This document shows positions 1 to 49,748 of a stretch of 49,748 bases of DNA, piece by piece. The first letter of the stretch is position 1, and each line of letters begins with the position of its first letter. Source of the DNA: Baaleninema simplex PCC 7105 (GTDB taxonomy: Bacteria; Cyanobacteriota; Cyanobacteriia; Cyanobacteriales; Geitlerinemataceae); NCBI RefSeq assembly GCF_000332355.1, contig NZ_KB235958.1:2855427-2905174 (forward strand), written 5' to 3'. The notes under the pieces were generated by a model, which did not search any database, had not been told where the DNA came from, and worked only from the letters and a program-made list of their open reading frames with translations. The translations under genes and the position numbers were made by a program.

Positions 1-135
1 TGTGGAATCGTTCTGGCGGGGACTTGAAGTTATCTGAGTTCAAGTCTAGTCAAGAGGTTGAGAAGCAGGAAATCCTTGGTGTGAACCAAGGAATCTCCCA
101 GCATACCCATTAGGGTTGCTGGGAGAGGATGTCAA
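1..135 (+). mobile_element. Right end of an IS200/IS605 (TnpB-type) element, solo relic
   Basis: The sequence ends in the terminus GGGAGAGGATGTCAA, which recurs at 3948-3962 and inverted at 22252. Three successive stem-loops can be drawn: GACTTGAA/TTCAAGTC (21-46), CCTTGGT/ACCAAGG (74-91) and CTCCCAGCA/TGCTGGGAG (95-125). In TnpB elements the 3' end of tnpB plus the right end is transcribed as the omega RNA, and this region has that kind of layout. No tnpB open frame is present, and the left part lies outside the window. The end lies directly against an IS66 fragment. The assignment to IS200/IS605 is by pattern; the RNA role is inference. Confidence 0.65.
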
Positions 136-136
136 A

Positions 137-288
137 GCCGCCAAGGAAGCTAAAATATCCCAAGTGCGAGCGCTGGATTCGGTCTTATTGCTGCAAGAGA
201 CCTTGCGAGCGATGAGGGCGGGACGTAACTGTCGTTCGGCGGGATTATTGGTGGCCTCGACTTGAGGTAAATCCAGAACATTTTGCCT
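137..288 (-). pseudogene. IS66-family transposase, C-terminal fragment
   Basis: Read on the minus strand, this stretch encodes VLDLPQVEATNNPAERQLRP, followed by ALIARKVSCSNKTES and then ARTWDILASLAA. That is the typical end of IS66 TnpC transposases: the catalytic Glu-containing NN.AER.LRP block followed by RK.S..NKT. A TGA codon lies in frame just upstream, and the reading frame stops downstream at the junction with the IS200/IS605-type end at 135. Only about 50 codons remain, so the gene is dead. The fragment appears to have been split by insertion of the neighbouring element. Confidence 0.7.
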
Positions 289-289
289 T

Positions 290-420
290 CAGGCAAGGGG
301 CTGTGGATGGATAAGCGGCGCGGGGCAGGAATACCCAATCGCGAGGCTTCGCCGTGAGCGTCAGCCGAACGGTTGGGAAGCCCGCACTGTACCTGTAGGG
401 TCAGCGTCGGGAGGATGTCA
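290..420 (+). mobile_element. Second, divergent IS200/IS605-like right end
   Basis: The stretch ends in GTCGGGAGGATGTCA. This resembles the GGGAGAGGATGTCAA terminus of the neighbouring relic and of the copies at 3.96 and 22.25 kb. Upstream sequence has the look of a decayed tnpB 3' end, but no long frame is left. The last three bases supply the stop codon of the adjacent minus-strand gene. The call rests on the shared terminus and general structure only. Confidence 0.4.
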
Positions 421-1023
421 ATATCCGAAGCTAATGTCGTCTACAGCTAGTTCTCCATCGAACGCGTAAAACGTGACGCGATGAATGTTGGGGGCTTTAA
501 CGATGAGTTGATAGTTAGGGGGGGTCGTCTTTTTGCTGTCGGCGAGGTTCGACGAGGGGAGTTCGGCGCGGGCGATCGTTTCTCCAAGATGGTTGTACGC
601 CGACATCGCGGTAATTCTGGAACTGGTGATGAATCCCGATACGAACTGAACGGGATGGCTGAATTTCAACTCGAGAAATCCATTTTGAGGCGCACCCATC
701 AGTAGGATTTCGCCTGAGTGGGTGGGATAGGCGGGATTCGACGGACAAACGGCGATCGCGTTGTCGAATTGGACGCCCCACCGTGCGAATTGATCTCGCA
801 CGACTTCAAAACGTTCTAAGCCTTCAAAGTCTAGGCGTACGCAGGCTGGAAGCTGGGAGCTGTAAGTTCGGTCTGTAGAACCTTGTCGTTCGACTCGAGC
901 GATCGTGCTGTTCGTGGCAGCAGTGCGATCGCCCTCTAGCCATCTCGACGCGGTGTCGAAACTATCCCAGGGATAAATGATTGACTCTAGCATAGTCTTG
1001 TCCGATGCTGTAAACCCACGCAA
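418..1023 (-). CDS. Hypothetical exported-type beta-sandwich protein (PEP-CTERM-like ectodomain)
   Basis: This 201-residue protein has no recognisable catalytic motif. Its second half (about residues 105-201) has the pattern of cyanobacterial PEP-CTERM/discoidin-like ectodomains. A stretch on the lines of FSHPVQFVSGF is followed by AYNHLGETIA, an 'NIHRVTFYAFDGELAVDD' type strand and the terminal DDISFGY. No clear signal peptide or C-terminal sorting anchor is seen, so the protein may be cytoplasmic or truncated. An alternative start is Met11 at 993. Its TGA stop (418-420) is formed by the terminal bases of an IS200/IS605-like end, so the original C-terminus, perhaps including an anchor, may have been cut off. 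Function unknown. Confidence 0.6.
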   Translation of the reverse strand: MRGFTASDKTMLESIIYPWDSFDTASRWLEGDRTAATNSTIARVERQGSTDRTYSSQLPACVRLDFEGLERFEVVRDQFARWGVQFDNAIAVCPSNPAYPTHSGEILLMGAPQNGFLELKFSHPVQFVSGFITSSRITAMSAYNHLGETIARAELPSSNLADSKKTTPPNYQLIVKAPNIHRVTFYAFDGELAVDDISFGY

Positions 1024-1054
1024 ATGCTGGCGCGAGACCCGTGACGATCTTTGG

Positions 1055-1110
1055 CGATCGAAGTTTTCTTTAGGCTTCGATCGTTTGTTTGGTGAGGGGT
1101 AAAACCCCTC
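1055..1110. repeat. Two adjacent hairpins between divergent genes
   Basis: CGATCGAAG (1055-1063) pairs with CTTCGATCG (1075-1083). A second perfect hairpin, GAGGGGT-AAA-ACCCCTC, lies at 1094-1110. They sit between the start of the minus-strand gene at 1023 and the plus-strand gene at 1196. No T-run follows, so they are not obvious terminators; they could be operators or leader structures. Nothing else is seen in this gap. Confidence 0.45.
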
Positions 1111-1195
1111 ATTCAGATTTTATCAGACTGTCAAGGACGAGGTTATGTACAATCGATACCGTTACGTTCGTTTTTAAGCCTTATTTATTTATTGT

Positions 1196-1438
1196 ATGCC
1201 TCCCAAATGGCCTGAAAAACCCGACCCGAAAGACCCGGCGTACCGACGCTTGGGCGATCGCATCAATTTCGCCTTGCACGTAGCAATTTTCGCCGCTTGT
1301 AATTCCGGCGCTTGGTTTTTCTACACCCTTTATCGTATCGACGAACCTTGGACGCTTTGGGCGAGTGCGATTTGGGGTGCAGTCTTGTTCGCTCACGGCG
1401 TTTACATCTTTGGACTGGCAAACTACTCCCAATCTTAA
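1196..1438 (+). CDS. 2TM-domain small membrane protein
   Basis: An 80-residue protein with a charged N-terminus (PKWPEKPDPKDPAYRRLGDR) followed by two hydrophobic segments at about residues 23-45 and 52-75. The layout 'YRRLGDRINFALHVAIFAAC ... WTLWASAIWGAVLFAHGVYIF' is that of the small cyanobacterial 2TM-domain proteins (PF13239-like), which sit in the cytoplasmic membrane and have no known reaction. Start at the ATG at 1196; no clear Shine-Dalgarno. The DUF2862 gene follows 70 bp downstream on the same strand, so they may be cotranscribed. Confidence 0.7.
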   Translation: MPPKWPEKPDPKDPAYRRLGDRINFALHVAIFAACNSGAWFFYTLYRIDEPWTLWASAIWGAVLFAHGVYIFGLANYSQS

Positions 1439-1508
1439 GTCGGTCGGGGAAGAAACCCTGATACACTATGGGGTGGTTTTATCGAAAACACAGGTTAATC
1501 GAGCTGTG

Positions 1509-1706
1509 ATGGAAGTAGGTCAAAAGGTTAAAGTGCGTCGGATTCGCGATCGCGTCCCGAGCGACATCGTTAGTCAAATCAAACAAAATCCCGTCGGAAC
1601 GGTTTCTGAGTACAAAATGGTCGATGGCAGTGGTATCGGCGTCGTCGTGACGTTCGATCGCGGCTTTTCGACCTGGTTCTTTGAAGACGAACTCGAACCC
1701 GCGTAA
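1509..1706 (+). CDS. DUF2862 family protein
   Basis: A 65-residue protein beginning MEVGQKVKVRRIRDRVP and ending FDRGFSTWFFEDELEPA. This matches the short cyanobacterial/plastid DUF2862 family (PF11061), a small SH3-like barrel of unknown function, over its whole length. The in-frame sequence upstream of this Met overlaps the preceding gene in another frame and shows no family similarity, so the start at 1509 is preferred. A strong terminator follows at 1728-1766. No biochemical role can be stated. Confidence 0.75.
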   Translation: MEVGQKVKVRRIRDRVPSDIVSQIKQNPVGTVSEYKMVDGSGIGVVVTFDRGFSTWFFEDELEPA

Positions 1707-1727
1707 ACGATTGCAACGATCGATATA

Positions 1728-1766
1728 GGGGGGGGACGGTAACATCAATTCCGAGCCCCCCTTTTT
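1728..1766 (+). terminator. Rho-independent terminator after DUF2862 gene
   Basis: A run of G (1728-1735) pairs with CCCCCC (1756-1761) across a 20-nt loop and is followed by TTTTT (1762-1766). It lies 22 bp after the stop of the DUF2862 gene. Confidence 0.75.
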
Positions 1767-1798
1767 CAGTCAGCAGTCAGCAGTCAGCAGTCAGCAGT
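1767..1798. repeat. Heptamer short tandem repeat (STRR)
   Basis: Four and a half head-to-tail copies of the 7-mer CAGTCAG/TCAGCAG. This is the heptanucleotide STRR class long described in filamentous cyanobacteria. It lies directly after a terminator. Confidence 0.8.
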
Positions 1799-1822
1799 GG
1801 AGACAGTTTTCAGTTTTCAGTA

Positions 1823-1862
1823 GGTGCGTGACGATCGATCGTGAGATCGATCTCCACGTACC
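1823..1862. repeat. GGTGCGTGAC inverted-repeat element, short copy
   Basis: The arm GGTGCGTGACGATCGATC pairs imperfectly with GATCGATCTCCACGTACC. It is a compact member of a palindromic family that recurs at 3124, 22121, 35829, 35915 and 37505. The remaining bases up to the ATPase start at 2035 show no gene. Confidence 0.55.
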
Positions 1863-2034
1863 GCCAACTGCCTTCGGGCGAGGGGGGGAGAGTTCGCCCG
1901 ATCGCTTTTATTTAAAATTAGCTCTAAGGCTTGCTGAATGAGGAATTTGGGGAATTTGGGGAGGGAGAGGCGATCGCGCTGAAGGGGGGCGATCGCGCTA
2001 TCTTCAGAAATTGTAACGATATGTATTTCTTTTT

Positions 2035-3123
2035 ATGGCACAGATTCTGACATTTCTAGGAAAAGGCGGTACCGGACGCACCACCATGGCCATCGCCACG
2101 GCGAAATACCACGCCAGCTTCGGACGGCGCGTGTTACTCGCCAGTCAAGGATCGGGTCCGGAATTTAGCTTGCTGCTGGGGGCGTCGGTGGCCTCGGAAC
2201 CGACAGAAATCGAGCCGAACTTGCAGGCGATTCAGTTTTATACGCCCTATATGCTCGAGCAAGGGTGGGAACAGGTGAAGAGTTTAGAGGCGAAATATCT
2301 GCGAACGCCGTTTTTTAAGGAAGTCTACGGGCAAGAACTGGCGGTTTTACCGGGAATGGATAGCGCCTTCGCCATCAACGCCGTGCGAGAGTACGATGCG
2401 AGCGGGAAATACGATGTCATCGTCTACGATGGAACCGGCGATCGCGATACGCTGCGAATGTTGGGAATCGCAGAAATTGCAGGCTGGTATCTGCGCCGTT
2501 TTCGCCAGGTTCTCGAGGGTTCGGATATCGTGCGGGCTTTGTCGCCGTTCGTGCAACCGGTGAGCAGTGCCGTGTTAAACGTCGATTGGTCACAAACGGA
2601 GTTTACCCCCGATCAGCTCGACGATTTACTCGGTGAGGGCAAACAGACGCTCTCCAATGCCAAACGGATCGCAGCCTATTTGGTAACGACGGAGGATCCG
2701 GCGGCGATCGCCGTGGCAAAATACCGTTGGGGGGAAGCCCAACAAATCGGCTTGACGGTCGGGGGCATCGTTCTCAATCGCAGGAGCTTCAGCGAGACGA
2801 TCGCGGCGGAATTCGCCCCGCTGACGCTGAGTGCAGTTCCCACCAAAGTCGGCGACGACTGGCAGCCGATTATTGAAAATTTACCGGATTTCGAGAGTGT
2901 CGCCAACGCCCCGAAACCGATGGAAATCGACCTCGCCGCGCAAACGGTACGGTTGTTCTTGCCGGGATTCGATAAAAAACAAGTCAAACTGATTCAGTCG
3001 GGGCCCGAGGTGACCGTCGAAGCTGGGGAACAACGGCACAATATCTTTTTACCCCCGGCGTTGCAGGGTAAGTCCGTGAAAGGGGCGAAGTTTCAGAATC
3101 AGTATCTGACGATTTCGTTCTAG
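2035..3123 (+). CDS. ArsA/Get3-like ATPase with HSP20-like C-terminal domain
   Basis: A 362-residue soluble P-loop ATPase. Residues 8-17 (GKGGTGRTTM) form a deviant Walker A with the signature Lys of the SIMIBI class (ArsA, Get3, MinD). DVIVYDGTGDRDTLRML (about 125-141) is the Walker B/switch region, although the usual D-T-A-P-T-G motif is altered. The last 70-75 residues (from about 295: MEIDLAAQTVRLFLPG...) look like the ArsA HSP20-like beta-domain found in cyanobacterial and plastid homologues. The family hydrolyses ATP to move or chaperone a client: tail-anchored proteins for Get3, arsenite for ArsA. No arsB or arsenic genes are nearby, so arsenite export is not supported. Single gene; start at ATG 2035, no clear Shine-Dalgarno. 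Confidence 0.85.
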   Translation: MAQILTFLGKGGTGRTTMAIATAKYHASFGRRVLLASQGSGPEFSLLLGASVASEPTEIEPNLQAIQFYTPYMLEQGWEQVKSLEAKYLRTPFFKEVYGQELAVLPGMDSAFAINAVREYDASGKYDVIVYDGTGDRDTLRMLGIAEIAGWYLRRFRQVLEGSDIVRALSPFVQPVSSAVLNVDWSQTEFTPDQLDDLLGEGKQTLSNAKRIAAYLVTTEDPAAIAVAKYRWGEAQQIGLTVGGIVLNRRSFSETIAAEFAPLTLSAVPTKVGDDWQPIIENLPDFESVANAPKPMEIDLAAQTVRLFLPGFDKKQVKLIQSGPEVTVEAGEQRHNIFLPPALQGKSVKGAKFQNQYLTISF

Positions 3124-3198
3124 TCGGTGCGTGACGCGGAAAGGCGATTTTAAGGTCTACATCCCCAGCATTTGCAGCCGCGTCACACACCCTACCAC
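3124..3198. repeat. GTGCGTGAC-type inverted repeat
   Basis: The arms GGTGCGTGACGCGG and CCGCGTCACACACCC pair directly behind the stop codon of the ArsA-like gene, forming a long hairpin. The right arm carries ACACACCCTACCAC, the complement of the GTAGGGTG start seen in other copies. It overlaps the 3' end of the small minus-strand gene. Confidence 0.65.
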
Positions 3199-3410
3199 GA
3201 GGTTTCGAGGCGTCGCTGGTGATTGTGGCGGGTTCGTTCATCAAGCACAAGCCGAAATTGAACGCGGCTAAGCTTCCGGTACCGATGGCGAACCAGCGAT
3301 CGCAGGCACGATTTGCGAATCACCGCTTCGCCGAACAAACTTAACCCAAAGCCGACAAACAGCAATCCGGCGATACCTTTTACAAGCCACAGTTGGCGTT
3401 CTCGTTTCAT
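3192..3410 (-). CDS. Small hypothetical membrane protein, possibly degraded
   Basis: A 72-residue frame starting MKRERQLWLVKGIAGLLFVG, with one hydrophobic helix (about residues 9-29) that includes GFGLSLFGEAVIRKS. That combination resembles a small cyanobacterial membrane-protein family with a 'G(L/F)xLFGEAVI' motif. After residue 34 the sequence becomes Arg/His-rich and unlike a folded domain, and it runs into the palindromic repeat. The C-terminus may therefore be frameshifted or truncated. Function unknown; whether it is expressed is uncertain. Confidence 0.4.
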   Translation of the reverse strand: MKRERQLWLVKGIAGLLFVGFGLSLFGEAVIRKSCLRSLVRHRYRKLSRVQFRLVLDERTRHNHQRRLETSW

Positions 3411-3540
3411 GGGGCGCGATCGCAGAATAGACAACCAGAGCGATCGTACGGCCAGTTTGAGGGACGGCGCGATCTCGAACTGGGGAAACTCCCGCGATCG
3501 CAGTAGTTGTTTCGGGCAAAAACTCTCTATCAAGATCCGT

Positions 3541-3962
3541 CGCAGTACTCCGCCTATACCGCGAAGCGGTTAGGGGGTGGTGAAGCGGCGGTGAGTTGAG
3601 GTGCGTCCCCTGAACAATGCGATAGCGAGAGAAGGGGATAGCGCCGAAACGAGCCATCAAATATAATTGATAAGGTGGTAACACGCTGAAAACATACGGA
3701 TAGCTCATCCAGTAGGCAGCCCAGAAGTAACGGTTAAGACACTGGCAACCTGTATAGAGCATAAAGCCCAAAACCAAAAATCAGATCCGTCCGGCTTGGG
3801 GGCACCAAGTGGACGTAAAACAAAAAGCCTGTGGAATCGTTCTGGCGGGGACTTGAAGTTATTTGAGTTCAAGTCTAGTCAAGAGGTTGAGAAGCAGGAA
3901 ATTCTTGGTGTGAACCAGGGAATCTCCCTGCATACCCGATAGGGTTGCTGGGAGAGGATGTC
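3541..3962 (+). mobile_element. Non-autonomous IS200/IS605-derived element, copy A
   Basis: A roughly 420-bp element related over almost its whole length to the inverted copy at 22252-22738. The presumed left end (3541-3600) carries a hairpin ACCGC-GAA-GCGGT. The right end (3830-3962) carries the same stem-loop series and GGGAGAGGATGTCAA terminus as the solo end at 1-135. Between them only short, broken frames remain and no Tyr-transposase (TnpA) motif, so movement would need a transposase supplied in trans. It lies 86 bp before the P-type ATPase start and therefore occupies that gene's likely promoter region. Confidence 0.65.
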
Positions 3963-4048
3963 AAGCTGGGAATATCGCGGATCGTCTTGCCCGAACCGAC
4001 ACCGGGCCCCCAACGATCCGTCACCGATGCCGCGATCGCCTTCGCATT

Positions 4049-6877
4049 ATGGCCTTTTCTCCGCCTTCTCCAAACCCGACGGGCTACGACCCCTCGCGAG
4101 CGTGGCACGCCCTCAGCCCCCACGACGCCCTCACTTTCCTCGACAGCGACGCCGAACGAGGATTGACGGACGCGCAAGTCCGCCAACGCCTGCAAGTTTT
4201 CGGTTGGAACGAAATCCGAGAAACAGCCGGTCGCAGCAACCTCGTCATTTTGTGGGAACAGTTTACCAACGTCATGTTGCTGATGCTGACGGGCGTCGCC
4301 ATCGTCTCAGCACTGTTAGATTTGCGTCAGGGAATTTTTCCCCGAGATGCCGTCGCAATTTTCACCATCGTCATTCTCAACGCAATTTTAGGCTTTTTCC
4401 AAGAAAGTCGAGCTGAAAAAGCCCTAGCCGCCCTCAAACGGCTGTCTGCGCCCCAAGTGCGCGTCGTCCGCAGCGGCATTCCCAGCGAAATTGCGGCCAA
4501 AGAACTGGTTCCCGGCGATATCGTTCTCCTCGAAACAGGGGGGTCTGTGGCGGCGGACGCGCGCTTGCTGGAAGCTCGAAATTTATCCATCCGAGAAGCT
4601 GCCCTAACCGGGGAATCGGAAGCCGTCAGCAAACAGGCCGATCTCCGCTGTCACGAAGAGGCGGCGTTGGGCGAGCGATCGAACTTGGTGTTTCAAGGGA
4701 CTGAAATCGCCAGCGGCCGCGGCCGGGCTGTGGTGACGAAAACCGGCATGAATACTGAAATCGGACAGATTGCGACGCTATTGCAATCTGTCGAAAGCGA
4801 AGCGACTCCCCTGCAACAGCGCATGGCGGAACTGGCCAACGTTCTGGTTCTCGGTTCCCTGCTGTTGGTGGCGTTCGTCGTCAGCGTCGGCGTGTTGCAA
4901 ACTGGATGGAGTCAGTTTCGGGCGTTGTTGGAAGTGTCGCTGAGTATGGCGGTGGCGGTGGTTCCCGAAGGACTTCCCGCCGTGGTCACGGTGACGTTAG
5001 CCATCGGAACCCAGCGCATGGTGCGTCACAACGCTCTGATTCGCAAACTGGCGGCGGTGGAAACCTTGGGATCGGTGACGACGATTTGCTCGGATAAAAC
5101 CGGAACGCTGACCCAAAATAAAATGGTGGTGCAGTGGGTGCAGACGGGGACGCAGAACCTGAGCGTGACGGGAGAGGGCTACCAGCCCAGCGGTCAGTGG
5201 CGCGAACGAACGCCGTTACACGATCGCGATCGCCCTTCGGACCCGATCGTCGATCGCACTCACCCCGACCTACAACGGTTGTTGTACGCCTGCATTCTCT
5301 GTAACGACGCACTGTTGAAACAAAGCGGCAATACTTGGGACGTTATTGGAGATGCCACCGAAGGCGCGTTGCTGTCTCTGGCGGGAAAGGCCGGGTTGTT
5401 CCGCGAAGCGATCGCCCCGAAAATGCCTCGCATTGCCGAAATTCCCTTTTCCTCCGAACGCAAGCGGATGTCCGTGACGGTCAAACGACCGGATATCGAA
5501 TCGAACGAAGACGCCCCCTATCTCCTCATGATGAAAGGCTCTCCCGAGGTGGTGTTAGAGCGGTGTACTCAGGTGCGACGGGGCGATCGCACCCATCCCC
5601 TCAGCAAGCGCGGCCGCCAAATTTTGCTCGATCGCAGCAATCGCATGGCGGCCCGAGGGTTTCGCGTTTTGGGCTTGGCCGAACGCCCCCTCGACACCCT
5701 CCCTGACAGCGACGCTGACGCCCTCGAACAACAGCTCGTTTGGCTGGGTTGGGTGGGAATGCTCGACGCCCCGCGCCCGGAAGCCCAAGACGCCGTAGCA
5801 CGCTGTCGAGAAGCGGGAATTCGTCCGGTGATGATTACCGGCGACCACCGCCTCACCGCCCAAGCGATCGCCTACGATTTGGGCATCGCGCGACCGGGCG
5901 ATCGCGTCCTCACCGGGCAAGAGTTAGATCGCTTGTCTCCAGACGCCCTCGAGGAACAGGTCGATCTCGTCAGCGTGTACGCCCGAGTTTCCCCCAAACA
6001 CAAACTCGACATCGTCCGCGCCCTGCAAAAGCGGGGTCGGATCGTCGCCATGACGGGAGACGGCGTGAACGATGCCCCCGCCCTCAAACAAGCCGACATC
6101 GGCATTGCTATGGGGTTAACCGGAACTGACGTGAGTAAGGAAGCTAGCAATACCATCTTGCTCGACGACAACTTCGCCACCATCGTCAGAGCCACCGAAG
6201 AAGGGCGCGTCGTCTACGACAACATTCGCCGTTTCATCCGCTACGTTTTAGGTAGCAACGTCGGGGAAGTGTTAACCATCGGTTCGGCGCCTCTCCTCGG
6301 CTTGGGGGGCGCTCCCCTCTCGCCGCTACAGATTCTCTGGATGAACCTCGTCACCGACGGACTTCCTGCCTTAGCCTTAGCCATGGAACCGGCCGAACCC
6401 AAGGTGATGCAGCGTCCCCCGTACAGTCCCCACGAAAGTATTTTTGCTCGGGGGCTGGGGGTGTATATTCTCCGCATCGGCGTTGTGTTTTCGGTATTGA
6501 CGATCGCCTTGATGACTTGGGGATACCGCTACGCTCACAGTTTCGGCGACCCCGATCGCTGGAAAACTATGGTGTTTACGACGTTGTGTTTGGCGCAAAT
6601 GGGTCACGCGTTAGCGGCGCGATCGACGACGCAACTGACGGTCGAACTGAACCCGCGATCGAATCTCTACGTTTGGGGCGCGGTTATCCTGACGACAGTG
6701 TTACAACTGATGTTGATTTACGTGACGCCGTTGCGGAACTTTTTCGGAACCTATCTGTTAAGTCCACTGGAACTTGCGGTATGTTTCGGATTTAGTCTGT
6801 TGGTGTTCGTGTGGCTCGAGGGAGAAAAACTCCTTTATCGGTGGCTTTCTCGGCGTAAAAAAACACGAGCGTTATAA
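4049..6877 (+). CDS. Ca2+-type (P2A) cation-transporting P-type ATPase
   Basis: A 942-residue membrane pump. Order: N-terminal cation-ATPase domain (about 18-90); TGES actuator motif (188-191); PEGLP in M4 with Glu307; the phosphorylation motif DKTGTLT at Asp349; nucleotide domain with KGSPE; hinge TGDGVND; and C-terminal helices. Ca2+-site ligands of the SERCA class are present: the M4 Val-Ala-Val-Val-Pro-Glu, the M5 SNVGE and the M6 NLVTDG. This supports a Ca2+-ATPase (PacL-like), although Mn2+ or mixed specificity cannot be excluded. It would export cations across the cytoplasmic membrane using ATP. The upstream region is occupied by an IS-derived element, so the native promoter may have changed. 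The start at 4049 precedes the usual N-terminal domain by about 18 residues. Confidence 0.9.
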
Positions 6878-7008
6878 CTCGACTTCAACAGTGTATTGTC
6901 GGATCTCGTCTGGTTGTCAAATTTGTTAGAACAGCTATCTCTGACGGTTTCAAGAGTGTCGCGACCTCTGACACTTTCCTCACTTTACTCTCTTTTTAGT
7001 TCGTCTGT

Positions 7009-8799
7009 ATGAAAATTATCTTGATGCTTGCCATTTTGGGACTGGCGTTAATTTCGTTTGCAGCGGAATGGTTGCCCGTCGATATCACTGCGCTCGTCGT
7101 GGCGATCGTGTTGATGTTATGTGGTTTGGTGTCGCCAGAAGAAGGGATTTCGGGGTTTGGTAACTCCGCGACGATTACTGTCATGGCCATGTTCGTTCTC
7201 AGTGCGGGCGTGACGCGCACGGGAGTCGTTCAGATCGTGCGAGACGGACTGTTGAAGTGGGGCGGAAAACAGATTTCTCGACAAATCTTAGTAATGGGAG
7301 GAATTGTCGGCCCCATCACTGCGTTTATCAACAATACGGCGGTGGTCGCGATTTTTCTTCCTATTGTTGAAAGTTGGTGTAAGCAGCGTCAAATTTCCGT
7401 GTCGAAGCTGTTAATTCCCCTATCTTACAGTACGGTACTCGGAGGAATGTTAACGCTGATCGGTACTTCGACGAATATTTTGGCGAGTGGGTTGTCGAAG
7501 CAATTGGGATATGGGGAATTCAGCTTGTTTGAATTTACGCCCGTCGGGATCGCAACGTTCGCGATCGGGTTGATGTATTTATCTTTCGTCGCGCCTTACC
7601 TACTTCCCGATCGCAAACCCCTCGATGGCGATTCGATCGAAGACGATTACGGCTTAGAAGATTACATCAGTGAAATGGTCATTCCACCGGGGTCGATCGC
7701 CATTGGAAAAACATTAAGAGAAAGTGAAATTCAACGAAAATTCGACTTGTCTGTCCTCGAAATTATTCACGATGGCATTCATTTTTCGCAACCCCTCGCT
7801 GACAAAACTTTATCTGCTGGGGATGTGTTAATCGTTCGCGGTAGCCGAGATAATTTGTTAAACGTTCGCGACGAACGAGGGATTGAAATTTTAGCAGATA
7901 TGAAATTCAACAAGAAAACTGTTGAAGATGAAATTAGTTCTGGAGAAGAGAAAGTCGCTGAAGTCTTGATTTTGTCGAACTCGCGGTTAATCGGAACGAC
8001 ACTGAAAGATTTACGTTTTCGACAACGTTATAACGCTACCGTTCTCGCCATTCGTCGCGGACAGGAACTCATTCGCGATCGCCTGGGGAAAATTCCTCTT
8101 CGTTTTGGAGATTTGCTGTTAGTTCAAGGCCCAAAAGATAGCTTTATTGGCTTGCAAACAACGCGAGAACTGCTGGTATTAGAAGAGCGAGAAGTTGAAA
8201 CCCTGCGACAAGATAAAGCCAAAATTGCGCTCGCGATCGTATTGGGAGTCGTGGTTCTGGCTGCGTTTAACATTCAACCCATTCTAGTCAGCAGTTTATT
8301 AGGGGTTGTTTTGATGGTAATTACCGGTTGTCTCAAGCCGGGAGAAATTTACGGTGCAGTGCGTTGGGATATTATTTTTCTGTTAGCGGGTTTGATTCCC
8401 CTCGGCATTGCGATGGACAATTCTGGGGCAACCGAATGGCTGGCAGAGAAGTTAGTGTCTGTTGGCGGTCATCTGTCGGGATATTGGATTTTAACGTTTT
8501 TCTATTTGGCGACGAACTTACTGACGGAGGTGTTATCGAACAACGCTTCAGTGGTGTTGATGATTCCGGTGGCAGTAGAAGTTGCAGAATCTTTAGGTCT
8601 CAATCCTCTGGCGTTTATGTTCGCCGTGACGTTTGCCGCCTCCAACAGTTATTTAACGCCCATTGGCTATCAAACGAACACGATGGTTTACGGACCGGGG
8701 GGATATAAGTTTTTGGATTTTACCCGAGTTGGTGCGATTTTAAACTTAGTTTTAACCTTCTTTACGCCTTGGGTTATCGTGCAACTTTACGGGTTATAA
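7009..8799 (+). CDS. SLC13/DASS-family anion transporter with two RCK_C domains
   Basis: A 596-residue inner-membrane protein. Two hydrophobic halves (about 1-205 and 405-596) each carry the family hairpin: INNTAVVAIFLPI in the first, SNNASVVLMIPVA in the second. Between them lie two TrkA-C/RCK_C modules (about 222-305 and 315-395), each with the 'L..GD.L.V.G' pattern (AGDVLIVRG; FGDLLLVQG). This architecture is the cyanobacterial/algal SLT-like group often annotated as sulfate or dicarboxylate permease; substrate cannot be told from sequence. RCK_C domains usually bind small ligands and gate transport. It lies 131 bp after the P-type ATPase on the same strand and has its own start ATG. Confidence 0.88.
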   Translation: MKIILMLAILGLALISFAAEWLPVDITALVVAIVLMLCGLVSPEEGISGFGNSATITVMAMFVLSAGVTRTGVVQIVRDGLLKWGGKQISRQILVMGGIVGPITAFINNTAVVAIFLPIVESWCKQRQISVSKLLIPLSYSTVLGGMLTLIGTSTNILASGLSKQLGYGEFSLFEFTPVGIATFAIGLMYLSFVAPYLLPDRKPLDGDSIEDDYGLEDYISEMVIPPGSIAIGKTLRESEIQRKFDLSVLEIIHDGIHFSQPLADKTLSAGDVLIVRGSRDNLLNVRDERGIEILADMKFNKKTVEDEISSGEEKVAEVLILSNSRLIGTTLKDLRFRQRYNATVLAIRRGQELIRDRLGKIPLRFGDLLLVQGPKDSFIGLQTTRELLVLEEREVETLRQDKAKIALAIVLGVVVLAAFNIQPILVSSLLGVVLMVITGCLKPGEIYGAVRWDIIFLLAGLIPLGIAMDNSGATEWLAEKLVSVGGHLSGYWILTFFYLATNLLTEVLSNNASVVLMIPVAVEVAESLGLNPLAFMFAVTFAASNSYLTPIGYQTNTMVYGPGGYKFLDFTRVGAILNLVLTFFTPWVIVQLYGL

Positions 8800-8808
8800 G
8801 ATGCCAAG

Positions 8809-9759
8809 TTACCGGTTTACAGCATCTACTAGATCGAGTATGGCTCTGTAAAATTCCTCGCGATCGAAGCGATCGCCATTGTTGTGACCTGCATCGGGAA
8901 CTAGCAACAGTTGTTTGGGTTCGGAGGCGGCGGCGTACAGTTTTTCGCTCATGGACGCCGGAATCAGGGGATCGTCGAGTCCGTGAACGAACAAGACGGG
9001 AATTTCGATCGCTTTTACCTTGTCGATGGAGTTAAACTTCTCCGTTAGCAACACTCCCACGGGAACGAAACGCGATCGAGGATGTAACCGAACGATATCC
9101 GTCATGGAGGTAAAGGAGCCTTGAACGATCGCACCGCCTGCGTTGGGGTGGCGAACCGCTAAATCGACGGCGACAGCGCCGCCGAGAGAATGGCCGTAGA
9201 TGATAATATCGCGAGGGGCGATCGCCCGCTCTGCAATCAAATAATTCCAAGCTGCCTCAGCATCCCGATACACCGACGACTCGCTGGGATAGCCACCTTC
9301 ACTTCGACCGTAGCCACGATAGTCCACCAACAACACGGAAAATCCAATCTGGTTCAACCGATAGGATTGAGTCACGTTTGTACTGACGTTGAAGCCGTTT
9401 CCATGGAAGTATACTAGCGTTCCCAAAGTGGCGTCGGGGTTGGGCATCCACCAACCGTGTAGACGTTCGGGTTCTCGAAACGGTCGTTTGATGGGAATCC
9501 AAACATCCTCGTAATAAAGTCCGTGGACGGCGGGGGTTCGAACTAGGTCGGGAGTGGGTCGAAAAATGAGATAGCGTTGTCCGAGGAGCAGAACCAGACA
9601 CAGTAGAAGGTAAAGACTCAGGATAACTTTGAATAGAGTCTGAAACAGGAATTTCAAACGGGGAAGCGATCGCCAGCGGCGAACCACTAAGAGCAAGACC
9701 CCGAGAACAACGAGAGAAATTAGGATTTTGCCGATTATTATCCAGAGTCCGAGATTCAT
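8809..9759 (-). CDS. Membrane-anchored alpha/beta hydrolase (ABHD13/BEM46-like)
   Basis: About 316 residues from the Met at 9759. Two N-terminal hydrophobic segments (about residues 2-25 and 38-60) anchor it. An alpha/beta hydrolase domain follows: the oxyanion region YFHGNG, the nucleophile elbow GHSLGG, an acid in HGLDDPLIP, and the His in DAGHNN. An upstream in-frame Met at 9858 exists, but that extension reads through the terminator hairpin at 9835-9869, so the start at 9759 is preferred. The catalytic domain probably faces the periplasm or lumen. Substrate unknown (esterase, thioesterase or peptidase). Convergent with the SLC13 transporter (9 bp between stop codons). Confidence 0.82.
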   Translation of the reverse strand: MNLGLWIIIGKILISLVVLGVLLLVVRRWRSLPRLKFLFQTLFKVILSLYLLLCLVLLLGQRYLIFRPTPDLVRTPAVHGLYYEDVWIPIKRPFREPERLHGWWMPNPDATLGTLVYFHGNGFNVSTNVTQSYRLNQIGFSVLLVDYRGYGRSEGGYPSESSVYRDAEAAWNYLIAERAIAPRDIIIYGHSLGGAVAVDLAVRHPNAGGAIVQGSFTSMTDIVRLHPRSRFVPVGVLLTEKFNSIDKVKAIEIPVLFVHGLDDPLIPASMSEKLYAAASEPKQLLLVPDAGHNNGDRFDREEFYRAILDLVDAVNR

Positions 9760-9834
9760 AAAATTCGATGTCAAACGCTTCGTTTTATACGGCTTCACCA
9801 GGACAGTTCGGAACTCCAGATTGACGATTTCATC

Positions 9835-9869
9835 AAAAAACCCCGGTTTGAATGACAAGCCGGGGTTTT
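9835..9869 (-). terminator. Terminator downstream of cupin copy 1
   Basis: On the minus strand AAAACCCCGG... pairs with ...CCGGGGTTTTTT, giving a GC stem and a T-run at 9840-9835. It ends transcripts arriving from the cupin gene at 9903 and separates it from the hydrolase gene. Confidence 0.75.
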
Positions 9870-9902
9870 GAACTGATTCGACGAAAAGGCGATCGCCCGT
9901 TT

Positions 9903-10238
9903 TTAAGAAGTCGCCGAAAGCGTCAGTAAAAACGACAAATTCGACGAGGCTTGCAAAGCGTGGGGGGCGTTGGCTGCCATGAAGACGAACGTTCCAGGGT
10001 CGAGAGAAATCACGTCGCCGTTGAGGATAAGCGTTCCCGTTCCCTCCAAAACGTGAACCGTGGCGTTCCGGGTGGCCGTATGTTCGCTAATTTCAGTGCC
10101 TTCCGCCAAACAAAACAGGGTGTACTGACAAGCCGAATCTTGAAACACGACTTTACTCAACACCCCTGCTTCGGGATATTCGAGGCGATCGCGTAAATTC
10201 AGGACGGGACTGTGAGCTGAAACTAAATGGGTTGTCAT
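9903..10238 (-). CDS. Single-domain cupin protein, copy 1
   Basis: A 111-residue cupin_2 protein. The two cupin motifs are at about residues 49-66 (EGTEISEHTATRNATVHVLEG) and 80-95 (PGTFVFMAANAPHAL). The first retains His53 and one more His (HVLEG); the second retains the PHA His. Some of the four usual metal ligands are therefore present, so metal binding is plausible but unproven. Small stand-alone cupins of this type bind or sense small ligands; no reaction can be assigned. It is a near-perfect duplicate of the gene at 14946-15281 with a different last residue. Copy 1 has lost gyrA upstream and is now preceded by a 21-codon gyrA remnant and the LRR array, so its promoter is probably changed. 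Confidence 0.8.
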   Translation of the reverse strand: MTTHLVSAHSPVLNLRDRLEYPEAGVLSKVVFQDSACQYTLFCLAEGTEISEHTATRNATVHVLEGTGTLILNGDVISLDPGTFVFMAANAPHALQASSNLSFLLTLSATS

Positions 10239-10276
10239 AGGGTTCTCTTACGATCGTCTGAGCAGCGAGACGCAAT

Positions 10277-10345
10277 CTATACGTCCTCTTCGTCTTCGAC
10301 TCCTTCAGCCGCCGGAGGCACCAACGCCACCGCAGCGATCGCGCG
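10277..10345 (-). pseudogene. gyrA 3'-terminal fragment
   Basis: The last 21 codons plus stop of gyrA ([21 protein letters not shown]) are repeated here, identical to the end of the complete gyrA at 15320. The fragment breaks at GCGATCGCG and continues into LRR-unit sequence. It is a by-product of the segmental duplication and is not functional as a gene. Confidence 0.88.
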
Positions 10346-10651
10346 CCCCTCACCTCCTCGTGAAACTCAACCCTCACAAGAGATCGTAGAGGAGTCGTGT
10401 AGTACGTGATGTTATTGGCTGGGTTGAAAAAACTCGAATATCGCGGTTCCGACTCTGCACTACTAGACTGAACGTCAGTCCGGATCTATAAGAACGTTGC
10501 AGCATAAAGTTTTTTGACTGAGTTGTGGCTTCATCCACGATAGGATTCAAGTTTAAACTTATATCAAACGGCTTTCCTAAACTTAGATTTCTTAGTTCCA
10601 GCAAACCTCGCGTCGCTCGATAGGGCAATCGGAATCGTCCAGAAAATTTCC

Positions 10652-11716
10652 TCAATAATTTAATATTCTGAGTCGATTCAAATTAGATAGAGTACTAATA
10701 TCCTCGATCTGATTGTCGAACAACGATAGCTCGGTCAACCCAACCAAGTTAGACAGTGGAGTGACATCTTGAATCTGGTTGTTGTTGAGATATAACTTAT
10801 ACAGATTCATCAAATTCGCCAAAGGGGACAGATCTCTGATACGATTTTCCCCTAAATCCAGTTCGGTTAAATTGATTAAATTGGTTAAGGGAGATATATC
10901 TTCAATCCGGTTATTAGATGCATAGAGTTTTTCTAAAGTTATTCGTCCTTCTAAAGCTGATAAGTCGTAGATTCGATTTTTGGAAATAGTCAAACTTCGC
11001 AAGCGAGGTAACTTGGGTAGAGAATTCAAGTTTTGAAGTTGATTGTATTCAATACTCAATTTTTGCAAATTGGTCAAGTTTGGGAATCCATTCAAATTCT
11101 GAATAGAATTACCATTGAGAAAAAGACGCTCTAGATTGGGAAGTTCGGGAAGAGTTAGTAGACTACGAGTGTCTATAGGATTTTCACTGAGAGTTAAAGA
11201 AGTTAAAGAAGTAAGAGTCACGAGTGGGCTCAAGTCTTCTATTTGATTACTTTCCAAGCTTAACCTTTTTAAAGTAGTCAAGCGACTGAGAGGACGAATG
11301 TCTTCAATCTGATTTTCAAATAAGATTAAGCCTTCAATTCCAAGCAAACTTCCAATCGGTCGCAAATCTTTAATGTTTTTATCGATTAAAGTTAACGACT
11401 TTTCGTCGAGAATCTCCGCCTCGATTAAATGACATTCTACATTCCCGTACCGATCGCGGATTGTTTCCACGGTATGACGAGCTTCTTCATCGAGTCGTTG
11501 GCGATTCTCACACCAGTCTGTAAAGGTTTCGTATTCGGGTTCTTCCGCTTCACGAGTAAGGAGGGGGTGGCTAAGATTTGAAGGGATGAAAGATTCCGAA
11601 ACGGCGATCGCTTGACTTAAAGCACTTGGGGAAGATAAGGCGAGATAGGATACGCTTGGGTTGTAACCGATGCAGAGAACCGCTAAGACTTGTCTGAAAA
11701 GCTTGAAGGGAATCAT
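10652..11716 (-). CDS. Internalin-like leucine-rich-repeat protein 1 (C-terminus lost)
   Basis: 354 residues. The N-terminus (MIPFKLFRQVLAVLCIGYNP...) has basic residues followed by a hydrophobic stretch, so export is likely. Residues about 60-112 form a helical N-cap with two Cys (WCENRQ; VECHL). From about 112 run 22-residue LRRs of the SDS22/internalin type (L..L..L.L..N.I.D..PL..L). These form curved binding surfaces; the ligand is unknown. Compared with the next two genes, it lacks one repeat in the middle. A GGA-to-TGA change stops the frame at 10652-10654; the sequence beyond (to 10592) still encodes the conserved GNFLDDSDC...CWN cap. The protein thus lacks the last 19-20 residues with the Cys pair and may be non-functional, or read through. 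Confidence 0.85.
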   Translation of the reverse strand: MIPFKLFRQVLAVLCIGYNPSVSYLALSSPSALSQAIAVSESFIPSNLSHPLLTREAEEPEYETFTDWCENRQRLDEEARHTVETIRDRYGNVECHLIEAEILDEKSLTLIDKNIKDLRPIGSLLGIEGLILFENQIEDIRPLSRLTTLKRLSLESNQIEDLSPLVTLTSLTSLTLSENPIDTRSLLTLPELPNLERLFLNGNSIQNLNGFPNLTNLQKLSIEYNQLQNLNSLPKLPRLRSLTISKNRIYDLSALEGRITLEKLYASNNRIEDISPLTNLINLTELDLGENRIRDLSPLANLMNLYKLYLNNNQIQDVTPLSNLVGLTELSLFDNQIEDISTLSNLNRLRILNY

Positions 11717-12016
11717 TTTCTAGGTTGAGGACAAAGTTTATTGGAATCTTAGCATGGGGGCGATCGCGCGACTCTCACCTCCTCGTGAAACTCAACCCCC
11801 ACAAGAGATCGTAGAGGAGTCGTGTAGTACGTGATGTTATTGGCTGGGTTGGAAAAACTCGAATATCGCGGTTCCGGCTCTGCACTACTAGACTGAACGT
11901 CAGTCCGGATTCAGAAGAGCTTTGTAGCATAAAGTTTTTTGACTGAGCTGTGGCCTCATCCACGATAGGATTCAAGTTTCAACTTATATCAAACGGCTTT
12001 CCTAAACTCAGGTTTC

Positions 12017-13207
12017 TTAGTTCCAGCAAGCCTCGCGTCGCTCGATAGGGCAATCGGAATCGTCTAGGAAATTTCCTCCGTAACTTAACATTCTGAGTCG
12101 ATTCAAATTAGATAGGGAACTAATATCCTCGATCTGGTTGTCGAACAACCATAGCTCACCCAACCCAACTAAGTTAGACAGTGGAGTCACATCTTGAATC
12201 TGATTGTTGTTGAGATATAACCAAGACAGATTTATCAAATTAGCTAACGGGGATAGATCTCTGATGCGATTTTCTCCTAAATCCAGTTCGGTTAAATTGA
12301 TTAAATTGGTTAAGGGAGATATATCTTCAATCCGGTTATTAGATGCATAGAGTTTTTCTAAAGTTGTTCGTTCCCCTAAAGCGGATAAGTCATCAATTTG
12401 ATTGTCACGAATGATTAAAGCTCTCAATAGAGGTAACTCAGGCAGGAAATTCAAATTTTTAAATTGGTTGTTGTAGAGATACAGAGCTTCCAAGCTAGGC
12501 AAGTTTGGAAAAGATTCTAAGTCTTGTAGTTGAGATTCTCCGAGACTCAACGATCGCAATTGGGTTAGCCTTGATAATCCATCCAAGCTCTGAATAGAAT
12601 TGCCAGAGAGAATAAGTCGCTCCAGATTAGGTAAGCCAGGAAGAGTTAGTAAAATGAGTGCATCAATATTGTTTTCTCTTAAATTTAAATAAGTTAAAGA
12701 ATTGAGAGCGGCGAGCGAAGCTAAATCTTCAACTTGATTCTTTCCTAGATCTAGTGAGTTTAAAGTAGTCAAGCGACTGAGAGGACGAATATCTTCAATT
12801 TTATTGTCTAATAAGGTTAATTCTTCAAGTCCGAACAAACTTCCAATCGGACGCAAGTCTTTGAGGTTTCTGTTTATCAAAGTCAACGACTTCTCTTCGA
12901 GAATCTCCGCCTCGATTAAATGACATTCTACATTCCCGTACCGATCGCGGATTGTTTCCACGGTATGACGAGCCTCTTCATCGAGTCGCTGGCGATTCTC
13001 ACACCAGTCTGTAAAGGTTTCGTATTCGGGTTCTTCCGCTTCGCGAGTGAGGAGGGGGTGGGTCAGACTTGAAGGGATGAAAGATTCCGAAACGGCGATC
13101 GCTTGACTTAAAGCACTTGGGGAAGATAAGGCGAGATAGGATACGCTTGGGTTGTAACCGATGAAGAGAACCGCTAAAACTTGTCTGAAAAGCTTGAAGG
13201 GAATCAT
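12017..13207 (-). CDS. Internalin-like leucine-rich-repeat protein 2
   Basis: 396 residues, the longest of the three paralogues. It has the same signal-like N-terminus and two-Cys N-cap as its neighbours, then 22-residue LRRs, then a C-terminal cap GNFLDDSDCPIERREACWN with two Cys that could form a disulfide. The first ~110 and last ~120 residues are almost identical to the paralogues; the central repeats differ strongly (for example NQVEDLASLAALNSL here against NQIEDLTPLATLTSL in protein 3). It carries one more 22-residue repeat than either neighbour, which accounts for the 66-bp longer unit. Probably secreted or surface-exposed; ligand unknown. It is followed by about 280 bp of conserved non-coding sequence. 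Confidence 0.88.
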   Translation of the reverse strand: MIPFKLFRQVLAVLFIGYNPSVSYLALSSPSALSQAIAVSESFIPSSLTHPLLTREAEEPEYETFTDWCENRQRLDEEARHTVETIRDRYGNVECHLIEAEILEEKSLTLINRNLKDLRPIGSLFGLEELTLLDNKIEDIRPLSRLTTLNSLDLGKNQVEDLASLAALNSLTYLNLRENNIDALILLTLPGLPNLERLILSGNSIQSLDGLSRLTQLRSLSLGESQLQDLESFPNLPSLEALYLYNNQFKNLNFLPELPLLRALIIRDNQIDDLSALGERTTLEKLYASNNRIEDISPLTNLINLTELDLGENRIRDLSPLANLINLSWLYLNNNQIQDVTPLSNLVGLGELWLFDNQIEDISSLSNLNRLRMLSYGGNFLDDSDCPIERREACWN

Positions 13208-13507
13208 TTTCTAGGTTGAGGACAAGGTTTATTGGAATCTTAGCATGGGGGCGATCGCGCGACCCTCACCTCCTCGTGAAACTCAACCCCCACAAGAGAT
13301 CGTAGAGGAGTCGTGTAGTACGTGATGTTATTGGCTGGGTTGGAAAAACTCGAATATCGCGGTTCCGGCTCTGCACTACTAGACTGAACGTCAGTCCGGA
13401 TTCAGAAGAGCTTTGTAGCATAAAGTTTTTTGACTGAGCTGTGGCCTCATCCACGATAGGATTCAAGTTTCAACTTATATCAAACGGCTTTCCTAAACTC
13501 AGGTTTC

Positions 13508-14632
13508 TTAGTTCCAGCAAGCCTCGCGTCGCTCGATAGGGCAATCGGAATCGTCCAGGAAATTTCCTCCGTAACTTAACATTCTGAGTCGAGTCAAATT
13601 AGATAGGGAACTAATATCCTCGATCTGATTGTCGAACAACCATAGCTCGATCAACCCAACCAAGTTAGACAGTGGAGTCACATCTTGAATCTGGTTGTTG
13701 TTGATATATAACTTATACAGATTTATCAAATTAGCCAACGGGGACAAATCTCTGATGCGATTTTCCCCTAAGTCCAGCTCGGTTAAATTGATTAAATTGG
13801 CTAAGGGAGATATATCTTCGATCTGGTTATTAGATGCATAGACTAATTCTAAAGTTGTGAGTTCCTTTAAAGCGGATAAGTCATTAATTTGATTGTTGGC
13901 AATACGCAAAATTCGCAAGCGAGGTAACTCAGATAGGAAATCCAAGTTTTGAAATCGATTGTTATTCAGCCACAAAGCCTCTAAGCTAGGCAAATCGGGA
14001 AAAGAATCTAAGTTCTGAAGTTGAGAATCTTCAAGACCCAACCATCGCAATTGAGTTTGACCGGACAAGCCTTCTAAGTCATGAATAGGATTACCATTGA
14101 GAAACAGAATCTCTAGATTGGGCAGTTCGGGAAGAGTTAGTAGATTGAGAGCATCTATAGGATTTTCAATTAAACTTAAAGAAGTTAAAGAAGTGAGAGT
14201 CGCGAGTGGAGTCAAATCTTCGATCTGATTGCTTGATAAATCCAATCTTTCAAGTCCGAGTAAACTTCCAATCGGACGCAAGTCTTTGAGGTTTCTGTTT
14301 ATCAAAGTCAACGACTTCTCTTCGAGGATTTCCGCCTCGATTAAATGGCATTCAGCATCCTCGTACCAATCGCGGATTGTCTCCACAGTATGGCGAGCCT
14401 CTTCATCGAGTCGTTGGCGATTCTCACACCAGTCTGTAAAGGTTTCGTATTCGGGTTCTTCCGCTTCGCGAGTGAGGAGGGGGTGGGTCAGACTTGAAGG
14501 GATGAAAGATTCCGAAACGGCGATCGCTTGACTTAAAGCACTTGGGGAAGATAAGGCGAGATAGGATACGCTTGGGTTGTAACCGATGAAGAGAACCGCT
14601 AAAACTTGTCTGAAAAGCTTGAAGGGAATCAT
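13508..14632 (-). CDS. Internalin-like leucine-rich-repeat protein 3
   Basis: 374 residues: signal-like N-terminus, Cys-containing N-cap, LRRs from about residue 112, and the full C-cap with two Cys. Relative to protein 2 it lacks the repeat carrying IRPLSRLTTL immediately after SLLGLE, near the start of the LRR block. Protein 1 lacks a different repeat further on. It is the first gene of the array in the direction of transcription. Upstream of its start lie the array end at 14686, an inverted-repeat element and cupin copy 2, whose terminator (14882-14912) should isolate it from gyrA transcription. It probably has its own promoter. Ligand and location inferred, not shown. Confidence 0.88.
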   Translation of the reverse strand: MIPFKLFRQVLAVLFIGYNPSVSYLALSSPSALSQAIAVSESFIPSSLTHPLLTREAEEPEYETFTDWCENRQRLDEEARHTVETIRDWYEDAECHLIEAEILEEKSLTLINRNLKDLRPIGSLLGLERLDLSSNQIEDLTPLATLTSLTSLSLIENPIDALNLLTLPELPNLEILFLNGNPIHDLEGLSGQTQLRWLGLEDSQLQNLDSFPDLPSLEALWLNNNRFQNLDFLSELPRLRILRIANNQINDLSALKELTTLELVYASNNQIEDISPLANLINLTELDLGENRIRDLSPLANLINLYKLYINNNQIQDVTPLSNLVGLIELWLFDNQIEDISSLSNLTRLRMLSYGGNFLDDSDCPIERREACWN

Positions 14633-14685
14633 TTTCTAGGTTGAGGACAAGGTTTATTGGAATCTTAGCATGGGGGCGATCGCGC

Positions 14686-14838
14686 GGGTGCATTTCACTT
14701 TTGCAAAAACATCAGTTTTGGGTGGAAAAATTCCCGATTAGCACTTCCGGTATAAGATCCCCGACATCTTGGAGATGCCGGGGATCTGGAAATTGAGTGC
14801 ACCCAATTCGATAAATTTACATTTTATGAGATGTACCC
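14686..14838. repeat. GGGTGCAT-ended inverted-repeat element
   Basis: It starts GGGTGCATTTCACTTTTGC and ends ATGAGATGTACCC, the inverted counterpart (GGGTACATCTCAT). A related arm pair lies at about 31062-31197 (GAGTGCATTTTA; GAGATGCACCC). An internal GAGTGCACCC at 14794-14803 is an alternative end. No coding frame and no clear target duplication. It abuts the last unit of the LRR array. Confidence 0.45.
14755..14787. repeat. REP-like palindrome, copy 1
   Basis: A 33-bp near-perfect palindrome, AGATCCCCG-ACATCT with AGATGCCGGGGATCT, recurs with one mismatch at 24187-24219. No T-run follows, so it is a dispersed palindrome rather than a terminator. Confidence 0.7.
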
Positions 14839-14881
14839 TAAGTTGGTAAGGATATCGCCACAGCATTCCCAATATTTAACC

Positions 14882-14912
14882 AAAAAACCCCAGTTTTTTC
14901 TTGAAACTGGGG
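14882..14912 (-). terminator. Terminator downstream of cupin copy 2
   Basis: On the minus strand CCCCAGTTT pairs with AAACTGGGG and is followed by TTTTTT (14887-14882). It ends the gyrA-cupin transcript and differs in sequence from the terminator behind cupin copy 1. Confidence 0.78.
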
Positions 14913-14935
14913 TCGCACATCGATCGAGCCAGAAA

Positions 14936-15390
14936 TCGCCCGTTTTTAAAAAGTCGCCGAAAGCGTCAGTAAAAACGACAAATTCGACGAGGCTTGCAAA
15001 GCGTGGGGAGCGTTGGCTGCCATGAAGACGAACGTTCCAGGGTCGAGAGAAATCACGTCGCCGTTGAGGATAAGCGTTCCCGTTCCCTCCAAAACGTGAA
15101 CCGTTGCGTTCCGGGTGGCCGTATGTTCGCTAATTTCGGTTCCCTCGGCCAAACAAAACAGGGTGTACTGACAAGCCGAATCTTGAAACACGATTTTACT
15201 CAACACCCCTGCTTCGGGATATTCGAGGCGATCGCGTAAATTCAGGACGGGACTGTGAGCTGAAACTAAATGGGTTGTCATAGGGTTCTCTTACGATCGT
15301 CTGAGCAGCGAGACGCAATCTATACGTCCTCTTCGTCTTCGACTCCTTCAGCCGCCGGAGGCACCAACGCCACCGCAGCGATCGCGTCTT
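14936..15390. repeat. Duplicated block: cupin gene plus gyrA 3' end (copy 2, parental context)
   Basis: Near-identical partner of 9892-10345. Here the block is continuous with complete gyrA, so this is probably the original arrangement. Confidence 0.85.
14946..15281 (-). CDS. Single-domain cupin protein, copy 2
   Basis: A 111-residue cupin_2 protein, the same as the copy at 9903-10238 apart from a Val/Ile change near residue 30 and the last residue (Phe instead of Ser). Both cupin motifs and their His residues are kept. It starts 38 bp after the gyrA stop codon on the same strand and is followed by its own terminator, so it is very likely cotranscribed with gyrA. A link to DNA topology is not implied by the family. 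Ligand unknown. Confidence 0.82.
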   Translation of the reverse strand: MTTHLVSAHSPVLNLRDRLEYPEAGVLSKIVFQDSACQYTLFCLAEGTEISEHTATRNATVHVLEGTGTLILNGDVISLDPGTFVFMAANAPHALQASSNLSFLLTLSATF

Positions 15391-17896
15391 CTTTATCGAG
15401 ACGCTGCACCCGAATCCCCGTCGCCGTACGGGATTGCGGCGTAATCGCACTGGCAGCCTGACGGATGATAATACCCCGCGTTGTCACCATCATCAACTCG
15501 TCTTCCTCGGTCACCACCAGTAACGCCGCCACGGTATCGCTGTCTAAATGAGACTTGAACTTCGTGGCGATCGTGCCTTTTCCGGCGCGATTTTGCAAGC
15601 GGAACTGCGACACGGGAACCCGCTTTCCGTAACCCCCCGTCGTGACGACGAGCATCCAAGGTCCTTCGCTGGTGGTGGTTTCCTCGTTTTCTTCTCCCTC
15701 GATCGCCTCTTCGTCGAGATCGCTGTCGTCAGGTAAATTGTCCAGTTGAGAAATCACGCTACTGGGCAATATATCCATACCGATGAGTTCGTCGCCCTTA
15801 CGTAAATTCATGGACTTGACGCCTCGCGTCGCCCGACCGAGGGGGCGCAGTTGGTCGCGATCGGTTTTAAAATGAATCGCCATCCCCATACGGGAGCCGA
15901 TAATAATACTGTCGTCTTCTCGGGCCCGACGCACCCAACGCAGTTGGTCGCCTTCGCTGAGAGAAATCGCGATCAAGCCGTTGGCGCGAATGTTGCTAAA
16001 CGCCGAAAGAGAGGTTTTCTTGATGTTGCCGCCTTTGGTCAGCATGATCAAGTATTCGTCGTCGGTAAACTCCGTGACCGGAACGATCGAGGTGATCTTC
16101 TCGTCGCGGGGAATCGGCAACAGTTGCACGATGGGAACCCCTCGCGAGGTGCGCGATCCGGTGGGAATTTGATAGGCTTTGAGACTGTAAACCACGCCGC
16201 GATCGCTGAAAAACAGGACGTTATCGTGATCGCAACAGGTCAGGAAATGTTCGATACCGTCGTCTTCCTTCATCTTCGTACCAGACTTGCCTCGCGTCGC
16301 CCGGTTTTGCGCCTCGAAGGTATTCACGGGCATCCGTTTGACGTAACCCTGTTCGGTCAACAAGATTAACGCCTGTTCGTTGGCGATGAGGTCGGTATCG
16401 TCGAGGTCGCCTTCGTCCCGCAGAATTTCCGTCCGTCGGGGGGTGGCGTAGCGTTCTTGGAGTTCGCCGAGTTCGGCTTCGATAATCTGTAAAATCCGCT
16501 CTCTTCGCGCCAAAATATCGTTGAGATCGGCTATTTTTTCTTGTAAGGCTTGGTGTTCCTGCTCGATTTTTTCGGCTTCTAAGGCAGTCAGACGCCGCAA
16601 TTGCATTTGTAAGATGGCGTCGGCTTGTGGTTCGGAAAGGTTGTAACCCTCGATCAGTTCGGTTTTGGCCGTGGCACTATCGGGAGAATGACGAATCAGA
16701 CGGATGATGGCGTCGAGGTTGGCCAGAGCAATGAGTAACCCTTGCAACAAGTGGTCTCGTTCTTCAGCTTTCCGCAGTTCGTACTGGGTTCGTCGGGTGA
16801 TGGTTTCGATGCGGAAGTCGAGGAAGACTTGCAGGGAGTTCTTCAGAGACAGCAGTTGCGGTTCGCCATCCACCAACGCCAACATATTCGCCCCGAAGTT
16901 GTTTTGGATGGGGGTTTGTTTGTAGAGGTTGTTGAGAACGACGCGGGGGTAAGCATCGCGTTTGAGTTCGATGACGATTCGCATTCCGTCGCGATCGCTT
17001 TCGTCGCGGATGTCGGAGATTCCGTCGATTTTTTTATCGTTGACGAGATCGGCGATTTTTTCGATGAGAGCGGCTTTGTTGGTTTGGTACGGCAGTTCGG
17101 TGACGATAATGGCTTCGCGATCGGGGGCGCCCTGCCGTTCGAGGGTTTCGATATTGGCCACGCCGCGCATGGTAATCGACCCCCGGCCGCCGGTGTAGGC
17201 GTCGCGAATGCCGCTGCTACCGAGGATTTGCGCTCCGGTGGGGAAGTCCGGCCCGGGGATGTATTCCATCAGTTGGGTGTCGGTCAGTTCCGGGTTGTGG
17301 ATGAGGGCAACTAAGCCGTCCACCAATTCGCCGAGGTTGTGGGGGGGAATGTTCGTCGCCATCCCCACGGCAATTCCCGAGGAACCGTTGAGGAGCAGTT
17401 GGGGAATTCGTGCCGGAAGAACGACGGGTTCTTGTTGGGAGCCGTCGAAGTTATCGGCGAAATCGACGGTTTCCGAGTCGATATCTTGAAGGAGGGCGGT
17501 GGTGCTGAGCGATTGCAACCGACATTCGGTGTACCGCATGGCGGCGGGGGGATCGTTATCGACAGAGCCGAAGTTTCCGTGACCTTCGATCAGCGGCGAT
17601 CGCATGGAAAACCCTTGCGCCATCCGTACCAGTGCGTCGTACACTGCCGTATCGCCGTGGGGGTGATATTTACCGAGGACTTCCCCGACGACCCGAGCGC
17701 ATTTACGGAACGGTCGATCGTGGGTTAAGCCCAATTCGTGCATGGCGTACAGAATTCGCCGATGGACGGGCTTGAGACCGTCGCGGGCATCGGGTAACGC
17801 TCGACCGACGATGACGCTCATAGCGTATTCGAGGTACGATCGAGACATTTCATTGCGAAGATCTGTCGGAACGATCCGCTCTTCGGCAGTGGTCAT
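15320..17896 (-). CDS. gyrA: DNA gyrase subunit A
   Basis: 858 residues. Gyrase A cuts and religates DNA in the A2B2 enzyme that introduces negative supercoils. The winged-helix/topoisomerase IV domain includes [19 protein letters not shown] and the catalytic Tyr at residue 122 ([10 protein letters not shown]) when the Met at 17896 is used as start. That matches the E. coli number, so it is preferred over the in-frame Met 19 codons upstream. A tower/coiled-coil region follows (about 350-490). The C-terminal beta-pinwheel includes the gyrase-type box [13 protein letters not shown]. The C-terminus is acidic (EGVEDEEDV). The cupin gene follows 38 bp downstream. The last 21 codons are duplicated at 10277-10345. 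Divergent from the deacetylase-like gene. Confidence 0.96.
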
Positions 17897-18115
17897 ACGG
17901 TAAAAATCTCCCTTAAAACCGCGATTTGCATCTGTTGCGTTCGCACGACGCAAGTTTCGTATTCTCGTTTGACGACAGCTATTGAAGCGTCGATTATAAT
18001 AATCATTTTAACATATTTTCGATCGCGTCTCGCTCGAGGAGCGCAGGTGTTGAGACGGGTTAAAATTGCACCTCGAATTAATGGAATTTCTCTTAGCTCG
18101 AACGGAATTAAAACG

Positions 18116-19042
18116 ATGTTTCCAATCTTTTACTCGGATGCGTTTCTCGAACATAAAACTGGGGTGTTTCATCCCGAACGTCCCGAACGTTTGAAGGTCG
18201 TTGTGGAGCGCTTGAAATCGCAGCGATGGGCGCATCTATTACAGTGGGAAACACCGACACCGTTCGATCGCCCAGCAGTTTTCGACAGTCTCAGTCAGGT
18301 TCATCCTCTCTCCTACGTCGATCGCGTTCGTCGCATCGCCGAACGGGGGGGCGGCCACCTCGACCCCGATACGCCCGTTTCGCCCCGGACTTACGAGGTG
18401 GCGTTGTTAGCCGTCAGTGCCTGGATCGACGGGGTCGATCGCGTCGTGGAAACGGGAAAACCGGCCTTCGTTCTCGCCCGTCCTCCCGGCCATCACGCCA
18501 CCCGCGATCGCGGTATGGGATTTTGTATTTTTGCCAACGAAGCGATCGCCGCCCTCTACGGTTTAAAACATTTCGGGATCGATCGCGTTGCCATTCTCGA
18601 CTGGGACGTTCACCACGGAAACGGCACGCAATCGATTATCCAAACCCATCCTCAACTGGCCTATTGCTCGCTCCATCAATCTCATTGCTATCCCGGTACG
18701 GGATTTGAAGACGAACGCGGCTGTTACAATAACGTTTTAAATATTCCTATATCTGTTGGAACCGTTAGTTCGGTTTATCAAGAGCTTTTTCGAGAAAAAG
18801 CCCTGCCGTTTCTCCGCGACTTTCGACCGGATTTATTAATTATCAGCGCCGGATACGATGCCCTGAAAGACGACCCGCTAGCGGGGTTGTATTTAAACCC
18901 TGAAGACTACACCGAACTGACCGAGCAATGTTTGCAAATTACCGAACATATTCTCTTCGGTTTAGAAGGAGGCTACGACCTCGATGCTCTCGCCGAAGCT
19001 GTCGTGCGAACCATCGAACCCTGTTTGATAGTCGAGCGTTGA
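18116..19042 (+). CDS. Histone deacetylase-family amidohydrolase
   Basis: 308 residues from the Met at 18116; further upstream frame is not family-like. All class II HDAC/AcuC-type motifs are visible: FHPERPERL near the N-terminus; the HH pair in ARPPGHHATRD (His126-127); the metal site LDWDVHHGNGT (Asp164, His166); ISAGYDALKDDPL; and LEGGYDL near the end. Bacterial members remove acetyl groups from lysines, polyamines or small metabolites using Zn2+; the substrate here is unknown. Head-to-head with gyrA with about 220 bp between starts, so the two share a promoter region. Behind it lie tandem GGTGGGC palindromes and a terminator at 19250. Confidence 0.88.
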   Translation: MFPIFYSDAFLEHKTGVFHPERPERLKVVVERLKSQRWAHLLQWETPTPFDRPAVFDSLSQVHPLSYVDRVRRIAERGGGHLDPDTPVSPRTYEVALLAVSAWIDGVDRVVETGKPAFVLARPPGHHATRDRGMGFCIFANEAIAALYGLKHFGIDRVAILDWDVHHGNGTQSIIQTHPQLAYCSLHQSHCYPGTGFEDERGCYNNVLNIPISVGTVSSVYQELFREKALPFLRDFRPDLLIISAGYDALKDDPLAGLYLNPEDYTELTEQCLQITEHILFGLEGGYDLDALAEAVVRTIEPCLIVER

Positions 19043-19050
19043 TAATTAGG

Positions 19051-19231
19051 TAGGGTGGGCATCGCCCACCGCACTCAAATCTAAGCTTTTCCTACTTTTT
19101 CGCGAGAAGCGGCGGTCTAATTGGAATTGTTCGAGTGCTTGTAGGGTGGGCATCGCCCACCGCACTCAAGTCCAAACTTTTCCTACTTTTTCGCGAGAAG
19201 CGGCGGTCTAATTGGAATTGTTCGAGCGATC
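19051..19231. repeat. Tandem 91-bp repeat carrying a GGTGGGCATCGCCCACC palindrome
   Basis: Two units of period 91 bp start TAGGGTGGGCATCGCCCACC at 19051 and 19142 and differ at only a few positions. The palindrome is a common dispersed bacterial hairpin; here a whole 91-bp segment including it has been duplicated. Confidence 0.85.
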
Positions 19232-19249
19232 GCGATCGAGTCCCCTTAT

Positions 19250-19274
19250 CGGTGGGTAATGCCCACCGCTTTTT
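19250..19274 (+). terminator. Terminator built on a third GGTGGG palindrome
   Basis: CGGTGGG pairs with CCCACCG across TAATG, followed by CTTTTT. It is the only one of the three palindromes here with a T-run. It would end transcription from the deacetylase-like gene, just before the convergent trpB. Confidence 0.6.
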
Positions 19275-19294
19275 ATTACTGTTTTTACCTATGC

Positions 19295-20548
19295 CTAAAC
19301 GTCCCCTAAATTTAGATAGCGAGCGACCGTTTGCACGTCCTTATCACCGCGCCCCGAGCAGTTAATCACCACCGTCGTACCGTCGTCTAATTGAGGACAA
19401 AGGGTTTCTAGATAGGCGATCGCATGGGAGGTTTCCAAAGCCGGAATAATGCCTTCCAACGCCGAAAGTCGCTGGAACGCTTCCACGGCTTCGGCATCCG
19501 TGACGCTGTAATATTCCGCCCGTTGCGTTTCCTTCAAATAACTGTGTTCGGGCCCCACACCGGGATAGTCTAACCCCGCACTAATCGAGTGGGCTTCAAT
19601 AATCTGGCCGTCGTCGTCTTGCAACAAATAACTCATCGCCCCGTGCAACACGCCCACCTGACCCTTCGTCAGCGTAGCCGCGTGTTTCTTCGACGCAACG
19701 CCCTCTCCGGCAGCTTCGACGCCAATCAAGCGCACCGAAGACTCTTTCACGAACTCGTAAAACAGCCCCATCGCGTTCGATCCGCCGCCGACACAAGCCA
19801 GCAGAACATCCGGCAACCCGCCCCACATCTCCTGGCACTGCTGGCGTGTTTCCTGACCGATAATCGCGTGGAAGTCCCGCACCATCATCGGATAAGGATG
19901 AGGGCCGGCCACCGACCCGAGAATATAATGGGTTGTTTCCACGTTCGTTACCCAGTCGCGAATCGCCTCAGACGTGGCGTCCTTGAGAGTTCCCGTTCCG
20001 GCGGTGACGGGTTCGACTTTCGCCCCCAACAGGCGCATCCGCACCACGTTGAGCGCCTGACGTTCCATATCGCGAACGCCCATGTAGACAATGCACTGGA
20101 GTCCGAAGCGAGCGCAGGCCGTGGCGGTGGCCACCCCATGCTGTCCGGCACCCGTTTCGGCGATGACCCGCTGTTTGCCCATGCGTTTGGCCAGCAAAGC
20201 TTGAGCGATCGCGTTATTAATTTTGTGAGCGCCCGTGTGGTTGAGGTCTTCCCGTTTCAGGTAAATTTTCGGGCCGGTGCCGTCAGGACGGGTGTAGTGT
20301 TCCGTAAGGCGTTCGGCGAAATACAGCGGCGAGGGACGCCCCACGTAATCCCGTAACAAACCGTTTAGTTCTCGCTGAAACTCCGCATCATCTTTGTAGC
20401 GTTTGAAGGCGGCTTCGAGTTCGGTAAGGGCGGGCATGAGGGTCTCGGGGACGTATTTACCCCCAAACTGTCCGAAGCGCCCGAGTGTGTCGGGAACTGA
20501 CGCAGCTTCGTTAGATTGAGAACCGGAAGGAGCGGGAGATACAGTCAC
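19295..20548 (-). CDS. trpB: Tryptophan synthase beta chain
   Basis: 417 residues, full length. TrpB condenses indole with L-serine to tryptophan using pyridoxal phosphate, in an alpha2-beta2 complex with TrpA. Seen: [17 protein letters not shown] at the start; the PLP-binding Lys109 in HTGAHKINN; the [13 protein letters not shown] segment with the catalytic Glu; the phosphate loop GGGSNAMG; and the C-terminal NCSGRGDKD. It starts with a 19-residue extension rich in Ser and Ala compared with enteric enzymes, as is usual in cyanobacteria. trpA is not adjacent, so the genes are unlinked in this window. No attenuator-like leader was recognised upstream. Confidence 0.97.
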
Positions 20549-20583
20549 GGTCGTGCGAGATAACTGAACAGACTCCCAATATT

Positions 20584-20712
20584 ATAAGGGAACAGGGAAT
20601 AGGGAACGGGGAACGGGGAAATAGAGATAAGGGAGTTTTGGGGGGGCGAAACGATAATAGGGAACGGGGAACGGGGAACGGGGAAATAGAGACAAGGGAG
20701 TTTTGGGGGAGC
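20584..20712. repeat. GGGAACG heptamer repeats in a duplicated module
   Basis: Two modules (about 20599-20645 and 20657-20711) each contain several GGGGAAC heptamers followed by AAATAGAGAYAAGGGAGTTTTGGGG. This is another STRR-class repeat, lying between the divergent trpB and the collagen-like gene. No promoter can be picked out with confidence. Confidence 0.75.
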
Positions 20713-20782
20713 GATCGCACGGAAAAGACACTTTTGGAATCGAAACGATAATGGAGAGGAGTAAATTTGAGGAGATTGTGAA

Positions 20783-22117
20783 ATGGGGAGGTTTGCAAGG
20801 TTCGAGGCTGGGGGGTGGCGTCGATCGCTCGGGTTGGCAACGATCGCCCTCGGGTTAGGCAGTGCGATCGCAACGCTGGCGGCGTCAACCTTCGGATTTG
20901 CAGGCAGCAACGGCTATAACGGTAGTAACGGACGCACTGGACGAACCGGCCCCTCAGAAACCCTCGTTTTCGGCGGTACAGCCACTTCGATTTCTCTGGT
21001 GGGAAGAGATGGCGCCAACGGAGGCGATGGGGGCGACGGTCGCGATGCAACGAGCTGCATTCAACCGCCAAACGTCCCTTACGATCTGCGGGGAGCGAAA
21101 GGCGGCGACGGGGGTGACGGGGGGAGCGGTGGAACGGGCGGACGCGGAGGATCGCTGACAGTTTACTACCGCGATCGTGCCGATTTACGACAGCTTGAAG
21201 TAGACGCTTCGGGCGGACGGGGCGGTTACGGCGGACGAGGCGGTTCTGGCGGACGGGGATGTCGCTGTCGCGATTGGAGTTGGGAAGTCAACGATCGCCG
21301 CTATTACTGCGACGATGGGAGACGGGGACAAAACGGCTACAGCGGACGAGATGGATTCGAGGGCGAACCCGGTCAGTTAAGCTTAGTCGAAGGTAGCGAA
21401 CCGCTACCCCCCGAACAACCAGCGATCGAACTGAGTTTGTCGGAACTGGGAACTCGAACTGTTGAGTTAACGAAAGATGTTTGGGAAATCCGACGGGGTG
21501 CGAGAAGTCTCTTCGCCCCGAGTTCGGTAGTGGCTGACGAATATCGCGAATTTGTCGAACGCCTCGAGAAAGTTGTAGAAGTAGTTTGGAGTGCCGATCA
21601 CCCCATTTCGGATTTCGATAACGTTCCCGTGACGCTCTCGCTAAACGAGGAAGGGTTCGTTAACGCCGACTTTTCTGAAGATCTCTGGATTGACGGAGAC
21701 GCCACCCAAACGAGCGATCGCGTCACCTACACCGTCGATCGTGCCATTCTCGCCAGCGAAGCCACACAGTTAAACGTTGCCAACGTCGTCACGAACGCCA
21801 ATAACCTAGAGTTAGCGTTGGTGGATGTGGCACAACAGTCCCATTTAATTACAACGCAATTTCAAATCCGGTATCGATCGACGCGATCGATCTCTCGATT
21901 TAACGATCGCCGTACCCGCACCCGCTACGAAGGCGAAGTTCCCCCGGAACTCGTCACCCAAAATTTCAACCGCTTCACCATTAATTTATCGGGTTTGCCC
22001 ATCGAAGAACGTTACCTGCGATCGGGCGTCGGCGTCGAACTCAAAATCACCGCCATTCGCCAATTTGCCGGACACCAAGCCGAACAAACCATTCGCTGGA
22101 ACGGACAGATTCAGTAA
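20783..22117 (+). CDS. Exported collagen-like Gly-X-Y protein
   Basis: 444 residues. The N-terminus has GGWRRSLGLATIALGLG and a hydrophobic stretch to about residue 40: a signal peptide, possibly twin-arginine. Residues about 40-200 contain five Gly-rich blocks with Gly at every third position (for example GRDGANGGDGGDGRD and GAKGGDGGDGGSGGTGG), separated by short beta-like stretches and a Cys-rich spot (GRGCRCRDWSW...YYCDD). Residues 210-444 form a non-repetitive domain of unknown type rich in beta strands. Collagen-like repeats form trimeric fibres in bacterial surface proteins; that the protein is extracellular and fibrous is inference. Its start follows a GAGGAG-like region but no clean Shine-Dalgarno. 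Confidence 0.8.
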   Translation: MGRFARFEAGGWRRSLGLATIALGLGSAIATLAASTFGFAGSNGYNGSNGRTGRTGPSETLVFGGTATSISLVGRDGANGGDGGDGRDATSCIQPPNVPYDLRGAKGGDGGDGGSGGTGGRGGSLTVYYRDRADLRQLEVDASGGRGGYGGRGGSGGRGCRCRDWSWEVNDRRYYCDDGRRGQNGYSGRDGFEGEPGQLSLVEGSEPLPPEQPAIELSLSELGTRTVELTKDVWEIRRGARSLFAPSSVVADEYREFVERLEKVVEVVWSADHPISDFDNVPVTLSLNEEGFVNADFSEDLWIDGDATQTSDRVTYTVDRAILASEATQLNVANVVTNANNLELALVDVAQQSHLITTQFQIRYRSTRSISRFNDRRTRTRYEGEVPPELVTQNFNRFTINLSGLPIEERYLRSGVGVELKITAIRQFAGHQAEQTIRWNGQIQ

Positions 22118-22120
22118 CTC

Positions 22121-22231
22121 GTAGGGTGCTGTGACGCGGGCAGAAAACGATCGATGCGTAGGGTGCCGTGACGCGGGCAGAAAAAAGAAGCCGAAGTCAG
22201 AACAAGTGACCTTACCGCGTCACGCACCGCC
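22121..22231. repeat. GTGCGTGAC-type inverted repeat with doubled left arm
   Basis: GTAGGGTGCTGTGACGCGGGC occurs at 22121 and, as GTAGGGTGCCGTGACGCGGGC, again about 37 bp later. A single right arm CCGCGTCACGCACC ends at 22228. It sits directly behind the collagen-like gene, like the copy behind the ArsA-like gene. Confidence 0.65.
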
Positions 22232-22251
22232 CCCAACCGATCGATTCTTGA

Positions 22252-22738
22252 CATCCTCTCCCAGCAACCCTATCGGGTATGCAGGGAGATTCCCGGGTTC
22301 ACACCAAGGATTTCCTGCTTCTCAACCTCTTGACTAGACTTGAACTCAGATAACTTCAAGTCCCCGCCAGAACGATTCCACAGGCTTTTTGTTTTACGTC
22401 CACTTGGTGCCCCCAAGCCGGACGGATCTGATTTTTGGTTTTGGGCTTTATGCTCTATACAGGAGGACACGGGTGGCGAACCGAGTTCGCCACCGTGAGA
22501 TGTCCGTGTTGCCAGTGTCTTAACCGTTACTTCTGGGCTGCCTACTGGATGAGCTATCCGTATGTTTTCAGCGTGTTACCACCTTATCAATTATATTTGA
22601 TGGCTCGTTTCGGCGCTATCCCCTTCTCTCGCTATCGCATTGTTCAGGGGACGCACCTCAACTCACCGCCGCTTCACCACCAACCAAGCCTATTGGCTAT
22701 GGTTGGAGCGCTGCGACGAATCTTGGTAGGGGGTTGCA
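22252..22738 (-). mobile_element. Non-autonomous IS200/IS605-derived element, copy B
   Basis: Inverted relative of copy A (3541-3962), with the right end at 22252 (TTGACATCCTCTCCC) and the left end near 22738. The left-end hairpin AACCAAGCC/GGCTATGGTT differs in sequence from that of copy A, but its flanks (ACCGCCGCTTCACCA and CTGCGACGAATCTTGGTAG) are conserved. It contains a 45-bp palindromic segment at about 22461-22505 that is cleanly absent from copy A and present again at 48887-48935. The frames inside are short and shared with copy A; I regard them as non-coding. It fills nearly all of the gap before bciB, together with a short AT-richer stretch. Confidence 0.65.
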
Positions 22739-22822
22739 TCATCTCCTCATCCCCTCATCCCCTCGATCGCTCGTTCTCAACTACTCTAGATAGAGGACGT
22801 TTGAGAGACTGAATTTAATAAA

Positions 22823-24025
22823 ATGACTGCGGTTAACCCCACCCAACATCGCAAAGCCAAGGCACTCAAACCGGGAAGCCGTCGCCCCGCCAAAGAACTC
22901 TGTAGCGAGTGCGGCCTCTGCGATACCTATTACATCCACTACGTTAAAGAAGCCTGCGCCTTTATCAACCAACAGTTCGACAACCTCGAAGTCCAAAGCC
23001 ACGGACGAGTTCGCAATCTCGAGAACGAACTCGAACTGTATTTCGGCGTTCACCAGGATATGATGGCCGCCCGCAAAAAAGAACCCATCGAAGGAGCGCA
23101 GTGGACGGGGATCGTCAGTACCATCGCCTGTGAAATGCTGAATTCGGGGAAAGTCGAGGGTGTCGTCTGCGTGCAGAACTCACCGAGCGATCGCTTTCAA
23201 CCGATGCCCGTCATCGCCCGGACGCCGGAAGAGGTGTTAGCCGCACGCGTCAACAAACCGACGCTCTCTCCCAATTTATCGATTTTGGAGCAAATCGAAC
23301 AGTCGGGAATGAAGCGGTTGTTGGCGATTGGCGTCGGCTGTCAGATTCAGGCGTTGCGGGCAGTTGAAGACAAGCTGGGGTTGGAAAAACTCTACATTCT
23401 CGGAACCCCTTGCGTCGATAACGTGACCCGTGAAGGCTTGCAGAAGTTCCTCGAAACCACCAGTAAATCGCCGGATACGGTGGTGCATTACGAGTTCATG
23501 CAGGATTTCCGCATTCATTTCAAACACGAAGACGGCTCGATCGAAATGGTTCCCTTCTTCGGGTTGAACACGAAGGAACTCAAAGACGTATTCGCCCCTT
23601 CTTGCATGAGTTGTTTCGATTACGTCAACGGTTTAGCCGATCTCGTCGTGGGCTATATGGGTGCGCCATTCCGCTGGCAGTGGGTGGTAGTTCGCAACGA
23701 CACGGGGCAAGAAATGCTCGATTTGGTGAAACCGCAACTGGACACGCAATCAGTGTCTTCAAGTGGCGATCGCCGTCAAGCAGTACAACAGAGCATCCCG
23801 GCTTACGATAAAGGCGTTACGCTTCCCATGTGGGCGGCCAAACTGATGGGCGTTGTCATCGAACGAGTCGGACCCAAAGGACTCGAATACGCCCGATTTT
23901 CCATCGACTCCCACTTTACCCGCAATTATCTATACGTCAAACGCAACCACCCCGAAAAACTCGACGCCCACGTTCCGACGTTTGCCAAACGCATCGTGAG
24001 TCAGTATCAACTGCCGAAGGAGTGA
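22823..24025 (+). CDS. bciB: Ferredoxin-dependent divinyl (proto)chlorophyllide 8-vinyl reductase (F420H2-dehydrogenase beta family)
   Basis: 400 residues, full length for the family. It has the FrhB N- and C-terminal domains. The Fe-S ligands are visible: CSECGLC at about residues 28-34, a GTPCVDN Cys near 193, and CMSCFDYVNGLADLVVGYMG near 262. In cyanobacteria the Slr1923-type enzyme uses flavin and two [4Fe-4S] clusters to reduce the 8-vinyl group of chlorophyll precursors. A closely related plant enzyme is 7-hydroxymethyl-chlorophyll a reductase, so the alternative is that activity; the cyanobacterial context favours BciB. Single gene, ATG at 22823. The promoter must lie within about 85 bp or inside the IS-derived element. 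Confidence 0.82.
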   Translation: MTAVNPTQHRKAKALKPGSRRPAKELCSECGLCDTYYIHYVKEACAFINQQFDNLEVQSHGRVRNLENELELYFGVHQDMMAARKKEPIEGAQWTGIVSTIACEMLNSGKVEGVVCVQNSPSDRFQPMPVIARTPEEVLAARVNKPTLSPNLSILEQIEQSGMKRLLAIGVGCQIQALRAVEDKLGLEKLYILGTPCVDNVTREGLQKFLETTSKSPDTVVHYEFMQDFRIHFKHEDGSIEMVPFFGLNTKELKDVFAPSCMSCFDYVNGLADLVVGYMGAPFRWQWVVVRNDTGQEMLDLVKPQLDTQSVSSSGDRRQAVQQSIPAYDKGVTLPMWAAKLMGVVIERVGPKGLEYARFSIDSHFTRNYLYVKRNHPEKLDAHVPTFAKRIVSQYQLPKE

Positions 24026-24089
24026 CGAGCAGTGTTTCAGTTACCAGTCACCAGTCGCCAGTCGCCAGTGAGGTAATGAGATGATGAGG

Positions 24090-24296
24090 CTTAGTGGAGC
24101 AGAAAAGTCCTGAAACCCTTGTTAGAAAAGATATCGCCGTATTAAAGGATTGCCCGCAAAATCCCAGATCGGTAAATGGTTGCCGGAGATCCCCGTCATC
24201 TTGGAGATGCCGGGGATCTGGCTCAAATCCCACCAATACATATTTTATGTATTTTGTCAATTCCCGATCTCGAAAAGTTTTCTGCACCACTGAGGG
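24090..24296. mobile_element. MITE-like element with CTYAGTGG ends and a REP palindrome inside
   Basis: The ends CTTAGTGGAGCAGAAAAG (24090) and the inverted CTCAGTGGTGCAGAAAAC (ending near 24294) form terminal inverted repeats. Flanking TGATGAGG occurs at 24082-24089 and 24297-24304, a possible 8-bp target duplication, but the surrounding DNA is itself GATGAG-rich. The 33-bp palindrome at 24187-24219 matches that at 14755-14787 with one mismatch. No coding frame. STRR-like ACCAGTC/GCCAGTC repeats precede it (24037-24070). Confidence 0.55.
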
Positions 24297-24345
24297 TGAT
24301 GAGGGGATGAGAATTTCCCCTTGTCCCCTTGTCTCCAAAAGCTTG

Positions 24346-25107
24346 TCATTCCAAGCTGGCTCTCCACCTTTCCAACCCATGTAAATCCTCTTGGTTCAAC
24401 GGCGGATCGGGGGGGACGGAATCGTCGATCGCCAGATGATACCGTCCCCGACAGATTAACCCTTCAAGCACCTCCTGTAAGTCGAGTTCGACTTCTGCCT
24501 CACCGGGTTTCAAGGGAATTTTCACCACTGGCAACCGCTGACGTACGGTGAATCCGTATAACTGCGCCGTCGGACGCGCCCAACTGCGACTGACTAACAC
24601 GCGATAATCGGAACGTGCTGCCCCGATCGCCGGTAACGGTTCTCCTCGCCTCAATAGATCGATTTCGACTAAATGGGTTTGGCTGGCTAATACCTGCAAA
24701 CGCTTGCGCTCGTAGGCTTGACGGCCGACTCCCGGCTTTTTGTTCGTCGGCGACAAGACTTCGATCGAGGTGATGACGGCGCCCGTACTCACCTCGCGAA
24801 TCTCCAAATACCGTTCCTGCACGGTTTCGGGCATCGGGATCGTCACCGTCACAGGTTCGGCTGTCGCCACAGCATCGGTTGGCTCTGTGGGTGCAGAGGG
24901 TTGGGACAACACTGAAACGTCTGGTATCCCGATGGCGACGCTTTCTTCCCCTTCACTGAGGTACACCCGTTTTTCGATCGCCACTCGATAGGCTTGACTC
25001 AAACACTCGGATAAAGCATCTGCGATCGCCACGATAAGGCGACTGTGAACCTCCGACCACAAATCGGGCGCTTCGAGATAGGGATTCATCCCTGGAAAGG
25101 GTTTCAT
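24346..25107 (-). CDS. DUF4058 family protein
   Basis: About 253 residues from the Met at 25107, where the family begins with its typical MKPFPGMNPYLEAPDLW. An upstream in-frame Met adds nine residues that are not family-like. Visible motifs: LWSEVHSRLIVAIADAL; YLEIREVSTGAVITSIEVLSPTNKKPG (Glu and Lys arranged as in PD-(D/E)XK-like folds); and the end NQEDLHGLERWR. DUF4058 (PF13267) is greatly expanded in cyanobacteria; no activity is established. An 11-residue Thr/Pro/Ala-rich insert (SAPTEPTDAVATAEP) lies at about 80-95. The Uma2 gene lies 61 bp upstream on the same strand; the two may form one unit. Confidence 0.85.
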   Translation of the reverse strand: MKPFPGMNPYLEAPDLWSEVHSRLIVAIADALSECLSQAYRVAIEKRVYLSEGEESVAIGIPDVSVLSQPSAPTEPTDAVATAEPVTVTIPMPETVQERYLEIREVSTGAVITSIEVLSPTNKKPGVGRQAYERKRLQVLASQTHLVEIDLLRRGEPLPAIGAARSDYRVLVSRSWARPTAQLYGFTVRQRLPVVKIPLKPGEAEVELDLQEVLEGLICRGRYHLAIDDSVPPDPPLNQEDLHGLERWRASLE

Positions 25108-25168
25108 CGTTAAGCCTCCAGAAACTCCTGCCACCCCGAGTCTGAAGACTGGAGCGAACGATCGCGTT

Positions 25169-25735
25169 TTAACGTTTCTCGCCCTTCAACCAGCCAAACA
25201 TTTCCGCCGCCGTCAAGGTCAAATCGACACCTGCTAACATCGGCAAATTCGTTTCACCGACAAACTCTTCGGGCAAGCCGTCTGGCTGAAACACCAATAC
25301 GACCTGTTCTCCTGGGTCGATTAACCAGCCTAACTGGGTTCCACAGCGTAACAAAAACAAAATTTTGCGCGTAACCTGAATCGAACTCTGTTCGGGTGAG
25401 AGAATTTCCACCACCCACGGCGGTACAAACTCGATCCCTTTGGCACTGACTCTTCCCGACTCGTCTACAGGGATGTCTGTATCTGGCAAAATCACCAAAT
25501 CGGGGACGAGCGATCGCCCTCGTACCGTACATCGCAGCTCCGGCAACGCCTCAAATCCCTGACAGTGCAGGTTAATCCGTCCCGCCAAGCGTCCTTGAAG
25601 GCGACTGTGTTGAAGTCCCGGCATCGGCTTTTGACTGGCGTTGCCATTTTGAAATTCCCAAGCGGGGGATTCCTCAATATCGGTTCGCCTTGAAAATTCT
25701 GCCAACCCCGATACGTTTTGGGTCGAAATCGTCAT
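25169..25735 (-). CDS. Uma2 family (DUF820) putative restriction-endonuclease-fold protein
   Basis: 188 residues from the Met at 25735 (MTISTQNVSGLAEF). Longer upstream frame is Arg/Ser-rich and not family-like. Core motifs of the PD-(D/E)XK fold are present: VPDLVILPD, then PPWVVEILSPEQSS, then a Lys in TRKILFLL, and the family ending GWLIDPGEQVVLVF and WL. Uma2 genes occur in dozens of copies in filamentous cyanobacteria, often near mobile DNA; nuclease activity is predicted from fold, not known. The usual 'SP(S/T)xxxxD' after the Glu is altered to SPEQSSIQVT, so activity is uncertain. Adjacent to DUF4058. Confidence 0.85.
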   Translation of the reverse strand: MTISTQNVSGLAEFSRRTDIEESPAWEFQNGNASQKPMPGLQHSRLQGRLAGRINLHCQGFEALPELRCTVRGRSLVPDLVILPDTDIPVDESGRVSAKGIEFVPPWVVEILSPEQSSIQVTRKILFLLRCGTQLGWLIDPGEQVVLVFQPDGLPEEFVGETNLPMLAGVDLTLTAAEMFGWLKGEKR

Positions 25736-25984
25736 GGCAGTTCGCGCCTCTCTGACGATATCAGTATATCTCTTCTGGGCTGAGAGAGAAGAGCGTTCAG
25801 CCTTCTCGTTGAGGCTTTGGCAACGGTTCGACGAGGATGTGGCACGCTTCTCCCCGAACTCCGCACGGCTGCAACTGGCACGCGATCGCGATCGCACGAA
25901 TAATGGAAACAGGAAAGTTCAGTCCCCGAGGCAGGAACCTCCCGTCTCAATTCGGCAGTATTGCAAGCAAGGAGAGAAGAACAG

Positions 25985-26392
25985 ATGAATACCACCTTCC
26001 ATATTTTAGTTGAAGGCAACCCCGCTATCCTGTATGCCAGTCGCAACGGTAGCCCGGAAAAGGTTCTGCCAAAGCTCGATCGCTTTTTAGAAAAGTTTTG
26101 GGACGAACGAGAAACGGCTGGGGAACACCGACACACTCCCGAATGTCTCTTAGCGCAAATCGTGGTACGGTTCGGGTTTGAGATTTGCGAAGACGACTTT
26201 TCTAATCTCCGCGTCGGACTGAACTACGATCGCGATGTCGATTACCTCTATTGGGTTTCGACGAAAAGCGACGGCGACACGGAGTCGTTCGAGGTGAGCG
26301 TGTGGGTTCCCACAGAGGAATACCGCGAAAATCCCAATTTGGGCTTGAAAGAATGCCGCAAATTGGAAGGTTCGCCGTATCAAGCTGTGTAA
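25985..26392 (+). CDS. Hypothetical protein
   Basis: 135 residues from the ATG at 25985, which has a GGAGAGAAGAAC stretch upstream as a possible ribosome site. The sequence (FHILVEGNPAILYASRNGSP ... LAQIVVRFGFEICEDDFSNL ... VGLNYDRDVDYLYWVS) looks like a compact alpha/beta cytoplasmic protein without transmembrane segments or catalytic motifs. I do not recognise the family. Convergent with the DEAD-box helicase gene, 27 bp between their ends. Confidence 0.65.
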   Translation: MNTTFHILVEGNPAILYASRNGSPEKVLPKLDRFLEKFWDERETAGEHRHTPECLLAQIVVRFGFEICEDDFSNLRVGLNYDRDVDYLYWVSTKSDGDTESFEVSVWVPTEEYRENPNLGLKECRKLEGSPYQAV

Positions 26393-26419
26393 TCCGCCAC
26401 TAACCCGAGTGTACGGAAT

Positions 26420-27865
26420 TTAACGTTTGTAGCGGCGGGGGCGAGCACTGCGAGAATTGTATCGGCGTTTGCCTCCGCTGCTTTTGCGCCGTTTGGAACG
26501 GTGCATCATCCGTTCGACTTCCTTGGAACTAAATCCAATGCGACTCGGACCGCCGACGGGTTGGCGATCGAGCAACATCGACAGTGCTTTACAGGCGATT
26601 TGAGATAAATCGACTTCTTCCTCGAGGCGTTGCAACAACTCGACCGCTTCTTCATCGATATGCTGGTGTTGCAACTTGCCCAACAGTTCGTTTTGATACT
26701 GTTTTTTGGCCTCGTTGATGGTAGGAACCTCTTCGTATACCAAAGGCGCTCCCGAAGTGTGCATGATGCGGGTGAGTTTTTTAAACTCCAACGGCGTGAC
26801 GAGAGTAATCGCCGTTCCCTTGCGTCCGGCGCGTCCCGTGCGTCCGACGCGGTGGACGTAACTTTCCGGGTCGAAGGGAATGTGATAGTTGAAAACGTGC
26901 GTGACGTCGTTGATGTCGAGACCCCGCGCCGCCACGTCAGTCGCGATGAGCAAATCGATCCGGCCTTTTTTAAAGCTTTCGATCGCCTCGTTGCGCTGTC
27001 GCTGCTGCATATCGCCGTGGAGGGAACTGGCGGCGTACCCGCGCGACACCAGCGTCGTGCAGAGCATATCCGTTTCCTTCTTCGTCCGACAGAAGATCAA
27101 CGCCTTGTTGGGCGACTCGGTATCGATCAATCGGACTAACGCTTCTTCCCGTTCCCGTTCTTCAAGAACGTAGTAGCGTTGGGTAATATCAACGTTCGTC
27201 GTTGCGCCGCCTTTCGGCGTCACGTCGAGGGAAACGGGATCTTTGAGAATTTTTTTGGCCAACTGACGGATGGCCGGAGGAACCGTTGCCGAAAACAGTA
27301 ATGTTTGACGTTCTTCGGGCAAATACTTAAAAATCTGATCGATATCGTCGAGAAAGCCCATATCGAGCATTTCATCGGCTTCGTCGAGAATGACGATCGA
27401 GGGGTTAAACGACTCCAAACGCTTAGATTTGAGATGATCGAGCAAGCGTCCGGGGGTCGCCGTGACCACCTGCGCCCCGCGTCGGATCAAACTCACTTGG
27501 CGATCGATCGACTGACCGCCATACACGGCCACGGTGCGAATCCCGTCGTAGCGACCGAGGCGATAAAGTTCGTCGCTGACTTGAGAGGCTAACTCGCGGG
27601 TAGGGACGATAACGAGAACTTCGACAGAGTTCGAGTGTTTCACCGCGTTCATCGCAGGGAGTCCGAACGCGGCAGTTTTTCCCGTTCCCGTCTGCGCTCG
27701 TGCCACGACGTCGCGCCCTTCTAAAATAATGGGGATCGCTTCTTGCTGGATCGGACTCGGCGCTCGAAATCCGGCTTCGCGAATTCCGTTTAAGATTTCC
27801 GGACGGAGTCCGAAATCGTCAAACGTCTGATGTTGCATCTGGTCGGCTGTGGTCTCTGGTGTCAT
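26420..27865 (-). CDS. DEAD-box RNA helicase (CrhR/CsdA-like)
   Basis: 481 residues from the Met at 27865. It unwinds RNA with ATP. Motifs in order: F..FGL/Q-motif (PSPIQQEAIP, 36-45); Walker A AQTGTGKT (57-64); PTRELA; TPGR; DEAD (161-164); SAT; then the second RecA domain with ARGLDI and HRVGRTGRAGRKG. The C-terminus (about 440-481) is very basic (HRSKRRKSSGGKRRYNSRSARPRRYKR, in part), as in cold- and redox-regulated cyanobacterial Crh helicases. An in-frame Met lies 28 codons upstream but encodes non-conserved sequence. The gap upstream is over 600 bp, leaving room for a long leader of the kind known in cold-induced crh genes; this is inference. Confidence 0.92.
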   Translation of the reverse strand: MTPETTADQMQHQTFDDFGLRPEILNGIREAGFRAPSPIQQEAIPIILEGRDVVARAQTGTGKTAAFGLPAMNAVKHSNSVEVLVIVPTRELASQVSDELYRLGRYDGIRTVAVYGGQSIDRQVSLIRRGAQVVTATPGRLLDHLKSKRLESFNPSIVILDEADEMLDMGFLDDIDQIFKYLPEERQTLLFSATVPPAIRQLAKKILKDPVSLDVTPKGGATTNVDITQRYYVLEEREREEALVRLIDTESPNKALIFCRTKKETDMLCTTLVSRGYAASSLHGDMQQRQRNEAIESFKKGRIDLLIATDVAARGLDINDVTHVFNYHIPFDPESYVHRVGRTGRAGRKGTAITLVTPLEFKKLTRIMHTSGAPLVYEEVPTINEAKKQYQNELLGKLQHQHIDEEAVELLQRLEEEVDLSQIACKALSMLLDRQPVGGPSRIGFSSKEVERMMHRSKRRKSSGGKRRYNSRSARPRRYKR

Positions 27866-28479
27866 GCAAACGCTAAAGTTGTGACAAAGGTGTAGAAAAC
27901 GCTTTCGAGCATTACGCTCCCAAGCATGCGAACGAAAAGCTGAGGTCAACGGACGACCGGCGGGAAGTGTGAACAGTCGCTCTTGCGATGCGATCGCCTT
28001 CGATCGCTCTCTCGAGGTCGCTGCTATCTCGCTATCCGTTGGTTTCCGCTCAGCCCCCGGTGTTCGCGTTCCGTTGGGGGGTTACGCACGCGGCGCGCGT
28101 CTGTTCGGTCTGACCATGCTATAGCGTTTCACCTCACACCGTCCCCAGCGACTGAGTTAGAAATCGCGATCGCCAGGGTGTATTTCACCAATGCGGACGG
28201 GTCGTCCAGTCCGTAGCGACGGTGCGTCCTGCCGCCTTCAAAGGTTTTGGGGCGAGTGACCGACCCAGTGGTGGATCGATACACTACCCCTTCCATGATA
28301 GTGGGAATTCCCATTTTTCTGTAAAGGTTTTTGCAGCAGAGCGTTGCAAATGCCGTGATACGCTAAGGGGGAGTCTCGCACCGTCGCACTCGTCACAACT
28401 GCGGCGATCTCGTCAGAGACAGCGCGGGAGACGGGAACGGTCGCACCGAGAACGAAATCGATAGAGGTCAAACGACTTT
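27866..28479. other. 614-bp gap between divergent helicase and pgi genes
   Basis: No protein gene, tRNA or known RNA motif was recognised. Short frames on both strands lack codon structure and family similarity. The gap must hold both promoters. TAAAGG and TGATACGCTAAGGGGG near 28345-28370 and the last 110 bp before the pgi ATG are the most promoter-like stretches, but no convincing -35/-10 pair could be fixed. Confidence 0.4.
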
Positions 28480-30066
28480 ATGGATGCCGCTACGCTCTGG
28501 GAACGTTATCGAAACTGGCTTTACTATCACGAAGCATTAGGACTTTACGTCGATGTCAGCCGCGTAGACTTCGACGATGCGTTTGTCGCTGGCTTGAAAC
28601 CGAAGTTCGACAAGGCGTTTCGCGACATGGCAGCTCTCGAAAGCGGCGCGATCGCCAACCCGGACGAAAACCGCATGGTCGGTCATTATTGGTTGCGCGA
28701 TCCCGATTTAGCCCCGACTCCAGAAATCGAAGCGGAAATTACCGACACCCTCGAACAAATCGAAACCTTCGTCGCCAAGGTTCGTGCGGGCAAAGTCCAC
28801 CCCCCCAACGGCGATCGCTTTACGGATATTCTCTCGATCGGGATCGGCGGTTCGGCATTGGGTCCCGAGTTTGTCGCCGACGCCCTCGCTCCGAAAGACG
28901 CTCCCCTCGACGTTCGCTTTATCGATAATACCGATCCGGCGGGGATCGATCGCACCCTGTACGAGTTACGCGATCGACTCGATCGCACGCTGGTTATCGT
29001 CATTTCCAAATCCGGCGGCACCCCCGAAACCCGCAACGGAATGCTAGAAGTACAACACGCCTTCGCCCAACGGGGTCTCGACTTTGCCAAACAAGCGATC
29101 GCCATTACCGGCGTCGATAGCAAACTCGATCGCACCGCCGAAGCCGAAGGCTGGCTCGCTCGCTTTCCCATGGCCGACTGGGTAGGTGGCCGCACCTCCG
29201 AACTCTCCTCCGTGGGACTTCCCGCCGCCGCCTTACAAGGCATCGATATTCGCGCCCTGCTCGCGGGGGCCAGAGAAATGGACGCCGCCACCCGCATCCC
29301 CGACATTAAAACTAATCCGGCAGCACTGCTCGCTCTCGCTTGGTATCGTGCGGGTAACGGTAAAGGGGAAAAAGACATGGTCGTTCTGCCCTATAAAGAT
29401 TCCCTATTGCTGTTCAGTCGCTACCTCCAGCAACTGGTCATGGAATCGTTAGGAAAAGAAAAAGATCTCGATGGAAACGTCGTCCGTCAAGGGATCGCCG
29501 TTTACGGAAACAAAGGTTCCACCGACCAACACGCCTACGTCCAGCAGTTACGGGAAGGAATTCCCAACTTTTTCGTCACCTTTATCGAAGTTCTCGAAGA
29601 TCGCGAGGGAGATTCCCCGGAACTCGAACCCGGTATCACCTCGGGAGATTACCTTTCGGGATTCTTGCAAGGCACTCGCAAAGCCCTCTTCGAGAACGGT
29701 CGGGGTTCGATTACTGTGACCGTTCCCCGAGTCAGTCCTCGCTCTGTTGGGGCGTTAATCGCCCTGTACGAACGGGCTGTGGGGCTGTACGCATCGTTGA
29801 TTAACGTCAACGCGTACCACCAACCGGGGGTCGAGGCCGGAAAGAAAGCGGCTGCGGTGGTGTTGGACTTACAGAAGCAGGTGGTCGAACTCCTTCAGTC
29901 TTCGGGCAAACCAATGACCCTCGAGGAAATTGCCGAACAGGTCGGCTGTCCTCAAGAGATCGAGACGATTTATAAAATCCTGCGTCACTTGCACGCTAAC
30001 CAACGCGGCATTACCTTAGTGGGAAATCTCGGTCGGCCGTCGAGCTGGCAAGTCTCGGCAGTTTAA
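28480..30066 (+). CDS. pgi: Glucose-6-phosphate isomerase
   Basis: 528 residues. It interconverts glucose-6-phosphate and fructose-6-phosphate in glycolysis, gluconeogenesis and the oxidative pentose phosphate route. Seen: the substrate loop [13 protein letters not shown]; the phosphate-binding [45 protein letters not shown]; and the catalytic Lys region near NPGVEAGK-type [13 protein letters not shown]. The last about 60 residues ([20 protein letters not shown] onward) form a small winged-helix-like extension seen in cyanobacterial enzymes and absent from the enteric one. Start ATG 28480, no strong Shine-Dalgarno. Stand-alone gene. Confidence 0.96.
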
Positions 30067-30236
30067 AGGGATTCTGACGAACCTAGAGACGGTTTTCAGC
30101 AGCCTCGAATCTCGATGCGTCCTCTCTGAACGGGATCGTTTAAAGCCGTTTTACACACTCTAAGTTCTGTCTTTTCTGGCGTTGTTGTTGTCCGCCGGAC
30201 GTTGTTTCATATTGGGTCGAACCCGACTTTTCACTC

Positions 30237-30893
30237 ATGCCGCTTACCATTTTGGTCGTAGATGACGATCCGGGAACGCGTCTTTCGATCGCCGATTATT
30301 TAGAAATGTCGGGTTATTCGGCCGTTCCGGCAGCCAACGGCCGCGAAGCCTTGGAACTCGTCGAACGATACCAGCCCCATTTGATCGTGACCGATGCGAT
30401 TATGCCGAAAATGGACGGGTTCGAACTCGTCCGTCAGGTTCGCCAACAACCGGCGTTTCGGCTGCTTCCGGTGATTTTTCTTACCGCTCGCAACGAAATC
30501 GAAGATCGCATTCGCGGTTATCAGTTGGGAATCGATTTGTATATGCCCAAACCGTTCGAGTTGGAGGAACTCAGTGCCGTCGTGCGGAATTTTTTAGATC
30601 GCTATACGATGATGGGTCATGCTTCGCAAGCGCAGCGATCGCCGGTGTCTTTGGAGGGAGAAGAACGTCGAAACGAATCAGTCGCGTTAGAGCCACAAAT
30701 TGATTTAACTTCCCGAGAACAGGAAGTTCTCGAATTGTTAGCTCAGGGCTTGTCGAACGCACAAATTGGCGATCGCATTTTTTTGAGTCCTCGAACGATC
30801 GAGAAATATGTCAGTAATTTGCTAAGAAAAACAGATACGGCTAATCGATCTGAATTAGTCCGTTTTGCGATCGAACATCATTTATTAAAATGA
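30237..30893 (+). CDS. NarL-type response regulator (REC + LuxR HTH), Rre1/Ycf29-like
   Basis: 218 residues. The receiver domain (1-120) has the acidic pocket VVDDDPG, the phospho-acceptor Asp53 (IVTDAIMPKMDG), Thr82-Ala and the Lys in MPKPFELEEL. After a Ser/Glu-rich linker, a LuxR HTH (about 153-215) reads LTSREQEVLELLAQGLSNAQ...SPRTIEKYVSNLLRKT. Overall order and wording match the cyanobacterial and algal-plastid Rre1/Ycf29 regulators, which in Synechocystis act with Hik34/Hik2 in stress gene control. The assignment is by recollection of the family, not alignment. A REC-kinase gene follows 348 bp downstream but is a different system type; partnership is not shown. Confidence 0.88.
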   Translation: MPLTILVVDDDPGTRLSIADYLEMSGYSAVPAANGREALELVERYQPHLIVTDAIMPKMDGFELVRQVRQQPAFRLLPVIFLTARNEIEDRIRGYQLGIDLYMPKPFELEELSAVVRNFLDRYTMMGHASQAQRSPVSLEGEERRNESVALEPQIDLTSREQEVLELLAQGLSNAQIGDRIFLSPRTIEKYVSNLLRKTDTANRSELVRFAIEHHLLK

Positions 30894-30911
30894 AATATTT
30901 ATTAAAAAATT

Positions 30912-31032
30912 GGCTCTTCGGAATTTAGGGTGACAGAAAAACTAACTTCACGAGATTTCAAGGGTTTTGGCTCTCGAATTTTCGATTTTTTGTATCATTT
31001 TATACGTTTTTAACCACAAACTCCGAAGACCC
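30912..31032. mobile_element. 121-bp ISL3-type MITE with exact 8-bp target duplication
   Basis: The left end GGCTCTTCGGAATTTAGGGT and the inverted right end GGGTCTTCGGAGTTTGTGGT match at 15-16 of 20 positions. AAAAAATT stands directly outside both ends (30904-30911 and 31033-31040), an exact 8-bp direct repeat. Ends beginning GGCTCTTC and 8-bp duplications are typical of the ISL3 family. No coding capacity. The rest of the gap (31041-31241) has GGGTGCAT-type inverted arms at about 31062 and 31197 and a second inverted repeat around a HIP1 site. Confidence 0.8.
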
Positions 31033-31241
31033 AAAAAATTTCATTTTAAACTCCAATGTTTGAGTGCATTTTAACAATGTAAATTCATCAAAAAATCGAG
31101 CTGTTGTTGGGTTTCGCGATCGCTCCACCCATAGGCTGAGCGAAGCCGAAGTCCAACCTCCCCCAGACTCATATTTTTACAACAGTGAGATGCACCCAAA
31201 TAAAATAAATTCAGACGTTACCCAATTTTCTGAGTTCTCTC

Positions 31242-32348
31242 ATGACAAGCTCCGATCCAAAACTCGAACGAGAAACCCAACGCGATCGCATTTTAGCCGT
31301 AGACGATTCCCCCGATAACCTATTTCTCATCCAAGCAATTCTCGAAGACGAAGGTTATGAAATTGACGTTGCTGAAAATGGATTCGTGGCGTTAGAGAAA
31401 ATCGAAAAACAGCCGCCTGACTTGATTTTACTCGATGTCATGATGCCCAAACTCGACGGTTACGATGTGACTCGTCGCGTGCGAGCCAACGACAATTTAG
31501 CCTATATTCCAATTTTATTGATCACCGCTCACGAAGGATCGAGCGTCGTTCGCGGGTTGGATGTCGGTGCAGACGATTTCATTCGCAAACCCGTCGAAAT
31601 GGACGAGTTACAAGCGCGAGTTCGATCGCTGCTTCGCCTCAAACACAGCCTCGACGAACGCGATCGCATGGCACGAGAACGAGAAGATTTCGTCTCCCGT
31701 CTAACGCACGATCTCCGCACTCCCCTCGTCGCCGCCGATCGAATGTTTTCCCTAATGCAATCGGGCGCGTTTGGGGAACTCTCAGACACCATGCAAGAGG
31801 CGTTGGCCACGATGGTTCGCAGCAACCAAAACTTACTCGATATGGTCAACCTTCTCTTAGAAGTGTATCGCTACGAAGCCGGACGAAAAGAACTGACGTT
31901 TTCGAGATTCGACTTCTACGAAACGATTCAAGAAATCGCCAACGAACTGACACCTCTCGCCAAAGAAAAGCAACTGACGCTCAAGTGCAACTGTTCCGAA
32001 GCATTCGATCGCACTCTCGTCGGCGATCGCCTCGAATTGCGCCGCGTTTTCGCCAACATTATCGGTAACGCAATTAAATTTACCGACGCCGGAACCGTAT
32101 CTCTCTACCTCGATCGCCAAGGGGACAAAAGCATTCTCGAAATCAAAGATACGGGAATCGGAATTTCGCTTCAAGACCAGAAAAACCTGTTCGAGCGATT
32201 TCGCCAAGGTCGCCACAAGCGATCGGGTAGCGGGTTGGGATTGCACCTGTCTCACCGTATCGTCGCCGCCCACGGCGGGCGCATCGAAGTCTGTTCGGAA
32301 ATCGGACAGGGGAGCGTCTTTCGCATTTACCTACCGACGAACCGCTAA
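31242..32348 (+). CDS. REC-histidine kinase (receiver domain N-terminal to HisKA/HATPase)
   Basis: 368 residues, cytoplasmic, no membrane segments. Receiver domain at 15-135 with DD-S, phospho-acceptor Asp65 (LILLDVMMPKLDG) and the Lys in FIRKPVE. HisKA follows at about 145-215 with phosphorylated His156 (SRLTHDLRTPL). HATPase_c at 225-365 has the N box IIGNAIKFT, the G1 box DTGIGI and G2 GSGLGLHL. A kinase whose own receiver comes first usually takes input from another kinase, as in cyanobacterial phosphorelays. Its 3' end overlaps the convergent TPR gene by 18 bp. No partner regulator can be named with certainty; the Rre1-like gene is upstream on the same strand. Confidence 0.93.
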   Translation: MTSSDPKLERETQRDRILAVDDSPDNLFLIQAILEDEGYEIDVAENGFVALEKIEKQPPDLILLDVMMPKLDGYDVTRRVRANDNLAYIPILLITAHEGSSVVRGLDVGADDFIRKPVEMDELQARVRSLLRLKHSLDERDRMAREREDFVSRLTHDLRTPLVAADRMFSLMQSGAFGELSDTMQEALATMVRSNQNLLDMVNLLLEVYRYEAGRKELTFSRFDFYETIQEIANELTPLAKEKQLTLKCNCSEAFDRTLVGDRLELRRVFANIIGNAIKFTDAGTVSLYLDRQGDKSILEIKDTGIGISLQDQKNLFERFRQGRHKRSGSGLGLHLSHRIVAAHGGRIEVCSEIGQGSVFRIYLPTNR

Positions 32349-32798
32349 ATCGGGTGACGGAGAGCCTTCGACGAGGCGATCGCGGACAAACTCTTGCATT
32401 TGCCGTGCGTTCGCCGAACGTTGCAACCGTTCCCGTCGGGTGTAGAGTTGCGCGGCGGTCTCTAAATCGGCGATCGCGCTTCGGGGTTCGCCGTGGAGGT
32501 AGTGCGCCCACCCCCGTTGTTCGTACAACTGCGGCTGACGTCGCCTCGAGAGATCGATCGCTTTGTCGAAGGCGACGATGGCGTTGTGGTAATCTCCCGT
32601 CGCAGCGGCGTTTCGCCCCACAATTTCCCAAGCCCTAGCGGTGTCGAGTTCTCTCGGTAACGCTTCTTGTCGGTAGTTGGGCGGGTTGAAATCGTTGTCG
32701 GGAACGGCGATCGCGTTGGGGGCGACGGCGAGTATTGCAACTAAACTCAATGTCGGGAACCAATTGAAGGGTCGAGTCAAAAAATCGATCGAACGCAT
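32331..32798 (-). CDS. Exported TPR-like protein
   Basis: 155 residues with an N-terminal hydrophobic signal (residues about 12-31, ending in NAIA). About two tetratricopeptide-like units follow (AWEIVGRNAAATGDYHNAIVAFDKAIDLS; LYEQRGWAHYLHGEPRSAIADLETAAQLY, each in part), then a basic C-terminus. TPRs mediate protein-protein contacts, here probably in the periplasm; partner unknown. The stop lies inside the end of the convergent kinase gene (18-bp overlap), an arrangement that may couple their 3' ends. Upstream to the next gene (32799-33060) nothing else is recognised. Confidence 0.78.
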   Translation of the reverse strand: MRSIDFLTRPFNWFPTLSLVAILAVAPNAIAVPDNDFNPPNYRQEALPRELDTARAWEIVGRNAAATGDYHNAIVAFDKAIDLSRRRQPQLYEQRGWAHYLHGEPRSAIADLETAAQLYTRRERLQRSANARQMQEFVRDRLVEGSPSPDLAVRR

Positions 32799-33060
32799 AC
32801 CAAAAATCTCCTCGGTTGGTGGTCGTCATCTTCAACCTTACCGAGAGTCTCAAGCGATTTCGTCTATCGCAAAGCAGTCTTTTCGCTCTACCCAACGATA
32901 GAAATTTGGCAGTTGCTCGAGACCGATCGAGGCAAAAAGATCGATCTCGAAAATTCAATCGACACCCCAAACGTTTCCCGACTCGCCGACCTTCGGTCGA
33001 GGGAGCAGGGAACCGACAACGGGCAACAGTAAGGGGTTTGGGTTAGAGACTCTCGAAGGA

Positions 33061-33450
33061 TTACGAGCGATCGCTCGGTGTTTGAAGGGACTCGCAAATC
33101 CAACTCCTCGCCTCCTCTTGGCGATCGAACGGGAAGCACTTCACCTCGATGTGACGGAACAGTCGGTTCGAGATAGACGCTGCCGGTTCGACCCATTTCG
33201 CATCGCAAACGACTGCTTTGCGATCGAAATCCTTAAAATGTTTGAAGGCGAACTTGAGGTCTTCAAACAACGCCTCGAGAGAAATTCCACCGAGCCGTTT
33301 CATTTCCACGTAAACCCGGAGTTGCTCGTGAGTTTGCAACCGTTTTTCGACTTCCTCAGAAATGCGATCGATATCGCTGGCTTCGATCTTGCCATCGATG
33401 CTCAACCCGATCGCCGCGTCGTTTTTCAGAGGAATCAGTGCAATCGACAT
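33061..33450 (-). CDS. SpoIIAA-like (STAS-fold) protein
   Basis: 129 residues with the layout of the SpoIIAA-like family (PF11964). An initial ALIPLKNDAAIGLSIDGKIE strand set is followed by the helix DIDRISEEVEKRLQ. LRVYVEMKRLGGISLEALFEDLKF comes next, then RKAVVCDAKWVEPAAS and the end FDRQEEARSWI. STAS-type folds in these stand-alone proteins are thought to bind ligands or membranes; the Ser phosphorylation site of true SpoIIAA is not evident. Function unknown. The gap 33451-33898 upstream has no recognised gene. Confidence 0.8.
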   Translation of the reverse strand: MSIALIPLKNDAAIGLSIDGKIEASDIDRISEEVEKRLQTHEQLRVYVEMKRLGGISLEALFEDLKFAFKHFKDFDRKAVVCDAKWVEPAASISNRLFRHIEVKCFPFDRQEEARSWICESLQTPSDRS

Positions 33451-33898
33451 AACAGAACTCCTTCCCCAATTTCGGGGACGATCGCACTTTAATTCTAGCG
33501 TTTTGCCCTGGGGGACTGGCCGTCGTGTGAGACAATACCGGCAACGGTTAACATCAGTACAATATCAGCACGAGATCGGCGCGATCCCTGTAGAGAAATT
33601 CGAGCGAGACCTCAGTGGGTGTGAGGGTTTAGCGTCCAATACGTTCGCCAGAGCAGAGCGTCACCGTTTTGCAATCGCGCTCGATCGCGTGGATTTTCTC
33701 TTAACCCGACCTTTACGCCAGCGATCGCCCTCTCTCGGTATGGTGAAAGCGGGTTTCTCGCCGAGAACTGCCGATCGTATCGGAAAACGCCTTCGAGCGA
33801 TCGCCCTGACGTGCAGCCTCAAAACCCACGACGGGCGATCGCCCACATCGCACCCTTAACACTGTTGTTTAGAAAATCGTTCAGTAGGAAAACCACAC
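33451..33898. other. 448-bp gap before the transketolase-like gene
   Basis: Several HIP1 octamers are present, and no convincing coding frame. CTGTTGTTTAGAAAATCG and TAGGAAAA just before 33899 may belong to the leader of the transketolase-like gene. No known RNA or repeat was seen. Confidence 0.4.
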
Positions 33899-35812
33899 AT
33901 GACTGCCACTCAAACCAAATTTCCCATCGACCTCAACGCATACACACCCCTCAAACTCGACCCGAACGTTTCCCAACTGACCGACGACCAACGGGAAACC
34001 CTCAAAGCCAACATCCAACTGATCCGGGATGCGATCGTCTTCTTCACCGCCACGGGTGCCGCCCGAGGCGTCGGCGGACACACCGGCGGCCCCTACGATA
34101 CCGCCCCCGAAGTCGCCATTCTCGACGCCTTCTTCCGAGGCAACCCCGACCAGTTCGTCCCCGTCTTCTTCGACGAAGCCGGACACCGCGTCGCGACCCA
34201 ATATCTCATGGCGGCCATTTACGGCGAACTCCCGGCCGAACAACTCCTGCGCTACCGCGAAGCCCACTCCAAACTACCGGGACACCCCGAACTCGGACTG
34301 ACCGACGGCATTAAATTCAGTTCCGGTCGCTTGGGACACCTCTGGCCTTACGTCAACGGCATCGCGATGGGCAACCCCGATCGCGTCGTGTGCTGCCTCG
34401 GTTCCGACGGATCGCAGCAAGAAGGCAACGACGCCGAAGCCGCCCGCATGGCCGTTTCCCAAAACCTCAACGTCAAACTCTTCATCGACGACAACGACGT
34501 CACCATCGCCGGCCATCCTTCCGACTACCTCAAAGGATTCAGCGTCGCCAAAACCCTGGCCGGTCACGGACTCACCATCCTCGAAGGAGACGGCGAAGAC
34601 CTAGACGACCTCTATCGTCGGATGTGCCAAGCCGTCACCACCTCTGGCCCGGTGGCAGTGGTCAACCAACGCAAAATGGCTACGGGAATCGACGGCATCG
34701 AAGGATCGCCCCACGGTCACGATGTCATTCCCGTCGATGCGGCAATTAAATATTTAGACGCCAAAGGACGCAGCGACGCCGCCAACTTCCTCAAACAAAT
34801 CGAGAAGCCCAAAAACCCCTATACCTACATGGGGTCGGGAGATAAAGTCGGTTCGAAGCGCAACGTCTTCGGCGAAACTGTAGCCTCGATTCTGTTGGAA
34901 AAAGACGCCGAAGAACGCAAACGCAACTTCCTCTGCATCGACAGCGACTTAGAAGGCTCTTGCGGGTTAAAACAAATTCGCCAAGCTGCCCCAGACATCT
35001 TCGTCAGCGGTGGCGTCATGGAACGGGGGAACTTCTCCGCTGCTGCCGGATTCGGTATGGAAGACGGCAAACAGGGAATTTTCGCCACCTTCAGCGCCTT
35101 CTTGGAAATGTGTATTTCCGAAATCACGATGGCGCGGTTGAACTATTCCAACGTCCTCTGTCACTTCTCCCACTCGGGAATCGACGACATGGCGGACAAT
35201 ACCTGTCACTTCGGCTTGAACAATATGTTTGCCGATAATGGGTTAGACGACGGCTACGATACGAAGTTGTACTTCCCCGCCGACGCCGGACAGATGGCCG
35301 CTTGCGTCAAAGCGATATTCCACGATCGGGGAATGCGCTTTATCTTCTCGACGCGATCGAAAGTTCCCAATATTCTGGATGCGGACGGAAACGACTTTTT
35401 CGGCGAGGGTTACACCTTCACCCCCGGAAAAGATGAAGTGATTCGCGAAGGAACCGCCGGGTACGTCGTCAGCTTCGGCGATGCGCTCTATCGCGCCCTC
35501 GACGCCGTGGAACGACTCAAGCAAGAGGGAATTGATGTCGGGTTGATTAACAAACCGACGTTGAACGTCGTGGACGAAGACGCGATCGCCAAAATCGGCG
35601 CGTCGCCGTTCGTGTTGGTCGTCGAAGCCTTCAACCGTCGTACCGGACTCGGAAGCCGTTTCGGAAGCTGGTTACTCGAACGGGGCTTGACGCCGAAGTT
35701 CGCCCATCTCGGCACTCATAAAGAAGGTTGTGGCGGCTTGTGGGAACAGTATCCCCACCAAGGCATCGATCCCGATGGCATTATCGCCAAGGTGAAAGAA
35801 CTCGTCGGCTAG
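33899..35812 (+). CDS. Transketolase-like ThDP enzyme (divergent paralogue)
   Basis: 637 residues. The N-terminal thiamine-diphosphate domain shows GHTGGPYDTAPE, HLWPYVNGIAMG and the ThDP/Mg motif GSDGSQQEGNDAEAAR...NLNVKLFIDDNDVT. The central Pyr domain includes ESD-type CIDSDLEGS, FVSGGVMERGNFSAAAGFGM and FATFSAFLEM. The C-terminal domain follows from about 510. The order is that of transketolase, but length and wording differ from the Calvin-cycle enzyme (about 670 residues). The usual catalytic motifs around the second His (SHDSIG) are replaced by HSGIDDMADNTCH. I infer a related carboligase or dehydrogenase-E1-like activity; substrate unknown. Very strongly biased codon usage (C-ending) suggests high expression. 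Single gene followed by palindromic repeats. Confidence 0.82.
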   Translation: MTATQTKFPIDLNAYTPLKLDPNVSQLTDDQRETLKANIQLIRDAIVFFTATGAARGVGGHTGGPYDTAPEVAILDAFFRGNPDQFVPVFFDEAGHRVATQYLMAAIYGELPAEQLLRYREAHSKLPGHPELGLTDGIKFSSGRLGHLWPYVNGIAMGNPDRVVCCLGSDGSQQEGNDAEAARMAVSQNLNVKLFIDDNDVTIAGHPSDYLKGFSVAKTLAGHGLTILEGDGEDLDDLYRRMCQAVTTSGPVAVVNQRKMATGIDGIEGSPHGHDVIPVDAAIKYLDAKGRSDAANFLKQIEKPKNPYTYMGSGDKVGSKRNVFGETVASILLEKDAEERKRNFLCIDSDLEGSCGLKQIRQAAPDIFVSGGVMERGNFSAAAGFGMEDGKQGIFATFSAFLEMCISEITMARLNYSNVLCHFSHSGIDDMADNTCHFGLNNMFADNGLDDGYDTKLYFPADAGQMAACVKAIFHDRGMRFIFSTRSKVPNILDADGNDFFGEGYTFTPGKDEVIREGTAGYVVSFGDALYRALDAVERLKQEGIDVGLINKPTLNVVDEDAIAKIGASPFVLVVEAFNRRTGLGSRFGSWLLERGLTPKFAHLGTHKEGCGGLWEQYPHQGIDPDGIIAKVKELVG

Positions 35813-35828
35813 TCACCCGTCGCCAGTC

Positions 35829-35978
35829 GTAGGGTGCGTGACTTGAAAAATCGGGTGTCGATCGGTCTTCACGATCGATCTGTCACGCACCACCAATGTA
35901 CACCGCCAACAGACAAGGGTGCGTGACTTGAAAAATTGGGTGTCCACTGTGAGAACCTATCATCGTCACGCACCTTTT
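35829..35978. repeat. Two consecutive GTGCGTGAC inverted repeats
   Basis: The first (35829-35893) begins GTAGGGTGCGTGACTTGAAA and ends GTCACGCACCACC. The second (35915-35978) begins AAGGGTGCGTGACTTGAAA and ends CGTCACGCACCTTTT. The rest of the gap to 36124 contains AGTGAGCCGCGAA repeats (35981-36018) and a CCCCTTCTCC-type pyrimidine tract (36033-36070). No gene is seen. Confidence 0.75.
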
Positions 35979-36124
35979 ACAGTGAGCCGCGAAGCAGTGA
36001 GCCGCGAAACAGTGAAGACAGTTGACAGTTGCTCCCCTTCTCCCCCTCTCCCCTTCTCCCCCTCTCCCCTTCCCGAACGCGATCGCGCTAAACTGGACTC
36101 TTGCTTACGGTTTAGATCGATACG

Positions 36125-36754
36125 ATGACCTCGAAGGAAAACGACACCGCCAAAACCTCAAAATGGGGGCAGTTTTGGCGAGACCATGGCGAAAATATTC
36201 GGATTTTGGGAATCGCGTTAGTGTTGGCGTTGCTGCTACGCACGTTTGTCGCCGAACCTCGCTATATTCCCTCAGATTCGATGTTACCGACCTTAGAACA
36301 GGGCGATCGCTTGATCGTGGAAAAGATTTCCTACTATTTCAATCCCCCGCAACCGGGCGATATTCTGGTGTTCAGTCCGCCGCCCCAACTACAGCGTCAG
36401 GGGTTTCGTCCCGACCAAGCGTTTATTAAGCGAGTCATCGCGCGATCGGGGGCGACGGTTCGAGTCTCTCAGGGAACGGTGTATATCGATGGACTCCCCT
36501 TACAGGAAGACTACATCGCTGAAGTCCCGAAATACGATTGGGGACCGGCGACAGTTCCTCCAGACAGTTTGTTCGTGATGGGGGACAATCGCAACAACAG
36601 TAACGATTCCCACGTTTGGGGCTTTTTACCGCAGGAAAACGCGATCGGTCGCGCCTGGTTCCGGTTTTGGCCGGTCTCTCGTTTGGGAAGTGTCGTGGAG
36701 AGCGATCGCCCCCTCGAGAATGCGATCGCTCTTGACAAATCCACCGAACGGTAG
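36125..36754 (+). CDS. lepB: Signal peptidase I
   Basis: 209 residues. It cleaves signal peptides from exported proteins at the outer (periplasmic or lumenal) face. One N-terminal membrane helix (about 26-44) is followed by box B with catalytic Ser52 (YIPSDSMLPTL). Next come box C (GDRLIVEK), box D with the general-base Lys102 (FIKRVIARSGATV) and box E (FVMGDNRNNSNDSHVWGFLP). Start ATG 36125. Followed 60 bp downstream by the acidic protein gene on the same strand. Cyanobacteria often have two paralogues (LepB1/LepB2), one for thylakoid targets; which one this is cannot be told. Confidence 0.95.
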   Translation: MTSKENDTAKTSKWGQFWRDHGENIRILGIALVLALLLRTFVAEPRYIPSDSMLPTLEQGDRLIVEKISYYFNPPQPGDILVFSPPPQLQRQGFRPDQAFIKRVIARSGATVRVSQGTVYIDGLPLQEDYIAEVPKYDWGPATVPPDSLFVMGDNRNNSNDSHVWGFLPQENAIGRAWFRFWPVSRLGSVVESDRPLENAIALDKSTER

Positions 36755-36814
36755 ACGCTGACAGCCCTCTCGCCGCGTTAGTCTTTCAGTAAGCCGTAAG
36801 CCGGAGGACTGTCT

Positions 36815-37147
36815 ATGAACGCCCCCAATACTCCCCAAACCCCCGATGCAACGACGCCTCCCGTACGAAAAGTCGAAGACGCCGTGAGCGATACGAAGCC
36901 GATGGTCGATCGCCGAGGGGTCGATAATATGGCCGCAGAAGTGGGTGCGGAACTCGAACCAGAAGAACCGCTACACCTCAAGGACAAACTCGAAAAACGC
37001 GACGAGGAACGCTGGCAACTCGATGCAGATTCGGCGCAACTCGGCGGGAGCGACCCCCATGCAGACACCGAACCTGTTTATCGACGAGATGACCTCGACG
37101 AACTCCCCGAGTCCGCCTCCCCCGAGAATGCCAACCCCAAACGATAA
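36815..37147 (+). CDS. Acidic hypothetical protein with DUF6335-like tail
   Basis: 110 residues, highly charged, probably disordered, with no membrane segment. The middle (EPLHLKDKLEKRDEERWQLD, then ADSAQ) resembles the 'KRDxxRWELDPASAE' tail of cyanobacterial DUF6335 proteins; the rest of that family is not visible. The start ATG at 36815 has a good ribosome site, CCGGAGGA, 7 bp upstream. Function unknown. Possibly cotranscribed with lepB. Confidence 0.65.
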   Translation: MNAPNTPQTPDATTPPVRKVEDAVSDTKPMVDRRGVDNMAAEVGAELEPEEPLHLKDKLEKRDEERWQLDADSAQLGGSDPHADTEPVYRRDDLDELPESASPENANPKR

Positions 37148-37166
37148 GTCGAAAAGGTTAGATTTA

Positions 37167-37415
37167 TTAGATTTTCGAGTTGGACTGTAACCGTTTGCGA
37201 ACTTGACCGACGACCCCTGTTAGGATTGCACCCCCCATTAACAAACCGATAGCGGGGGTAAACAGGGGTTCCCAAAGTCCGTACCACAAATCTAACCCGA
37301 GGTCGATTCCCGAGGCGCGACCGGCGACCGCAACGGCCAGCCACGCCAAGCTAAACAACACGAAAAAGAAATCGACCACTAATATCCAATTAAGCCACTG
37401 AATCACTTTATCCAT
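37167..37415 (-). CDS. Small two-helix membrane protein
   Basis: 82 residues with hydrophobic segments at about 8-31 and 52-71, and a short basic C-terminus (RKRLQSNSKI). The wording LNWILVVDFFFVLFSLAWLA is typical of a conserved cyanobacterial family of unknown function. Convergent with the acidic protein gene, 19 bp apart. The upstream gap to the permease carries STRR-like and palindromic repeats. Confidence 0.65.
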   Translation of the reverse strand: MDKVIQWLNWILVVDFFFVLFSLAWLAVAVAGRASGIDLGLDLWYGLWEPLFTPAIGLLMGGAILTGVVGQVRKRLQSNSKI

Positions 37416-37504
37416 GCGATCGCTCCGTAAATTTCAGATGAGGAGACGAGAGAACAGTCACCAGCCTTTTACAGCGAGCAGTGAACAGTCAACCGTCAAC
37501 AGTG

Positions 37505-37566
37505 GTAGGGTGCGTGACTTGAAAAATCGGGTGTGAATCGTTAGACCGATCGATCGTCACGCACCG
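37505..37566. repeat. GTGCGTGAC inverted repeat
   Basis: GTAGGGTGCGTGACTTGAAA and the following AAATCGGGTGT are the same as in the copy at 35829. The right arm is GTCACGCACC. It lies just past the 3' end of the permease gene, with CAGTCACC/CAGTGAAC-type short repeats before it (37455-37503). Confidence 0.75.
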
Positions 37567-37618
37567 ACTCAGAATTTCTCCCCATCCCATCATCCCATCA
37601 TCCCATCATCTCCCCGGC

Positions 37619-38644
37619 TCAATACCGAACCCGAGGGTCGATCCAAGCATTGAGAATATCAATACAAATACTAACGCCAACGACGATCGCCGCAAAAAAG
37701 ACGACAATTCCTTGAACGGTAGGATAGTCTCGTGCCGAAATCGCTTCGTACAGGCGACTGGCTAACCCCGGCCAAGAAAACGTCACTTCCGTTAAAATCG
37801 CGCCCCCCAACAGCGCAGCGAAGGTCAACCCGAACACCGAAATCGTCGGAATGAGAGCGTTTTTCAAAGCGTGAGCCACTAAAACGCGCCCTTCTGGAAT
37901 TCCCCGCGCCCTCGCCGCTTCGACGTAATCGCTTTTGAGGGTTTGCTTGAGATTGACCCGCACGACTCGCTCGAAAATACCGCTGAGTAAAATGCCCAAC
38001 GTCAAGCAAGGAAGCGCCAAATAATGCAAAGCGGCGAAAAGCTGTTGCGGAGAACCCGCCAAGAGGCTATCGACTAAATACAATCCCGTTACCCCTGCGG
38101 GAGCGGGAACGCCCAAGGGAAATCGGGTGCCGAGGGGAAACCAACCCAACTGTACGGCGAAAATCAGTTGCAACAACATCCCCATCCAAAACATGGGAAC
38201 TGAGTACGTGAGAATTCCGAACAGTCGTCCGCCAACGTCCCAAGGCGTATTGGGGCGCGACGCCGACAGCATCCCCACGCCTACCCCCACCACCGCAGCC
38301 ACGAGCATGCTCCCCACAGCCAGTTCGATGGTGGCGGGGAAGAAATTTCCGATAATTTCCCAGACCGTTTGACCGCGACTCGTGGCCGATTCGCCGAGGT
38401 CGAATTGCAACAGTTGGAGGAGATAGCGACCGTACTGTTGGGGAAGAGACCCCGCTAAGCCCAATTGTTCGCGTAATTCGTCTTTAAACGCTTCTGGGGC
38501 GCGAGGTCCGAGAATGGCATCGACGGGATCGCCGGGAGTCGCACGTAAGAGCAGGAAGACCACTGTGGCGATCGTCCACAACATTAATGGGGCTAAGAGT
38601 AACCGAACGAGAACGTAACTTTGTAGGGCGCGGGAACGAGACAT
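37619..38644 (-). CDS. ABC transporter permease, DppB/OppB family
   Basis: 341 residues from the Met at 38644; the frame continues upstream but that part is not family-like. An inner-membrane subunit of a peptide/nickel-type importer. It has the N-terminal TM segment LLLAPLMLWTIATVVFLLLRATPGDP, a periplasmic loop, and five further TM segments. The EAA loop EAARARGIPEGRVLVAHALKNALIPT contacts the ATPase, and the C-terminus is IDILNAWIDPRVRY. No binding protein, second permease or ATPase lies nearby, so the system is scattered, as is common in cyanobacteria. Substrate unknown. Divergent from the multi-PAS kinase gene; the 361-bp gap contains a GTTTGTTATCCTACAATAG stretch that may be a promoter. 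Confidence 0.9.
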   Translation of the reverse strand: MSRSRALQSYVLVRLLLAPLMLWTIATVVFLLLRATPGDPVDAILGPRAPEAFKDELREQLGLAGSLPQQYGRYLLQLLQFDLGESATSRGQTVWEIIGNFFPATIELAVGSMLVAAVVGVGVGMLSASRPNTPWDVGGRLFGILTYSVPMFWMGMLLQLIFAVQLGWFPLGTRFPLGVPAPAGVTGLYLVDSLLAGSPQQLFAALHYLALPCLTLGILLSGIFERVVRVNLKQTLKSDYVEAARARGIPEGRVLVAHALKNALIPTISVFGLTFAALLGGAILTEVTFSWPGLASRLYEAISARDYPTVQGIVVFFAAIVVGVSICIDILNAWIDPRVRY

Positions 38645-39005
38645 AGGAATCGTGAAGGTTCGAACGCGGGAGATTTTTAACGGGAAAGATTCGTCCGTAT
38701 TTTCGCGGAAGCTGGTAAATTTTACTAGACCCCTCCAGCGATCGCAGGTATCGAAAGTGTTTGTTATCCTACAATAGAACGTTACAAAAAATAGTAAGAA
38801 ACACTTAGCGAAACTAACAGTTTTTTGAAGGTAAAAGCGGGAGATCGGCAAACGGGGTCTGTTAAAGTCTCAGGTCAATGATAGGGCGAATGCGCGTCAA
38901 ACGATCGAGCGGTGCGGTCGGTGTCATATGTTCTAGGACGAGCGATGTTTCGTGCCTTCCTCGCTATCCATTTTTCCTAACTGTTCGATAGCCTCCACAG
39001 TTCCT

Positions 39006-42000
39006 ATGACTGATAGTTCCCTCGAATCTCAACATCCGAATATCGGAGCGATGGCTAGTCCGATCGAACCCGATCGCCTGCTCGAACGTATGACAGAAGC
39101 CGTCTGGTCGATGGACGTTACCAGTCAAACGGTATTAAGCCTCAATCGAGCGGGCGAGCGGCTTTATGGACGATCGCTCGAGCAGTTCCAACAGGATCCG
39201 ACTCTTTGGTTCGACGCCGTCCATCCCGACGATCGCGATCGCGTCGTGGAACGGTGGCTCGATCGCCGAGAATCCGAAGCCGTTGTCGAATACCGCCTCG
39301 TCCGTCCCGACGGTGAAGAACGGCGCGTTCGCAGTCAACTGTGGAAGGTCAGCGATCGCAACGGCTTGCGCCTCGAGAGTCTGACTACAGACCTCACGGA
39401 ATATCGCCAAACGCAACAACAAAAACTGCAATTCGAGAAACTGGCAGCCAACCTTCCCGGTATTATCTATCAATACGTTCTCCACTCCGACGGCTCTCAC
39501 GAATTTTCCTACATCAGTCCCGGCGCACGACACCTCTACGAAGTCGAACCCCTCGAGATCCGAGAGGACGCCGATGCCATTTGGCGTCTGATTTACACCG
39601 AAGATGTCTCGGAATTTCAAGCCTCGATCGCGCGATCGGCACAAACCCTGACCATCTGGACGCACGAATGGCGTAACTATACCGCCTCGGGACAACTCAA
39701 ATGGATTTCGGGCATCGCCCAACCCGAACGCCAAGAGAATGGCGATATCGTCTGGGACGGCATTTTACTCGACGTGACCGAACGCAAGCAGGCCGAAGCC
39801 GAACGCGATCGCTTCTTTACCTCCACCCTCGATCTCATCTGTATCATCAGCTTCGACGGCTACTTCAAACGCCTCAATCCCACTTGGGAAAAAACCCTGG
39901 GCTATTCTCTGAGCGAATTACAGTCGATTCCGTACATTCACTTCGTCCATCCCGACGATCGCGATCGCACCCGCATCGAAGCCGAACGCGTCGCGCAAGG
40001 TCGCGATGTCGTCTGGTTTGAAAACCGCTGTCTGACTAAAGACGGCGACTGTCGTTGGCTGGCGTGGACGACGACCTCCTTTCCCGACGACAAAACCTTT
40101 TACGCGATCGCCCGCGACATTACCGAACGCAAACTCGAAGAACTCGAACGGGAACGCCTCGCCGTCATCGTCGATACCACCACCGATTACATCGGAACCG
40201 CCGACCTCAATGGCAATGTTTTGTATTTAAACCGAGGCGGACGCCAACTGATGGGGTTGACTGCCGAAGAAGAAATCGAACGATATCACGTTCGTCAGTT
40301 CCACCCCCCCGAAGCCGCCGAACGGCTGATGTCCGAAGCGATTCCCACCGCCCTGGAACGGGGAATTTGGCGAGGCGAAACGACAGTTCTCGGCAGCGAC
40401 GGGACAGAAATTCCTGTCTCCCAAGTCGTTATCGCTCACGGCGTCGCAGACAGCTCGCAATGCTATCTTTCCTCGATTATGCGGGATATGTCCGCCGAAA
40501 AAGCCTCCGAGAAACGCCTGCGCCAGCAAGAACAGTTTTTACGCACGATTTACGATAACGTCGGCAGTCTCGTGTTCGTCCTCGATCTCGGTGAGGACGG
40601 ACAGTTTCGCTATGTCGGATGGAACGCTATGACCGAGAGGAATTCGGGGATCGAGTCTGCCGAGGCCAGTGGAAAAACTCCCCTCGAAGTGTTCGGCGAA
40701 GACGTCGGCAGCCAAATGAACCAGCATTATCTCGATTGTGTCGTGCGCGGCGCTCCCGTGACCTATGAAGAATGTATCCCGCTCGATGGGGGCGAGGTCT
40801 GGTTTCAAACGACGCTGACTCCCTTGTTCGACGGACGGGGAACCATCGAACGCATCATCGGAACGGCCAGCGACATCACCGATCGCAAAAACGCCGAACT
40901 CGCACTGCAAGCCTCAGAAACAAAATACAAAATACTAGCACAGCAAGAGCAAATTGTCAACCAACTCGCCCGCCAAATTCGTCTATCGCTCGATTTGGAC
41001 GCGATTTTAGAGACGACGGTGCGGGAGGTGCGATCGCTGTTGGGGGTCGATCGCTGTTATTTCTTGTGGTATCACGAAGACGTTGAAAATGCGTTTGGCG
41101 AGCCGTTTTTCGAGCTAGTCGCCGAGGATAAAAACGTCTTGCTCCCCAGTCGCATCGCCTGCTATCCGCGCCACGTGGTCGAACCTCTAGCGGCGATCGT
41201 CACGCAACGCCAACCGTTTCGGATCGACGACGTCGCTCGCTTGGACGACGGCGAGATTAAAACGCTTTTGGAGGAGTTCGATTATCGATCGCTCTTGTTG
41301 TTGCCCGTACAAACCGAACGGGGCGATTTGGGCGTGTTAGCCTGCTCCTACGAAACCGACAGTCAACCCTGGGACGAAGTCGCGATCGAACTGCTCGAAG
41401 CTGTCTGCGATCGCCTGGCGATCGCCATTCAACAAGGATGTTTGTACCAACAGTCTCGGGAAGCCGAACGTCAGGCGACGGCAAAAAGTCGGGAACTCGA
41501 GCAAACGTTGCGACAACTGCAAACCGCCCAGGCGCAACTGGTACAAGCTGAAAAAATGTCCTCGCTGGGTCAGTTGGTGGCCGGAGTCGCTCACGAAATC
41601 AACAATCCGATCTCGTTCGTGTTCGGCAATTTAGTCCACGCTCGCGAGTACCTCAACGATTTGCTCGCCCTCATCGAGCTGTTTCGCCAAACCTACGACT
41701 CCACGCCAGCGATCGAAGCCGAACTCGAGGCGATCGAGTTCGATTATCTCGTCGACGATCTCCCGAAACTTTTCGAGTCCATGCAAGCGGGAGCGGTGCG
41801 AATTCGAGAAATCGTGCGATCGCTGCGAACGTTCGCACGTCTCGACGAATCTGAAGAAAAAGACATCGACGTCCGCGAAAGCTTCGACAGTACCCTCACG
41901 ATTCTCGCGAGTCGCCTGCGCGAAACCCCCACGCACTCCGCCATCGAGGTGGTCAAACGTTACGGCGACTTACCCCGCGTTTACTGTTTCGCCGGACAAC

Positions 42001-42356
42001 TCAACCAGGTGTTAATGAATCTCCTCATCAACGCGATCGACGCGTTAGAGAGCCGCCGCACTACCGAAGGAGGAGCGACGATTACGATCGCCACAGAAGT
42101 CGTCGAGGGCGATCGCGTGCGCTTGAGCGTCTCTGACAACGGTGTCGGTATGACTCCTGAGATTTGCGATCGCATTTTCGATCCGTTTTTTACCACCAAA
42201 CCCGTGGGGAAAGGAACCGGGCTGGGACTCTCGATTAGCTATCAAATCGTCGTCGATCGCCACGGGGGGGCGTTAACCTGTCAGTCACGTCGGGGCGAGG
42301 GAACCACGTTTGTTGTGGAAATTCCGGTCTCGAAAAGCAAAAACTCCTCCCTGTGA
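39006..42356 (+). CDS. Multi-PAS/GAF sensor histidine kinase
   Basis: 1116 residues from the Met at 39006; a Met 18 codons upstream is also possible. Five PAS/PAC modules follow one another at about 30-135, 145-260, 265-375, 378-495 and 510-635, several with the HPDDR motif and PAC ends such as DVTERKQAE and [14 protein letters not shown] domain lies at about 650-800 ([13 protein letters not shown] ... [11 protein letters not shown]). A coiled coil leads to HisKA with phospho-His863 ([15 protein letters not shown]) and HATPase_c ([25 protein letters not shown]). No membrane segment, so it senses in the cytoplasm. The GAF lacks an obvious chromophore Cys-His pair, so phytochrome-type light sensing is not supported. 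Cognate regulator not seen. Confidence 0.93.
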
Positions 42357-42369
42357 GTTCGTCAGGGAG

Positions 42370-43090
42370 GAGATCTTGACGCTCTCCCCCCAACCCTAGC
42401 GGGTATGGTCGGAGATTCCTGTTTCACTGGCTCATGCCTAGATAAACGAGCAAGCCCGAATACCCCCGGTCAGAACGCCTTCACAGGCTGTTTGTTTAAC
42501 GTCCACGATGCGCCCCACCGCAGACATAAGCGAGAATCAAATTCTCTTGACAACACCAACTGGCGATTTTGTGGTTTACCTCCACCACGGGTTTTTCGGG
42601 TGTTGCGAACCATACCCTTAGGATCTTAAAGACCGTTTCCGGTAAGGCAATTTTACCAGTTTGTTCGTTTCGGCGCTATCCCCTTCTCTCGCTATCGCAT
42701 TGTTCAGGGGATGCACCGAAACTCACCGCCGCTTCACCACCAACCAAGCCTATTGGCTATGGTTGGAGCGCTGCGACGAATCTTGGTAGCTTCTCAGTCC
42801 TTCTACCAGAGAGGGAGGCGGCACTCTCGCCTACTGCCAGGAACTTCTGCCTTGGCAGCACCCCAGGTCATTTCTGCTTGTGGGCTTGGGTTGAAATTTC
42901 TGATGCCAACTTTTTGCCCGTTCCCTACATTTATGAATCGGGTGATGCCGGGACTGACCGGTTCAGTTGTACCTTGCCAAGCGGGTCTTGTATCTACCCA
43001 GGACTCCAGAGTTCTTGTCGGGTGGGCAATAGTGCCGTACTTGGCTAACTTTGATTATAGTACATTGTTGTCCGCCGCTAATTATCGATT
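42370..43090 (-). mobile_element. Decayed IS200/IS605-type relic, copy D
   Basis: The right-end-like sequence at 42375-42420 (TTGACGCTCTCCCCCCAACC) is a diverged version of that of copies A and B. A 130-bp stretch (42660-42790) is nearly identical to the left-end half of copy B, including the AACCAAGCC/GGCTATGGTT hairpin. From 42790 to 43090 lies further degenerate sequence with short frames on both strands and no recognisable catalytic motif. It fills the whole space between the kinase and purF genes. Confidence 0.55.
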
Positions 43091-43139
43091 CACCTTACGG
43101 TCGAATCGTAGGATGCGCGGCGGTTCTGCTCAAACTCAC

Positions 43140-44603
43140 CTACACCTCGAGGACTTCCTCGAGCATTAATTTCGAGTGTTTGAGTTGTTCGGGAATTTGA
43201 ATCGGGTAATCTCCCGTGAAACAGGCCGAACAGAAGCGATCGCGTCCCTGTCCCGTAGCATCGAGCATCCCTTCCCAACTCAAATACGCCAGAGAATCCA
43301 CGCCGATTTGCTCGCGAATTTCTGCGACGGATTTCGTTGCCGCAATCAGTTGTTTCTGATCGTCCGTGTCGATGCCGTAGAAACAGGGATGCGTCACCGG
43401 CGGCGACGACACGCGCATATGAACCTCCGTCGCACCGGCTTCGCGCAACGCCTTGACTAGCTTACGGCTCGTAGTACCCCGCACGATCGAATCGTCCACG
43501 ATCGCAATCCGTCGACCCTCCAATACATCCTTGAGCGGATTCAACTTCATACGAATTCCCGACTCCCGCATATGCTGCGTCGGCTGAATGAACGTGCGTC
43601 CCACGTAGCGGTTCTTGATCAACCCTTCAGCATAAGGAATACCCGAAACCCGCGAAAAACCGATCGCCGCTGGAATTCCCGAATCGGGAACGCCGATGAC
43701 CATATCCACGTCTGCCGGAGACTCTTTCGCCAAAATCTCACCGATGCGAATCCGATAGCTGTAGAGACTTTCGCCGTTCGTCATACTGTCGGGACGGGCG
43801 AAGTAAATATTCTCGAACACGCATAGCTTCGGCGTGGACTCGTCGGCCCACATCCGCGAGGAAATGCCGTTTTGGTTGGCGAACACCATCTCGCCCGGTT
43901 GCACCTCTCGCACGTAACGCGCACCGATGATGTCTAACCCGCAGGTTTCCGAGGCAAAGACGTAATCGTTGAGTTCGGTGTCCAGTTTGCCAATGACGAG
44001 AGGACGTACGCCGTGGGGATCGCGGGCGGCGAAAATGCCGATCGGCGTGCCGAGGGTCAAGCTAAACGCTCCACGACAGAGTTTTAACGCGCTGGCAATG
44101 GCATCGTGCCAGTCTTTCCCGCGATCGACCTCCGTGGCAACGGCCAAGGCGATCGCTTCTGAGTCGCTGCTCGTCTCGAAGTCGCAGTTGCGGCGATCGA
44201 GTTCTTCTCGCAACTCTCGGATGTTGACAAGGTTGCCGTTATGTGCTAAGGCGAGCGTTCCTAGCCGAGTTTCCACTAACGCCGGTTGAGCGTTTCTCAC
44301 GTGGCTCGATCCGGTGGTTGAATAACGGTTGTGGCCGATAGCCATTTGTCCGGGCAGTCGGCTGAGAATTTCCTCGTTGAAGACGCGAGAAACCAGTCCC
44401 ATGTCTTTATAACAATGCACCCGATCTCCCTGAAACGTCGCAATTCCAGCAGATTCTTGACCCCGATGTTGCAAAGCGTACAAGCCAAAATACGTCAGTT
44501 TGGCTACGTCTTCGTTCGGAGCGTAGACGCCGAAAACGCCACAGGCTTCTTCGGGTTTGTCCGGTCGGGTTTCGTCGCGGGAGAGGGAAGGGGTGGGAAT
44601 CAT
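43140..44603 (-). CDS. purF: Amidophosphoribosyltransferase
   Basis: 487 residues from the Met at 44603. It commits PRPP to purine synthesis: PRPP + glutamine gives phosphoribosylamine. A short propeptide (about 20 residues) precedes the nucleophilic Cys21 (EEACGVFGVYAP) of the Ntn glutaminase domain, which has HRGQESAGIA, GHNRYST and AHNGNLVN. The phosphoribosyltransferase domain has VIGVPDSGIPAAIGF and the PRPP loop IAIVDDSIVRGTTSRK. Cys pairs in the end segment (FCSACFTGDYP) fit the Fe-S ligands of the Bacillus-type enzyme. An in-frame Met 31 codons upstream is less likely. Divergent from galT. Confidence 0.96.
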   Translation of the reverse strand: MIPTPSLSRDETRPDKPEEACGVFGVYAPNEDVAKLTYFGLYALQHRGQESAGIATFQGDRVHCYKDMGLVSRVFNEEILSRLPGQMAIGHNRYSTTGSSHVRNAQPALVETRLGTLALAHNGNLVNIRELREELDRRNCDFETSSDSEAIALAVATEVDRGKDWHDAIASALKLCRGAFSLTLGTPIGIFAARDPHGVRPLVIGKLDTELNDYVFASETCGLDIIGARYVREVQPGEMVFANQNGISSRMWADESTPKLCVFENIYFARPDSMTNGESLYSYRIRIGEILAKESPADVDMVIGVPDSGIPAAIGFSRVSGIPYAEGLIKNRYVGRTFIQPTQHMRESGIRMKLNPLKDVLEGRRIAIVDDSIVRGTTSRKLVKALREAGATEVHMRVSSPPVTHPCFYGIDTDDQKQLIAATKSVAEIREQIGVDSLAYLSWEGMLDATGQGRDRFCSACFTGDYPIQIPEQLKHSKLMLEEVLEV

Positions 44604-44910
44604 TTTGATGAGAGCCGTTCCTAATGAGGGAGCGTATGGTGGAAAAACTGAGAGCGATCCACTTACACTGTATCGTTTTGTTACGTAAGATGCCAAAGTT
44701 ACCGCTTACGCAAGCTTAATATTTCCTTAATTGAATCGCAATCTCGCGATAAAAGATCGGAAATCCACATTTCTACAAATTCGCAGCACGCTCGATCGCA
44801 TCAACGATTGTTGCAAAGTGGCATTATCGGCCGGGGGCAATGCCAAAATGAAGCTACGCGATCGAAACACTCGACGGTTTCTTCCGGCAAAGTTTTCTAA
44901 AACAGAGTTC

Positions 44911-45924
44911 ATGACGGAGTTGCGACAGAATCTCATTACCCGCGATTGGGTTGTCATCGCCACCGAGCGATCGAAACGGCCGAACCAATTCAGTAAAGAC
45001 CGAACCGACACTGCTCCTCTTCCAAGCTACCAAGCCGACTGTCCGTTTTGTGAGGGTAACGAACACCTCACAGGCGTCGAACGGGCTAGACTCTGTGACG
45101 ATCGCGGTTGGCGAGTGCGATCGGTTGTTAACAAATATCCCGCCTTTACTCCCGAAGGCGAACTTCCCGAACGTCGAGAACACAGTATGTTTCGATCGAT
45201 GTCCGGCGTTGGCTTCCACGAAGTCATTATCGAACACCCCCGCCACGACGTTACCCTCGCCAAACTTCCCATTCACGACGTTGCCAACGTCTTACAAATG
45301 TATCGCCAGCGATACGCGGACATGAGACACGATCCTCGCATCTCCGCCATCATTATCTTCAAAAACCACGGTAAAACCGCCGGAACGTCCCTCGAACATC
45401 CCCACTCCCAAATCGCCGCTACCCCCGTCGTTCCCTATCAACTGCGGTTGCGAACCCAAGAAGCCATCCGCCATTTCGACGATCGCGGCGAATGTCTGTT
45501 TTGTCGCACGCTTTACGAAGAACTCGAAAGCCAAGAGCGGATTGTTTGGGAAAGTCAGCATTTCGTCGCCTTCGTTCCCTATGCTGCCTTATCACCGTTT
45601 CACCTATGGATTTTTCCCCGGCGTCACACCTCCTCCTTTGAAAACATCACCGACGAAGAAATCGTCGATCTCGCGGGAACGCTGAAAACGGTACTCTCCA
45701 AGCTCTATCTCGGCTTGAACGATCCCGATTACAACTACACGATTCGATCGATTCCTACAGACGAACACAAAACGGGATATTTCCACTGGTATCTGGCGAT
45801 CGTGCCTCGCGTTTCCCTCACGGCTGGCTTTGAAATGGGTAGTGGAATGTTTATCAATACTGCCTTACCCGAAGAAAGTGCGGCGTTTCTGCGAGCGATC
45901 GAGGTCGCTTCGTCAGAGGGATGA
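44911..45924 (+). CDS. galT: Galactose-1-phosphate uridylyltransferase family protein
   Basis: 337 residues from the Met at 44911 (MTELRQNLITRDWVVIATE); 60 further upstream codons are open but not family-like. HIT-superfamily nucleotidylyltransferase. The Zn-type Cys pair CPFCEG is near residue 45; NKYPAF and GFHEVIIE follow; the catalytic HPH-S-Q (LEHPHSQIAATP) is in the middle; a second ECLFCR pair and the C-terminal HWYLAIVPR complete it. The family transfers UMP between UDP-glucose and galactose-1-phosphate. Related plant and bacterial proteins act as ADP-glucose phosphorylases, so that activity is an alternative. No gal operon is nearby. Confidence 0.88.
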   Translation: MTELRQNLITRDWVVIATERSKRPNQFSKDRTDTAPLPSYQADCPFCEGNEHLTGVERARLCDDRGWRVRSVVNKYPAFTPEGELPERREHSMFRSMSGVGFHEVIIEHPRHDVTLAKLPIHDVANVLQMYRQRYADMRHDPRISAIIIFKNHGKTAGTSLEHPHSQIAATPVVPYQLRLRTQEAIRHFDDRGECLFCRTLYEELESQERIVWESQHFVAFVPYAALSPFHLWIFPRRHTSSFENITDEEIVDLAGTLKTVLSKLYLGLNDPDYNYTIRSIPTDEHKTGYFHWYLAIVPRVSLTAGFEMGSGMFINTALPEESAAFLRAIEVASSEG

Positions 45925-46082
45925 GGTGAAGACAGTCACCAGTGATGAGATGAGGTGAGGTGAGGAGATGACGAGGTGAACGAACTGTTCGCGGCTTCGC
46001 GGCTCACTGAAGAAGCTCCCCATCTCTACCTCTCCTCTGATAGGCTTTAAGTTGTGTAAATTGTGTAACTCGATGCTATTTA

Positions 46083-46089
46083 GAGGAGG
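46083..46089 (+). promoter_or_regulatory. Strong Shine-Dalgarno that fixes the TTG start of ndk
   Basis: GAGGAGGT lies 5-6 bp before the TTG at 46095. No ATG is available before codon 7, and the family normally starts with MERTF, so the TTG is the start. Confidence 0.75.
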
Positions 46090-46094
46090 TTTCC

Positions 46095-46544
46095 TTGGAA
46101 CGGACATTTGTGATGATTAAGCCGGACGGCGTCCAACGCGGACTCGTCGGCGAAGTGATTCGTCGCTTTGAAGCCAAGGGCTTTACGCTAACGGGTTTGA
46201 AGCTGATGTCGGTTAGCCAAGAACTCGCCGAACAGCATTACGACGTACATAAAGAAAAGCCGTTCTTCAAGGGACTGGTGGACTTCATCACTTCGTCTCC
46301 TGTCGTAGCGATGGTTTGGGAAGGGGATGGCGTCGTGGCCGGGGCCCGTAAGGTTATTGGTGCGACCAACCCTTTGACAGCCGAACCCGGTACGATTCGC
46401 GGCGACTTCGGACTTAATATCGGTCGCAATCTGATTCACGGTTCTGATGCAGTGGAAACAGCAAGCCGCGAAATTTCTCTGTGGTTCTCGGAAAAGGAAC
46501 TCGTAACTTGGAAGCCGACGATGATGCCCTGGCTTCACGAGTAA
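46095..46544 (+). CDS. ndk: Nucleoside diphosphate kinase
   Basis: 149 residues. It transfers the gamma-phosphate between nucleoside di- and triphosphates through a phospho-His. All signature segments are present: [21 protein letters not shown], the Kpn-loop-like region, [17 protein letters not shown], and the active-site His115 in [12 protein letters not shown]. Initiation is at TTG with a strong ribosome site. The upstream 170 bp contains GATGAGGTGAGG-type repeats and a CAGTGAGCCGCGAA motif (inverted) shared with 35981-36018. Single gene, convergent with the TerC gene. Confidence 0.96.
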
Positions 46545-46608
46545 CGGGTAGTTCCAAGTTCAGTTGAGTTGAGGAGATGACCGGACGAGCGGACGATGCA
46601 ACATCTCC

Positions 46609-47316
46609 TCATCTCCCCATCTCCTCATCTTCGAGAGAAATGTCGGGATTTCGTTTTGAAAATCCCCAGACGAAAATTATAGCGATCGTCGAAACGAGCA
46701 TCCATTGAGGGGGAACGATATCGGTATCGATCGCCCTGACGAGGAGTCGCAAGCCGACTAGACCGACCGTGAGATAACCGGCATCTTCGAGGTGGGTGTA
46801 TTCTTTGAGCCAGCGAATAAACAACCCTGCCATAAATCGTAAGGTAATCACGCCGATCGTTCCCCCCATGATGACGAGCCACAGGCGATCGGAAACGGCG
46901 ATCGCGGTCGTGACGCTATCGAGAGAAAATGCTAGATCGGTCAGAGCGATGAGGGGAATGGCTTGCCAGAGCGAAGAGAATTGCGGTCCTTGGTGTCCGT
47001 CGTCTTCAGCTTCGCTGGACGAAAAATAGCTGAAAACGAGCCAGAGCAGGTAAAGGGCCCCGGCCACTTCAAACTGCCAAAACTGAATCACCCACGTGGC
47101 CGCGAAGATCAGAGAAATTCTCAGGATATACGCCACGAGCAAGCCGACGTTGAGAGCTTGACGTTGAAGTTTTAAATCCTCGAGTCCGCTGGCGATCGAG
47201 GCTAAGGCAATGGCATTATCAGCCGATAAAACTGCTTCGAGCGCGATTAAAACGACTAAAATTAAAATCGCCTCGATTTCAAGATTGGGGGAAATGTCGA
47301 TAAGTCGATCTAGCAT
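46609..47316 (-). CDS. TerC family integral membrane protein
   Basis: 235 residues, about seven hydrophobic helices. The two acidic repeats of the family are present: EAVLSADNAIALASIASGL at about 27-45 and TDLAFSLDSVTTAIAV at about 125-140. These Asp/Asn residues bind metal in TerC/Alx proteins, which export Mn2+ or help membrane-protein folding; in plants AtTerC acts in thylakoid biogenesis. Which role applies here is unknown. The C-terminus is short and acidic (SLEDEEMGR). The start at 47316 has no strong ribosome site. Divergent from psaM. Confidence 0.9.
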   Translation of the reverse strand: MLDRLIDISPNLEIEAILILVVLIALEAVLSADNAIALASIASGLEDLKLQRQALNVGLLVAYILRISLIFAATWVIQFWQFEVAGALYLLWLVFSYFSSSEAEDDGHQGPQFSSLWQAIPLIALTDLAFSLDSVTTAIAVSDRLWLVIMGGTIGVITLRFMAGLFIRWLKEYTHLEDAGYLTVGLVGLRLLVRAIDTDIVPPQWMLVSTIAIIFVWGFSKRNPDISLEDEEMGR

Positions 47317-47711
47317 TAACAGTTAGGACCAGAACACCGCAAACAAACGACTGTAGGCTCGCGTTCGGACGACCGAACCTCGGAACAGACTTCTTCAAAT
47401 AACCATAGCGTTTTACTGGTCATCTTGGGAGGAGGCGGTACGGTGAGGAGGGTAGAGTGAAGCCTCAAGCGTGAAGGTACTCCCGCAATACTCGAATCTC
47501 CGTCGAGTGACTCGGGGATCGCTCTCGAGACTCAACAAGGCTTCGGTCTTCCTGCGGCTCGAAACGTTGCGCCCTCAGTTGTTGGAGTCACTCTCACGCT
47601 ATGTTGAGTTTTTTCGCTTTTTTGTGAAATATTATTACATTTAGCGTCAAAATGGGGAACTTTGACCGAGAGTAGTGAACGACTGACTCGATCGCAAAGG
47701 AGTTTAAGATT
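47317..47711. other. 395-bp gap between TerC gene and psaM
   Basis: No protein gene recognised. Around 47495-47600 short complementary stretches (GAGTGACTC; GAGTCACTC; CTCGAGAC) could fold, so a small RNA is possible but unproven. The AT-rich stretch TTTGTGAAATATTATTACATT (part) at 47621-47641 is a plausible psaM promoter core, with TATTAT as -10. AAAGGAG (47696-47702) is the psaM ribosome site, 9 bp before ATG. Confidence 0.45.
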
Positions 47712-47807
47712 ATGCCTTTATCTGACGCTCAAGTGTTAACGGCACTGGTTATCGCCCTTATTCCGGGAATTCTGGCGTTCCGTCTCTCTACGGAGCTGTA
47801 TAAGTAA
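47712..47807 (+). CDS. psaM: Photosystem I reaction centre subunit XII
   Basis: A 31-residue protein with a single transmembrane helix. It starts [20 protein letters not shown] and ends [11 protein letters not shown], which matches PsaM along its entire length. PsaM lies in the thylakoid at the PSI trimer-forming side. The ATG at 47712 follows AAAGGAG by 9 bp. Monocistronic in appearance, with a G/C-run hairpin behind it. Confidence 0.95.
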
Positions 47808-47825
47808 GTCTGCCAGTCGTCTGTT

Positions 47826-47862
47826 AAGGTGGGGGCATCGGGATCGTCCGTTTCCCCCCCTT
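47826..47862 (+). terminator. Probable terminator after psaM
   Basis: AAGGTGGGGG pairs with CCCCCCCTT; only a short T-run follows. It is 19 bp after the psaM stop. Confidence 0.5.
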
Positions 47863-48007
47863 TGCTTTGCGAAAACGAAGGCTAACCTCCAAGCGTCCAT
47901 CAAAATTGTCCGGAGCGGGTTGCCAAAACGACGCAGTTTTGGTTCGATCTCGAATAAACCTCGAATAAGTTTTATCGCTGTTTCGTCTCACTTGCGCCGA
48001 TCGCCGT

Positions 48008-48400
48008 ATGAACGCTTTTCGTCCCGCTCCCGTCCGCTCGGTCGAATCTCCACGCCCTCGCCGTCCCCGCCGCCGCTCTTCATCAAAAGTCCGGGGCGAT
48101 CGCGTGGCGCTTTGGGAAACGAGCTTAAAACTCGCCGCTGACGTGACGGTGAGCTTCGTTGCTGTCGCTGCATTGGTTCGTCTCGTTCCCAGCCACCTGA
48201 CCAGTCGCGTCGAACTACAAAAGCTCGAAGCTGAAGTCGAAACGACCGAGCAGCGGGTCGAGGTTTTACAAGCTGAGTTCGGGCGCTACTTCGACCCGCA
48301 GCAGACGAAGGTGTTAATGCAAGAGGAAAGCCAACTTGTCGATCCCCATCAGCGACGGGTCGTGTGGACTGAGCCGAGAACTGAGCCGCCTAACCTGTAA
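48008..48400 (+). CDS. Conserved cyanobacterial membrane protein with coiled coil
   Basis: 130 residues. A very basic, Pro/Arg-rich N-terminus (residues 1-35) is followed by a membrane helix (about 42-62, KLAADVTVSFVAVAALVRLV). A coiled coil comes next (66-95, VELQKLEAEVETTEQRVEVLQAEF, in part) and a conserved tail RYFDPQQTKVLMQEESQLVDPHQRRVVW. This bitopic layout is like a divisome-type FtsL/FtsB protein, but no specific family is recognised; it is conserved in cyanobacteria as a hypothetical. Its stop overlaps the end of the convergent 36-residue gene by 11 bp. Confidence 0.75.
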   Translation: MNAFRPAPVRSVESPRPRRPRRRSSSKVRGDRVALWETSLKLAADVTVSFVAVAALVRLVPSHLTSRVELQKLEAEVETTEQRVEVLQAEFGRYFDPQQTKVLMQEESQLVDPHQRRVVWTEPRTEPPNL

Positions 48401-48500
48401 AGCCGACGAACAAGACGGCGATCGCACCGAGTCCGGCTAAAATCGTGAGGACGATTCCGGCGTTGGGGCTTCCTTTCCAAGAGTAATTCTTCTCAGGCAT
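48390..48500 (-). CDS. 36-residue single-helix membrane protein
   Basis: Encodes MPEKNYSWKGSPNAGIVLTI followed by LAGLGAIAVLFVGFTG. It has a polar N-terminus and one transmembrane helix, the size and layout of small thylakoid complex subunits. A strong ribosome site AAGGAGG lies 5 bp before the ATG at 48500, which argues for a real gene. I cannot name it; it is not PsaI, PsaX, PetN or Ycf12 by wording. It overlaps the convergent gene by 11 bp. Proximity to psaM is suggestive only. Confidence 0.72.
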   Translation of the reverse strand: MPEKNYSWKGSPNAGIVLTILAGLGAIAVLFVGFTG

Positions 48501-48636
48501 GGTGCCTCCTTCAAATATTTAGCTTCAGCAAAAATGAGAGATTGCTGCTTTCTATTTTAAGAAATTTTACCAAAAATTTGGGTCTAAAGCCTCGCCCCCT
48601 TCGACTTGGCTCAGGGCAAGCCTTCGACTTAGCTCA

Positions 48637-48728
48637 CTTCGACAAGCTCACTTCGACAAGCTCACTTCGACAAGCTCACTTCGACAAGCTCAGTGCAAGC
48701 AGTGCAAGCAGTGCAAGCAGTGCGAGCA
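48637..48728. repeat. Tandem 14-mer and 9-mer repeats
   Basis: Four perfect copies of CTTCGACAAGCTCA (48637-48692), preceded by two degenerate ones. They run straight into four copies of GTGCAAGCA/GTGCGAGCA (48693-48728). The spacing is far too short for CRISPR. The sequence can be read in several frames and looks like simple-repeat expansion. Confidence 0.9.
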
Positions 48729-48779
48729 GGGCAAGCCTTGCAGGGCGACTTTGCTATGATGTCAGAGAACTGGAACGGT

Positions 48780-49137
48780 ATTTAACCAGTCTAAAAACCG
48801 AGCCTCTAATCGAGGCATCCGAACCTTGAAAACTAGAGTTAGCGGGTTCTGTTCGGGAAAGCTCCAACAGGTAAAAGCTCTAAGCAACACGGACATCTCA
48901 CGGTGGCGAACTCGGTTCGCCACCCGTGTTCTCAAGTACAGAAAGTCAATTTTTCAGTAGATTATCAGGTACGGTAGGGCATACCGAAACCTCCTCTGTA
49001 ATGGGGAAAACGTCTGGGGAGATAAACCCCTCTGGTACTTATTGGCAACAATGGGTAGTAAGGGTTGTCGCCGAACCAGAAATCTAGAACCATGAGGTCT
49101 GGAGAATCCCCACGCCTTCAGGCTGGGGAGTATGTCA
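48780..49137 (+). mobile_element. IS200/IS605-type relic, copy E, with tnpB C-terminal remnant
   Basis: The frame 48971-49087 encodes TVGHTETSSVMGKTSGEIN, then PSGTYWQQWVVRVVAEPEI and a stop: the kind of tail found at the end of TnpB proteins. It is followed by the right-end hairpin CCCC-ACGCC-TTCA-GGCTGGGG (49108-49128) and GTATGTCAA. The palindromic segment at 48887-48935 (GGTGGCGAAC-TCG-GTTCGCCACC inside) is shared with copy B. The catalytic part of TnpB is absent. Confidence 0.6.
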
Positions 49138-49312
49138 AAGAAAGCGCTAATGTGGCGATAAACATCTGCCCGTTTCCCCAACCGCCTAAACTGGGTTGGT
49201 GCATCGATCGCACCTCCTACCGGGACTTAAACAAATTTCGATCGTGTTGCACTCTAATGATGCTGGTCAGTCACAATCCTGTCGTGGCAAGGATTCAAAA
49301 ACCGAAGCAGCA

Positions 49313-49405
49313 TTACTCCTCATTACCACCCAGATAATCTTTTACCTTCATTCCGTCTAAATTAAGGAGTTTTGTCATTAGTTTGAGTTCGGGGTTAGAA
49401 GGCAT
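49313..49405 (-). pseudogene. Possible ISL3-family transposase N-terminal fragment
   Basis: A 30-residue frame, MPSNPELKLMTKLLNLDGMK followed by VKDYLGGNEE and a stop. The part MTKLLNLDG.KV.DY resembles the start of cyanobacterial ISL3 transposases (LLNL.G..V). Nothing of the Zn-finger or DDE domain follows. The match is short, so the call is tentative. Confidence 0.4.
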
Positions 49406-49748
49406 CTGAGTTCTTCAATTATAAATCGAGTCTAAATAATTGAATTTATTCAACATTAATCGATCGCTCTATGTCAATTTCTGCAAGTTTTACAGAATTT
49501 CGAGTTTGAATTTCAAATATCGAAACTGGGATTAAATTTATATTTTTTTGCATAATAAAATCGAAAGAGCCTGCAATTTTAAACCCACATTCCGCACTTC
49601 AACTTGTAGTACGCCAAGTAGCACGAGAAGGGGATGAAATTAGTCGGGAGTTGGTTAGGGATTAAGACCGAGAAAAAGAAAAATTCGGGTAAAAATGACA
49701 TCTTAGAGAAAAATCGGTTGAGGAATGGGCAAGTTAAACTGTTCGGCT
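49406..49748. other. AT-rich window end without a recognised gene
   Basis: This stretch is clearly more AT-rich than the rest of the window, with one HIP1-like site. A frame starting at an ATG near 49634 (MKLVGSWLGIKTEKKK...) runs off the end and is Lys-rich and unlike known proteins. CCACATTCCGCACTTC near 49586 resembles an IS terminal repeat, but the partner is not in the window. Confidence 0.35.

Follow-up and report, generated by a model that had tools for sequence, protein, structure and literature searches.

Two places in the window, the whole 49,748-nt stretch of DNA analysed here (C4:2855427-2905174, from a genome of 6.15 Mb in 8 contigs), hold complete gene-less transposable elements with both ends present, copies 2 and 3 of the A family. 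Two further places, 42376-42785 (B) and 48571-49138 (C), are members of two further gene-less families. The class of element is already known: PATEs, gene-less derivatives of IS200/IS605 elements. As far as their sequence goes, the places in the window are PATEs related to the IS1341-type (tnpB-only) members of the IS200/IS605 group. Seen directly are both ends, insertion behind CTAY (with TTAC the probable target in C), the absence of tnpB, recent spread, a covarying omegaRNA-type scaffold and resident tnpB genes with the same right end. The best explanation of the whole, which we consider about evenly poised between right and wrong, is that these PATEs carry a promoter-driven RNA that would guide a resident TnpB, with TnpA acting in trans. 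The elements and their candidate targets are as follows.

1-135, plus strand: right end of A-family copy 1; its left end is beyond the window, at C4:2855255-2855326, on the far side of a 100-N gap
300-421, plus strand: weak diverged right end of D type (covariance model, 21.3 bits)
3527-3530, plus strand: CTAT, the target left of copy 2 and a candidate TAM
3531-3964, plus strand: A-family PATE copy 2, complete, 438-type
22248-22725, minus strand: A-family PATE copy 3, complete; of the 482-type, including 44 nt of palindromic sequence absent from copy 2
22726-22729: CTAC, the target of copy 3
42376-42785, minus strand: B-family PATE of 410 nt, with target CTAC at 42786-42789
48571-49138, plus strand: C-family PATE, with right end at 49013-49138 and probable target TTAC at 48567-48570

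A first-pass annotation had pointed to a structured end recurring at three places, and this was borne out: the 135 nt at 1-135 are repeated at 3830-3964 and, inverted, at 22248-22382, each 96% identical to copy 1. Searching the genome with window 3500-3975 gave at least 46 matches, at least 18 of them near full length (40 of 104 candidates scored). These 18 copies, among which L001 is copy 2 and L015 is copy 3, represent 17 sites, with L017 and L018 having common flanks. Five are of the 438-type and the rest are of the 482-type with its extra 44-nt palindromic stretch. The A element spans CAAGATYC to GATGTCAA, behind CTAY. Pairwise identity of the 18 copies has a median of 98.8% and a minimum of 94.5%; the family has spread recently.

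The same annotation had found no tnpB gene at these places, and rightly so: none of the at least 117 genomic matches to the TNB domain of TnpB (PF07282) falls in the window (150 of 161 candidates scored), and all three forward frames of copy 2 are interrupted by stops. The gene-less elements, 409-568 nt in length, contain no transposase gene and are too short to encode one. Near-terminal palindromes are found at both ends, as a right-end hairpin and as left-end hairpins; the left ends of the 438- and 482-types form long hairpins, with folding energies of -34.1 and -34.3 kcal/mol, respectively, and arms that differ in step. A palindromic stretch around GTGGCGAACTCGGTTCGCCAC (window 22454-22512 and 48884-48942) is common to the 482-type A elements and the C element, and was also found at further genomic places. 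Elsewhere in the window, 10335-14632 holds three tandem gene-like units that by eye have a leucine-rich-repeat look; their repeat blocks recur at intervals of 1425-1491 and are 72-95% alike.

At least 16 B-type matches were found in the genome (150 of 2002 candidates scored) and ten of them were read: eight are 410 nt long, the others 409 and 460. For the C family, the boundary of which was taken from the start points of alignments with other copies, nine places, the window included, cover most of a 366-nt query, one being merely 82% identical. The C left end folds more weakly than the A left ends (-15.7 kcal/mol) and by eye resembles a tnpA element at C2:58590. The weak end at 300-421 has relatives behind tnpB genes; the best of them (88% over 87 nt) lies at C6:218846-218933, some 190 nt behind the tnpB gene at C6:219124.

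CTAY precedes the left end in all ten B elements read (CTAC in nine, CTAT in one); these elements were located by an anchor without CTAY, so the count is free of circularity. CTAY also stands before the left end in the alignment of A copies, likewise free of circularity, and the right flank starts with CTAY in one of 18 A copies (L013), so there is no duplication. Ten tnpB left ends are no proof of CTAY, because the script search for left ends used patterns already containing CTA or similar letters. Copy 1 adjoins a 121-nt inverted-end repeat on the side where this terminates in CTAT. At all 11 other repeat loci read, the sequence continues through CTAT and then A; at copy 1, CTAT is followed by the element and then by A in the right flank, an agreement of one base in one occupied/unoccupied comparison. 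The elements insert behind CTAY without target duplication, as is the case in IS200/IS605, and TTAC would be the target of the C family. The 121-nt repeat itself (inverted ends TATAGCA...TGCTATA) has at least about 20 genomic copies, with 40 of 346 candidates scored, among them L076:339-459 and the loci L163-L173.

Inside the A and B elements, the following parts were distinguished.

3662-3667, plus strand: TATAAT box of copy 2, a candidate -10 by sequence only, 6 nt before the leader
3674-3827, plus strand: leader domain, conserved in gene-less elements of other genera
3828-3964, plus strand: omegaRNA-like scaffold of copy 2, comprising stem 1, hairpin 2 and hairpin 3 and ending GATGTCAA
22590-22595, minus strand: TATAAT box of copy 3, placed by the position of the copy 2 box
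42650-42655, minus strand: TAAAAT box of the B element, 6 nt before the first hairpin, the start being set by eye

Folding and alignment of the right end gave a branched stem 1, a hairpin 2 and a terminal hairpin 3. A covariance model of this fold scored 137.5 bits at 3828-3964 and 136.7 bits at 22248-22384 (minus strand), copies 2 and 3 both being among its 18 training sequences. Applied to sequence outside the training set, the model gave 127.1 bits at 1-135, 43.2 bits (E 1e-9) at 42376-42487 (minus strand; the B scaffold, without hairpin 2), 27.3 bits (E 1.5e-5) at 49013-49138 and 21.3 bits (E 5e-4) at 300-421. By this measure the three diverged relatives that the first-pass annotation had listed are real, 300-421 weakly so. 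Rfam yielded no match at gathering score in the window, and in 3500-4000 just two chance-level matches to lncRNA families. A pseudoknot is reported for TnpB guide RNAs; a simple search, in an alignment fitted to a knot-free model, found no run of four or more compatible unpaired columns.

The fold covaries, as the reading of these ends as RNA had implied. When 18 right ends of A and tnpB elements were aligned with MAFFT (17 distinct rows, mainly in three sequence groups, from which the structure itself was taken), 99.2% of the cells of 38 named pairs proved to be paired; with slid partners the share is 36.5-57.9%. Double-change cells in this alignment number 32, versus 13.0 in shuffles (0/500). 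The number of pairs with a double change is not above the shuffles (6 vs 4.9; 68/500), nor do pair types beat them (366/500), so two of the five measures fail; a 35-pair version of the test gave the same picture. Among 28 distinct right ends from other genomes, in an alignment fitted to the model, double changes occur in 31 of 35 pairs and 95.0% are paired, versus 41.2-48.9% when slid. The stems covary both between gene-less and tnpB elements and across related genomes.

The model matches 42 of the 59 genomes searched, own genome included. Of 29 loci from other genomes (one match per genome for 29 genomes; TnpB is partial in L122, L130, L135 and L141), 24 have TnpB-coding sequence that overlaps the match or is found no more than about 80 nt upstream of it, on the same strand, which supports the omega-RNA-like reading of the first-pass annotation. 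We take the fold to be, most likely, a scaffold of the omegaRNA type. Some individual loci depart from the common pattern. At L086:1792-1921 the terminal right-end hairpin is inverted relative to other copies, and at L014:1848-1984 the 3' half of the terminal hairpin is altered to a perfect palindrome, the stems being intact in both. One genome has tandem model matches (L208:825-959 and 1560-1712), the first beside a tnpB gene and the second with none detected.

A leader of about 100-150 nt precedes the scaffold in the A element, and the portion adjoining the scaffold retains a remnant resembling the C-terminal part of tnpB. Gene-less elements in two genomes of another genus, within the same family as the host, also have the leader: G006 (90% over element positions 140-438) and G008 (84% over 112-438). 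In G289, from a different family, it is kept in part (68% over 165-424). Six-frame comparison of leader 3656-3800 and its G006 counterpart with 269 ORFs, drawn from the surroundings of TnpB genes and of related ends, gave no match at E <=0.05; the best score (E 0.055) came from a minus frame of the G006 copy. TANNAT is found 6 nt before the leader in six of seven lineages (A, B, G006, G008, G201 and G212/G261), with the leader start set by eye for B and G212/G261, whose leader differs or has diverged; G289 is without the box. The lineages are not all independent, because A and B have common DNA before the box. A sigma-70 promoter and terminator scan of 3427-4064 found none. A promoter-like signal and conserved leader before a guide RNA would be unusual.

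These features can also be read as those of a passive PATE. Here the right end would be kept since TnpA needs the terminal hairpin, and the scaffold would be an undecayed leftover of tnpB, with no RNA used. We give this reading somewhat less than an even chance. The 98.8% median identity of the copies leaves little time for decay, and nine of 18 A copies, window copy 3 included, have a broken pair (U.C) in hairpin 2. Gene-less right ends as a set (alignment A5) have 93.2% of cells paired versus 37.8-49.8% when slid, over 11 rows that include two A copies, one B copy and a spurious reverse hit, L185:1791-1823, kept in the counts. Some gene-less right ends elsewhere are decayed, as passivity would have it, with 7 broken pairs in L146 and 6 in L194; in L207/L209, 21 of 35 pairs are missing through gaps. 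The elements of G006 and G008, however, two genomes of another genus, are 84-90% identical and keep 34 of 35 pairs. Moreover, as far as is known TnpA needs only the end hairpins, yet conservation extends to the leader and to the -10-like box. Known PATEs do retain C-terminal remnants of tnpB and, in Halanaerobium, a whole right end, according to the excerpts of PMC7290912 and PMC3119063 considered here, as a passive origin would allow.

The most far-reaching reading makes the A and B elements mobile guide-RNA genes, with their own promoter-like box and leader and no protein genes, spreading between genera, depending on TnpA for movement and on others' TnpB for retention, and gaining a guide with each insertion. 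We put this forward as a tentative possibility; passive hitch-hiking on TnpA is nearly as likely as the best explanation given above.

It is very unlikely that the stems are DNA hairpins for TnpA and not RNA. The terminal hairpin is indeed subterminal, as TnpA hairpins are, and the inversion at L086 and the perfect palindrome at L014 are explicable by DNA events; but stem 1 and hairpin 2 lie further inside and covary, with G-U pairs, and the whole fold accompanies the tnpB 3' end in 24 of 29 loci of other genomes. More improbable again is a regulatory RNA adopted by the host, whether in TldR-like use or as a riboswitch-like leader. Such a role would suit G201: the leader core lies there 73 nt upstream of a frame resembling ComFB (21.6 bits for ComFB, with the cut-off at 25), and no convincing scaffold match was found near the core (best 15.4 bits, E 0.003, far off). 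This is, however, a single case, and the copies in the present genome occupy many unrelated sites. The core pattern occurs in merely 5 of 388 genomes, and the riboswitch reading of the leader was rejected on this ground.

The first-pass view was of solo right ends. An origin of such ends by the decay of tnpB elements can be dismissed almost entirely: it fits copy 1, at the window edge without a left end, but copies 1, 2 and 3, B and C all have left ends, which refutes it for these. Copy 1 resembles a solo end because a 100-N assembly run directly precedes window position 1; beyond that gap lie 72 nt of A-type left end, 98.6% identical. Several further partial A copies likewise end at 100-N runs.

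For PATEs whose RNA would guide a resident TnpB, partners have to be sought elsewhere in the genome. The Y1 transposase (PF01797) has five genomic matches, four above cut-off, and none of the five is a tnpA with A- or B-type ends. One tnpB class bears the A-type right end, mostly 85-89% identical over the last 74-81 nt (lowest 82%), with a left end 83-85% identical over the aligned parts. The first-pass annotation had envisaged a TnpB elsewhere in the genome, and tnpB genes with the same right end do exist there, some near full length: frames of at least 380 codons precede the right end in 12 of the 31 examined, and the RuvC motifs GIDVG, FVEDL and PRDV are found in 11, 12 and 12 of these 12. 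Two outcomes that the annotation had named as refuting it, a genome lacking any full-length relative and stems failing to covary, thereby turned out in its favour. By the RNA model, right ends of at least 33 tnpB-length, 19 A-length and 16 B-length matches are present, with 150 of 2002 candidates scored genome-wide and the type counts being a reading of match lengths.

Three example proteins score above cut-off for OrfB_IS605, the TNB domain and the HTH domain, and one resident TnpB matches solved TnpB structures (8h1j, E 3.6e-25). Among the matches listed, the nearest named-genome relatives of a resident TnpB come from cyanobacteria: Phormidium sp. SL48-SHIP (83%) and Phormidium willei (82%). 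When 388 genomes of the order were searched for a tnpB parent of the A element, 51 gave some match; besides the own genome, matches of at least 297 nt to the A element occur only in G006 and G008, and the loci examined there showed no TnpB, apart from a short scaffold match in G006. The A remnant resembles the C-terminal motif of one TnpB (G107, L198). Recognition of the A scaffold by a resident TnpB is a guess, because the scaffold resembles the C-terminal end of a different TnpB. As a separate observation on the A-type tnpB loci (e.g. L090:560-1969), 28 of 31 frames have no stop before the element right end and stay open across the scaffold, on into the guide and the host DNA; among loci of related genomes, L122-L126 and L128 have a stop 24-25 nt before the end, and L127 and L129 continue.

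The guides expected behind the termini of copies 1 and 2 are given below.

136-155, plus strand: expected guide of copy 1, the 20 nt behind its terminus, inside an IS66 transposase remnant (minus strand)
3965-3984, plus strand: expected guide of copy 2

That the guide of copy 1 would be IS66 transposase sequence, as the first reading had it, holds: the DNA behind copy 1 scores 24.2 bits with PF03050 (cut-off 23.1). There is no sign of a function against IS66, and this idea was rejected, as window 136-299 matches itself alone, with no second genomic match among all 6 candidates scored. For the same reason, the sole expected target of copy 1 is its own empty site. With CTAY and the first 16 nt of the copy 2 guide, no genomic site has fewer than 3 mismatches. 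The own locus of copy 2 has 3, all in the TAM letters (TCAA), and one unrelated site also has 3. Since the guide at the element's own locus follows TCAA and not CTAY, that locus would escape cutting.

The mechanism we propose would run as follows. TnpA in trans would excise and insert the gene-less elements. From a putative internal promoter, an RNA of about 290 nt would be made, comprising leader and scaffold and running into the flank. A resident TnpB would bind the element RNA and cut the empty donor site (CTAY and the right flank), and repair from a sister copy would restore the element, with each insertion supplying its own guide. The gene-less elements may in this way use the TnpB of neighbouring elements. 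We infer that a resident TnpB would accept the scaffold, that the RNA would be produced and that a TnpA would move A and B.

If such RNAs are made and used, gene-less elements would have a common retention nuclease in trans. This would help to explain how PATEs are able to outnumber their gene-bearing relatives, and how tnpB-only elements persist with few tnpA genes (at least 117 TNB versus 5 Y1 matches). The genome would offer a direct test system, with several families, a predicted target and predicted guides in one place.

An omegaRNA fold at the right end is the expected cargo of a tnpB-derived PATE. We found no description of a gene-less element in which the scaffold is preceded by a leader and a promoter-like box of the element's own, conserved between genera. 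In a literature search of titles and abstract openings, neither PATEs as carriers of guide RNAs nor stand-alone TnpB guide RNAs were found among the matches listed; we do not claim their absence in print. Stand-alone IscB omegaRNA loci were reportedly noted by Altae-Tran in 2021 in Ktedonobacter racemifer, with the nuclease gene not nearby and action in trans proposed; those loci are of IscB type, whereas the present elements are of TnpB type.

In the excerpted account of ISDra2 TnpB (PMC8612924), the reRNA/omegaRNA takes as its guide the DNA that follows the right end. TAM and insertion target coincide, and cutting of the donor joint is proposed to restore the element. The RNA there comes from a tnpB-bearing element; the present elements are without tnpB. 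The PATE-like element of Halanaerobium hydrogeniformans, in the part of PMC7290912 considered, consists of a partial left end, the final 58 nt of tnpB and a complete right end with three potential hairpins. Unlike the present families it is a single copy, and that part of the text describes no leader. Closest in kind are the PATEs of Haloquadratum walsbyi, which the portion of PMC3119063 considered describes as gene-less and IS605-related, with near-terminal palindromes, no target duplication and high copy number, one of them, HqIRS71, retaining part of the C-terminal coding region of IS605-type transposons. The present elements resemble them in being gene-less, in their palindromes, in the lack of duplication and in their high copy number. 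That study (2011) predates knowledge of the guide-RNA role of such right ends, and the portion considered makes no mention of a promoter, a leader or a covarying RNA scaffold.
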